Shown in pieces: positions 1-64,000 of a DNA stretch of 64,000 nt. A program made the translations under genes and the position numbers. Where the stretch lies: positions 14,666,471 to 14,730,470 of the forward strand of contig OY987247.1 of NCBI GenBank assembly GCA_963920765.1, in the 5' to 3' direction. This DNA is from Ulota crispa. Lineage: Eukaryota; Streptophyta; Bryopsida; Orthotrichales; Orthotrichaceae. Below the pieces are notes generated by a model. It did no database searches, was not told where the DNA came from, and saw only the letters and a list, made by a program, of their open reading frames with translations. How positions within the stretch are numbered: the stretch's first letter is position 1; the number at the start of each line of letters is the position of its first letter.

Positions 1-114
1 TCATGTGAGGGCACATCTACACATGTACCAAAAAAAACTCTGCAACCTCGGTTTTAGGTGATCTTCAAAAGTCCCAAAATGTATTATTTTTCCCAATTTA
101 ACAAACATGGTGTA
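1..114. repeat. Family A MITE, cut by the window edge
   Basis: The right part of a family A MITE. It shares with the full copies at 1904-2158 and 4659-4917 the stretch around GAGGGCAC..TGTACCAAAAAA, the CTCGGTTTTAGGTGATC segment and the end TTTTTCCCAATTTAACAAA. The left end lies outside the window, so the target duplication cannot be read. Confidence 0.6.
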
Positions 115-120
115 TTTTTG

Positions 121-345
121 TTTATTGTTTTTTGTGTAAAGCAAGTGCTCTTCCCTGCTTTCACCATTCTCCATTCTTCATTACCCACAAAAGGGTGTCA
201 CACCTTCTCCATGAGAATTGCTCCCCCTGACTCCTACTTTCACTCAATAAATTCTCATCTCCACTGAACAATCAATCTCAAAGAAGCTGTGACTACCCCT
301 AATTGAGAATGGGGTGAAGAAGGTGTGACTACTCCTATTGAATGA
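121..345. repeat. Dispersed repeat H, copy 1
   Basis: This CT-rich stretch resembles 53690-53855 at scattered points: CCATTCTCCATTCT, GGCTCCTACTTTCACT or CTCCTACTTTCACT, and GTGACTACCC. It is a short interspersed repeat with no ORF and no terminal repeats that I could fix. Family unknown. Confidence 0.4.
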
Positions 346-360
346 ACATGATTTCAACAA

Positions 361-1560
361 GTATCATTTTCCATATCGAACCGAAAAGGGAGCACCGGTA
401 CTACTAGTTAGGGACTTTCCTAACGGAAGAGAGAGAGAGAGGACCCACTCAGGAGTGCTGCAATGGAAATAGGCCTGCCCGTGGGGATGGCGTATCGACC
501 ACCTCGAGGCTAGTAACTTGCGCTAGAGTGACTGTCCAGAGAAACTTACTAGCACTCACTGCGGGAGGGAGGCACTAGGGAGGGAGCGATGTGGATAGCC
601 TAGCCTGGCCCTGGAGGAGAATGGATCGAGAAAGGTCGACGGAGCAAGATGCTATTCTACAGTGCCTTCCGTCACCACTCACCCACCCAGGGTGCCGCCC
701 TTGCCGCCCTCCACTCCACATCACGCACACAAAAGAGCCGGCAAAGTTTCCTGTGGAATTCGATCCGGATGGATTGCCTGCCTGGTTGCCACCATCCCCT
801 CCCTTCCCCTGCCCTTCCCCTAGACTGCGTCGACTCTAGATCTGGTCAGGCTATTAATTAAGCTGTAGCTAGCTCACTACTGTACTCCCTGATCCCACAT
901 GCTACGAGCTACACTCCAGGGACCCTGATATCAGACTCGCCGTGAACGCCATCCACAGCATCCTCATCCGCTACTAGCTAGCTGCACACAATCAGGCAAT
1001 TCTTTTGCCCTGTTTTCATCTGGGTTTCCGTTCTTGTCGGTTGCTTTCTGTCTCGGCTGCCAAAGGCATGGGTGATCAGTGATGGGCCTCCAGCAGGAAT
1101 GTCAACAATACCACCCAACCTTTCCCCCTCCTCTCCCTCTCCCCCGCCCTCTCCTTCCCCTTCCTTTTTCCCCTCTTGGACCAAACTTCCAGTCACTAGA
1201 CACTGCTCCTGCCTACCCTGCATGACAACTTGCCGTGACCAAGACCTGATCTAGATTTAATTCTTTGAGCGTTCCTCCACGTTGGACGTGACTAACTGGC
1301 TTCCCACCGCATGGACTGCGCCTCTGCGCCATTTCCGTTGGGGGCTGCATGGTCCCATTGCAAATTTAGAAAAAGCAGGCGTCTAATGCGCTCGACGACT
1401 GTAACAGAACAGACCACCATTTTTAGCGCCTGTTTACACTCCACTTACCTACACTCCTACTCCTAGTTTCCTACTACACCAGCAGCAGCTTACGTTGCTT
1501 TGGGATCTTGGATGCTTGAAATGTAGGAGACCACTGGAATTCGTTTGATTTTTGTGCTAG
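361..1560. other. Single-copy, CG-richer stretch with no gene assigned
   Basis: Base composition is more balanced than in the transposon DNA around it. It has a GAGAGAGAGA run near 430 and C-rich pyrimidine tracts near 780-830 and 1110-1175. Several short ORFs (about 60-82 codons) run through both strands but none resembles a known protein. It could be a promoter, untranslated exon or non-coding RNA remnant. I see no repeat copy of it elsewhere in the window. Confidence 0.35.
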
Positions 1561-1884
1561 AGGTGATTGATCAATTCAGTGTCCCGGGAAGAAATCGAAG
1601 GCCAGATAGCCACTAAGGAATCTTCGTTTTGAGAAAAATCTTGCTTCATATTGACGCTGGCTATACCTCAACACTAAAAATAAAAGGGGAAATTTTATGG
1701 ATCCCCCTGAAGTTTGCCATGTTTGTATAGATGTCTCTGCGTTTTTTGTTTTTTTCAGAAATTGCACTAATACCTTTGGACCATAATTTTCAAACATTTA
1801 TTCAACTGTACAGTACATGCCACTTTTATATCCCTTGTGCACAAGTTGGTTCTTTTCAATTAAATTGCACTCCCTGTTTTTTAA

Positions 1885-2918
1885 CCCCTAAAGTCCTGAA
1901 CACAACGCCATATTCATTAAATTGGAAAAATATTGGGTACCATTTGTACCTCACTTTAATCCAAAACAACCACCTTAAACCAGATTCAAAGGTATCAAAT
2001 TCAATTTGAGCCACTAAGATTTTTTCCCACGCAAATCCCTCCTCTCAAGAGAGGTCACATGTATCAAAAAAAATATAGAGCTCAGATTAAGGTGACCATC
2101 TTAATCCTTCAAAAGTCCCACTTTGTACGCTTTTTCCCAATTTAACGAATATGGCATTACACCCTTTTTTTTGGCAACATAGCGGATTTTGGGCAGCTCA
2201 TTACTAATGGATTTTTCATTTTTTTTCTTTGAAATTTTCTCACATGATGTGTCCAAGGAGTAGCTTAAAGGTCCAACAACTTTCATAACTTTTGATTTCA
2301 TGCTACAAAAGTTATTATATGATATGTTGTTTTCTTTTGCTTAGCGGGCAGCCTGGGCAGCTCAAGAAAATTTCTTGAAAATTTTCATTTTATTTTTATT
2401 TTTATTTTTTGAAATTGGTTTTTAGATTTATACATACATGGGAAGCTTTGAACCCATTCAATTTCAACGAAATAAGGTGAAAGTTATGAGGAGTTTTAGT
2501 TTTTAAGTAGGCATGGAGTTTCTCAAAACCATACCTACCCGCAAACTAAAACTCCTCATAACTTTCACCTCATTCATTGAAATTGAATGGATTCAAAGCT
2601 TCCCATATGTGTATACATAAATTTAAAAGACCAATTTCAAAAAAAATTAAATTAAATTAAATGTAAATTTTCAAGAAGTTTTCTTGAGTTGCCCAGGGCC
2701 CAAGGCCCAGGCTGCCGGCTGAGCAAAGAAAACAACATATCATGCAATAAATTTTTTAACATGAAGTCAAATTCTTATGAAATTTGTTGGACCTTAAAGC
2801 TAGTCCTTGGACACATCATGTGAGAAAATTTCAAAAAATAAATAAAAAATCCATTAGTAATGAGTTGTCCAAAATCCGCTTTGTTGCCAAAAAAAAAGGG
2901 TGTTCAAGGCTTTAGGGG
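1885..2918. mobile_element. Family D fold-back element with TTAA target duplication
   Basis: TTAA flanks both sides (1881-1884 and 2919-2922). Ends are CCCCTAAAG and CTTTAGGGG. The interior is a long hairpin: about 370 bp of the left half (from 2162, GGCAACATAGCGGATTTT) is mirrored by the right half (ending AATCCGCTTTGTTGCC), with the turn near 2520-2540. No coding capacity. TTAA duplications with C-rich ends are usual for piggyBac and also occur in Sola3; I cannot tell which mobilised it. Confidence 0.75.
1904..2158. mobile_element. Family A MITE inside family D
   Basis: 255 bp, from AACGCCATATTCATTAAATT to TTTAACGAATATGGCATT, flanked by a perfect 4-bp duplication ACAC (1900-1903 and 2159-2162). 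It carries the family's AAGGTGACCATCTTAA-type inner segment. It lies inside the family D fold-back, so it is the youngest of the three nested insertions. Confidence 0.8.
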
Positions 2919-3153
2919 TTAACATTGGTCATGAAAGAAGACAATAACATGCATAACAAAAAAAAACACCTAACAATTATGGGTCAAGGATATTTGAGCA
3001 ATTTTTTAAAAACCAAGGATATCTATACAAATATGGCAAACTAACCCAAACTTTAGGGGTGTCTAGTTGTCAAACTAACCCAAACTTGAGGGGTGTCTAG
3101 TTGTCAAACTAACCCAAACTTCAAGAGTGAGTACTTGTCTACATAAATTTCAC

Positions 3154-3749
3154 TAAGAAATTGGTTGAATTCTTTGTGAGTGAAACAATGGATAAAATTG
3201 TCAATTACCTCTCGAATAACAAATGGTGCGCTAAAGTTGGACAAAAGCTAGTAACAATAGGGTCACACACATGCAGCTGCAATATGCAGCCGGCTAGGAT
3301 GAAGTGATACATGGCAAGGCGGTATTTGCCAACTGGAAGAACAAATTTGCAATTCAAAATGCGCGTATTGTCGTAAATGGTTGTGCAACCGCAGTAGCCG
3401 CACATGTGCATGGCTATTGTGGTGAAATTACTTTACAGAAATTTTACCACGCGTCACCGAGTGTACCTTGTTCACATTGTGACCTTGTAAACAAGTGCTT
3501 TTATGAAAGTATGTTGATTTAGGCCACTTCAATCATCCAATGTAGTATCATAGTCAGTTTTTTTTTAAAAGCCTATGGTATTCATTCAAAGGAGTGATGT
3601 TTGAGTGATGTTTATTTGAGAGAGTGTAGTATTTATTTCAAAGAGTGTAGTCTTACATTTGAGAGCATTTTTTGATGCATGTTGGAAGGATTTGAAGCAT
3701 TTCTAATGCGGAGGTCAAGAGTCTTTTGATATAGGTGGTAGTATTACAG
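3154..3749. other. No recognised gene
   Basis: AT-rich DNA with short ORFs of 68-72 codons at 3205-3411 (-) and 3304-3522 (+) that overlap on opposite strands and resemble nothing I know. A short internal duplication of GAGTGATGTTTGAGTG-like text lies near 3590-3640. Confidence 0.3.
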
Positions 3750-4160
3750 TCATGGTTATTCCATTGGACCGCCCGTCCACCTACCCGCCCGTGCGCCCAA
3801 AGTGTCCAATTGAAGTCATGGTCTGTCTGGTGAAGTCAACTCATAGTTGAGTTTAAAAAATGATCCAAAAAATTAAAAAACTTACTTCGTACATGCTAGT
3901 GACACTTGTTGTTGCCAACATGAAGTCAAAATGTGGATTCAAAGCCATATCACGTAATAAAAATGAAAATTATAATTTGATTCTTCCATTTTTAGGTCAA
4001 AAACCCTAAAAATGCCCTAATCCGCCCGTTTGGTCCGATTTGTCCGCCCGTGCTATCTGATTTGTCCGCCCGTGCTATCTGATTTGTCCACCCGTGCTGT
4101 CCAATTCATCCGCCCATCCATGTTGTCCGACAGCCTCAACTCGCCCAAAGTAACAACCCT
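3750..4160. mobile_element. Family K MITE (hAT-like?) with internal tandem repeat
   Basis: The left end TCATGGTTATTCCATTGGAC resembles the reversed right end AGGGTTGTTACTTTGGGC, and both resemble the ends of the copy at 21699-21961. The flanks TATTACAG and AATTACAA could be a decayed 8-bp duplication. From about 4036 to 4110 the motif TTTGTCCGCCCGTGCTATC repeats roughly three times with a period near 24 bp. Confidence 0.45.
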
Positions 4161-4349
4161 AATTACAATAGTGCCTAGCTAAGATGAACCCTTGTAAGAA
4201 TAAAGCTTATTGTCCCTATCTCATTCACTTGTTGTCCTTGTTGTATATTGGAGGAGCTTGGCTACAATCAATTTTTTCCTAAGAAGAATCATTTTTCTAT
4301 CTAGAATCCTTAATCTTAGCCAAGCACTATTGTAACAATTTACTTAGTA

Positions 4350-4539
4350 AAGTTTGAATTAGATTGTAGAGATTGTAATAAATATTACCACATTATGAAA
4401 AAACATCTACAAGATGTTAGTATTAAATATCAGAGCTAATTCTTACAATCAAACACACTTCTTATTAAAAGGTGATGTATATCTATGTTATATTGTATCA
4501 ATGAACAATGTATTATATTGATATGGTATGTATTCAACA
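4350..4539 (-). repeat. 3' LTR of the copia fossil
   Basis: It matches the other LTR at 13318-13537 in shared blocks: ATTGTAGA.ATTGTAAT, ACATTATGAAAAA, the AGCTAATT segment, and the inner edge TATGTATTCAACA. The inner edge at 4539 abuts the polypurine tract. The outer edge near 4350 is approximate. The low match between the LTRs implies an old insertion. Confidence 0.8.
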
Positions 4540-4552
4540 CTCCCACTACTAC
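4540..4552 (-). other. Polypurine tract of the copia fossil
   Basis: On the - strand GTAGTAGTGGGAG directly precedes the LTR start TGTTGAATAC, the expected site for plus-strand priming. Confidence 0.7.
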
Positions 4553-4658
4553 ACTAGTCCATTCAACTAGTAGTTCACATTTGCTTCCTCCATTTGTTTC
4601 AATAATCCATCCATACATCTGCATTTAGGTTTTTATAGAGATGGCACAATGAGGGTAT

Positions 4659-4917
4659 AATGTGATATTCATTAAAATGGGAAAATGATGGGTACCATTT
4701 TGTACCTCACCTGAATCCAAAATAGCCACCTTAAACCAGATTTGAAGGTATTTGAATTCAATCTGAGCCACTAAGATTATCTCCCTTGCAAATTCCTCCT
4801 CTGAGGTGAGGGCACGTGTACCAAAAAAACTCCCTGAGCTCGGTTTTAGGTGATCACCTAAAATTCTCAAAAGTACCAAAATGTACTCATTTTCCCAATT
4901 TAACAAATATCGCATTG
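4659..4917. mobile_element. Family A MITE with GTAT duplication
   Basis: 259 bp, from AATGTGATATTCATTAAAAT to TTTAACAAATATCGCATT, flanked by perfect GTAT (4655-4658 and 4918-4921). The inner region GGTTTTAGGTGATCACCTAA is a local palindrome. It inserted into the 3' part of the copia fossil. Confidence 0.82.
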
Positions 4918-4921
4918 TATC

Positions 4922-6650
4922 CCAAAAGGACTCCTTAGCTGCAATTTGGCCTTACCTATGATACTTTTCCTATTTATTGAGTCTCACTAGAGTAGACAAT
5001 GCTACAATATTTATGTTTTGACAAAAAGTTGCTTATCCTTGTAGATTAGTAGAAAACAAAAATGTTTAAAAAAATGAGGGATGTTATCATGTCTAGATTA
5101 GTGTTTTTGTGAGAAATTCTAGATCTATCTCATTTCAACAAAATGAAGCAAAGGACTCATCTAGACAACAAATTTGTTTAAGATAGGATTCGAGAAAATG
5201 GAATTAGAGTTGTATAAACATGGATGGTCCATATATTTAAAGTGTATTAACCCATAAAGTACTAAAGCTAATTGTTATGGATTATTTAAACAACAATTTA
5301 GAGTGAGTTTTTCCACGCCCAATATAAGACATTTAAGAATTTCAATTTTACTTTTCAAGTGGCAAAAACATACACACTTACTAATTTCTAGGTGCATGTA
5401 GAGCCAAATTGCTAAAATGTTAATAATTCATATTGTGTGTACAAATTATATGTATTCAAAATGAGGGTTTAGATGGTTTTTGGGTCCTTTTTGGGCAGTC
5501 CGGATGATCTTACTAAGGGTATCCCAATCATGCCATTACCCCTTAGGTTTTGAAGTTGTGTGCCGTTGTTTGTAGTATACGGCTCTTGTGTGTGGCGCTT
5601 ATAGCTTGATGAGTGACATTGGTTCTTTGATGAGTGGTCTTTTTGACTTGCTACAAAGAGTTGGTCACTTGTTGTTCTGCTTGTGCAATTTTGGCATGCA
5701 TTTCTTCTTGGAGGTGATGGACCATTGGTTTGAGTTGCTATACTCTTCAACTCTCCATCATACTGCACTTTGAGGTTTAGGTATGTTGTGAGAACTTGTA
5801 GCTTGTAAGTAGCTTGCTCCATTGCTCCTTTCTTATTTCTATAATAGACTTGATTCTATTAGTTGGGTAGTTGGATGTATGTGCTCCAAGAAGATTAAAT
5901 GGCAGTTATGGTTGACCTCGGGGATGTGGTATACACGGGGATAGGGGGTGGCCATGGGAGAAGGAGGCAAACTGCTTAAACTTTCTTGCACGATAGCCTT
6001 CCGCCAAAATGGTGAGTGCACAAGTCCACTAGTAATACTATAAATGAGTTGAGTTTCTTTTTATTCTATTGAAGTATTGGGCTTTGGATGATATACAAAT
6101 GGTTTAGTACAATGATTTCTCTTGAAGATGACAACTTCAACTTGGAGTATCTTGGAGTTTGATGTCCACAATGTTGTAAACAAATAGAATCATGTTGGAT
6201 CAACATTGTCTGCTGGTACTATGTTTTTCAAGGTAAAGTCATGTTTTTCATTTTCAATGGTCTATTTTTTGCTTGGTATTGAATTTGTCTATTATAAAGT
6301 TGATTGTTTTTTATGATTTGAGGTTTAGTCTTTGAAACATTGTCACATTGATGAGTCTACTTGGATAATTGACACATTTGTTGTTTTAGATTTCTCCCAC
6401 TCCAAGAGGAATCAAGATGAGGAGAATTTTGAATGGTTGTAGCTAGCAAAGATCCAAAATTGATATAAGAATTGTATCAAAGGATAAAGAATAGCAATAA
6501 ATACACTAGGAAGATGGGCTCTCACATAAGCTAGGTTGGCTCCCATATATATCAAATTGGTGAATTTTAAATTTTGGAAATGATATATAGGTCACTAAAA
6601 ACTAAAGCTTGAATTTTAGGGTTGTTTTGGTCATGTGATTGGGATATTGA
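4922..6650 (-). other. Extra segment between copia RNase H and the 3' LTR
   Basis: About 1.7 kb lies between the end of the RNase H region and the polypurine tract, more than most copia elements carry. It holds a 117-codon ORF on the - strand (5822-5469), rich in Ser, Thr, Asn and Gln, and a 60-codon ORF (6021-5839). I recognise neither. It may be part of the element's own 3' region or a later insertion; no terminal repeats were found. Confidence 0.35.
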
Positions 6651-7318
6651 ACACATACCCATTTTGAGCATGCATTGATTGTGTTTTTCTTGGGAAAAGA
6701 TTTAGTTAAAATATCAATTGTCATGTCGGATGGTGGAATATGATACAGCTAAATTTCATTGGCAAGAATCTTTTCTCTTGTGAAATGATATTGGGTGTCC
6801 ACGGGTTTGCTGCAAGAATGATATTTAGGATTGTTGCTAAGAGCAATAGCGCTTTGATTGCTAGAATAATTTATGGTAGGATTTAATTATAGAAAACCTA
6901 TTTCACTTAACAAGTGGCTTAACCACACAGCTTCAGCAGTTGCTTTTGATAATGTCATGTATTTGGATTTTGTGGAAGATAGAGCAAATGATTGTTGCCT
7001 TTTACTGCCCTAGGAAATTACGCCACCAACAAAAAGAAAAATATATCTAGAGGTCAAATGACAAGTGTCTTTATCTTTGGCCTAATCCGCACAAAAAGAA
7101 ACCATATAAGATCTCTCCATTCTTTTGTTTTTGATATTTAATGCCAAAGGAAAGTGTGCCTTTAATATATCCCATAGTGCGTTTTAAAGTTTAAAAATGA
7201 CTATAATTAGGATTAGAAAGATATTGGGCTAAGCTACACTGCTTAAGCACAATCTAGTCTTGAATTGATGATTGCATACATTAAATTGCCAACAATATTA
7301 GAATGAAGAAATGCTTAG

Positions 7319-7596
7319 AACCTCATATTCATTAAAATGGGAGATTGGGCACCTCCCAAAATAACCAAAGGAGACATAAAACTTTTCAATTTCAAATTAG
7401 TTTTGAAATGGTTTATTGCAATTTAGGTCAAGTCGACCTAAATTGCAATAAAACCTTCTAATTTTAAGTAAAATATGAAAGATTTTATGTCAATTTAGCT
7501 CAAATTGAGTTGAATTGACATAAAACCTCTCATTGACTTTCCTTTACATTACCTCTCATTTCAACGGAAAACTCCCATTTTATTGAATATGAGGTT
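7319..7596. mobile_element. Family B MITE with TTAG duplication
   Basis: 278 bp, from AACCTCATATTCATTAAAAT to TTTATTGAATATGAGGTT, flanked by perfect TTAG (7315-7318 and 7597-7600). The interior holds two small palindromes (TTGCAATTTAGGTCAAGTCG and TGTCAATTTAGCTCAAATTG with their complements). It sits in the copia fossil between RNase H and reverse transcriptase. Confidence 0.85.
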
Positions 7597-8668
7597 TTAG
7601 GTCTAATTTTGTTCCTCTTGAGTTATAGGAAAATCATCTTTGTTGAGTTGTACACCAAATGATATAGGAGTACTTAGCTTGGTACTTAGTGGATTACAAT
7701 TTAACATATTATATTCTTGAAGTTTAGAGATTAAGTAGTTTTGTTGATGTATTAGCAACCAGCTTTTTTGCTAGTTTTGTAAAATGGTATTTTCCAATAT
7801 ATAATGGACAACCATCTACATAAATGGCTAAGATTAAGAAATCATGAGTATTATCCTTTTGTATTTAGATGTTTGCATCTAATTATCTTAGAAATCCATG
7901 TAGAAGTAAAAATTGATCTATGCATTGATACCACTGTTGGAAGGACTATTTAAACCCATATAGTTTTCTTTAGAAATAAGCAAACTAAATTAGGTCCACT
8001 TGAAATTTTGATGTAAATAATTTCAAATAAGCTTTCAGTCCTTAGGTATATTCATGTAAATTTCTTCTTGTAGGTTGCCATAGAGAAAGACTGTTTTCAC
8101 ATCTAATTAATGGATTAAATTATATTACTTAGCTAATGCTAATAATAATTTGACAAAATTAATTTTAACATCGAAAAAAAAAGTTTATGTGTAGTCTAAT
8201 CTTTTTATTTGAGTAAAACCCCTAACCACTAATTTGGCCTTATATTTATCTATACTACCATCAAAATGGGTTTTGATTTGAAAATCTATTTACAACTTAT
8301 TGGTATTTGTTCTTGTTATTTGTTTTGGAAGAAGTGGGGTTAATCTCCATGTTTGGTTCTTTAATAATGAATTATATTTTGCGTAAACAACAGCTTGTCA
8401 TTTTCTAACATTTGTTCTTGTCAAAGCTTCTTGAAGTGTATTAATTTAGAGCTCGTAAGGAAAATGCTACATTAGCTTGATGTTTTCTTTGATGATAAGG
8501 ACAAGGTCTTTTAGGTGGAGGGTTATTTTGAATTGACTCAATCAATTGTTTTGGTGACTGAATTGTTTTGGAAGGTCAAGAAGAGCTCGGAGGAAGACTT
8601 TGATTGTTAATATAGGAGGTCACTTCTAGCTATCTCTTCATGAGGTAAATCTTGTCCTGGACTTTCTA

Positions 8669-8945
8669 AACCTCATATTCATTAAAATGGGAGTTTTCCA
8701 TTGAAATGAGAGGTAATGTAAAGGAAAGTCAATGAGAGGTTTTATGTCAATTCAACTCAATTTGAGCTAAATTGACATAAAATCTTTAGGATTTTACCTA
8801 AAATTAGTAGATTTTATTGCAATTTAGGTCAACTTGACCTATATTGCAATAAACCCTTTCAAAATTGACCTAAAATTGAAAGATTTTATGTCTCCTTTGG
8901 TATTTTGGGAGGTGCCCAATCTCCCATTTTAATGAATATGGTGTT
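8669..8945. mobile_element. Family B MITE, inverted copy, TCTA duplication
   Basis: 277 bp, nearly identical to 7319-7596 but in the opposite orientation. Flanked by perfect TCTA (8665-8668 and 8946-8949). The different duplication shows it is a separate insertion rather than a rearranged copy of its neighbour. Confidence 0.85.
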
Positions 8946-10339
8946 TCTAATGAAAGTTGTGAAAATACATAATTTAAATCATCATGAGAAGATCAATTAT
9001 ATGGACCTTGAGTATTTATTATACTACTTTGGTTTAGTTGGCCTTGTTGATTTGGTTGTATAGCTTAGTAGTTGATTATGAGGAAATAGTAGGATTTTGA
9101 AATAGATAAAAATCTATCAAGTACTCCTACTTGTCTTCTTGTATAGCAATATTTTTGTCAAAATGAACATGTTCATCAAACAAGACATCTCTACATATCA
9201 AAATCTTTTGATTAGAGATATTCATTAGGCGGTAGGCTTTGGATTTATCACTATAGCCAAGAAACATTGCTTCAATAGAATGTGGATCCAACTTTTGTCT
9301 TGTCTCTTATGGAATTAAAACTTGTGCCTTACTCCCAAAGATTTTTAGATAAGATAAGTTAGGTTGCTATCCAAACCATAATTCAAAAGGTGTCTTATGG
9401 TCTAAAATAGTTTTTTTAGGACTCTTATTTTGAAGGTAATTTGTAATTACAATTGCTTCACCCTAAAATACCTAGGGTGGTTTAGCATATCATAACATTG
9501 CTAAAACTGCCCCTACTAAAGTTATGTTTTTCCTTTCACAAACACCATATTGTTGTGGCATGTAGGCTGTTGTAAATTCCTTTTTAATCCCTTCATGGGA
9601 ACAAAATATATCAAAGTCGTTAGAAGTATACTCCCTTCCACAATCAAACTATAAGATTTTAATTTTATGATATGTTTGTTTCTCTACAAAATAATTATAG
9701 TATATAAACTTGTTAAGGACTTTACATTTTTGTCGCACGACATAAACATAAAAATATCTAATTAAATTGTTTATAAATGTAATGAAATATTTGAAACTTG
9801 CATGTGTCTTTATTTCCATTGGACTACATGATATATTTGAATACACAAATTCTAATATTTCTATGGATCTTTGTGATCCCATTTGAGGAAACTTTTCTTT
9901 GTGTTGTTTGCCTTCAAGAAAGGTTTACAAAAAAATGGTTCTTGTAATGGAAATTTGTCTATTCCTTTTAATATATTAGTTGAATTTGTTTCAACATTTG
10001 CTAATTGATATGACCTAGTCTAAGATGCCATAATTTAGCTTTATTCAACTTTGTAATTGTTGGTAGAGCAACTATTGGCTGATTAGGAATTACTAATTCA
10101 CCCAATTAATACAAGTCATTATGTAAATTGCATTTAGCAATTACATATCTTAGTTTATTAGGCAGTATCAAAGTCCTAGACTTTATTCAAACTTTTCCTC
10201 CAACTTTATCTAATTGTTTAGCAAAAAACAAATTCACGGTAAGTCCTAGAATGTAAAGTACATCAAGTATGATACTCTCCATACCATTTAAAAGTTTTAT
10301 TCTAACATTTTGTAGAATGCCTAGTTGTGTTTAAAAGTG

Positions 10340-11800
10340 AAATTTCAACGAATAGGTGCAATTTCCCTAACTTGGAGCAGTTTATGAGCAAATCAGTGGT
10401 TAAAAGGATCCAATTAGGTCATAGAGATTGCAAAAGAACCAAATTTGCCAAGAGTCAATAGGTTCTACATACAAAAAGACTAGAAAGAAGATCCTAATAG
10501 GCTTGGAAAGAACTACAAGCTGGAAGAAAAGTCACAAGTTGAGGACCTATTGCTTGTGGAGCATAGAGTCTAGCCCAAGTAGGCTGTTTTTGCATGTATC
10601 TTTTTGCTTATTAATATATTACTACTTGCGTGATTTGTTGTGTTGTACTTTTGTGTGAAAGTTAATTGTGCAAGTTGTTGAATGTTCAATTTGTGAGAAT
10701 TGATTTAAAGATATTTGTGTGTAAGAAGTTAGTCAAAATTATAGCTTATATAGTATGTTCCAAATTATATACTGAGAGAAAGATTCTAATTTGGAGTAAA
10801 TAAGCAAAAAGATTACAGTACTTGGAAAGAGAGTGCGTCCTACTTGAATGATGAAAAGAAATTGTGAGTGATTGGTATATATGGTATTTGCGAATTGTAT
10901 GCTTGTGAGACTGCAAGTAGTTGATTAAATTCCATTGGATTTTGATTGAATGAATGTGTGTGAAATTCTTGTTTGAGTTTACTCTTTAAGAAAGGAGAAT
11001 TTTGAGATTATTAATTTGACAGAATCAGCCAAATTTGGTGTCATTGTAGTCTTGCTTGAAAGTACAAGTTCTGCAATATGAGTGAATTCATGAGTGAGAA
11101 TCCAAGTGGGAAAATTATTCATAGTAGTGCAGAGAGTCCAAAAGTAAGGCAAGCCAATTTGAGTGGAAAAGAGTGAATAATCAAATACCAAGTTGGTGAG
11201 GGAATTCCAAGTTGGAGCAAAAAGCATGAGTGAACTAGCCAATTTGGAAAGAAAGTGTATGGAGAGGAAAATTATCCTAACCAAGTTGGAATGTTGACTT
11301 TGAAGAGGCTGAGGATTGAATAAATTCTGAGTTGGACAGAGTGAGAATAAAGAGAAAAAATGAGAAGCCAACTTGGAAAGTCAATATTGAATGACTATGA
11401 GGTAAAAAAATCCTATTTGGAGAGTAAAAGCTGAGCGATTGTGAGTTCAATATTCCTAATTGGAGTAAAAAGACTTGAAGCTATGAAGCTGACTTATAAA
11501 GATTGAGGCCAACTTGGAAAAAGACTCCGACTTAGAGCTGGAAAAGATAGAAAGCTTGAAAAAAGTTGGAGATTAAAAGATGCAAAACCAGATTTAAACT
11601 TCACTTACCTACTTGGGGTTTTTAAGAGTTAAAGCAATGAGCATCCTAATAGTAATTAGGAGTCTAATAGCCATGATTTGATTAGCAAGAAATTATCCTT
11701 ACTTGGGTTTTAATGGAAAGTGAAATAAATTAGCAACAACTATTAACCAATCTCCTTGTTTGAACTCATCTATAGACTAGAGTTATTTTAATTCAAATTA
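10340..11800. repeat. Foreign 1.4-kb purine-rich segment splitting the copia protease and integrase
   Basis: Protease text ends near 11.85 kb and the pre-integrase stretch (ILDVLYILGLTVNLFFAKQL) resumes near 10.3 kb on the - strand, so this block interrupts the element. It is built of loosely repeated AACTTGGAAAG or AATTTGGAG motifs (near 10372, 10790, 10830, 11205, 11240, 11370, 11410, 11508), 35-40 bp apart where dense. The purine bias leaves a 130-codon ORF open on the - strand (11371-10979), probably not a real gene. Edges are approximate. Confidence 0.45.
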
Positions 11801-12956
11801 TCCTAAATCCTACTACACATTTCTTTGTTTTTGAATTTAATCACATGTTGTGTCATCTCCTAGGTAAACAACTTACAAGTTGGTTTGTATATTGCTCATA
11901 ATTAGTGAAGGCATCTCTTTTATGACACATGTATTGTGTAGCTCCAAAATCCACCTACCATGTAGATATAGAGTCTTCCTTTATTGTCAAAGCCACCACA
12001 TATAATCTATATGGTGTTGTAACAATATTGGTTTGTCTAGTCCTTCTTTCAACAACTATTTTGATTTTACAATTTTTAATAACTTTTTCCCAATTTTTGC
12101 AATAAAAACGCTTTTTAGTAGTGCAAATATTTTTTCTCAAAAGATTTATAGCTACTTTCGCCTTTTGAAACTTGTTAAACCTTTTGCTAAATAAAGCTTC
12201 TTGCCTTTATTAAAAAATTCTTACCTACATAAAGAGTTGATGTATTTTTTGAAGCAGAACCTATGTCTTTCATCAAAGTTTATTCTTATATCAAATCATT
12301 GATCAATGTTTGAATAGTAATGCCTTGTTGTCTTTTATATGAACAAATGAATGTTGTGTAGCTTGGAGGTCTCATTAAGGAAAGAATTGCTTCATTGTCT
12401 TGGACAGTTAATGCAACTGCTAGTAGTTGTTAAAGACATGATTTAAATTTATGATCATGTTTTATAATACTCTCATTTTTTTCATTTAAAGAATATGTAA
12501 TGTATTTTTACAATACATTTTTGTAATCACATCTTGTGATTCAAATATAATTGTTAATGTTGTCCTTGCTTAATGTGCTATGGAACAGGAGTGTACATGT
12601 GGAACTATGTGATTTTTTAAGCAATTTGTAATAATGGTTAATGAAGTGGCATTTCTATCCACCCAATTGCTTATACATCCAGCTCTTTTAGTCAGTAAAG
12701 CTTGGTGTATTCCAACACCTATCTAAGCTGCAATTGGCTCCATTGGTGAAGGTTCTTCACCATCTACTATTGACCACAATTTTTTTGCTTTGAATGTCAA
12801 TGTCAATCTATGTTTCTTCATATTGAAAAATGATCCATAAAATTTGCTTATAAAATTATTTTTTGTGTCATTTTGAATGTTATTGTATTACAAAACGATT
12901 GTCAATTTAGTACAAGAAAACGTTGTCAACTTGGTCATTTTTTGTAGATTTGGAGA

Positions 12957-13012
12957 TGTCAATTTGGACGTTTTTTTGTCAATTTGGACATTTTTTTGTC
13001 AATTTGGACATT
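12957..13012. repeat. 20-bp tandem repeat, about three units
   Basis: GTCAATTTGGACATTTTTTT repeats with a 20-bp period inside the gag region of the copia fossil. Confidence 0.75.
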
Positions 13013-13305
13013 ATTATTTTTTAAATTGGAAAGGCTTAATCAATTTGAACATTGTTTTCTTGTAGTGTTTTTCATAGAAAAATACTTCAATTTTAGATTT
13101 AGAAGTTTCATTTTTAATTTCAATGCTGTAAGTTTGAAGAATCATTTGAGAATATACTAGCTTTTTTCTTGATATCCTTGAAGTTTTCATAGAAATGAAT
13201 AAAAATGTACTAAAGTTTTTATGCTATATTTTTAGGTTCAATGAAGGGAATATTTTTCATGAAAATTTCATGAAGAAGATGTTATGATGACTCTATGGCA
13301 ACCTT

Positions 13306-13317
13306 GCTCTGATATCA
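13306..13317 (-). other. Primer-binding site of the copia fossil
   Basis: On the - strand TGATATCAGAGC directly follows the LTR. It differs at one base from TGGTATCAGAGC, the usual copia site complementary to the 3' end of initiator tRNA-Met. Confidence 0.85.
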
Positions 13318-13420
13318 TGTTGAAATTGTAGAAATTGTAATGTATCATTATTACATTATGAAAAAGCGAGTACAAATGACATTATTGAATAACAAAGCTA
13401 ATTTTTATGGTTAGGCACAC

Positions 13421-13485
<65 letters not shown>

Positions 13486-13537
13486 TTATACAATGTCATT
13501 GGACAGTGTATTATACTAACACAATATGTATTCAACA
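13318..13537 (-). repeat. 5' LTR of the copia fossil
   Basis: Begins (on +) TGTTGAAATTGTAG and ends TATGTATTCAACA, giving the TG...CA ends expected of an LTR. A TA-dinucleotide tract at 13433-13480 has expanded inside it. The primer site abuts its inner edge. Confidence 0.82.
13433..13480. repeat. (TA)n microsatellite in the LTR
   Basis: About 24 uninterrupted TA units. Confidence 0.95.
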
Positions 13538-13899
13538 ACAGTCCGTTTAGCCCATTCACTCCAAGGCATTTTAGCCTTTTTCATATCTATTGCATTGTTG
13601 TTTAATCTTCTTACTCTATTTTTTTTAAGTTTATTTTTCTTTCATACAATGAATTTTTATAAAACTTTATTGCTCCTTCTAGCATGTTTCATGATATTTT
13701 TAGCACTTTCATCTCTTAAAAGACATTCTCTACCACCAATAGACCTAGGAAATGTCTAGAAAACTTTTTTTTGCTATTGCTATTTGTTTCTGCATGGACT
13801 AGGAGATTTCCAAGAGGCTTTTGGCATGTCCAACCTTAGCGATATGTATACCACAATGTTGTATGAGATGACATATGACATATTAATCCACATGTGCTA

Positions 13900-14631
13900 A
13901 ATAGAGAGTACAAGAATGCGTTCAAATGACATTTTTTACATTTGAAAATCTAGTTACAAAATCAACACCATTTTTAGCACCTATAATATCGCATGCTATT
14001 AGTAGCAGACCATCTTTACTAGTACGCAAAGACATGAAATTGGTTATATACCAATTAGCACACGACATGTCTTGTGAAAAATGAATGACTTTTATGGATG
14101 CAATATCTCACCAATCCAAAATTATACTATGATTATATGTGAAGAATTAGCAAATTGTGATGGGTTATTTAGTTATTTCACTTCTACACATATTGGTAAC
14201 AAATTGCAAAACATTATAGAGAAATTTAGAAATATTCCAAGAATTTCAAATATTTGCATAACAATTGATAAGACCCACATTTTATTGTTAAGAAGGCTAA
14301 ATTTTCAAATCATGGCCACGTTGGTTGATTTTTTCAGGTAGAAACAATTTCCACAATTTTGTGCTCCAAACAATTTGTGATACTAATAAACCATTTTAGA
14401 ACATTTGTATAGAACAACCAAGTGATGTACATGATGCTCGGCAATTTGTGTAGTCTAGTTATTATTAAGATTTGCATCAACAAAATATCTTACAAAATCT
14501 TTTTATTGTTGTTTGCGGTGCTCAAATATAACCATTCCTAATTGGAGATTTGACTTATCCAAGTCATCCATTTTTACTTAAGAATTTCAAACTAAAAAAT
14601 AGTCCAGATAAAGTTACATTTGGTGATGTCA
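13900..14631 (+). pseudogene. PIF/Harbinger transposase remnant
   Basis: This encoded the DDE nuclease of a PIF/Harbinger DNA transposon. An open stretch at 14081-14341 reads ISPIQNYTMIICEEL.. and ends in ..ICITIDKTHILLLRR, matching the family's 'v.g.IDgtHi' first-aspartate block. Downstream the same family continues: NNFHNFVLQTICDTNK, then PSDVHDARQF (the 'P.s.HDsr.f' block), then LIGDLTYPSHPFLLKNF (the 'l.GD.gYp..p.ll..f' block). Stops and at least one frame change separate these pieces. The gene is cut at 14632 by a TTAA-flanked terminus, so the last acidic residue region is absent here. N-terminal boundary is uncertain. Confidence 0.72.
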
Positions 14632-14635
14632 TTAA

Positions 14636-15060
14636 CCCCTAAAAGACTATTGTCTATTCAAAGGACAAATGAGATTTTGGGCAAGTACTTATGGCCTCAA
14701 ATTTTTCTTCATTTTTTGAAATTTTTCTTGAAGATAGGAAAACACATAGGCTTTTGGGGAATATAATTTTTATTCCAATCCTATGCCCAAAAGCAAAAGT
14801 TATGCCTAGATAAGCAAAAATTTATGGAGATTGGGTAGCGAAATTTTTTTACAAACTTTTTTATTTTTATTTTATTTTATTTCCTCATAGGCTATAGTTT
14901 TTTCTACACATGAAGCTTTGATTCATTCCATTTGGACTAAATATGAGAAAGTTATGAATAATCTTGTTTTTTTGTCAATTCAAGCATCTTCTTGAAAAAA
15001 TAACTTATAAAGTTCATTTTAGAATGCAAGTTTAACATTTTTTTTTAAATTTTTAAAAAA
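14636..15060. mobile_element. Left terminus of a family D-type element
   Basis: TTAA (14632-14635) followed by CCCCTAAAAGAC, the end sequence of family D. The next few hundred bases carry family D-like text (GAAGCTTTGATTCATTCC, AGAAAGTTATGAATAA). No clean matching right end (CTTTAGGGGTTAA) was found before 19.8 kb, so the element is either truncated or extends over the transposase remnant at 15.6-16.8 kb. Confidence 0.5.
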
Positions 15061-15629
15061 GGCAAAGTTTGCTTTTCAAAACAATCTCACCATTGGGATT
15101 CTTGCGTTTCAATTCCATTGTAGGGTTATCAACAATTTAAGTTTTTGTTCAATCTCATACCTTCTTCTACATCACAAACTCTCAAATAGTAAATTTCATT
15201 GCCATAACAATGATCAATTGAATTGGTATTGAGTCAAAGTCTAAATACACTTGAAATTTTCATTGAGTCAACATACCTTGACTTAATGCTTTTCTAGTTT
15301 ACAATACCTCAACACAATTTCAATCCATTTCTTATCAATATTATTTCAATCACTTTTGATAATGCACTAAATGATCACTTTTTATTAGAGGGGATTGAAA
15401 AATGTACCTACTAGTACTAAATCAATCACACATTGAAGCTGTAACATTAAAATATTGACTCAAAATTTAAAGCATTTATAAAATAAGTGCCGTCCTCACA
15501 AAAAATTGGAAGCACTTGAAAGGTTCATATGATGTTTTGAACATCAAGAACCATGTAAGGATCACAAATTCCTCTATCATGCTTGGCCTTAGATGTAAAG
15601 ACCTGAGGACTCATAGTTTGCCAAGTGAG

Positions 15630-16774
15630 CTAAGGGCATAGAACTAACCTACTAAGTTGAGTAGCTGGAACCTCTTGATACATTTGTAGGAATGCTAAAT
15701 CTTTTACAACTAGATTTTGTACTTCATCTTTCAAAGACATTTTAAAAATCAACAGCAATTGTCCATAGAAAGTCAATTCAAGCTCACTAGATGCCTCCAT
15801 CTGTATGGCAACACTACTATACCATGGTGAACCATAAAAGTTGCTTGTGGCCCTTGCATATTGTGGCATATTACCAAAGCGCTCACCAGGACCTGCTCGT
15901 AAAGACATGAAGTACCTGTTCAAATCACGGAATTGATTATCAACTTGTATGCATTGACTTTCTTATTGCTTCTATATAGAATATAAGTAGTATACACTAA
16001 TTGCAACTCAGGCAACCATACTCAAATTGATTGCCAATTGTACCAAAGTTGCACTATGAAACTTGAGCTCGTGAAAACCATACCTCTCCACTTGTGAAAT
16101 TATTCTCAGCTTTGTAAATGTTCAAAGTTTTGTGGAAGAAGGTTTGTAATTCTGGTTGCTGAGAAATGAGGGTTTGAGCGCTCTTGGATACAAAAAACTA
16201 TGTAGAGTCAAATGTGAAGCCACATGTAGGGTCCAACCATGAGTTTTGCAAATTGACTTTGGCTCCCCATAGTACATTAAGACCTGTTTCTACAGCCTTC
16301 ATACAAACATCACACCAAATAACTAAAGGTTAGATCTACTATGTACTTATATTCAACTAAAGCCATTTTGGCATTTTTGGTTATAGCTTTGTGACAACAA
16401 AATTTAGACAAAAACTTTCACACAACCCAAAAAATAATCTTATCATAGTAACTAGATAATCTAGTTTGAATACTTACTTGGTCTATAGCAGTGTACTTTT
16501 CTTTTTGCCTCATGTCAAAACCCTCCATAGTGTCTTGCAACTTGCGTAAGGCACCTAGCCTTTGATTGTGCCTAGCAATTTGAGGAGTAGCTTGCCTCTT
16601 ATTGCTAGCTCTATATCCAGCCTTCATCAATATTATGTGCATTTGTTCATACATGTTGGTACTATATTCCCAAGGAAGTCCCAATTGACAAATATAATCA
16701 TTGAAATGTGACATGGCATGTATTTTCACCGTATTAAATCTTGACTTTTGCCATTTAGACATAGCCTGCTTCAA
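15630..16774 (-). pseudogene. Plavaka/KDZ-like transposase remnant
   Basis: Two readable - strand pieces. The upstream one (16774-16418, 118 codons) has KIHAMSHFNDYICQLGLPWE then STNMYEQMHIILMKAGYRAS and NKRQATPQIARH, the 'K.H..sHf...I...G....yST...E..H...K..yraSNKr....Qi.rh' pattern I know from fungal Plavaka transposases. The downstream one (15923-15630, 97 codons) has YARATSNFYGSPWYSSVAIQ and FYGQLLLIFKM, which fits the beta-rich C-terminal part of the same group. The text between (about 16.0-16.3 kb) is degraded. Catalytic residues cannot be assigned. The family call rests on pattern memory; a CACTA-type transposase tail is the alternative. Confidence 0.45.
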
Positions 16775-16799
16775 AGCCTGTACATATCTAATTATCCAA

Positions 16800-18655
16800 A
16801 AATTATGTTAGAGTAAAACATTCATTCATTTGTAAGATAACAATAACATACAAACATACATTTTTGAAAAACTTAAATTAGTAATTGAAGTAGAATAAAA
16901 TTTGAATTGACAACATACCTTATCATTAGATTATTGATATCAACCAATGAATCTCATGTGTGTACTGGACTATGAATAGCAACCATATACCATTTCAAAA
17001 ATAACACAAAGGCCTTGACAATGTTATCTTTATAGATCCCAATGAGACACATAACAATCACCTGAAAATAACACACAATTTTCTAATAATACTTTTGCAT
17101 GCTATTAGATAAAGTTATTAGTAAGATCACTATTCTATGCTAAAATGAAAATAAAAAATTATTGTCATTATAATTGAAAGAAATCAACATACAAAATTGT
17201 CCTTCCAAAATAAGATTGAAAGAACCTGCATGACTACTTGATGTTTGAAATTACCAAAGTTTGCATTGGATTCAAAGTATCTTCCCTTTTTAGTTCCTGG
17301 AACCTTGGTATCATCATCACAAAAAATAAAATGTATCATGAGAAGCCATATCATTGTAATTGACAACAAATGATCATATCGTCTAAAACCATATCATTGA
17401 GATTGAGAACAATTCATTGTAAGTCTAGACATAAATATATGTAATATGCATAACGTGCTTCTTTTTTTATGACAAGAAGACATTGATCAAGCTCTTTTGT
17501 GTCACTTGCCATAGATCTCAAAATTCCAACAAGTATCTTAAATATCCCAATATCTGTTTGATGAAGAACATCAACTTGAATTGCCAAATAAGGTTTTCCA
17601 AATTCAGTGTTTCCTCCATTAAAACCCCAAAGTGCACACTACAACAAAATGAACAAACATGTAAGAGAACTAACTTTCTATGCAATTTTCAATTTTTGAA
17701 ACATATCTTTATAATAAGAAAACCATATCATTATGCTCACAGATTCAAACCTAACTATATTGTGTAAGCCAAACAAAAGAATTGATTACTTTGAAGAAAT
17801 ATTTAATTTACAAGATTTGGTCGTAATCATCCCAATATTAAAATCTACATAGAAGGAATTGTAATTTTTTTGGAGATATCTATTAGAAGGAAAGATGTGT
17901 GTATGGATGTTTCCTATGCATCCATGCAATCAAATCTCAAAAATTCATTACCAATTATTTTAATCATTAATCATGTAAAATCATGATTATTATGTAAAAC
18001 AATTCACCAAAAATAAGGCTTTAGTTTTTTGAAACTCAAAATTTGGTATGCTTGATTGGGATTGAATAAAAATTTAAATATAATGCTACAAGATTCTAAA
18101 ATGTTTTATAAAATGCCAAAAAAATTGGAGGAGAAAAATAGGATGAATGAAACTATCTTGTTGGTCACTGTACTAATGTTTGGAAGTACTTTGCATCTTA
18201 TCTTTGATTATGATGTGATAGTTTTCTTTTTTTATTGAAACAGTTTATGATTAGAGTTAAAACATAGTTCAATGAACTTCAATCCAAAATGTTGATTTTT
18301 TTTCTTTCACAAAATGGTTTTTAAAATTTGAATTTTGACAAAATTTACCATTGAAATTGTAATATGTGAAATTCAATTATCAAAAATATTTTATAGGTGA
18401 ATGAAGCTTTTCCATTTGCTCACTTAAAATAGTATTCTTATTTCATTTTGCAAATGCTACCATCAAACAATATTATTAACCTTATTTAGAATAAAGTATC
18501 TTAATTTCCATGTTTAAAAATAAAGTGCATGTATGTGAATATGAAATATATCTCATATAGGACATAAAAGTTTACGAGTTCATACATAGACTACTTTTTT
18601 GAATTATGAAGGTGTTTTTTGTGAGAGTCCCTCTATGAGCAAAGTTTTTCTTGTA
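16800..18655. other. AT-rich DNA, no gene assigned
   Basis: Possibly the upstream part of the transposase remnant next door (a 61-codon - strand ORF lies at 17369-17184), otherwise unrecognised. ORFs of 60-94 codons on + (17483-17767, 18056-18238) have AT-driven composition and no family resemblance. Confidence 0.3.
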
Positions 18656-18663
18656 TTGATTAA

Positions 18664-18901
18664 CCCTTGAACAACCGAGTAGCCCTTTGCAACTAGTACA
18701 ACACGGAGTATTTTTCTTGTAATTGGAGTGCATCCACACTTTTTTTACATTTGAGATCAACAAAGAAGTTCAAATATAGATCAATGATCAATGTTCTAGT
18801 GAGGTAGTCAAGATCCCAAATTAAAACTTTTTGTTGGTAGTAAATGCCAGTTATACAGCACCGTACATAGTATGTATTATAGTAGCTCAGTCCTTTAAGG
18901 G
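18664..18901. mobile_element. Family E MITE with TTAA duplication
   Basis: 238 bp, flanked by TTAA (18660-18663 and 18902-18905). Ends are CCCTTGAACAACC and CCTTTAAGGG. The interior (GATCAATGATCAATGTTCTA, TTTTTGTTGGTAGTAAATGC, ACAGCACCGTACAT) matches 38274-38515 in inverted orientation. Confidence 0.75.
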
Positions 18902-19596
18902 TTAAGCATTTGCAAGAGAGTCATGTACTAATGTACATTAGACTTTACGTATTTAGAACAATCTTCAAGCACAACTTTGTAAATAATCATCCTATATTAA
19001 CAAACTTCATGGTGAAGGTGAATAAATAATTCCAAATACTGTGAACACATGCTATACTTTCAATAAATTCTATTAATATCATAAAAACTATGTCTTGAAA
19101 ATGTGTCACACTTTCAAATAATTTAGGAACTAAAAGTGCTAATGAGTGCTCAATTGTAAAGAGTTTGCAAATCAAGTTTAAGAAGGATGTTGTTTTGAGA
19201 GGTTGCTCATCTTGAAAAGGGGGGTTTTAATAATATATAGCCCAATTTGTTTCCTCCTAGATATTTACAGAGTTTGTTTCTTTTGTTTTTGAAAAATTCA
19301 AAGTTTGTATTGCAAGTTATTTTTGTACCATACCATTCATCAATTGATGTGAAATCATAAAAAGTGGCTTCACAATTTAGATTATGAATTTTTACCCATT
19401 CAATATAAACAAAACATAAAGGTACTTGTTTTGTTTTTGTTGAGGAAATATTTTCCCATGGTATAACAAAGTTATCAACACTACTTACTAAGGGTGTGAT
19501 ATTAATTGATTCAATGAGAAGCAGCTCAAATTTTATGCACAAGCTTTGACAACGAGTAATTAAAACTTCATAGTCTTAAAATATACAGTGAAAAAA

Positions 19597-20884
19597 GGGG
19601 AAATTACAAATAGGGGCATGAATATGAAAAAAATTATAGATAGAGGCACAGTTTCAAAATAATTGTAAATAGGGGTACAATTTCAAAATAACTTATAAAT
19701 TTGTAATTTTTTTTTGGTTTGGACATTGGTTGGTTTAGATATATCACATTTAATGTTAGCCAACTTCCAGAAAACTTAAAGATCTATCCTAAAATTGCCA
19801 TCCCCTTTACTAAAAATTATTTATTTGGACTTAATTTAGAGTTGCCATTAAGTTTTGGGAGGTTAACCCCTAAAGGACTTGATCCATTTTGAAATGGTCA
19901 AACTTCATGTCTAGGCTAAATTTTTCCTTTTAAAGTGTGCTTAAACAACAATTTTATATTTTTATTGCTTGAAACTATGAGTGATATATAATTGCAAGAA
20001 GTCTCAATAATAATTATCATTTTTTTTCAAAAAGTGAACATAAATAAGGTAGAACAGCAAGAAAAAATTCAAGTTACTTGATTTTTTTTCAAGGGGTACA
20101 AATAGCATTAAAAATTAGTGTAAAAAAAATTCAATTGGTTAGTTTATTTTTTACACCCAAAACAGCCACAACAAAGAATTTTTTGTCAAATTTGACTATC
20201 AAACCATGTTTATTCTTATATTTAGTTAATTTATAAAATTTTGATAATTTTTGTTGGAAGACACATTCATTTTCTATTTATATATATATTTTTGATAAAT
20301 TTAATGGAGAATTCAAATTCATGTGATTTTTTAAAGCTAAATGTGGAAATAAAATCATATCAATTAGAATATATATTAAAAAATATGTACTTTCTACCAT
20401 AAATGAATGGTAGAATGAGAAACATAGTTTTTTAATTGAAATTTAAAATGCATTTAAAGAGTAGAAAATATGAATAAAAAACACTCCAGATTGTATTATT
20501 TGGATTCTAACACTTAGAGCTTTCAATGGCAACAACTTTTTCTAATTTTTGACATTTTTCAAATTTTTGACACTTTTCAAAACAAATATATGAACTAGAA
20601 AGAAAACTTATCAAGCTTCATTTTTTAAGTTTGAGCAATGTACCAAAAATTGATAATTTGAAAATTACAATCAGAGTTGACCAAGACGCATCCACTTTTT
20701 GGATGCATGGACCTTTAGGGGTTAACTAATGTTTAACGTGATATACCTAAATCAACCAATGTTAAAACCAACAAAATTTACAAAATTTACAAATTCTTTT
20801 GAAATTACGCCCCTATTTGTCATTGTTTTGAAACTGTACATCTGTAACATGTTTCATTTTCATGCCCTCATTTGTAATTTCCCC
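19597..20884. mobile_element. Family C (Mutator-like) MITE, split by a later insertion
   Basis: Terminal repeats GGGGAAATTACAAATAGGGG and, reversed, GGGGAAATTACAAATGAGGG; inner text CAGTTTCAAAATAATTG and TGGTTGGTTTAGATATATCA is also mirrored. It is flanked by a perfect 9-bp duplication GTGAAAAAA (19588-19596 and 20885-20893), the length made by Mutator-like elements. Without the family D insertion it would be about 430 bp. Confidence 0.82.
19867..20721. mobile_element. Family D element inside family C
   Basis: 855 bp, flanked by TTAA (19863-19866 and 20722-20725), ends CCCCTAAAGG and CCTTTAGGGG. AT-rich, no ORF. Unlike the copy at 1885-2918 it is not an obvious full-length hairpin. Confidence 0.82.
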
Positions 20885-21176
20885 GTGAAAAAAAATTTAA
20901 AATACAACAACGTACCAAGCTTTTCTTGCAATCGCTCAATTCTAGTTTATTAATTCCTTTAGAAACTTGAAGCATACAAAATCTCATCATTAAGAACTTT
21001 TGGTTACTAAATCTTTAGTTGTTACCACAAAAACTTACACGGTTATCCAATTATTAATATGTGTCAAAACATATAATTATAAAGGTGCAAATGCTTTTCA
21101 AATATTGTAGCAAAAATTCCCACTAGTGTTTTGTAGCAATTTATTGATGTTCCTCTACAAAGATAAGTTAGATAGT

Positions 21177-21409
21177 AACACAATATTGGTTAATTTGGGA
21201 AAAACAAACAATTTTGAGACAAAGTATTTTGGTGATTTAGAGTGAATTTTATGATAATTCCTCCAAGATTTTTCATCATTAATATATAAGATCTTGAGGG
21301 AATTATCATAAAATTCACTCTAAATCATCACAAAACTCTCACAAATGCAAAAATTAAAAGTCCCAAAATCAATATTTCCTTATTTCCCAAATTAATAGGT
21401 ATTGTAATT
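21177..21409. mobile_element. Family A-related fold-back MITE
   Basis: The left end AACACAATATTGGTTAATTT with GGGAAAAAC mirrors the right end TTTCCCAAATTAATAGGTATTG. The core is a strong hairpin: TGATTTAGAGTGAATTTTAT and AAATTCACTCTAAATCATCA. A short duplication could not be confirmed. Confidence 0.6.
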
Positions 21410-21673
21410 TGATGCATGACACTGTATTATGACTAACACAGTAACATATGATAACTAACCCAACATTTTTTGATGTCATAAATTGACATATATTGTTGTG
21501 AGTCTTTTCCATGGATTGAAATTGATCATATCAATTATCAACGTGTTGTTGTTTTATAATTTGTTATGTTTATGTGGATGAAACTTGCTGTTATGCAACT
21601 TATGCCATTACAAGATGGAAATTAGCTTTTTTTTTCTTTTTCTTTTTTTCTTCTTTTTTATCTATGATTTTTT

Positions 21674-22248
21674 GGGAAATTTGATGGATATCCTTGAAGC
21701 ATGGTCATTATTTTGGACAATTTTTGGTCAAAGGACAAGATAGGTGGTATGGACTGTGGACGGCACAAACAGGCGGTTTGTGACTTTGGTCCAATTTTCC
21801 AATATTACATTTTCAGGTTTCTAACTTATAAAAGTAAGAATCAAACTACATTTTTTAAAAGTCCATTATAAGTTTACTACACAAGACAAACAAAAAGTCA
21901 GTTGGTTGCATGTGGAGGATGGGCAAGTAGACAAATAATTTGTCCAATGTGACAACCATGCCCTCAAATATGCGATATTTGTACAAATGCCCCTAGTTTT
22001 CTAAAAATTGCACAAGTACCCTTGAATCATAATTTTCAAGCGTTTTTCTATTGAGTACGTCATTTGCTTCTCCTTTTGTGCTCCTTGCTGCTACAAGAAA
22101 GAAGCGGCATGCACACAAAGGAAGTGGCGTGCATAGCAAAACAAACTCTTGAGAATTACAGTCCAAGGAATCAAGGATATTTTTGCAACTTTTGAAAAAC
22201 CAAGTACACCTAAACAAATATTGCAAACTTGAGGGGTCAAATTTTTCC
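21674..22248. mobile_element. Family F MITE, interrupted by family K
   Basis: Left end GGGAAATTTGATGGATATCC, right end CTTGAGGGGTCAAATTTTTC. The interior shares TTTGTGC..GCATGC..AAAACAAAC text with 22731-23193. A family K element sits at 21699-21961. The 9-bp duplication is not readable. Confidence 0.6.
21699..21961. mobile_element. Family K MITE inside family F
   Basis: Terminal repeats GCATGGTCATTATTTTGGAC and, reversed, GCATGGTTGTCACATTGGAC. 263 bp, no ORF. Interrupts the family F copy just after CCTTGAA. Confidence 0.6.
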
Positions 22249-22408
22249 TCCTTCTTTTCTTTAATTTTCTTTACTTTTGCTTGTTTTCTTTAGCTTATTT
22301 ATTTATTTATTTATTGCAACTTGACAATTTTCAAAACATTTTAATTTTATTTGCAAGTTTACAACTCTACATTAACATTGAAAGAGCCGTATCCTTTTAG
22401 AGGCAATT

Positions 22409-22673
22409 ACCGCGATATTTGTTAATTTGAGAAAAAACCTCAATTTTGGGATTATTGAATTTTTTATTGTAAAAAATTTTCAGGTCATTCACAGTGAAAT
22501 TTATGATGATTTCTTCAAGATCTTACAACATCAAAGACGAAATATCTTGAAAGAGTTATAAAAAAAACAAACATCACTTGAAATCACCAAAATACTATCA
22601 CAAAGGTAAATTTAATATCCCAAAACTAGTTTTGGGAAAGTATTTCTTCCCCAAATTAGCAAATATCATGTTT
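22409..22673. mobile_element. Family A-related MITE
   Basis: The left end ACCGCGATATTTGTTAATTT with AATTTTGGGATT mirrors the right end AATATCCCAAAAC..AAATTAGCAAATATCATG. Similar layout to 21177-21409. The duplication is unclear. Confidence 0.55.
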
Positions 22674-22730
22674 AATCCAAAATGTTTCACTTGGGAATAA
22701 AAGTCTTTTCTTCTATAACTAATTAAATAA

Positions 22731-23193
22731 GGGAAAATTTCATGGATACCCTTGAAGTTTGTAGTATTTTCATAGATATCCTTGCTTTTTCAGAAATATC
22801 ACAAATATCCTTGGATTAAAAAATTTAGGCATTTCTTTTGTTATATATGTCACTTCCTTCTCCCTTTGTGTGCACGCTATTTCTTTCTTGTTATGCATGC
22901 GCACAAAGATAGAAGGGAAGTGGCATGCATAACAAAACAAACGCATAATTTTTTTGGTTCAAAGGTATTTGCGATATTTCTGAATTAGCAAGGATAAGGT
23001 GAGACCACCCATTCCCGACCAGTCCCCAATTCCGACCATTAATGTGCTTATTGTATACATTTTAATCACAAATTATACTCCTTAATTACAGAACGTCAGA
23101 ATTGGAAACAGGTTGCTAAAGGGTCGGGAATGGGTGGTCTTACCTTATCTATGAAAATACTGCAAACTTCAGGGGTACTCATGAACTTTTCCC
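22731..23193. mobile_element. Family F (Mutator-like) MITE with 9-bp duplication
   Basis: Ends GGGAAAATTTCATGGATACC and, reversed, GGGAAAAGTTCATGAGTACC. Perfect 9-bp duplication ATTAAATAA (22722-22730 and 23194-23202). The interior is a hairpin (TCACTTCCTTCTCCCTTTGT with its near complement). A family G MITE interrupts the right arm. Confidence 0.85.
22997..23145. mobile_element. Family G MITE with TA duplication
   Basis: 149 bp, AGGTGAGACCACCCATTCCC .. GGGAATGGGTGGTCTTACCT. The flanks are TA (22995-22996 and 23146-23147); removing the element restores the family F text AGGATATCTATGAAA, which confirms the duplication. TA points to the Tc1/mariner superfamily (Stowaway-like). Confidence 0.82.
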
Positions 23194-23205
23194 ATTAAAT
23201 AATCC

Positions 23206-23945
23206 GTGCAATCTACAAGGAATGACTGCTCACAAGGAAAACAAGGGCGGTTGAGGAGTCCCTTGGGAATTGATCCGCTTTTCAGGCTCGCCTGCTTTTG
23301 GAGAGATCCAGGACAGTGGAGTGGAGTCCCAAGGATTGCACGGCAAGCCGCGCAACTGCTGGCAAGGCAACGCAGGGCAAGGCCACGGGCATAGGCGACG
23401 AAGACAAAAGGGACACCTGCACCAGAGCCACCCCGCGCCCGCTCAGTGGGCCATCACTCCATGACGCGTGCATGGCAAAACCGCGGGGACACTCGAACGG
23501 CGACGTGACTGGCGGCAACAACCGGCGGTGAAAAAGACCGTCTGGGTACGGCGACGGCTGCCCGGCGCAGCCCGGCCCGGGCGGGCCTTACCAGACCCGT
23601 GGGCCCCGCCCGGGTCCCGTCCCATCCCAGCTACCGGTATACGGTACATAATTCGAGCGCCCCTCTGGAAAGAAGCCAGTCACATCCAGTCTTTCTTTCT
23701 TTTCCTTCCTTCTTTCTTTCTGGCTCCAGCTCCTCCTGCCGTCCTTGTGAAGAATCGAGTAAACGAGGGATCTGCGTCTGCCTTCCTCATTGTCGCTTCG
23801 GCCCTCTCTCTCTCTCTCTCTCTGCTTCCGTCCATCTCTGACATGCGCACTCTGACTGCTCGTTATCTTGCTGCTGCTGCTGTTGCTGCTGTTGCTGTTG
23901 CTGGCTGGTAGCCTGGTACCGTCCCTTCGTCGGTACTTTCTAGAG
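23206..23945 (+). promoter_or_regulatory. CG-rich promoter-like block ahead of the MIR529 hairpins
   Basis: This is the most CG-rich part of the window (23340-23640). It is followed by a pyrimidine-rich stretch (23685-23720 CTTTCTTTC-type, 23801-23822 (CT)n), a common landmark near plant transcription start sites. Overlapping ORFs on both strands here (up to 147 codons) come from the base composition; I assign none except the small one noted separately. GTAC cores, which SBP/SPL proteins bind, occur near 23643, 23917 and 23932. Promoter function is inferred. Confidence 0.45.
23843..23911 (+). CDS. Possible 22-codon small ORF in the putative leader
   Basis: ATG to TAG, reading MRTLTARYL followed by an Ala/Val-rich tail ending AGW. 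The tail is encoded by a CTG/TTG-type repeat, so it may be no more than repeat DNA in an open frame. It lies between the pyrimidine-rich start-like region and the MIR529 hairpins, where small upstream ORFs of primary microRNAs can occur. No homology claim is made. Confidence 0.15.
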   Translation: MRTLTARYLAAAAVAAVAVAGW

Positions 23946-24987
23946 GAGAGGCGAAGATTTCAAGCTGATTTTCGTCATGTGGTGATGACGATGGTCAATT
24001 TGCATGCTCAGCGTTCGAGATGCTGCTGCGACGCGTCAGGCTAACTAACGGCCTGGCAGGCAGGGCAGGGCAGGGCAGGCAGGCAGGCAGGCCGTCAGTC
24101 GTTTCAAAAATTCTTTGAGCGGCGTCATGATGAATGGTAGTGTGAAGGCCGAGGATGACGACTGGCCTCACTGGCGCTCCCTTCCTCCACTTTCTTGAAA
24201 CTTCTCGTGTGTGTGGCTTCTTTCTCGGGCTGCGTTAGTGCACAAAGTTGTGGTGGTTCACTGGTTTGTGATTGTGCCCTGTGGTTGAGAATTGATTTAC
24301 GAGTTAGAAGATCTTCCTTCTGTGTATGGAGATCTTGTCGAGTAACTCTTTGTACTGAGGTTTTGCTTTACTGCATTTTGAAGTCTCATGAGTAGTGCAG
24401 TTTTTTGCTTTTTTTTAGAGATTGAAGCAATTTTTCTCAATGTTTGAGCACTCATTTTTGGCCTGACACATGAGAGTTGCGTGCTTTTTTATATGTGCTT
24501 CTGAGTGGTGCGTGCGTTGTCACTCCTGCTAGGCTTAGTGATCGCCTGATTCTCATCGAAAACTTTGATTTCTTTAATACTTTCTTTATGATTCAAGGGA
24601 TTCATGCTACGAATTGGAGAAAATATCACGGTACCATGATTCTTTAAATTGACAGCCGTTCAAGTAAGTGTTGTACATGAAGGTAGGCATTCTCGGTGAA
24701 ATTATCGTTGGAGTCTGAACAAATTACAGGTAAAAAGCCTGCCTCCTTTATGTCATGAACTTCGAGATTTTGAATCTCGTTATTATCCTCGTATCCGGGT
24801 AGAAGATTAAATCCTAACCTTTCTGCACAACCACACTCAACCTTAAGAACTCTATGAATTCGTTTTTGAACCACTCAGTTAATTCAAAATCGTGTGTTCG
24901 TGTGCAGATGTGAAGTTTTAGCATCCTCGAAAGGAGTCGAAGTCAGCTGGAGCAACCTTTCTTGTTTTTTGCAACTTCCTCACTCAC

Positions 24988-25070
24988 GCTGGGATCAGAA
25001 GAGAGAGAGTACAGCCCGATAGCCAATTTTTAGTTGGAATGGGCTGTACTCTCTCTCTTCTTGTGCCAGC
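24988..25070 (+). ncRNA. MIR529: MIR529 precursor hairpin 1
   Basis: The 5' arm at 24997-25017 begins AGAAGAGAGAGAG and ends TACAGCCC, the mature miR529 form. miR529 is known to direct cleavage of SPL/SBP transcription factor mRNAs. The 3' arm at 25041-25061 (GGGCTGTACT then CTCTCTCTTCT) is its exact complement over all 21 positions, and pairing extends outward (GCTGG with CCAGC). The loop is only 23 nt. The precursor lies on the + strand 0.2 kb before a second copy. Perfect arm pairing is unusual for an old plant microRNA. Confidence 0.88.
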
Positions 25071-25203
25071 TTGGGTGTTTCACTCTGCAAAGTTCTACCA
25101 GCAAGCTCAATTCAAGCAGCGACTGACGAACCTTACTGCGTGTTTCATAGTGCATCATCTGTCGAAGGACATCAGAAACACAGCTTTTCTACATCCAAGG
25201 CGG

Positions 25204-25294
25204 GACTCGAAGAGAGAGAGCACAGCCCAAGCCACTTTCCTTCACAATATCGTTGATTCGTGGTTGATTGGGCTGTTCTCTCTCTTTTCTAGTC
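25204..25294 (+). ncRNA. MIR529: MIR529 precursor hairpin 2
   Basis: The 5' arm at 25208-25228 begins CGAAGAGAGAGAG and ends CACAGCCC, the common bryophyte-type miR529. The 3' arm near 25269-25290 (GGGCTGTTCTCTCTCTTTTC) pairs with a few mismatches, as in a standard plant precursor. The stem extends through GGACT and AGTCC. The loop is about 35-40 nt. It shares strand and spacing with hairpin 1, so both are probably cut from one transcript. Confidence 0.88.
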
Positions 25295-28200
25295 CTGAGT
25301 GGGATATCTTCTATTTGTGGTTGACGACCGAAGAAGATCGATTTGTACAATTTTCGGCTCTGTTCATTCATTGCTTTCTTGACTAGTAGCGAGACCACAA
25401 GTATTTCTGCACCTAAAGACGTACCTCATCAATGAAGGAGCCTCGCATTTGTTCACTCTGTAGCGAATATATGATCAGTTGGTCACTTTCGTTGTGATTA
25501 AGGTAACGAACGAATAAGGTCTATGGTTGAATGCCTTTTGGACTTCTTTTCGTCATTCTAATGTTCTATTTTCTAGGATAATTGTTCCTTCCTGTCAACC
25601 TTACTCTAGCCACAGCATCTACAGGGCCGACAGGGCCTTGAGGCGCATTATTGTGGAGTGACGCTTTCACTGCATTTTGGAGGATCAATGCTGCGTGGCT
25701 CAACTACTCTAAACTGACTACGCTAATCGTTCAAGCTCAACGGTACTTCCCGAGAGCATGTGGAAACATGTACAGCATGTCAAGTTTGTCAAAGACTGTT
25801 TGACAATTTGAGTCGCGCAGCGAAACATTAGTTGCTAGAGTTTAATTAAAGTAGACTTCTCTATAGGTTGCAGCGGTTGCTTGGTTCTAAAGCCAATGCT
25901 CCTTTGCAATATCTTCAATTGAAGGTATTACTTGATGATATTGCAACCAGTTTTTAGTGAAGCCATGTGCAAGTAGATCGACTTTCATTCAGACTAGTTG
26001 ACAGTCGTTGCAGTGCTCAAGGTTAAGTAGAGTCGTTCTCATCAAGGCCAGTGGCAAAATAATTTTGTACTTTTTTTTAGCAAAGCAACATGCGCAATAC
26101 GAGGAGCATTGGAGCAACTTTGCATTTTTATTTGTGGATAAAAGCATGGGTCGTCGATGTAGTTCAGAGCTTGGCCACAAATTTTTCTGATGATTGGCGT
26201 TTTTTGCTTTCTGGAAAACTAGTTGTTTAAGTACACCTCTTTGCTTATATCGCCTTAAGTTATTGGTTACTGCTCTATCTAGCTACTGCTGTCGCTGACA
26301 AGTGACTGCACGAGCTGTGATGAGATTCATTTGTTAGAACAAGAAACCAGATAACTTAAAATCGAAGCCCACTGCTGTGTTACACATGAAGTTCAAGTTA
26401 CTGTAAGTTGGATTTATGAACGGGTTTTAATAATTTGCCTCTAAGTTAAAGTTATGAGCTGATCTTAGCAATTTTCAGCAAACATATGTTTAGCTTTAAC
26501 GTAACTGACTGTTTAGTTCCGCAACTAGTTATTTCTTCAACTTGGCGGTGGCAAAATATCTAAAGGTACGGATCATTGTTTTTGAGCTCTAATTAACTGC
26601 AGGAATTGAAGTTTCTGCGTTAAGAGATCATGTCTCTGGATTGTGCATGAAAAATCAATCTCTTTGACAGTCATGCCACATTGATAATGTATTCAACTAT
26701 TCATGTCTGTTTACCATGTGCAGAAATGAAGCTGAACCTCTTCTCGTAAAGAAGTTGCAACACATTGCGTACTACAGCATTGAGTCCTGAGGGAATCACA
26801 TTATCAGACGTGCGCATTAACGTTGGCTTGTGATTCGTCTTAGGATGACTTCAACCGCAAACTGTTGTTCGGACACACCTGGCTAAAAGGGATGGTGTTA
26901 TTTTGAATGTTTTTAGGGGCTGTGCTGTTGTTTCAGCTCAAGATTTTTCGTGCAGACCTCATTTTACACAGGTAGTTGACGTTTTGGTGGGGTGGATTTG
27001 AAATTAATATGCATGCTTATTTTCTGGTAATGAGTTACGCTCGACCCTCTCTATCGACACTGCCTGGGGGACAAAATGGGCTTTCATGCAGTCAAATATG
27101 TTCACAACCTGGCATGTGGAAGACGTTTACAAAAAATGTCAGATGCACAAGATTTACATGGAACGTGCATTTGCAGAGTGTTCCATTGAGGATGGTTGAG
27201 TTGTGTCACACCGATTTCTTGTTATTGTTTTCTCGTGTTTAGTTTCTGGTTGAAGCAGCTAGGTGCCGGTTTGCAACCGCTGTTCTCAGTATATAATACT
27301 CGTTCCCATAGTGATTGCAGTACGTGGTTGTCAGTAGTTAGAGCTGTACTGGTAGAAAGATGGGATACTGTCATAAGTTACAATGACACCTCAGAAAATG
27401 ACATCAAAGTAATAGGAGACATTGTGCTGTTCATTTGAGTTACAAGTCTCACTGAGTCATTAGTGATTGAGTATTATTCTTGGGGTGTCATTACGTCCCA
27501 CATTTCTAGAGCAGCAGTGCTAGAATGGGATTCTTGACAACTGGTCCAATCAAAGGCCTATAAGTCCGGCCTAATACTTGTAGTAATACCAGCATGATTT
27601 TTTTGAGTGGGGTACAACTGTACATTACTTCAGTGTACTTCTGAATGATTTGGAGGGTGTGTTTGCAGGTTATGGAAATCCATGAACTTTGGGAGTTACC
27701 CGTGGATTCCGTGCCCGTATCTGCGTGGAGTCGTGGACGCGTCCATTTCTTGTGCTAGTTGACAGAGCACCCTCTGCTGCTGAGATTACACATGCAGAAA
27801 CTTATGTTTCTTCTAAACGAAACGTGAAAGAGGTGTGACATTGCCGTACGATGTTGTGGCATGATCAAACCGGATTCACAGCCAGCTCACATTGAGTCCC
27901 GGGCGTGAAAAGCGTACACAAGTAGTACATGGTCCTACACTAGATAAGGACCTCGTAACCACTTTGTACCATTCACACACTGAGGATTAGATACAAACTA
28001 GCTGTGATCGAGTCATTCGTCTTGAGAATTGAAGATCCAAGCTCAGGTATCTAATACAACCTTGTTCACAACTTGGACTTCTAGTTGGCTGTATTCAATT
28101 GAATCTAAGAATATGATTTTACAATTCAGCAAGTCGCCATTTTCGTCTTCTATTATAGATGCAACGGCATGATGTCCTGCTGATTACAACGTCAATTCGG

Positions 28201-28970
28201 TTACGTTGGCGTTATCATTAGCGCCGAAATATGGAACGCTTGACTGCAGCAAGCTTAAAATGAGAAATGATATTGGTTTATGTTTCCATGAGCCCGCTTT
28301 ATAGAGCACCACTGTCAGTAATAGCTGTCAGAATAATGAAAGCGACGTAAGTACGTCAGATGTACAGTACATGAGACGATGGACTTTGGGCGCCAGTGCA
28401 ATGCCGTGGATGCTGGTATTCCTCCGTAAAAACTCTATAGGAATGTGAGCGCAACATTTGTGCATAACAGACTCGTCGTTTTCCATTTGTATATATTGCT
28501 GACCGTTCTCTGATAAAATGTAAGTTAATTCAGTCGTTTGTAGCTTGGCTTATTTACAAGTCAGTATGCTAGGAGGATGTGGATTGTGTAGCAGCTTTAG
28601 TTTTCATGCAGATTACCCAGCCTGGCTTGTGCACTGTGCAGGAATGACATCCAGGGTCGGTGAAATTGAGAATGCTGAAGAAATTCAGAAATAATTCAGC
28701 TCGAATCTATTTAGCTGATATTCACGTGTGGTTTTACCGAGCCCGATTGCGAGCAGAGCACATGGAAAGAGTACTGGTGGTGGTGGTCGGTTTTGTAGTC
28801 TCCAAACCTGAAGAGGGTCACGTCGTTGCAGATGGTTTATGTAAGTCTTCTTGCATCCCTTGACATTACTGATCCATTTGTGTTAAAGTACCTAGATGAT
28901 ATGGAATGCTTTTATACTAACAGTGTTTAAGGTCGCCTTATGTTGGATTTCCTCTGGAGATTCTATATGT

Positions 28971-29115
28971 AACGCCATATTCATTAAATTGGGAAAACCA
29001 GATTCCCAAGTTGTACTTCACCTTAAAGAGCTCGGTTTAAGGTGGTCACCTTAAACCTAGTTCATTCCCAAAACCGGGGGTTTCATCCCAAATCCAAATT
29101 AACGAATATGGCGTT
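28971..29115. mobile_element. Short family A MITE
   Basis: 145 bp, AACGCCATATTCATTAAATT to ATTAACGAATATGGCGTT, with the core CGGTTTAAGGTGGTCACC. The flanks ATGT and AATA do not match, so the 4-bp duplication is not intact. Confidence 0.78.
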
Positions 29116-31238
29116 AATATGTGTTCCCTGCGAGTCTGAGATCTCCCTATGAATTTCAAGATCTTAAACTTTGCCATATGTTGAACATACCTTTCAGGCG
29201 GGTGATCTGGACAGAGGTCTTATTTTGAAGATTAGTGAGAAAACTGAGATTCATACAGAGAATTGCGGGAATTGCATGTGAGACTCCTGTGAGCTTGGTT
29301 AACATTTATGATCTGGTGCTTTCAAGTGGTTGCAGGGCTGGTGTAAGTACGACGACCTTCTGTTCACTAGAAGTGACAGACTTCAGTGGAGTTGGCTTGC
29401 CCTACTCAGACTGTAACCTTAGATATACACCAATCAGATTTTCAGAGCTCTGGATCTGAGCGACAACATTTAGATGCTCTAAAACATGCTATTATAACGA
29501 ATATAACCATTTGAAGGCACAGCAGTCTTTCTCATCAGATGTTTGTCTCGATAATCCTACCCCTACAATGACGTGTACTAACCACTTCTGGTGACGCTGA
29601 ATAACAGTACCGCCCTTTTCAAGGAGTATCATTACAAATTTTCAAGGGAGTCATTTTCCGTCTTCCCCTTTTCTTCTAGTGTTGTGCATGTTGTTCAGGT
29701 CATTGTTGGATCTTTTGAGTGATTGCTCCAGCTGATCCTTACCATTTTGTTCTCTTGTTTCATTCTGTTCCTTGAAATTTTATTCTACGAAGCGGCTTTT
29801 AAATTGGACACTATGTCCACCAATGTTTGGCTTTCCATGTGAATTGGAGATACTTACGATCGACTCAAGACTACGAGTTTGAGGAAAACCAGGTACACTG
29901 ACTTACCTCGTTTAACCCATAGCAAAAAAAAAAAAAAGGCTTGCAAGACTGTTGGTGTACAATTTATAGTTGTTGTTAGCAATATTGCAATCATGGACCA
30001 TGATTTTCGTGCTTTCTTTAATTTAACTGCAGTTATGGGCTAGGAAGCCAATTCAGTAGTATAAGTCTTAACATCTGATGGATGGAACTAGTCGGTTGCT
30101 CACCTCTGGTCACTTAAGTGGCATTCAATCGGGTCCTTATCGTCATTTCTAGGATATTTCCAATGTGTACATTTGACTATTATACAGTCGAGGACAACGT
30201 GTTGTTATGTTGAAAATTGTCTAGTTATCGCAGGATGACCCTTAGTACAGTAGCCATTTCACTAATATATTCCCATCTCACAACATAAATCAGCAATAGA
30301 TTTGGATTGGTTGTGTATTTATTATAGTACGGAGTGATTGCTTAAGTAGAGGTTTTTAGAATACGTAACAGTATTTTTGATAATCATATCTATATACTAC
30401 TTACTTTCATGATTTGCACTCATACTGTCCTCCGTCCTCGTGCTGTTCATTGGGGCGATCTATACCTTTGCAAGTCAGGATTCCTGAGTAGCTATTCATG
30501 TCAACAATTTGAGAGCAACCTGAATCACCACGTGCCTAAATGTCCGTTCCCGGTTCCTATCTCGACCATCTATATCCGTCGGAAGGATTTGTTACACTGA
30601 CTTGGGTTTATTTCAAAGACCGATGATAGAATAGTTTGTTCTTCAGGAGCTATCGCAGTGACCAACTGACCGTAGGCTGTAGATTTCATTCCTTTTTTCC
30701 AGTTTGAATGCAATGCTTATATTTATTTCTCGAAAATCCGCCAATTTCATAAAATCGAACCAGGCTCATGCCGCTCACCTCAGTTTACAATAATCTAGGA
30801 TCAAGTTTCTTGCTTACTTGAATGATCATGTTGGCTACAAACTTACAATGGCGTGTTTCATAGGGAGAAAGGCGCCAAAATCGTTAAGTGCGAGTGAAGT
30901 CCATGTGCTCAGAGTTCAAAAAACTGGTATTCAACTGACGTTGCAATCGGGCAACTGAAACTAAGTTTGGCGACGTCACCTGCATCTGCAATTTTAGCGA
31001 AGACGAGGTTTACCTAAGGAGTTGTGCCACAATATCAGGTGAACAATACAGCTCTGACATCTGTGTAGCAGTGTGAGGAATTTTCAATATCAATCTCGGG
31101 AATGGCGTATTCCATTATAATGGCGCAGGGTCCTAGAAGAGTGTCAAAAAACGCCAAAGATTTTGGGAGGCGGGAAAGAGTGTTGGAGTAGAAATCGTGA
31201 TGACTGTGCACGTTTACTAAAACCGCTCAAAACGAGGA

Positions 31239-31356
31239 ACGTGAATTTTGATCAATGTGGAGTTGTAAGTTATATATGGAGTGTATCTGGACATTGTTTT
31301 GGTCCAGATACACTCCATGTATAACTTCCAACTCCACATTGATTAAAATTCACGTT
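31239..31356. repeat. Near-perfect 54-bp hairpin with 9-nt loop
   Basis: Arms 31239-31292 and 31302-31356 pair with about three mismatches (core GGAGTGTATCTGGAC / GTCCAGATACACTCC). It could be the centre of a fold-back MITE: beyond the arms, GTGTCAAAAAACGCC (about 31140) weakly mirrors TCGCTTTTTTGTCAC (about 31377). The alternative is a young hairpin RNA. No flanking duplication was found. Confidence 0.75.
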
Positions 31357-32019
31357 GGGGACCTCTCTTCCCTTGTCGCTTTTTTGTCACTTTTTCTGGC
31401 CTATTGAAGTGGCGCCTGTATGCCGCCATCTGAACTAAACTGACGTTTTTGTGCGTATACTGTAGTTGGCTAGAAGCTACATACTAGTAACTGACTACTG
31501 TCTCTTTTGCATCTTATTGTTAGGAATATGCTGATTTAACCCCAGCAGGAGTGATTTAAATTATCTGCTGTGAAATGTATAGCAGCATTCATGGCTGTCA
31601 GTTCGATCTCCTACTGTTGTGTCACTGGTACAGGTAACCGGTGGAGCGGCGCGCCGGCAAGTCTACCACACACAGTTGCATAATCGACTGGATCCAACTT
31701 TATCTTCGACCTTTCTGGGTTCTGAGATCCAGAGGACGTAGTAGGTAATCTTACTCAGCATTCAGCAGAACACTCTAGGCAGCCTTGCCTGTTAGTAATA
31801 TGTGTGCTGTATTGCTTTTCTTTTTACTAGAGCACAGGTGACTTCTATTTTGGACTTACCTTTATGCACGATCACAACCACAGTGGACCCCATTCCTATA
31901 AAGATAACACGTGTGTATTGGATATACAGTAGAGTATAAGTTTAGTCCTTTCCGATTATGGTGATACTGTACTTATTAGGAATTTTTTCACGACTCTCAT
32001 TGAGCATGATAGAACAAGA

Positions 32020-32257
32020 AACACCATATTAGATAAATTGCGAAAAACAGGGGTCCCATTTTGTACTCCATCTTAAACCCAAAATGTCACCTATCAGATT
32101 CAGTATGAACCACTAAGATTTTTTCTCTCCCAAATTCCTCCTCTCAGGGGAGGGCACGTGTATCAAAAAAAATGCTAGAGCTCAAATTAAGTTGATCAAC
32201 TTAATTCTTAGAAGTCCCAAAATGTACTGTTTTTCCCAATTTTTCTAATATGGTGTT
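32020..32257. mobile_element. Family A MITE with AAGA duplication
   Basis: 238 bp, AACACCATATTAGATAAATT to TTTTTCTAATATGGTGTT, with perfect AAGA flanks (32016-32019 and 32258-32261). The interior matches the other family A copies (GGGGAGGGCACGTGTATC, AATGTACTGTTTTTCCC). Confidence 0.82.
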
Positions 32258-34635
32258 AAGATCCATCCAATGAGGTGTCAGATAACATGGCATAACCTGA
32301 AATAGGGTCTTGTTGTGGATTGGAAACTGAACACGCTTCGCCACTACAGCCTGTGCCTGTTAGTGTCATATCCACTCACTAGTACTTTCACGTGAAGTAC
32401 TTCGGTAGAATCAGAAGTTCTGAAACTTAATGCTATGTACTTCTGAAATGTGATATTAGCCTGCGATCAAGTTTCGAGACCTTCCTCACTATAAGCTTAG
32501 AGGCAAAGGCAAGAACCTCGCAATTATCTACTTAGGCAGACATGAGCTTTCGACTGGTTCTGCTTTAGGTCTGCTGTCTTTCGGCTTATCGTTCATGAGA
32601 TCTGTGAGGCTTTTAATTTGGTGCACGAGTAACGACGAACGCGTCACTTAACAGTAATGATGCATGTTCCTCGGCTTGTTCTTAGCAGGCACCACAAGCA
32701 AGCGAACGAGGATTGCGCAGGCTTTGATCTCAAGTCACCAAAGCCATTGCCAGAAGCAAGAATAGCGACTCCGTCATGGGTGACTCAAATATCCCACTGC
32801 CAGTGCCGAGTAATTAGAATAGGGAAGTGCTGGTGCTGTATACATGCTGTGAAGCCGTAAAATGGACTTGGACTCTGATAATCCACAAAAATCGTAACAT
32901 CCCCCAGCTGCACAGAGGTAAGAAAACTAAAACTGATAATGAGCTCAAAAACTGTAATTGATGTTGAGCCCGACAACTAGGACTGACCAGTGTAGATTTA
33001 AGTTTTGAGATTCTCGTTTGAAAAAGTGTTAAAGTTGTTTCTTTTTCTCAATGTAGTATCAACGTGGTCAAGGATACTACTTTATCATGTCTTTAATGTT
33101 TTATGCTTTTTTCAACAACGGTAGTGTTTAAAATTTTCAGGAATGGATGTCGGTTGAACCAGGAAGTGGCTTATCACAAGTTCACAACTCACCAACAGCG
33201 AAACTTTGAAGACTCCAAGTGGTGATTGTCGTATTCCCTAGTAAGTTCAAACACAATTCAGTCAATGCTTACTCAAATGCTAAACGCCCAAACCCGTTAT
33301 TTTGCACGAGTAGTAAGTTTTGAACCTTGATGAACCGATGCTAAAAAAGGATGAGGATGAACACGTACTTGGTTAAATATCATGTGTCCAGCAAGAGGAT
33401 TAGCCAATCCTTTGCTCGATCAGGCGAGGTGAAAGCAGCCACAATCAATTCAATTCCATACTGTATCATTGCCCCAAATGGAGGAAATAGAAATCAAGTT
33501 TCACTTTGAACATCTTTAGTGTCCATACTTCGATTGCCAAGTAGACATTGCTATTAACTACGAAATGCGCTCAGCTCATGAACGCCAATTTTGTTCAATT
33601 GGTGGATACTCATAGTACTAGCACTTTTCATGACAGGCACCCTTACAAAGAAGTCTACAGCGGTTTTGTGCAGTTGAACGTCACAATTTAGGCTCTTGAT
33701 ATTGTGCCATCATGACTAAAATCAGGTTCAGTCCACCAACTCTCAAACTCTGAACTCCACGTGAGTAAACAGTTGATCAGTTCATTCTTCAAGACATGTG
33801 CAGGAGTGGTGCCTCTAAATGCGTGTGTCACCAATATTGATGAAATTAGTTACACTGTCATCATGTCGGTGGCAGCCAGTTCACCGGTACCGTCAGTACT
33901 TTGATATTATAATATTTTGAGGCTTTAATAGATTTATGAATTATGACAATATGATTTGCACGTGGCAGGCAGCTTCCACCGTTTGACCAATATCGTGGAG
34001 CAGGACAATCCGCCATCTAAGGCCCCACCGAATTCTTTGCGCATTAATCTCTGACTTATTGGCGGTGAAAAAGGTGTGGAGTAGAGAATAGGAGAATAGA
34101 GTAGACTGTAGAGTAGGGCTTTGTAGAGCGAGGACCACACTGAAGGTAGCTTGCTTGACTTTCATTGGGCTGAAAGCGGTGGCTACTCTAGCGACTATCT
34201 TTGGAATTTCTTGTTGTAGAAGGTGCCGGATGCCGTTAATGGATTGCCACGAGCCGCGGTAATTATGATTCCTAGCTGCCTCGGGACTCTTGGCTTAGTA
34301 TACTGCACTGTTGCACACATGTATTTCTGGACCAGGATGTTAAAGATCAGAATTTTCACCTGGCGGGAAACACTACAGTAAATTTAGAAATTTACTACTG
34401 AAAGGTTTAGGAATTTTGAATTCATATTTGGATGCAGATACCCTGATTTGGTCTGAAAGCACGGAGAAAAGCACGGAGGGAGATGTGATCGATTTAACTT
34501 ACTCCAAAATAGGGGCAGAGTTTCTACTTATATCCTTGCAGGTAAACAAAAACAAAAGCTCGCACTATCGTAGGATACCGAGCCAATAAATCTGAGCTCT
34601 TCCACCGTAGCCCTCAAATACGCATGTGCAGTATA

Positions 34636-34699
34636 GCACTACGGTATAATGTATGGCACTGTATTGCACTACGGTATAGTGTATGGCACTGTATTGCAA
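34636..34699. repeat. 30-bp tandem repeat, two units
   Basis: GCACTACGGTATAATGTATG and GCACTACGGTATAGTGTATG lie in direct repeat, 30 bp apart. Confidence 0.85.
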
Positions 34700-34701
34700 G
34701 C

Positions 34702-34938
34702 AGTGTTCGGGAAAAATTTTGGATTTCACCAGCTAAAAACCGGCATTTTCAGTATTCAACCGGTTTTTTTGCTTGACAGTGCCAGATATTTTTCTAAACT
34801 TACATAGTACTATACTATATTTAGATTTTTGGGTAAAATTTAATAGGTTTTTTGCTGGCAATTTCAAAATGCAACTGGTTTTTTTTCCCAATTCTACCAG
34901 TTAACAATGAACTAGCAGCCTATTTTTCCCGCACATTG
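34702..34938. mobile_element. hAT-like MITE
   Basis: The left end CAGTGTTCGGGAAAAATTTT mirrors the right end (reversed CAATGTGCGGGAAAAATAGG). The flanks ATTGCAAG and ATGCCAAG fit a decayed 8-bp duplication. The CAGTGTTCGG start is typical of hAT elements. Confidence 0.55.
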
Positions 34939-35371
34939 ATGCCAAGCCTGTAACAACCGGTAAGCTTACTGCTCTCATTGGCTCATCTGTCCTTTGCTTG
35001 CCTGCCGTCCTCATTCTCCCTGTTTCCGTGACATAGGGTAGAAACACCATAAACGGTTAAAATAAAGCCACTTAGCTAGTAAGATGTGGGGAATTTCTTG
35101 AGAAATTTAAGCTCAATCTATGCAGAAAGAAGGATAAGGAAGAATGTGAAAAAAAAAAATACTCAAGAATGAATATTTTATGCAATATAAATGTGGATCC
35201 TTCATTTGGACTTATTCTTGTTTCATAAATGTACTTTAAACAGTTACCTCTAGAACCTTGTTTTGAAACAGGTGTGAACCAATCAAATGCAAGAAAATAA
35301 CATCTTTCCAAAATCTTTTTCAAAGCCAGCTATGGTTTTAGAATAGTCTACTCTACCATTAGAGGGGGTAA

Positions 35372-36533
35372 GAGCATCTCCTGCCACCTGCCAAATGAGC
35401 CCTTTGCGTTCAACCCGTAATGGCTTCTGCAAATCAAGTCTTCAACAACATTGCACTTTTCAATGTGTAGGAGTGGGGCCTTGCAGGCTTGGCCACTTTC
35501 ACATCAAATTTGAGCTTTTTCTTGGCCCCCTTCACGGTCCCTACCAAGCACTATTCACACACTATTCACTCACTGTTAAAGCTGGGACGTCACTCTGTAG
35601 CCAAATGTATGAGTGTGATTTGTTGTAATGTAAGTGCAAGCCTTGTAACCTTCCAAGCTGCAAGGGAACTTCACCTTTGTTGGGCTACTTGTTGCTTCTG
35701 TTCCCCTCCAAACTTAGTTTCTAGGGACTTCTTTTGACGAGTGGCAAGCTGAGATGCTTTAACGGTTTATGGTATTCCTACCTTATTTGAAAGCCTTTGC
35801 TACACCTTAACCCAGACCGGGGTGAATTGACCCCCTCATTGCCCCCCCCCCCTTCTGTCCTCCTCCAAATCTAGTTTCTAGAGGTTTCATTTGGCGGGTG
35901 GTAGAAGGTGCTTTTCTATTGCAATGTTTAAGGAAGCGCTTGAAAACTAGGTTTGGAGGGGACAAGAGCAGCAAGTAGCGCAACAAGGCGTGAAGTTCCC
36001 CTAACACAATATTCATTAAAATGAGAGATTGGAGACCTCTCAAAATAACCATGTTAATCTCGACCTAAATCAACAATTTCCATTAAAATGAGAGTTTTTA
36101 GCTTGAATTGACTTAAAACCTTTCAATTTCAGGTCAAATTTGAAAGGTTTTATGTCAATTTAGCTCGATTTGAGCTGAATTGACATAAATCCTTTTGTTG
36201 AATTTCTTTTAAATTACCTATCATTTCAATGGAAAACTCTCATTTTAATGAATATTGTGTTCCCTATAGTCCAGAAGGTTTGAGGGCCTACACTTGCATT
36301 ACATCAAATTGTAAGGGTACGTCTGGCGTTGCAATGTGAACAATGCGTGAATAGTGCTTGACACAAATTGTGAAGAGGGCCTAGAGAAAGCTCAAATTTG
36401 ACGTGAAAGTGGCCAAGCTTGAAAGGCCCCACTCCTGCACATTGATGAGTACAGTGATGTTGGAGACTTGAATTGCAAAAGCCATTACGGATTGAATGCA
36501 AAGGACTGTTTTAACGTGTTGCAGGAGATGCTC
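35372..36533. mobile_element. Family N fold-back element with long arms and TAA flanks
   Basis: Arms of over 200 bp: GAGCATCTCCTGCCACCTGC and, at the right, GTTGCAGGAGATGCTC. Further in, TTTGAGCTTTTTCTTGGCCC is mirrored by GGGCCTAGAGAAAGCTCAAA. The flanks are TAA on both sides (35369-35371 and 36534-36536), the PIF/Harbinger signature. A family B MITE is inserted at 36003-36261. An internal block near 35752-35855 repeats the element's right flank (AACGGTTTATGGTATTCC). Confidence 0.7.
36003..36261. mobile_element. Family B MITE with CCCT duplication
   Basis: 259 bp, AACACAATATTCATTAAAAT to TTTTAATGAATATTGTGTT, flanked by perfect CCCT (35999-36002 and 36262-36265). The inner palindromic text (GTCAATTTAGCTCGATTTGA) matches the copies in the copia fossil. 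Confidence 0.85.
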
Positions 36534-36584
36534 TAACGGTTTATGATATTCCTACCTTATCTAAAAGCCTTTGCTGCACCTTAA

Positions 36585-37531
36585 CCCCTAAAGGCCCAAG
36601 CCTTTTTTTTTGTGAAAATCACTCAAAACTGCCACTTTTGGGGGAGTGAGGAGAAATGTAATTTTTTTTTTTTGGAAATCCAACCAAAAGATCTTGCCCT
36701 AAACTATGGGAGGTACTTGTGGGAAAAAAATCAGCTCATTCTAGTTGTAGAGGAGTGAGATATTGACATATGAAGTGAAAACAAAAGTTTTTTTCTCTAC
36801 TACTCAAAAATTTCAGAAGCCTTTGACGGCCTCCTATATCAAAAAAATTGCTCTACGCGAAGTTGAGGTTTATTTTTCCCATGTAGAAGACCAAATTAGG
36901 TAAATGTGGGAGAATTTTCAAATGAAACGGAGGTGTGGATCATACTTTGTAAAATCCTCCAATGCCGTAAGGTCATGAAATTTGCATACACACTACGCAA
37001 ATTTGGAGGATTTATGTAAAATTCAAAAACCCAAATTACTTTGATCCAAATGGTGAAAACCAAGGAATCTTAATCTACTACAACTTGCAAAAAAAAAAGT
37101 CAAAAAACAAATTCACAAAGAGCTCAAAAAAGTAAAGCAACAAGTTTCACAAGGGAGAAAGGAATGGAGGTTTGGGAGTCCCTTACCTACTTGCAAACTA
37201 AAATTTCTCATAACTTTCATCTCATCTATCAAGAATTGAAAGATTCAAAGCTTCCCAAATACATAAAAATTTAAAGAACCAATTTTGAAATTTTATTTAA
37301 AAAAATTGCAATTTTTTTTTAAAATTTATTGCCCAATTCTCCCCTGTTTTTTAGTTATTCATGCATAATTTCTTCAGTAATTGTCAGAATGAAGGATAAA
37401 TTAGATTCCCACACAGATCTTATAATTCCCCATCTTCAATAAAAGTTTCAGAAAATCACACAAAGTAGTTTAGCCATAGGTACCTATCCAAAATCCCATT
37501 TGTCCCCCAAGGGGACAATGGGCCTTTAGGG
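36585..37531. mobile_element. Family D element with TTAA duplication
   Basis: 947 bp, flanked by TTAA (36581-36584 and 37532-37535), ends CCCCTAAAGGCCC and GGGCCTTTAGGG. The interior shares family text (AAAGCTTCCCAAATACAT, AAATTTCTCATAACTTTC). No coding capacity. Confidence 0.8.
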
Positions 37532-37546
37532 TTAAACTAGGCCGGA

Positions 37547-38170
37547 GCTGGGGTGAATTGACCCCCTCATTGCCCCCCCTCCCCTGGCCAATCCATGGAT
37601 GAATGGGGCCGGAATCTTAATCAACTACTTATGAGTTTGTGAGACAAGTGTGAAAAATCTCCACTTTTTCACTTTTTAAAAATTGTGATAGTTTGAAAAT
37701 CTATGATTAAGATGTTGAATTTGAAAATTTTAAATTCATATTTGGATTCAAAAATCTTGATTTTATTAAGAAATATGCAAGACTAACCCCTCATTGCCCC
37801 TTTCCTTAATGAATGGGTCCACTGCACATCCACTAACCACTAAATATGATTAGGGTGATAAAACTCTGTAATTTTTAGGTACAAGTAAAAGTAATAATGC
37901 GTCCCTTATTTTTATAATGTTCAATCACATACTTCTCCCATGCTTTAGACCAAACCAGGGTTCTAAATCTAAATATGAAATCAAATTTTCAAATAAATTC
38001 AATTTCTTGATGGTAAACGTCCAAACTTTTTAAAATAATTAAATGTGAAAAAGTTTTGTTTTTTCATGTTGGCATCACAACTTTCTAAACTTATTATTGA
38101 CTCATTTGATTGAGCTCCCGGCCCCATTCATCTAAAAAAAAGGGCAATGAGGGGGTTAGTTCACTCTAGC
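37547..38170. mobile_element. Family M MITE
   Basis: Left GCTGGGGTGAATTGACCCCC, then TCATTGCCCC and ATGAATGGGGCCGG. Right, reversed, GCTAGAGTGAACTAACCCCC, TCATTGCCC and ATGAATGGGGCCGG. A third copy of the terminal text lies in the middle (ACCCCTCATTGCCCC, about 37787) and a fragment near 35818. No target duplication was read. Confidence 0.6.
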
Positions 38171-38273
38171 TTGTAACCCACTCATGCTTAGAAATTTCTT
38201 ATCATGAACGGCTTTTGCAGCATAATTGCAGGTTGGTATACAATTGAGCCAAACAACTACAATAGTACTTTAA

Positions 38274-38515
38274 CCCTTAACAACCAACCAACCATAGGAC
38301 ATGGTATGTACGGTGCTGTGTAATTGGCATTTGCTACCAACAAAAAGTTTTCATTTGGGATCTTGACTACCTCACTAGAACCACATTGATCTATATTCTA
38401 ACTTCTTGGTTGATTTCAAATGTAATAAAGGTGTGGATGCATTCCAAATACAAGAAAAATATATTGTATTATACTATGTACTATGGTCGGTTGGTTGTTT
38501 AAGAGTTAACCCGTA
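38274..38515. mobile_element. Family E MITE with TTAA duplication
   Basis: 242 bp, flanked by TTAA (38270-38273 and 38516-38519), ends CCCTTAACAACCAACC and GGTTGGTTGTTTAAGAG. It is an inverted homologue of 18664-18901 (shared ACGGTGCTGTGTAATTGGCA in this orientation). Confidence 0.78.
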
Positions 38516-38585
38516 AAGATTCACCGTATGTAGTATCTTGTAATCAATTTCAACATTCCTTTCCATGTATGATGTATCCACAAAA

Positions 38586-38870
38586 AACGCCATATTCATT
38601 AAATTGGGAAAACTAGATTCGCAATTTGTACTTCACCTTAAACTTAGCGAATCTCTTTAAATTGTTTAAATGTCAGATTTGAAGGTATCAGATTTGGTAT
38701 GAGCCATTAAAATTTTGTCCCTCGCAAAGTCCTCCTCTCAAGTAAGGGCACGTGTACCAAAAAAATTGTTGCTGAAAGCCTAAAACCTATAGCTTGGTTT
38801 AAGGTGATTACCTTAAACCTAGTTTATTCCCAAAATGGGCATTTCTTCCCAAATTAACAAATATGGCGTT
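38586..38870. mobile_element. Family A MITE
   Basis: 285 bp, AACGCCATATTCATTAAATT to AATTAACAAATATGGCGTT. The flanks AAAA and AAGA are a near match to a 4-bp duplication. The core GGTTTAAGGTGATTACCTTA is conserved. Confidence 0.8.
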
Positions 38871-41800
38871 AAGAGTTTCACTATGTATGAGTGCAGATTG
38901 TTTCATTTTGTTTTTCAAAGCTAATATCCCATGTCCACTATGTGTTCTTAAAAATTTTAAAATGATTGTGAAAAAATTGGAGTTATTGAGAGTTTCTTAA
39001 AAAAATGTGAAAAAAATTCGTACCAAATACAAAAATAAGTTTAAAGAAGTTGAAAATTTCACCACAGGTGCAAGATATGGTGTAGAACATCACAATCTAA
39101 ATCTAAATTCTGCATACTCCTACATTTTGGAAACCATTTATTCTTGATTATAAGCCTGAAGTTCAAATTGCGAAATGATATTCAGATTATGAAAATCTTC
39201 AAATCTTCAAATTAGAATAGAAAATAGACTTAATTAGCTTCATTATAAAAGTTGAAATTCAAAAATAATAATAGTGACAAAAATATAATTTTAGAGCAAA
39301 AAAGTACATATTTTCAAAATATACTTAGAAAGCATCTTGTATTATAAAGAAGTCAACTAAACATCAAACAAAGACTTTCCACCACTATCCACTACAAAAT
39401 ACAAATACAATCAAAGAATTTTTAAAGAAAAATTGAATGAGATTTTGCAATTCTTCAATCAAAAATTTGCATTTGAATTCATTCAAGTACCACTTTGAGG
39501 CTTCTTGTGCCCTTAAAGTTGAAGAGTGTGGCAAGAATTCATATTTATAATCAAGTGAAACAATAGTTAACATATAGTTGTATAGAAGATCATCAGTTTA
39601 ACCAATAAGTAAGGTGCAATTTTGAGTGAACAGGTGTACAAGTTCTCAAATTTTCTCGAGTTGCGTTGAGCAGACAAAAGCTGTCAATTTGAAAAAATCT
39701 ATAACTTATGGTATGAAAAAAAACTTACAACTGAGTTCAAAATGTAAAAGAGTGAAAAGTAGAGACCACAACAAATGAGTGCATCTAAGTGTGTTCAAAC
39801 ATGCAAAGGCACACATGGAAGAACAATGATCAAATTTTATGAAACAAAAATCACATTCAAAATCCAATGAATTATAGAATTGCACTATTTAAAAAAAACT
39901 ACTAAAAATATCTGAAATTAGGGTTAGGCAACTTAGTACATTTTACAAAGTAAAGAATACATTAATAAAAACCTTGTCAGAAATTCCATTTGACATTCAA
40001 AATTCCTAGAGGAAGTTGCCATCCTCTTTGTCAGGCAAAAGGCAAATCGTATAGTGTTGAAGAGTTCAAAAAATATTTTTAAGCCAAACAATATTTTTTT
40101 AGGCTTTTGGGAAAGAAATATATTTTCTATTATCAAGCAACTAAGTTACTAAGATCCCCTTGTAAAAATACATTTTAATTTATATATAATTTCTTAATGT
40201 TGACAACCTCTCACCCCGGATATGGAATTATGGAGTGATTCAAGCTTTAACCTATAAGTAGTTTAAGTCTAATATCAAAGCTTGCAATTATGTTTGAATG
40301 ATGGTCTCCATCTTATTCAAAAATCAAACAATTTTCCTTTGGAAAATTTATTTGATCAAGTTCCATGCGGTGCAAATAATGTGAGTCAAATAGACATGAG
40401 ATCAATAGGTCACCACTAGCATAATGCAAGCAATATGAAAATGATTTATGCCTTATCTTTTTTAGTTATTCACTTAATTAACTCCAACTAATTATTAATT
40501 AAGCGCATGAATTTCTTTTTCTTTTTCTTGAATCTTTGAGTGTTAAAAAAGGCCGAGAATGATTTCTTATCTTGATTGGTTATTTTGTTCAGTATCTTTT
40601 GCATTCTTCCTCCACTCCAAGTCATATAACTCTATTTGAAATATTTCTTTCACACATGTTTTGATGCTGCAACATTGTTTCTCAATACTCTAAAATATAA
40701 TAAGTAGGAGTAACTGAGTAAGATCTCTTAATAATTTAAGTTCTCAAAAATAAACATATCTTATACATCGGTTGTTCTATATAAGAATCCTAGTTTCTAT
40801 AAAATACTCCCCTATAATTCCAAGTATTCCATAGTATTTCAAAAAAATACAATGACCATCTACTTCTTTCTATAATTTCATTTCTTTATTCTTCTCTTTC
40901 TCAATTTTGCAACCCTTAATATATGTAAATTGTGTTCTCTTTAACTTTTTATTATAATGATCAATTAAATTTTATTGAGTTTTAGGACAATGCACTACAT
41001 TCGAATTACATTTACTCTAGCTTATTACTAGCTCATATGCTTCTTCAATCCAATTCTATATTTATTCAATGCAAAAACACTTTAATATGAATTTATTTTT
41101 AAAACACTTGTCTTTATCCTCAACTCAAACATACAACCTAGATAGTTCTCCATTCTTGCATTGTTTAAGTTAAAGTAATAGACTTCTTAATATTTTACAT
41201 TTTTTATATGCAATTTATCACTTGTAACACATATTTTGTATAGTTACTCAAAATTTTAATCATATAGATAAGTACATGTTGATATCCATTTATTTTCCAT
41301 AATCAATTATAGCCTGCCTATCCCACAAGAGGTGGATCTATAACTGGGCAAAGTAGGTTGATTTGCAAGCAAGTCAAGCCAGGTTGATTAAATGATTGAA
41401 AAATTATATGATACCATGTTTTTTGTTACTGAGTTGTAGTTTTTCAATCACACAATAAATTTCCACAAAATATTATTGAGGTTCAAAATCAACTTTCAAA
41501 CCTACCATGCAAAGATTATAAGATCCCAAAGTCAACTGGTGGGTTTTTTGAATTTGTGTCAAAAAGTCAATTTCCAACATTCTATAATGAGCTTAATTAT
41601 GTTTTTCATTTCGATTTGTTAAGCCTCACAAGTTGGGATACAAGCTTATTTTTTGGTACACTGTAGGTTTTAGATGCCCTATCTTAATATTCAACCACTA
41701 AATAAAATTTTGGCAAGCAATTACTAGAAGTAAACCATTGTATATTTGTCAAAATCTGAGGTTCATCAAACAGAAATAACAGTCTACACTTGTTTCAATA

Positions 41801-41889
41801 GCTTTGTTCACAAAAGGCGCCTCCACTGCATGGTAAATGATGCAATAAAAAAGAAAATCATTGGATAAGAATTGGTAATCCTTACACGT
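38871..41889. other. AT-rich DNA, nothing recognised
   Basis: About 3 kb without ORFs above 67 codons, terminal repeats or resemblance to other parts of the window. Confidence 0.4.
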
Positions 41890-41893
41890 TTAA

Positions 41894-42706
41894 CCCCTAA
41901 AGGACCAAATGTTAGTTCAACAGCCAGTTGAGAACATGCCTAGTTCAAAAGTTATGCTGCCCAAAAGAATTTGGGCAGCTTGGGCAATTTGGGCATTTTT
42001 GGAGAATTTTATGCTAAAACCCTCATCGACTTTTGAAATTTGGCAAGTATATAACAAATAAAACATGGCGTGCAATTGTCAAAAAAAAATTGAGCTCTCA
42101 CATCACATTTTGAAGGGAGTTAATTTTTGTTAACTATGTACGGACAGTTTCAAGAAAAAACATTTTCCTCTAACTTCAAAGGCCCTATTATCTTTCAATC
42201 TATAAATCAAAAGCTCTTGGATTTTGTTTTCACATGTTTCAAATGTTAATCTCTAACTTTTCACTGTCTAGATTTCAAATAAAAACTTCCTCATGGCATA
42301 AGAAATCATGATAGAATGACTAATGTATTGCCAATTCACTTAACCTCCTTGCATTGCAAGGTGTAAGCTAGATTCTATATTTGCTTTTGAATATTTATAT
42401 AAGTAAACCTAACATCATACACTTACAAATGCTCAAATTTTACCCTAGGAAGGCTCAAAGTTTGCTGACCTTGTTTTGCAAGAATGAAAGAAAGTTTTTA
42501 TTCTCACTGCAAGTGTTAAAATCTTACAATCCCGCTGCCAAATGGGGCTGAATTTTTTTGCACACATTAATTTATCTATCTTACACACTTTTGTATGGTT
42601 GAAATTCAAAAAATATATATATTTCTGATTTTGGGCAATGCACTCAAAGTTGGCAGCTTCTGAGATATTTTCTCAAAAAACACCTTGATCCTTTAGGAAT
42701 TAGGGG
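41894..42706. mobile_element. Family D element with TTAA duplication
   Basis: 813 bp, flanked by TTAA (41890-41893 and 42707-42710). Left end CCCCTAAAGGACC; right end GATCCTTTAGGAATTAGGGG, with a small extra stretch in the terminal repeat. Shares GCCCAAAAGAATTTGGGCAG-type text with 1885-2918. Confidence 0.78.
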
Positions 42707-42710
42707 TTAA

Positions 42711-44332
42711 TAACTATGCACAAATGTAGATTCGCTATGATATATAATTGCTTCAATTATTACGAAGTTTGCAAAAAAGTAAGATGATTTGAAGAAAATG
42801 AACAACTCTCATAGACACACTTATATTCTTTGTTAAGTACTTTTATTGTACATTTAGTAATCTCTATTAGATATCAATATGGGCTTTGAGCTGAAATAGT
42901 GAAAATAAATTAAAACACAAAACAAAAATTATATTCAATGTTCATGATTTGAACCTTCATTGAACTTTTCAAAATAAATTTGGGTTGAAAATCGGGCTTC
43001 CAAATTGCCACACTTTTTGATACAAAAGTACAAGAAAGGTAAAAATACACCTCATTGGACCTTTTTGTTTATTGTTGCACATTTAGATAAAGCATCAACA
43101 AGAAATTTTGATAAACTCAAAAAAAAAATCTTTGACAAAGTCCAAAAATTGCAAGAATGTATTTAAACATTGACAAGGAAATGGTTTACGGCACTATTTA
43201 TCTATCCAAATATGGTTTACACCATTAAATGATGCTTCAATTATGAATACTTACTACCAATAGCTTTTTTACATCATTCTTTGTGATAAATTTTTAAGTT
43301 TTGAGCATAAACAACATGTTAACATTGAAATCTTAACATGTTAAATGTATCAATTAGTGTATATTCCATAACTTTGTGTACACATGATAAAAAATCAAAT
43401 CTATACAAGTTGCCTACCAATATAAAATATTTTAGTTTGTTTTATACAATCTTGCTTATATTAGTAGCTATAACCATCCAAAGTAAAATCAGCGACACCA
43501 AAATTTGTAATCACTACGGATATTGCTAACAAATATGATGGTGCCTTCCATCTTAAGTACATGTGCAAGTGAAAGAAAGGATTATAATTTAGAAATTTTG
43601 CAACTCACAAAATATATGTCTAATAACTGTGAAATTGTAATTACTACAATTTTGGTGTATGTTTTAGCATCCATGCAAATTTTTCCCTTCAACAACTTAA
43701 AATTTACAAAAGTGAGCTAGTTTTACCAAATTTACAACAAGTGCAAAATATATAATATAAACAACAAAAAATGGTCAAGTAGAAACTAATGTGTTTTTTT
43801 TTTGTTGACTACAGAAAATAATTCTTACTATTGTCTCCAACTATTCATCATGAATTCATGATAGACAACCAATTGGACTCTAAACAACATTGAACCTAGA
43901 ATTGCATCATTAAAACGTCCATTTTATTTGAAGAGTGCCTAGAAGGAAAAAATCTTACATATATCCATTTTTTTGTGAAATGTTGTTTGAATAAACACTG
44001 GATTTTATAGTTAGTGTTAAACACAAACATAGGCATATGAATATTTGAAGATTGCTTGAAGGATATTGAATAAATGATGCATTCATACTTGTACAATTAT
44101 CATACTTTGGTAACTAGTAAGGCATTCTTTCTTACATAATTGAATATATGCACTTATTAGTGATACCAACCTACCAAATGATGCCATGTAGCAAAACTAT
44201 ACCAAGATGAATTTGTTTCTACTTGTGTAATAACATATATAAAAAGATGAAGGCTACAATAATTCATCCAAATTATGAACGTGGCAATGATTTACCAAAT
44301 ACACTATTTATAATCAACTAAACTAATGCAAA
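42711..44332. other. AT-rich DNA, nothing recognised
   Basis: Only ORFs of 63-66 codons with AT-driven composition. No terminal repeats seen. Confidence 0.4.
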
Positions 44333-44340
44333 TTGAAATA

Positions 44341-44761
44341 GGGAATTGATATGTGCATACCTAGGGTTTGATATATGCACACCCCCAAGTGCCCCACGGG
44401 GTAAATTTTAGATTTTTACCATCAAAAATTTGAATTTGAAAATTTTGAATTCAGATTTGGACTTAGAGACCTTATTTTAGTCTACAACCATTAAAGGGAG
44501 TTAAAATTGAACAACACCCAATGAAAAAGCTTAGGTAAGTTACAAACTATTACTTTTGCTTTTGATTGTAAAAAAAGATAAGTTTTTTCATTAGGTGTTG
44601 TTCAATTGTAACCTCCTTTACAATTCTAGACTAAATGAAGGTCTCTAAGCCCAAATCTAAATTCAAAATTTTCAAGTTCAACTTTTGAATGAAAAAAATC
44701 TAAAATTTATCCTATGGGGGTGCATATATCAAACCCTAGGTGTGCACCGATAACAATTCCC
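44341..44761. mobile_element. Family I fold-back MITE with 8-bp duplication
   Basis: 421-bp palindromic element from GGGAATTGATATGTGC to a reversed equivalent ending AACAATTCCC. The arms run through ATATATGCACACCCCC and AAATTTGGACTTAGAGACC-like text. The flanks TTGAAATA and TTGAAAGA are an 8-bp duplication with one mismatch. Its body is homologous to the core of the 63-kb palindrome. An 8-bp duplication fits hAT or Zisupton/KDZ elements. Confidence 0.78.
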
Positions 44762-45054
44762 TTGAAAGAATATCATCTTGAACAAAAGTCCATTTATGAA
44801 ATTAAGTATAATGACACTGACTTCTTTTGCAACCTCATAGAGGGATAAATGAGTGCACTTGCTAAATGGTTTTTGCATAAACACTCAATGAGTCATTTCC
44901 ATTCATGGACATCTTATGTATTATTTTCATTCATAAACGTCCAATGGATGTGTTTGTACAGTACATGAACGACCATAGATTTACAGAAAATGACTTCCAA
45001 AATAATAAAAACAACAAAGACATATCACAATATAGATAATGAAAAGCCACCATA

Positions 45055-46639
45055 CAGTGACGAACAAAACTGAGTATTCCAATATTCATATAGAGAGCTT
45101 AAGTTTAACTAGACTTATGTGGCACTTGATAACATGAATTGTTAAAGTGAATGATAGAAGTGTGAAAACAACTTGTTCCACTCATATGTGTGAAAACAAA
45201 GGTGGAAAAGTGATAAAGTGTTTTAGAACCAAGTGTTTGAACCACTTAGGGTTTTAGTACTCGGTAATGTTTGAAGTTGCACTTCAAAATTAGTTTTCGT
45301 GAGTGTTTGCCCTTGTTTTGGAGAGGTTGTTGGTGTGTTGCGATTTTACGTCTGTGGACTTTGTGAGGATTGTGAGGGTTTTCTATTGTTTGAGTATGGC
45401 TCTTGTAATTGAGATGAAGAGAAACATTGCTTTGTCTCAACTTTGGAGCGGTCTGTTGACACGGAAAGTAGTTGTTTCAGTTGGTATGAGTCAATCGTGG
45501 GTGGCTCAATTGCAAAAGGAGATTGCGGGAGAGGTGGAGAAATAAAAAGGAGGGTGTCCAAAGCATCTTAATGCAAGAGAGAGGCGACGTTTTGCAACCC
45601 TCCTCACTAAAGGTTGTCTAGGAATTGCGTCAAAGACAGCAAAACAATTTTGAAACAAGGCATGTAAAATTTTGTCTGACATTACCGTGAGGCGCGCTTT
45701 GAGAGGTGAAAGTTTGGTTGCACAAGTGCAACAAAAGAAATCCTTTTTGGCATGGAGACACGTTTTGGCACATTTGAGGTTTACTCAAAGGTATGTAAAC
45801 TAGACAATTCATGATTGGAAACATGTTTTCTTTAGTAATGAGACAAAGATAAATAGGTTCAATTGAGATGGTAGGTCATCGTGTTGGATTAGAGATGGAG
45901 AATGTGTTCAATCGCAGCATGTTTGTGAAACAGTGAAACATGGTGGCGGGCATGTCATGATTTGGGGTTGTATGACAGCATTTGGACCTGGAGCTTGGTA
46001 TAGGATTGAAGGTATTATGGATCAGCATAAGTACAGATTTATTTTATAAAACTTGTGTGGTCTACAATTCGGCATTACAGTATGGATCCAAACAACTTAG
46101 TATTTCAGCAGGATAATGATCCAAAACACACAAGCAAGTTGGTGCATGGATGGCTTAAATCGCAACCATTTGAGCTTCTCCAATGGCATGCTCAATCTCC
46201 AAACTTGAATCCCATAGAGCATTTTTGGGCTCTTTTGAAACAGCAATTGAATGAGCTTTCTATGCCTCCAAGAGGAATTGAAGAATTGTGGGAGCGTGTG
46301 TGTACAATTTTCTCAAATTTTAGTCAAGAGGATTGCTTGGCATTGTATGAAAGCATGCCACAAAGAGTTGCTGCTGTATTGGCTGCTAAAGGCTATCGGA
46401 CAGATTATTGAAGTTCAAGAAGTAAGTTGAACAATATTGAGTACTTGTATATAGTTGTAGATTTTAGATTGTAAGAAATTATATAGTTTTTAATTTGATT
46501 TTATGGTTTTGCATACATGTTCACAACTCTATTTGCTTATGAATACAATTTATAGCTTTAAAAAATGTTATGTAGATTGTTTGTAATTGTATTTTGAAGT
46601 TCACTTCTCAAAAATAGTACTCAATTTTGTTTGTCACTA
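45055..46639 (+). mobile_element. Tc1-type DNA transposon, complete ends, dead
   Basis: 1585 bp between TA dinucleotides (45053-45054 and 46640-46641). Terminal repeats CAGTGACGAACAAAACTGAG and, reversed, TAGTGACAAACAAAATTGAG. It encloses a degraded DD34E transposase in + orientation. Length and ends are those of a full Tc1 element. Confidence 0.88.
45393..46411 (+). pseudogene. Tc1 (DD34E) transposase, broken
   Basis: The N-terminal helix-turn-helix part is readable (WSGLLTRKVVVSVGMSQSWV..LQKEIAGEV). The DDE part gives FFSNETKINRF, KHGGGHVMIWGCMTAFGPGA, then QQDNDPKHTS and LNPIEHFW. Exactly 34 residues separate the D of QQDN from the E of PIEHF, which makes it DD34E, and it ends PQRVAAVLAAKGYRTDY. 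The first catalytic aspartate (usual 'SDE') is asparagine here. Reading from 45393, at least five stops occur before about 46050, then the frame shifts to the clean last part (46055-46411). It is non-functional. Confidence 0.88.
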
Positions 46640-47506
46640 TAAATACAAGAGAACCTTTAGAGTTACCCTCTGTTTCACTTAAAATATTTTGTTATATGTG
46701 CCAATAATCCTAAAATCTTGGAAAATCTCTGGTGGAAGTGAATAGATGTAATTACAAGGATGTACAACAAGTGAACATGAAATCCTAGTGTTGGTATTAG
46801 GTGCAATTGCAATTGGCTCTTTAAAAATTCACAACTTATTCTCACAATATCCAAATAATACATTCAAAAGTGCAACTCATCATTTTTCTCTTGCTAATAG
46901 GATCCTATAATTTGCTAGATGTTTATTAATAATCATCATGTTCAAAACCCTTAATTTGATGGTTATGGGTGCTGCTACCTTAGTATTTGATGTCAAGTTC
47001 CACTACTGTACCATTATTGTTTAATTTTCTACAATTCAATCAAACAAGAGCTTAGTTTACAGGTTTGCACATTTACAAGAAATTGTGCAAAACCTTCCTC
47101 AAAATTTTTTAGAGTGGTTTGCATTCAATTTGAACCAAATTGCATTTAGTCCTATGATATAAACATTGTCCCAGTTTATTGAATACGATGATGCTTGGAT
47201 AAGATCAATGCCTTAGGCAAGAAACAAATGTCAACCATATATAAGCATCGAGTGTAAACAAACACTCCATGTAACTGGGCCCAGAACACACACAAAAAAG
47301 TGGGACCTTGACACTATCCAACCATCAGTGTATAATATTTGAATCTTACAAGAGTTTGGTAGATTCTCCAAATCTGTATTCAGATTTCAATGACTGGTGT
47401 TGAACAGTCTGCAATGAATATCTAGATTCTGCATACTTGCATACGTATATACTAGCTGCTTTTATGTTATGCTGCAAAATGGAGGAAGAATTGCGGCAAA
47501 GAAGGA
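46640..47506. other. No gene; probable 3' flank of the DUF819 gene
   Basis: AT-rich sequence between the Tc1 element and the stop codon of the DUF819 gene. The part nearest 47500 is presumably that gene's 3' UTR. No polyadenylation signal can be fixed with confidence. Confidence 0.3.
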
Positions 47507-50500
47507 TCACATTTTACTCAGTACTGAGAGGCCCATAGCAATCCCCAGAAAAGTGGCAATGGCGATACCAAAAATGCCAACGAGAATGGAAGGAACCAGC
47601 AAAGTTCTCCACCCCTTGGCCGTGGCCATACCTCCGGCGGTTGTAGGGCCACCCACGTTGGCATTTGACGCCAGCAGAATTTCACGCATCTCAAACTTGA
47701 AGAGCCTCCCCACTCCAATCACAATCCCCAAATGTACCGTAATTTGTGCCAAACTGAAGAAGAACAACGCCGGTGCTGTCTGGATCACGTTGCGCACACT
47801 TCCATTGGCCCCCACCGTGGCAAAAAATATCTGCACACACCATTACATTTCAGAGCTTGTCAAAGTCCAAACATGCTACATGGACGACGCTATTTTGTGA
47901 GCGTAAAACAGTGAGCCAAGATTCTGTGAGCAGAAACCAATTCTAAACTCAAAATCAATGAAAAAACTAAAAAAATAACAAGCGATGGAAGTTTAAAATA
48001 CACAATTATAGGGCCCTATGTACACAATAACAGGTAAAATTTAGTATTCTAACAAAAAAAATCCAAGCTCACAGCTCACGGATCCCTGCTCACGGTATAA
48101 CATTCCCCACAGATCCCTGCTCACGGTATGACATTCCCCACAGACCTCACGGTATGACATTCCCCACAGACCTCACGGTATAACATTCCCCTTGGCTAGA
48201 CACCATCCTTCCAAAGCCACCTTTCAATTCCACGAAGCCCCTTTCCCACGGGTTGAAAAAGTCACCCATTTATTGGTTCTACATCAAAGTGGAGACCTGG
48301 CCTTGCATTCACAAAAGCTACAACATCTACAATAATTGTGGATAAGTTGCTTAAAAAAGGTGAGCCAGTGCTACTACTACTATGCTGTTAGCTTTTGTGG
48401 ATGTACTATGAAAGAGACTGAGCTTCTTTTACCAAAGCTGCTGCTTGTTACGCAAGTGTCATCCAAACACACGACCAGTTGGACATAAGATATAATATGC
48501 TTGTGAGATACAATACTCATGGTGCAAGGATATCTAGGCTCATGCTTGGAACTCAACTACTTCAAGCTTCAACAATTCACAACGTATCCAAATGACACAT
48601 ATTCAAAGGTTTAAGGTGTGGCAATGGCAATGGTGTTGGAATCCTCTCATAAATGGAGACTAGACGAGACTCACCAAATTCATTATAACAATGGAAACCA
48701 ATCAAAAGGTTTAAAGTGAGTTCCCAACATTCATCTCCTGTTCAAAATAAACAGCAAAAGTGTAATTACCTGCATGAGAATGCTCGCTAGACCTTCTCCA
48801 GAGGGAGCAAGAGAGCCAATCCAGGACGGGAACAGGGTAGCCAAGACGACTACGATGGCAGTTATGCACGTAATGCTTCCTCCTTGAAAGCCCAAGTACT
48901 TTGCCAGAGACACCCCAGTTGCACAGATGGTGGCAGACAAAGCCAGTGCTATGGAGCCCTCCAGGACTTGTATTTTGCCCCTCCCTTCCACGGGTTCCTC
49001 GTCCGCCCCTACATCACGACGCCAAGGATTACAAAAGTGCCAGTTACCCGGTGGCCTGAGCATTGTACTAACAACTTCCAATATCATCATCAAAGTGGAG
49101 GGATATGCATAAAATTATTCGGTACTACATGTTCTTGCAAAAAGCTGCAAGCACCTCCGGTCCAACTGCTAGTTCAAGGAAGAATGAGGTTATCCAAAAT
49201 GTTCCAATTCTATACCATTCTATTGCTTTAGGTCTGAGGTTTTGTACTAACACCTAAACAAGTGGCCATGTTGTCCTGCTTCATGGAAGCAAGATGTCAG
49301 AACTCCACTATAATGTATTAAATGCAGGATTTAAAAAGAACGCACACCTGGAGTTGCTGAAGAATCCGGAGGAATGGAAGAAGCCAAGGCAAAAAGGGTG
49401 GTGAAGTAGAGAGCGCAGATAAGATTGTCTGCTGCTAGACCTGCTGCTACTATGGACGGAGACGCTCCCAACGCTTCAGTCACAGCCACGTAATTCACAG
49501 CTGCAGGGCAGAAACCAATTTATTAAATATTCATTTCTGGAGATTGTGAGTGTTCGTGTAATGAGCGCTTCAATCTGCTTGGTGTAGAGTCAAAAGTTTA
49601 GACTGAATTGATTCTTCACTGGATTTTACCGGGACTTAACTCAAGGCTCAGGTTGACCATTTTGCTAGAACCAATTATTCAACCCAAATCCCACCAATAT
49701 TGTTGTATAAAATATTCATGACTTCCTTTAGTACTTTTTTCCCCTTAATAACCCAACGAAACGAAGCTGTGATTTTGCGTCGAAGTGGGACTTGCACAGA
49801 TAAGACGTGGGACGTAGTGTGAAGCGTCCCTTACTGAGGAGTCCCCTGTCTAAAACATCTACTACAAATCCCACATCAAAATCTCGTAACGGCAATCAAG
49901 TATCACCACCTCTAACGCTCTGCAGAACAATTAAAATCTCCACATTAGCATCCAGCTATTCCAAACTAACGAATCCGCCCAACTCTTTTGCTTATTTAAA
50001 AGCAACAGAAAAGAGGGCAAACCACCTTCTAATTCACTCGTAAATCACATCAATCTCGTTGAGAAATCATATCCCTGGACTCAACGGAAATGATAGGACA
50101 AAATGGACATTTCATTAAAGATTGATTGTTTCAGAAACGTTTAGACATAAAAAAAAAATCCTTTCCATGATTTTATAAGGAGTCTTCTTATGATAATAGT
50201 GACCCTCTCCATGGTAAAACGCGGAGTCCTCCAAACAATGACGGAAGATCTTCATGATGAAAATTGTTTTTCTGATGCTTTCCGGAATCAAGTTCGTAAA
50301 TAAATCCAATTTTACGGGAAAACCAGTTGTAGGCTAGTGTGTGTATGTGCTCCAAAGCAAAGCAAAGTAAAAGAAAAGAATCTGACCTCCTCCAATGTGA
50401 CGACTCATTAATGCAGCAGCAATTTTCCAGCCATCAGGGCCCAAGGATTTCAATGGCACCACCACCATTGCTGCCAGAGTGCCAAGAATAGTAGCCACTG

Positions 50501-52670
50501 CCAATTCATGGAATTATCACCACTTGGTTACCGACTGCCTGCAACACAAACAAAGACGCCACATGGGACACTCAAACACAACAACCAACCAACCAACCAA
50601 CCAAACAAACTGCAACAATGTCATAGTGAGGAAATATTTGTCCAACTTGGCAAGGCAAGGAGGGTAGAACAATACCTGATCCAATGCAAAAGACACTGAG
50701 GAGACGGCCGGTGGAAGCCAAGACTCGTCGCATGTCAGCTGCAAAGAGCAGAAGTGGAACTGCTAAGGGGAGAAGAAATCTGTTCACAATGGTATACGTC
50801 GGTGAATCTGCTGCAATGACGCCCAGATTGCTTGCTGCCAACCCCACCAATGTACTTACCAGTGCCCCACTGAGCGCACTTCCCCATTGCGTCTTTTCTG
50901 ACCTTCACATCCACCACAAATACCGTACATTACCATCGGTTCTGGACATAATTATTCCTTCCAGATGCCACGTCGAATTAAATGACACTCCCAGCCATTC
51001 ACTGATAGGCACGTAGAGGTAACATACAGAGAATGGCAAGGCAGTGAGTGACTCACACCTGCTACACCATTTACAAAACTTCGACTTTTCAAAGCTCAAG
51101 GACACATAAGCTTTCAGAGTATACAGAAAGTTCACCAAATCAGCACTTGGTCATAGGACTCATAAAAATGTTTGAATTAAATCTAGTTGTTTTCCAGGTG
51201 CTACGGGGGGTATACAGTGTTGAAACCTCGGACAAATTTTACCTCTTTAGACATGCTTAAACCTTCCAGTTCCCAGAATGGATATGGAGGGCTCTTTACA
51301 CACAATTTGCTTAAGGTAAGTAGCTCAAATTGCGTCCCCTCTCAAATAAAGGGGCCCATAGGTAGCTCAGGAATGGATATGAGGTGGTTATTGAATGGAC
51401 CCTCCTTAGTCATAAAAGAAAAGATATATTCTATTGCAAGAGCAATCACATTCCTTGATTTTCACCTCATCTCTTTATAAGTTGCAAGAGAACTGTTTAT
51501 GGGAGACTTACAATCACAAACAGGTGCCTACTATATAAACTTCGAAAATTCATCAACAACTCAATAATGCTTCAAAAAATATGCAAAAAATTGTGTTACA
51601 TTTGATATCCATTTTTCTTTCTCTGAAAATCAGACAAAAAAATTCTTTGTCTAAAATGCCCATGAAAAAGGCAGATCAGCTCTTAAAAGTGTCGCTTTTT
51701 GAACTACCTACCTTATTTCTTGTCAGGGAATGGAGATGCCTCCATAAGCACGAACAAGGACTATGCACTCACTTTCTTTCACAAAATGGTTGAGATTTAG
51801 TTAACCCACGTTCATACACCCTTTTCTCACCGATAAAACACAAACTTCAATAAACACACATTTCTGGCCATATAAACGGATAAATGCACGCGGGGCGAGG
51901 ATTAGGGTTACACATCTGGTTCATGAACGTTCAAATCGTAGCGCCATTGAGGATGAGTCACGCAGGCACCAAGAGGATCGGGCCTTCGTGATCTTGCAGG
52001 CTGTGATTTGAATGTAAAAAAAAAGGAAAATTTCATGGATACCCCTGAAGTTAGTTTGCAGTAATTTCATAGATATACCCTTGCTTTTTCAGAAATATCA
52101 CAAAAAATTTAGGCATTTGTTTTGTTGTGCATGTCACTTCCTTCTCCCTTTGTGCACACACTACTTTTTGTATGTTTGTGCACATAGGGAGAAGGAAGTG
52201 ACATGCACAACAAAACAAATGCCTAAATCTTTTGTGATATTTCTGAAAAAGCAAGGGTATCTATGAAATTACTGCAAACAAACTTCAGGGGTATCCATGA
52301 AATTTTCCCAGAAAACAAACCTTGAAGAAGAAACTCACCAGAGTCCGAAAGCGCCAGCAGCAAGCAGCACAGTCCAAGTGCCCCACGTATCAGTGGCAGC
52401 TATCAGCGGAGTGGTCAAGGCGGCACAGATCTCGCTCTTCTTCGTCTTCTTCTTCGTCTTCACTTCCGTCTCCCTCCTCCGGTACCCCGAGAGTGGGCTT
52501 CCACGTCTCCAGGAATCGCCAAGCCAAGGAGAACCCAGCTGCAGAGAAGGCGCAACTCGTGGATTCGCTATTGCTAAAGAATGTGGGGTGGCATTTCGAG
52601 GCATGGCATTGCAACGAGGAACATGGTTGTGGAGAGGCTTCCGATGGAAGAGCGATGCCGTAGCAGACAT
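47507..52670 (-). CDS. DUF819 family integral membrane protein, probably plastid-targeted
   Basis: Six exons, complement of 52339-52670, 50676-50902, 50387-50497, 49348-49500, 48770-49008, 47507-47830. All introns are GT-AG and phases join to 461 codons plus TGA. The start (CACC ATG TCT at 52670) gives an N-terminus rich in Arg, Ser and Ala and poor in acids, like a transit peptide. The membrane domain starts at about residue 88 (PLIAATDTWGTWTVLLAAGA). Family text follows: SEKTQWGSALSGALVSTLVG, LPLAVPLLLFAADMRR, AALMSRHIGGAVNYVAVTEA, and the C-terminal SNANVGGPTTAGGMA. DUF819 proteins are multi-pass membrane proteins of bacteria and plants; their transport role is unproven. Intron 1 holds a family F MITE, intron 5 a tandem repeat. 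The gene looks intact. Confidence 0.92.
48075..48191. repeat. Tandem repeat in DUF819 intron 5
   Basis: CTCACGGTATRACATTCCCC occurs four times (starting near 48090, 48121, 48147 and 48173) with spacings of 31, 26 and 26 bp. The longer first unit includes GATCCCTG. Confidence 0.85.
52025..52309. mobile_element. Family F MITE in DUF819 intron 1
   Basis: 285-bp near-perfect hairpin from GGAAAATTTCATGGATACCC to the reversed equivalent ending ATGAAATTTTCCC. The inner arms CACTTCCTTCTCCCTTTGTG and CATAGGGAGAAGGAAGTGAC pair around a short loop. It lies 30 bp inside the 5' splice site of intron 1. The 9-bp duplication is not clear in the A-rich flank. Confidence 0.82.
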
Positions 52671-53030
52671 GGTGTTGGATCTGAGCAGAAGGAAAAGGCT
52701 GAATCAGTCGATCTAACGATCAGAGAAAGAGATGAGCCTTATCTCTCTGGACGTTGGCTGGCGATTGAATACGAAATTCGAAACCTCGGAATGGCAGAGA
52801 TCGACTCGACGACGGGAGCAACAAAGCAGCGGAAGTATTGTGGTGTATCAGAGCATGCCTGCAAGTGGCATGCATTATGGAGTGCCGCTGTTCTTATTTA
52901 GAGCATCTTCAACGTATACACGGAACCGGAATGTAATCTCGGAACACGGTGGCCAACGTCCGGGAAGAACCGGCGGCTAGTTCAAAACTAGCCGGTTGTG
53001 TTTGCAATTTATAAATATTAGGGGTAAGGT
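52671..53030 (-). promoter_or_regulatory. Upstream region of the DUF819 gene
   Basis: About 360 bp of CG-richer, transposon-free sequence directly upstream of the start codon, presumably 5' UTR and core promoter. A palindrome GGCTAGTTCAAAACTAGCC lies at about 52975. ORFs running through it on the + strand (52297-52716, 52581-52901) are shadows of the gene or composition effects. No TATA box is identified with confidence. Confidence 0.4.
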
Positions 53031-53036
53031 AGAGCC

Positions 53037-53428
53037 GCTCCTACCCAGTCATTTAAGTTCCTACAGAACAGCACATTAGAGCAAAAATGCGGCGCAAATT
53101 TTTCTATAGTGGCTTCATACAAAATTTTGCGACACAACTTTTTTCAAAATTTTTCAAGCAAAATTGAGTTTTATACAAATTTTTGAAAGTGCATAAAGTG
53201 TTCAAAACCCATACCCAATCACTAAGACTCTCATGATCCCGATCATAACCAAAACACTTTTGGCTCACTACTTCCTATCTTCTTTTGAGACACAGGTCAT
53301 GACCTCATATGTCTTGATCTTAAAAAGGGAAAAATTTCACATTCCAAGGCCTAGAAATAGGCCAGTTGGACCCAAAACACCCTAGTGGTTGGGAATAGAA
53401 CCCCGGTTGGGAATGGGAGTCTCTACCT
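53037..53428. mobile_element. Family G MITE with TA duplication
   Basis: 392 bp, AGGTAGAGCCGCTCCTACCC to GGGAATGGGAGTCTCTACCT, flanked by TA (53035-53036 and 53429-53430). Same end layout as 22997-23145 and 62497-62822. Confidence 0.72.
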
Positions 53429-53539
53429 TAGTCACGACACTTTCTTGAGCGAGTATGAAGAATGAGAATGCAGACATGCCACATTGCTGGAGGCTGTCAG
53501 AGCTTGCAGTTGGCTTAACATGCTAAACTTCTCAGAGCT

Positions 53540-53855
53540 CCATTATTCTCCTCTAAAGGTGAAGAATGGAGTGGAGAATGAGTTAGCGTGTGAACTTCTT
53601 ACCATGGTTTGCTCATTTACCTTGCTTGTGAGTTGCTTTTCACCCTAACTCTTTTTGCTCCCCCAATCACTGGCCGTACTACCTCTCTCTAAGTAAACCA
53701 TTCTCCATTCTCCACTCTCCATCACACACAAATGGGTTGTCATAGCATTTTCACAAAGAACAAACTCCTATTGGCTCCTACTTTCACTTAGCTAATTCTC
53801 AATCTCCATTCTCTTCTCATTCTCCTAGAAGCCGTGACTACCCGTATTGTTAGAT
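53540..53855. repeat. Dispersed repeat H, copy 2
   Basis: Shares CCATTCTCCATTCT, GGCTCCTACTTTCACTTAG and CCGTGACTACCCGTATTG text with the block at 121-345. Confidence 0.4.
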
Positions 53856-54853
53856 AAACTAGTTAAAAGTCTTTCAAACTTTATTTACATCAAAGTAGTT
53901 CTTTAATAAATCGGTTCATTATGGGAATTGAAAGAAACCAACTTGTCAAACTCAAACATTTCCCAGACAGTGACAATGGATATCCATGTTTTTTTTTTGG
54001 CAAAATGAAGCTAGTTTTTAGTAGTTTTGGCAAATTTAAACTAGTTGGCGGGTTGGTCCCTTTATTATTTATACAATGGAATGTGGACAGCAAAGAGTCG
54101 CCAATTTGAAAAAAATGCCCTAGTGGGTGTTGTGCTTTTTTTGCTACATGGAAGTTTGAAGGCCTGATTTATGTGACTATCATAACATTCAGTAGCACTG
54201 AGCAGGCCTGCCCTCCCTCCAACTGAAGAGTGTGGAATATTCCACACCCATCAGTAGCTATGAGGACACTTGGTTGAATTTGTCAAAGAGTTTATGCAGA
54301 GAGACTCAGTTTAGTGCACATACGTCAATGTGGGGGCCGGCCATATCAAAAAAACGCTTTTTTGGAACATCCCAAGGAATCTTGGGCACTTGCTTGTTCT
54401 TTTATAAGCCCATAAATTATCTTAAAAAGATCTATTTTTATCATTCAAAAATGAATCAAGCTTCATGTCATTTTCTAAAAAGCATTTACTTATTTGTAAA
54501 AGATAAAGCTTATTGTATGTCACTTTATGAAGTGCATACCCCCAAAAAGCAATGAAAGTTCATGGTTTTTGCAAAGCAAAAAAGTAGCCAAAGCAAGGCA
54601 ACTCAAGAACTTTACCAAAATAGTCTCTATGTAGGTCTAGGAAGTTGTATACATTGGCTCCAATTTCTGAATTGGATATAGTATATCAAATTTATACAAA
54701 TTGGGTGAATTGTGCTCAAAACAAGAAATACATATTCCAGATTTTTAATCATGAGAACTCAAAAGTCAAGACATACAACTACTAATCTTAGAGTATGATC
54801 CTAGAAAAGTAGGAGAGAATAGTAGAGTAGTGAGAAGCATAAGTTGCCAAACT

Positions 54854-54982
54854 CTCCAAGAGGAATTGGGCCTCACCTGTGCCCATCCCAAAAACAAAAC
54901 AAGTCAATGTTGAGTTAGTGAGGATACACCAAGTGTCTTCAACCCAATACGTGTATTATTGCTTTTGCAAGGAGAAAATATT
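54854..54982. repeat. Direct repeat, copy 1 (partner at 57251)
   Basis: CTCCAAGAGGAATTGGGCCT then CACCTGTGCCCATCCCAAA, followed by ACACCAAGTGTC and GCAAGGAGA. The same order occurs at 57251-57377 in the same orientation. Confidence 0.7.
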
Positions 54983-55956
54983 ACCAAGCAAGACAACTGC
55001 CATTTCTACACAGAAAATTTAAACAAAAGTCAATAGAACATGTGTAGCGTTTGTCTGAGAGGAGCTCATGGTGACTAGTCTGTTTCCCCTACGGGGGCTT
55101 TTTCATGGTGACTAGTCTGTGCTCACAAAACTTTGAGCTTGTAGCAGGGACTACATACCCACAGCAAGTATCAGTGCGTGTACTTGGACTACTCTAGTAA
55201 GTACAAGTCTAGAGTCCAAAGTCTATTGAAAAAAGAAATAGTGAACATGAGAGCAGATCAGTGAGCGTTTTGTGTAGCTCGGAAGCCACTTGTAGTGCAC
55301 AGAATATCAAGCAACATGCAGCCACAGGAAGAGCAAGGGCTGGTGTATTGAAAGGCGGGTAAATTTTTTTTTGAAACAGAGCTAGGGCTGACAGTAGCCG
55401 TAACTACTTACTGCCCTTAATTTGAGTTTTAATTCAAGGGAACACACAAAGACTTAGTGATTCACTTAACTGTATCCTTGGGTGCCAGTACCAAATCAAG
55501 TATTTTGTTCCAATCAAATCATGTCGATTAGGTATAAAGATTTGGCTAGATGCCTTATGTAAAACCTTGGTCAAAAAGCAAGGGGGCATTTACCTTTGGT
55601 AAGAATAAAACCAACCATATAATAATGGAAAAGTGTTTTGATTCTAAAAGTATATGCATTTTTAAGTAGAGCAACAAGTCTAATCTTCATGAAATTAGAG
55701 TATAATAAGTTGCATAACCAACTATATGCTATAAGCTCATATAGTCATATTAGCTAGTCAAAGAGGCAATTCTACTATAGGTTAGATTAGACTAAACCAA
55801 TGAATAGTGCCACTATGTGGCATGTATATAGAAATATCATAAAAAGGCACCGGGGAACTTCAAGCCTTGGATAGTTAGGACTTAGATCCAAAAGGAACTA
55901 TCACATATATCCCAAAGAAGTGTTATTTAAGCTAGGAGAAATTATTGTACGCATAT

Positions 55957-56208
55957 GTATATAGTAGACAAGGGTCTAGTATACTTTCAAAAGCTCAAGT
56001 TTTTTTTTTAAAACCCATTTTTTTATAAACACTAGCTCATCTTAGCACATGGACCAAGGAGGCTAGTATGTACTGCTTATACGTATATAGTAGACAAGGG
56101 TCTAGTATACTTTCAAAAGCTCAAGTTTTTTTTTTAAAACCCATTTTTTTATAAACACTAGCTCATCTTAGCACATGGACCAAGGAGGCTAGTATGTACT
56201 GCTTATAC
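55957..56208. repeat. Perfect 126-bp tandem duplication
   Basis: Two units (55957-56082 and 56083-56208), each starting GTATATAGTAGACAAGGG and ending GTACTGCTTATAC. I see no difference between them, including the homopolymer runs, so the duplication is recent or an assembly artefact. Confidence 0.92.
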
Positions 56209-57250
56209 GTAGTGAATCCCTTACTAAAGCAAGGTATAAGAACCTTTTGTATTTATATTAAGGAACCATAGAACCACTATATTTAGAAGGTGGCTCAAGA
56301 GTAATCAATTAGAGAAATTTGGCGTGCTGCTAGTCATATTGGCGTTTCTCTTTGCCAGACTTAATTCTATAATAAAAATTTATTTTAAAGAAAATATGTA
56401 TCACTACTTGTGTAATGCTTGTATCCTAGATACGTCTTGCAAGGAGTCATGAGACTTAACCTTGAATAGAAATTTAGAAAAAAATAAAAAATAAAAAAAA
56501 TAAAATGCGTTTTCGGTACATCCCAAGCAAAGCTGGGCGCTTATCTGAACTTTTGAGAAGCTCAATACCACCATTTCAGAGTTAGTATTATGTCCTGTAG
56601 AAAGCAGAGACATTTTTAGGGTATATTTTGCTTTTTCTATAGTAGGTCATGTCGGTATCCTATAGCAGAGATCGAAATATGAAAGTAGAGCTCTTCTTAG
56701 TTGCAGAGTCTTTATATTCCAGTCTAATAAACCAAAAGTTTTTTGGTTGTCAGTGAGAGCATCGATCGTGAGCAATTGAGAGTATCTACAGGTGTATTAT
56801 TCGGTCGTTACATAGCCCAGTGCAGTACATCAGCATCAAAGAGCCCATGTGTATCATGCAGAATCTCAACAGGCTATGGGCCGGTGTATGAGAGAGCAAG
56901 AGTCACTTTTGAAAAAATTCCTTTTTTGAAAAAAGTAAATCATTCAGTGAGAGGCTGTGGTGTTTTACTAGAACTGAGCTAGTACATGAATATTCGTGTT
57001 TTACTAGTATTGTACTAGTCCATGCATATCATCAGTAATGCTATGTAGCTGCTTAAAGTACGGGGTTCATCCCGTAAGAGTACATAGCAGACTATAGTAA
57101 GATAAAATAAGAACATAATGCTCAATGTAAAGCCTTTCCATTCGGTACTTTAGTCCTATGATCAAGAAAATAGCATCAACTAAAAAGCAGAGTTTTGAGG
57201 AGATAAGCGGTTTTAGAAGTAGTAAGTAGTGTGCTTGGGATTATCATAGT

Positions 57251-57377
57251 CTCCAAGAGGGCTTGGGCCTCACTTGTGCCCATCCCAAACAACTTAACAA
57301 ACCAATATTAGTTGAGAGAAGTTGCACCAAGTGTCAACAGACCAAGCCATGTGTTATAGTTTTCACAAGGAGAGAAA
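57251..57377. repeat. Direct repeat, copy 2 (partner at 54854)
   Basis: CTCCAAGAGGGCTTGGGCCT then CACTTGTGCCCATCCCAAA, GCACCAAGTGTC and CACAAGGAGAG. Spacing to copy 1 is about 2.4 kb. Confidence 0.7.
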
Positions 57378-57851
57378 AACAGCAAAAAAAGCATCACAAA
57401 TACTTCAAAAGAACATAACCCCTTGAGAGATAAAACCTGTGTGGAACTTGATGGAAAAGTAGCCATGCTGTGATCAGCAAACATCCGGTCATACTAGTGC
57501 TACTAATTCTGAGCTCCGTAAGTAGCCCGTAAGCTACAGTCCTCAGGCAGGGTCGCGACGTCTGAGTTGGGTCAATGGTGGCAGGCCTCAAGCCGTGTAT
57601 AGCGAGGTTTGTGTATAGCAGAGCTTTATAGTATGTGGGACAGCTCTTGTCCAACGCTAAGTGCGCTTTCAGAGTAAGCAAAACGTGAATTGGGAAAGAC
57701 AATAGGAAGGTGACCCGTCTAATTAAGTGTCTGACTACCTTAATCACGAGGATGAGTAGCCTAGCCTGTGATTAATGTGTATATGGGCTATATAAGGAAA
57801 TAGCATATTAGAATCCAAAGTACACTAATAGTGAGTCCGTAGTATTTTTTG

Positions 57852-57853
<2 letters not shown>

Positions 57854-57915
<62 letters not shown>
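57854..57915. repeat. (TA)n microsatellite
   Basis: About 30 TA units with one interruption (TACATA). Confidence 0.95.
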
Positions 57916-58702
57916 GCGCTTGAATATAAGAATTCAATGCTACTAGACTTGAGACACGTGTTTTAGAATTCTATCATCCAGGTTGCTCTGTTTGTTTATC
58001 ACAAATTTTTTCATGAGAAGGCTGGAATCATTGTCTGTTACTTTAGAATGAAGCAAAAGTGCATATCATTGTTTTATATTGTTTTATAATCCTTTCTCAT
58101 CCCAAATGGAACCGTTGTTGAGACTTTTTTTGAAATAACCTTATATAATACTCATGTAGTTATATATATCAACACATAAGAGTGTATTTGTGGTCTAGAA
58201 GTCTTATAATGAGCTTCGATGTTGTTATGGTGTCATAACCATATAACTAAGCTTTTATGTTGCTAGTACTAGCATAAGAGGAGTATCTCAAAAATACATA
58301 TTGCAACTAGTGTAGACATGACATGATGAGACTTAAGCTAATCCAACACGTGTTTGTCAAGAACTTTTGCAACTCCACTATGTGAGTGTTTCCAAAGAAA
58401 GAGCTTTTAAGAAAGCTTGTTCATAAAGTTGCTATTTGTGTTCTTGTAACTATCTTTGTAAGAAACCTATTTTGAGAATTAGCCCTTGCATAATTGAATC
58501 TTAAAAAATATAAAAAATAAAAAATAAAAAATAAAAAAGTAATTTTTTTTTTGTCATCATGAAGTTTGTGGATGCCTGAAGAGAGGGAAAGGCAGCCTCT
58601 CTTCAAGCTATTGAACGTTATGACTGGTGCAATGCAAAAAAGGTAAGTTGGGGGACAAAAGGGCAGTTTTGTTCTTCACTATTGGAAGAGCTACAAAGGT
58701 TT
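57916..58702. other. AT-rich DNA, nothing recognised
   Basis: No ORF above 61 codons. An (AAAAAT)n-like run lies at 58503-58537. Confidence 0.35.
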
Positions 58703-58706
58703 TTAA

Positions 58707-58997
58707 GAGCATTTTCAATGTTGCCTTGGTTTGATACAGTTCAAAACATGGATGTTAAGTGTTTTGACCCCTCAAAATACTCTTATAGCACTCCATCTTG
58801 ATGTGCCAAGCAATGCCCCTTCAAAACATAATTCATCCTCATTTTAGTGAGTTTATCCTATATTCCCCATGGTGAATGACCAAATGATTATTTTTGAGGT
58901 GAAGTGCAAGGTTGGAGAACAAGGGTTTTGAGGGCTTTTCAAAAATAGATGTAATCTTTTGAAGTGTCAAGTTTGAAGTGCAATGCTAGAGATGCTC
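58707..58997. mobile_element. Small MITE with GAGCAT ends
   Basis: GAGCATTTTCAATGTTGC to GCAATGCTAGAGATGCTC, between TTAA tetranucleotides (58703-58706 and 58998-59001). The GAGCAT start resembles family N (35372-36533), whose flank is TAA, so the duplication may be TA or TTAA. Confidence 0.5.
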
Positions 58998-59001
58998 TTA
59001 A

Positions 59002-59925
59002 CACATAATAATGAGATTTCTTTAACAAGAATGGGAATAGAATTGTTAAAGTTTTAAGGATTTTTTTGGTGAGCTTTTCTTCTATTTTGATTTTCTATAA
59101 AGACTTGGTGTGAAGAAGCTCAAAGTCTTATTAAGATAATTTTTCATGATACGTATGAAAAATATGAGAAATTGTTCTTTGCAACATTGGTAAAGAACTC
59201 TGACAATAGCAACAAATCAACACCCAAGCATTACAAGGGATTTGGACCCAAGAATGGGCCTCTTCCCTAAAACCATGAGAACTTTGGGCCCATTCCCCCA
59301 AAACATGGAAACACTTCCACATGGCAGATTGACCTGGTCGAAGCTTGACCATGTTGGATGATACAAATTAAAAAGTTTAAAAAAAAATTACTCTTTTCTG
59401 ACAACCAGCAGGGGCTGGTTCTCAACATTGGGAACAACCAAACTTGCAACCCCTTGGAGGGCTCAAATTCTTTCTAATGCAACAAAAGGTAGTCAAGTAC
59501 AATGTGTAGGGAGATTTTGAGCTTTTTCGGTTAAAAGCATACATTTCTCAATTTCATCCAATTTTTTCAGTGAATGCAACGATTATTCACCATATACCTA
59601 AACTATAATTAGAAATTTTCCAAAATTTTAGTTGGTTTTTAGCCAATTTATTTAAATTTAATTTGATTTTTTGCACATTTCATTCTGCTAACTTTCTATT
59701 GTTTTTCGGCTCTCCCCGTTCATTGGTCAAGTAAACCAAACAGAAGCTTGGTATGAGCACTTGGTTTGCAATTAATGTGCCCCTTCTTCCATGTACAATC
59801 ATTTAAAGCTTTATTGTTGCTTTAGGATGAATGGAAGTTGTTTTTAAAAATTGTACATTCGATGTGCCACTTTGATTCTTAAGTTGTTCAACATGTGATG
59901 CTTTGGAGAGGTTGGAGTTTTCACT
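59002..59925. other. No gene recognised
   Basis: Short ORFs only (60-73 codons, - strand, 59131-59449), without family resemblance. Confidence 0.3.
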
Positions 59926-60283
59926 TTTGAAAAAGCCCCCGTGGGGAAAAAAACCGGATCGTCCGGAGACTCATGTACTATAGGTAGGTGAATACATGAA
60001 AAATCTCCTTGAAAGGAAAAAAAACCTGGAAACCCCAATGCGGGATGAAAACCGGATGCCTCAACGCTTGGGAGGACTTAGATATCGTGCTCTAATGTGG
60101 TACAAAATACGATGGTGGCTCATATCGCCAGCTAATACTGCTACCGTCAGGAGTGCAGAAGAGAAGCGGATCTGTAACCCACTCAGCTCGAAATGCAGAC
60201 TCTACGGCTATGGGGGCGTCGTCTTCCTTGGGATATTGGTGTATGGCGCGCCAAGCTGCCAAGCCATTGTGTATAGTGCCCGT
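59926..60283 (-). other. Probable 3' untranslated tail of the LINE
   Basis: On the - strand this follows the zinc-binding ORF end. It includes CCCCACGGGGGCTTTTTC (about 59945-59928), a motif also seen in CCCCTACGGGGGCTTTTTC at 55088. The exact element end is unclear; no A-tail or duplication was found. Confidence 0.3.
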
Positions 60284-61240
60284 TCAGGCTCTCCTCATAA
60301 CTCTATCCAGTGCTGGAGGGTCGGCGTTGAAGCGCCGGCAACAGCGCTCCACCCATATGAACCAGATTAAGTGGCAGCGAAGCATGTCCCAAGGATGGTG
60401 ACTAAAAATGAACTGCAGCTCCTTCGCTCCTCTAATGGGAACTTGAAATCTCTCGAGGATTGCCTTCTCCCATGTCGCATAGCTTGGGCCCTTGTGCAGG
60501 AGCGCCACATGGTGGTATCGCCGCCATATCTTTGTTGCAAAGGTGCATCTCCAGAATAGGTGTCCATAAGTCTCTTCCTGTTTGTCCTTGCACAAATCAC
60601 ACTTAGGGGCACTGTGCATACCAATTTGTGAAAGCCAAGCCCCAGTAGCCACACCTCTGTTGACAAAGGACCATAGAAATGTCGCTATCTTGCGAGGACG
60701 AGATTGGTGCCAGAGGAAGCTGTGAAATTTCTTCTGGTCTTGTTGGTTGTGGCCATTATCTTGGAGGATTTGGGTAACTTTGGAGGAGTGTTGTGTGTGT
60801 AATAAGCCTATCTTGTACCCCCTCTTTACAGTATACTCAAAGAAGGGAAGATGTTTGTGGGAGGGGATTTCACTCCAGTTCTAGTCGCCTGGATCCCAAG
60901 GAAGGTCAGGCATGAAACTGGGGCCTATTGTATGGGCTTTGGTGCGCGGCAGGGTCTTTGGGTTGATTCCGGCAAGCTTTTACTTTGTGGGGACCACACC
61001 GTAACCCTAACCGGTAGGTAGCGTTGTCCTAGTGGCATACTGTAGTATCCCTCTTCTTGTGTGAGGAGTCCTGAATCTGCTTGGAGCATGAATCGCACTG
61101 CGGTGAACGATTGGTTATCTCTGTTTATCTGAGTGATAAAGCATATGTGGCGCAACACCTGTCCGTTATCTTCCCCGACCCATGCGTCCTCGAGCAGCGC
61201 GTACGTCATTCTTGGCTCCCAAGGTATGATTGGGAGCACT
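60284..61240 (-). pseudogene. LINE ORF2 C-terminus with zf-RVT zinc-binding domain
   Basis: This is the tail of a LINE reverse transcriptase polyprotein. The clear part (60738-60284) reads FHSFLWHQSRPRKIATFLWS then FVNRGVATGAWLSQIG, followed by CDLCKDKQEETYGHLFWRC, the Cys/His pattern of the zf-RVT domain, and WDMLRCHLIWFIWVERCCRR. Upstream (61239-60925, - strand) a separate frame holds the preceding linker. Between them are one in-frame stop (near 60887) and a frame change. The polymerase domain itself is absent, consistent with 5' truncation. Confidence 0.8.
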
Positions 61241-61299
61241 GTTACTCAATTTTTGTGGCAGTTTCATTTGTCGCTGAGTCTAGGTAGGTTTGTTGCTAG

Positions 61300-62494
61300 C
61301 TCCTCTTTGCTTTGCCAGTCGCCTCAATCAAAATTCCATACATCCCCTACTCTTTCAAAGCCACCTAGTGCCCAGCAATGCAGGCCCAGCGGCCTCCCAA
61401 AGCCCATGGAGCTTCCGTGTGGAGTTTTCACTTTGGAGTGCAATGTTCTCATTTGTATGCTTGAGTATGGAATTGCAACATCCGCAACTAATGAACATTG
61501 TTGTATTAGAGTAAGCACGGCATTTGTAGCTATGAAGAAATTTTTTTGTGTCAATTGTCGATGTTTGAGAGATAATTCTTAAAGTCTTCAATTTTTCAAA
61601 GTCTTCCATTCATATGGGTTTATGACAACAAATAGACATCAATGCACCTACAAGATTCCCAAGCATGTGTGCATTCTTTAACTATTTGCATTGGATTGAA
61701 AAAATTGCTTCACTTCATGGCAAGGTCAATTTCAAAACAAAAATAATAACCACTTAGTGATCTTAAAAACTATAACAAATTATGATTTGGTAGAAAAGTA
61801 TGTCCTAAATAACAAGTGCAAGTGCCCACAATGATTGTAATTGAATCATTCAACAATTATTTGGGACACTAACAGTTGCCAAAAACCAAGTTTTTAAGAC
61901 AAGTGTTTACTTTACTGATCAATAACTATGAATGTGACATTTTTTTGTATACTTGCTTGTTATAACAACATAAACATATTAAATAAATCATCTATTCTCT
62001 TCTAAAAGGTTAGTGATTTAAATTTTGAAGTAAGTCAATTTTTGTTAAAGAATGCAGTTACACACGGATGTCCTTCAAAATATTGTTTTTGTATTCCTTT
62101 TGTTACTGCATTGATTACAAGACTTTGTCTTTTATAAGGTAAACACAACAACCTTTTAGGACTAGTGTCGTTTTCTCCTAATATTGTTTTGTAAACATAT
62201 TCAGCTATAACAACTCTTTAACACGTAAAGTACACTTTAATTCCGATGTGTATGTACGGGACAATTTTACTTTTTAAATGGATCGGCATTCATAGAAGAT
62301 GGAGTTCATGGATAAAGAGAAACATTGCTTTGTATTTGTTTCTCCTTCTATGTTGTGGAGGTTGGACTCTTTGTTTATATTTCGTTTTGATTTATGAATT
62401 ATTATTGTGATTAATTCAATTGCGGACCATGGAAGCGTAGTGATGGTGTGGTGGCAGAGGCCTTGTATTCTGAAAGACTTGTTGTGGGAGGGCT
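61300..62494. other. No gene recognised
   Basis: Overlapping ORFs at 61133-61609 on both strands (up to 149 codons, +) partly antisense to the LINE and without family resemblance; the rest is AT-rich. Confidence 0.3.
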
Positions 62495-62496
62495 TA

Positions 62497-62822
62497 AGGT
62501 AGAAGGCTCGAAAACCGACCATCTAAAGACTGAAACTAAATTTTGGGGAGGTAGAGCTTCTTGAAATATTTTTCAGTAAAATTTCTTTGAAAGATAAGAA
62601 GAATTGACATGTAACCTAAATTGTTTCATATTTTTTGGAGTTTTGTAGAATTAGTTATGAAATTTTGAAGATGAAGTGGCATAGGGCTCTATAACTGCTC
62701 ATTTCCTCAAATGTGCACTACTTGTACATTTTGAAAATCTGTGAAAAAATACATGTACAGAGTGAGAACATTTTGGAGGGTGAGCAATTTTAAAGTCTCG
62801 ATGGTTTTCAAGCCTTCTACCT
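62497..62822. mobile_element. Family G MITE with TA duplication
   Basis: 326 bp, AGGTAGAAGGCTCGAAAACC to GGTTTTCAAGCCTTCTACCT, flanked by TA (62495-62496 and 62823-62824). Confidence 0.72.
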
Positions 62823-62878
62823 TATATATTGTACACACAACATTTGTGAGCTTGAGTGGGATAATAGGCATTTATTTA

Positions 62879-63875
62879 GGGAATTGCTAAATCCACCACA
62901 CTTTTTGTTAAATACACCACAGGTCCCACCGCATGTCCCACCGCACACCACATGCTCCACCCCAAATTTTGAGCTTCTTGTACAAAATCCTACATTTCTC
63001 ATTTCCATTTGGCTTTTTAATCCATACACCAAAAAATAAAATATAAAATTGCGTTTTAACGAGTTGATTTTAGTTTCACTAGATTTTTTTTACATCTCAT
63101 TTAACCAACTTTCAATTGCTTCTCGGTTCTCCCCATACATCATTTAGAAGTTCCTCAAAGAAAAGAAAAAAAAGTGAATTGATATGGGCACACCCAGGGT
63201 TTGATATATGCACACCCTTGGGGGTAAATTTTAGATTTTCACCATCAAAAAGCTGAACTTGAAAACTTTGAATTCAAATTTGGACTTAGAGACCTTGATT
63301 TTGTCTAGAGCCATGAAGGATGTTACAATTGAACATCACCCAATGAAAGAGCTTAGATTTTTTAAACAAACCAAAGTTAAAGTAATACTTTCCTTCCTAG
63401 CCAAGCTTTTTCATTGCGTGTTATTCAATTGTAATCTCCTTCATGGCTCTAGACAAAATCAAGGTCTCTAAGTCCAAATTTGAATTCAAAGTTTTCAAGT
63501 TTAGCTTTTTGATGGTGAAAATCTAAAATTTACCCCCAAGGGTGTGCATATATCAAACCCTGGGTGTGCCCATATCAATTCACTTTTTTTTTTCTTTGAA
63601 GAACTTCTAAATGATGTATGGGGAGAACCGAGAAGCAATTGAAAGTTGGTCAAATGAGATGTGAAAAAAATCTAGTGAAACTAAAATCAACTCGTTAAAA
63701 CGCAATTTTATATTTTATTTTTTGGCGTATGGATTAAAAAGCCGGATGGAAATGAGAAATGTAGGATTTTGTACAAGAAGCTCAAAATCTGAGGTGGGGC
63801 TTGTGATGTGGGGTGGGGTATGCGGTGGGACTTGTGGTGTATTTAGCAGAAAGTGTGGTGGATTTAGCAATTCCC
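62879..63875. mobile_element. Family J 997-bp palindromic element with 8-bp duplication
   Basis: Starts GGGAATTGCTAAATCCACCA and ends with the complement TGGTGGATTTAGCAATTCCC. Flanked by a perfect 8-bp duplication TTTATTTA (62871-62878 and 63876-63883). The two halves are nearly exact inverted copies over almost 500 bp each. The centre is a family I body. The ORFs at 62817-63032 (-) and 63722-63919 (+) are mirror images produced by the palindrome, not genes. The 8-bp duplication fits hAT or KDZ-type elements. Confidence 0.88.
63174..63583. mobile_element. Family I body at the centre of the palindrome
   Basis: GTGAATTGATATGGGC to its complement, homologous to 44341-44761 (GGGTTTGATATATGCACACC, ACTTAGAGACC). 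The sequences next to it are A-run on the left and T-run on the right, that is inverted and not directly repeated, so it shows no target duplication of its own. Confidence 0.8.
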
Positions 63876-64000
63876 TTTATTTAAGTATAAGGATAAAAGC
63901 AAAAATCTACCACGAATGATGGAGTTAATTAGTTTTATCCTCCACTATGTCAACAACATAAGTAAACCAAGAGTCCTAGAATTCAAATATGAGTTGACAA

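Follow-up and report, generated by a model that had tools for sequence, protein, structure and literature searches.

The window, a stretch of 64,000 nucleotides of Ulota crispa DNA located on contig C6, most probably (at roughly 0.93) carries a moss MIR529 gene with two hairpins, which has a duplicate on contig C5 and whose miR529 would act on SPL transcripts. MIR529 belongs to the known microRNA families that adjust the timing of development in plants. The features of the gene are listed below:

24981–25077, plus strand: MIR529 hairpin 1 precursor with lower stem (inverted repeat, fold, Rfam MIR529, C5 paralogue)
24997–25017, plus strand: predicted mature miR529, form AGAAGAGAGAGAGUACAGCCC (pattern match, 0 mismatches; letters of ppt-miR529e, excerpt of PMC12027079)
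25018–25040, plus strand: hairpin 1 inter-arm segment, folded around a 6-bp stem (fold, direct check)
25041–25061, plus strand: hairpin 1 opposite (star) arm (exact reverse complement of the mature arm)
25193–25305, plus strand: MIR529 hairpin 2 precursor with lower stem (inverted repeat, z −7.9, Rfam MIR529)
25208–25228, plus strand: predicted mature miR529, form CGAAGAGAGAGAGCACAGCCC (pattern match, 0 mismatches; same letters in the C5 cluster)
25270–25290, plus strand: hairpin 2 opposite (star) arm (minus-strand pattern match with 2 mismatches)

Scanning of the window with the miR529 pattern gave an exact match (AGAAGAGAGAGAGTACAGCCC) at 24997–25017 and a second one at 25208–25228, both on the plus strand, which bore out what the first-pass annotation had read from the letters, namely MIR529 identity, a tandem on one strand with starts of the mature arms 211 nt apart, and two different mature forms. 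At up to 3 mismatches, the pattern was matched 4 times in the window, with a mean of 0 and a largest value of 0 over 100 dinucleotide shuffles. The precursors are separated by approximately 115 nt, the inter-arm segments measure 23 nt (hairpin 1) and 41 nt (hairpin 2), and in both stable hairpins the mature form occupies the 5′ arm, with few mismatches in its duplex. Inverted-repeat comparison gave 86% complementarity for the arms of hairpin 1 (24981–25017/25041–25077) and 79% for those of hairpin 2 (25193–25235/25263–25305). RNA folding, which had been proposed beforehand as a check, placed both hairpins far below their shuffles, at −67.4 kcal/mol (z −11.30) for hairpin 1 and −55.6 kcal/mol (z −7.88) for hairpin 2, with 0 of 200 shuffles equally stable in either case.

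The fully paired duplex ascribed earlier to hairpin 1 was checked directly and stood, all 21 of 21 positions of the mature and opposite arms being complementary. After 22 consecutive pairs, the fold passes through a 4/2 internal loop into a 6-bp stem closed by a 3-nt loop; the lower stem beneath is paired with mismatches. The '23-nt loop' of the annotation was hence right in length, as 23 nt do lie between the arms, and wrong as an open loop, since this segment is mostly paired. With a 2-nt overhang, the star of hairpin 1 would correspond to 25043–25063. In each of the four hairpins of the two clusters, the 5′ arm begins at the duplex end with the weaker predicted energy. The common rule of thumb would then favor this arm as guide, which argues against the suggested stable product from the opposite arm of hairpin 1.

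The Rfam scan of the window yielded no family that reached its gathering score, and the matches to both hairpins were obtained with an E-value threshold, below that score. Hairpin 1 was best matched by RF00908 (MIR529; gathering score 75), at 56.9 bits (E 1.3e-12). The same family ranked first by E-value for hairpin 2 (33.0 bits, E 1.5e-5); the MIR156 model scored hairpin 2 at nearly the same bits (33.3 bits, E 9.1e-5). The sub-gathering scores and this near-tie count against the preferred reading. A 154-codon open stretch that runs over both hairpins (24922–25386) was dismissed as a gene, as its bounds are two stop codons and the hairpins account for its similarity to C5. Elsewhere in the window, other perfect short inverted repeats were noted at 2475–2570, 7412–7452, 21233–21327 and 52120–52215; the arm at 52120 recurs in locus L040 and probably belongs to a small transposable element. 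Transposon remains were recognized as a DDE_3 endonuclease domain (46031–46411, plus strand) and a zf-RVT (reverse-transcriptase zinc-binding) domain (60284–60880, minus strand).

The genome (274.8 Mb, 157 contigs) was searched at the DNA level and with the 21-nt miR529 pattern; one other related locus was found by the DNA search (C5:2729886–2730160, minus strand), in a count that more distant MIR529 genes could escape by both routes. The pattern at up to 2 mismatches was matched at 11 genome places (4 mature arms, 3 opposite arms, 1 SPL site and 3 others), against 0 for the reversed pattern. The C5 cluster holds AGAAGAGAGAGAGCACAGCCC and then CGAAGAGAGAGAGCACAGCCC, 230 apart, in the same order from A-form to C-form as in the window, with the C-first form identical in both clusters. 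Upon alignment of C6 with C5, 95 of the 106 columns across hairpin 1 and its loop were identical (90%, 24973–25078), as were 35 of 42 columns in the 5′ part of hairpin 2 and 29 of 36 in its 3′ part. Identity in the 5 other segments compared, comprising flanks, spacer and the loop of hairpin 2, amounted to 30–43%, which was taken for the chance level of a gapped alignment. As judged by these alignments, conservation of the cluster is confined to the hairpins, and the genome has two related clusters. The difference between A-first and C-first forms is common to both, and it therefore most simply predates their duplication. A shared neighborhood of the two clusters was considered and rejected: comparison of the 28-kb surroundings on C5 with the window by translated open stretches gave 16 rows, of which 2 were the hairpins themselves and the other 14 overlapped DNA-level matches, many of them recurring in the window and repeat-like.

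Decay of one hairpin or both into an unexpressed copy is very unlikely. The loop of hairpin 2, with 14 of 47 columns identical between C6 and C5, would fit such decay; against it, all four hairpins of the two clusters have kept intact mature arms, and the stems are conserved far above the flanks. The C5 copy of hairpin 2 folds weakly (MFEI 0.65), a point against the preferred reading. At position 14 of hairpin 1, a U14–A pair in C6 corresponds to C14–G in C5, so that the pair is kept with both sides changed; RNAalifold on the 4 hairpins returned 25 consensus pairs, 2 of them with changes on both sides, and a covariation term of 0, on account of which covariation is regarded as suggestive only.

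The 21/21 pairing could also mean that hairpin 1 is a near-perfect inverted repeat, i.e. an siRNA-type hairpin or a product of transcription from both strands rather than a normal MIR gene, and the Rfam MIR529 model scores its minus strand (54.9 bits) almost as high as its plus strand. The mismatches in the lower stem speak against a fresh inverted duplication, the C5 counterpart has an A–C mismatch in addition to the compensated pair, and a home-made model, although built from these hairpins, prefers the plus strand (114 vs. 74.6 bits); this origin is considered extremely unlikely. Since the arms of hairpin 1 are exact reverse complements, its mature read will map to both strands whatever the transcript, which makes reads on both strands, given in the first-pass annotation as a refutation, a misleading one.

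Of other microRNAs in the genome, miR156 had 6 places when up to 2 mismatches were allowed. Its 2 exact places fold as hairpins, and a MIR156 hairpin at locus L018 is one bulged base short of full pairing. This near-full pairing, the better-conserved precursor and the paired lower stem all argue, from sequence and fold, against the proposal that hairpin 1 would be a poor or unusual Dicer-like substrate. For miR390, 2 exact copies were found among 3 genome places with up to 2 mismatches, which were read as MIR390, and no TAS3 was recognized among these 3 places. Exact genome copies numbered 4 for miR536 and 5 for miR535, the query letters being those printed for Physcomitrella (excerpt of PMC1838911). 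Along with the MIR529 tandem, these microRNAs indicate that the genome is probably that of a moss. An exact mature sequence together with a near-match on the opposite strand likely marks a MIR390 hairpin at C3:15475720–15475804 (43 nt between) and a MIR535 hairpin at C10:6386616–6386694 (37 nt between).

For the target side, at least 12 genome matches to the Pfam SBP domain were grouped into 7 SPL loci, and miR156/529 sites were sought in 9.5–9.9 kb around each. The motif GRALSLLS is the usual coding motif of miR156/529 sites in SPL genes, and it is read in one frame of the good site that was found in 1 of the 7 loci (C3:3979502–3979522). This match is in line with the earlier proposal that miR529 targets SPL and, on complementarity, makes the locus a predicted target. 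Penalties at the site were 2.5 (A..U14), 2.0 (A..C14), 3.0 (C..C14) and 1.0 (miR156), with predicted duplex energies of −34.3, −36.3, −35.4 and −33.9 kcal/mol, respectively; U14 of miR529 stands against G as a wobble. Position 1 of a miRNA carries little weight in targeting. The SPL loci on C4 and C9 gave weak miR156-like matches upstream of the SBP exon (penalty 3.5 and 5.5), and 4 of the 7 loci had no miR156/529 site at a penalty of up to 5.5 within the 9.5–9.9 kb around each. The two loci resemble each other in a weak miR156-like site, GTGTTCTCTCTCC[TC]CTGTCA, at L044 3037–3056 (C4) and L045 2625–2644 (C9), which precedes the SBP exon by approximately 1.3 and 1.7 kb, respectively. Two wobble-tolerant miR156/miR529 target patterns were dropped, as the reversed controls came close to them in number of matches (39 + 45 against 46 + 46, and 162 + 151 against 209 + 200). 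On C8, two SPL genes of equal score and frame length (11143124–11143345 and 11218206–11218427) point in opposite directions at a distance of 75 kb, perhaps as a recent inverted duplication.

Beyond SPL, a 25-nt combined miR156/miR529-like site was located at C3:19932067–19932091 (minus strand; L039 3068–3092), with 21 of 25 letters equal to the SPL site, including the last 19. An AG resembling a splice acceptor directly precedes this candidate site, and 54 nt separate its end from an ATG that has an in-frame stop upstream. Pfam Myb domains were matched both by the frame that follows and by a further open stretch downstream, the two being read as putative exons of one R2R3-MYB gene. MYB genes have been reported as miR529 targets in Marchantia and not in maize or rice (excerpt of PMC8541648). 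A further candidate site at C3:21094675–21094695 (minus strand; L040 3076–3096) shows 20 consecutive pairs with the C form. From its end to a candidate ATG there are 186 nt, with 2 other ATGs between; the two open stretches of the following gene had no Pfam match. Both leaders, that of the MYB gene and that at C3:21094675, are assumed to be transcribed. A weaker candidate site was found at C8:18608899 (penalty 3.0–4.0). In mosses, TAS6 lies beside TAS3 and has been reported as a miR156/miR529 target (excerpts of PMC5907777 and PMC3565333). A miR390 site at a penalty of up to 7 was present in none of the 4 loci examined (L038–L041).

These sites bear on whether a real MIR529 cluster might supply forms with divided work, either through ARGONAUTE loading by 5′ A versus 5′ C or through different targets. 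The candidate leader site at C3:21094675 favors the C form (−39.8 kcal/mol vs. −35.7 for A..U14), and the A-first/C-first difference is the same in the C6 and C5 clusters. At the SPL site, however, the two forms of the window are only 1.1 kcal/mol apart, so that the division of targets suggested in the first-pass annotation finds no support there. Moreover, the P. patens list, as excerpted from PMC3565333, has AGO1 (three) and AGO4/6/9 types and no AGO2, 3, 5, 7, 8 or 10 homologue, which leaves the angiosperm sorting rule without obvious partners in moss. Divided work is therefore rated unlikely. A fuller version is likewise unlikely, in which the two forms, distinct since before the cluster duplication, would have separate jobs, with a common SPL site and extra targets through sites in the presumed 5′ leaders of the MYB gene and a gene of unknown function; these targets would make up a branch of the miR156/529 network in mosses.

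The preferred reading, a two-hairpin MIR529 gene with a C5 duplicate, agrees with known systems. Seven MIR529 genes with three tandem pairs have been described in moss, and hairpins adjoin in the Physcomitrium (Physcomitrella) patens pairs as in the window, although the pair members there are less than 100 nt apart ('data not shown'; excerpt of PMC4409300); in P. patens, 25% of miRNAs are given as polycistronic (excerpt of PMC9291395). The form AGAAGAGAGAGAGUACAGCCC is that of ppt-miR529e letter for letter, CGAAGAGAGAGAGCACAGCCC equals rice miR529a (excerpt of PMC4898717), and AGAAGAGAGAGAGCACAGCCC has been sequenced in a fern, with ppt-miR529d as the nearest miRBase entry (excerpt of PMC5426797). 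Mature sequence, 5p position and stem are shared with rice miR529 and the RF00908 family, whereas the inter-arm segments of the window are shorter than those of the model, with Rfam scores below gathering, and the rice MIR529 genes form a segmental and not a tandem pair (excerpt of PMC4409300). The composite SPL site of the miR156/miR529–SPL module is present here too, but a good one was seen at a single locus among the 7 SPL loci found, within the 9.5–9.9 kb searched around each. Published work thus already contains both mature forms of the window and tandem pairs of MIR529 genes; no publication on this MIR529 locus was found in the literature searched, outside of which most subscription papers fall.

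From spacing and strand, both hairpins would be carried by a single RNA polymerase II transcript of the plus strand. By homology, a Dicer-like-1 enzyme would cut each into a 21-nt duplex, the 5′ arms of which would yield the two miR529 forms. Loaded into ARGONAUTE, these are predicted to slice SPL mRNA at the GRALSLLS site, together with miR156, and the C5 cluster, as a duplicate, would give almost identical products. The finding of a tandem MIR529 is in itself ordinary. In a 2023 review, what miR529 does in moss sporophytes was still given as unknown (excerpt of PMC10721683), and a species with two duplicated clusters offers a new case for why mosses keep miR529 beside miR156: with 4 hairpins in 2 clusters and 1 clear SPL target, the question of miR529 would be open to test by removal of both clusters.
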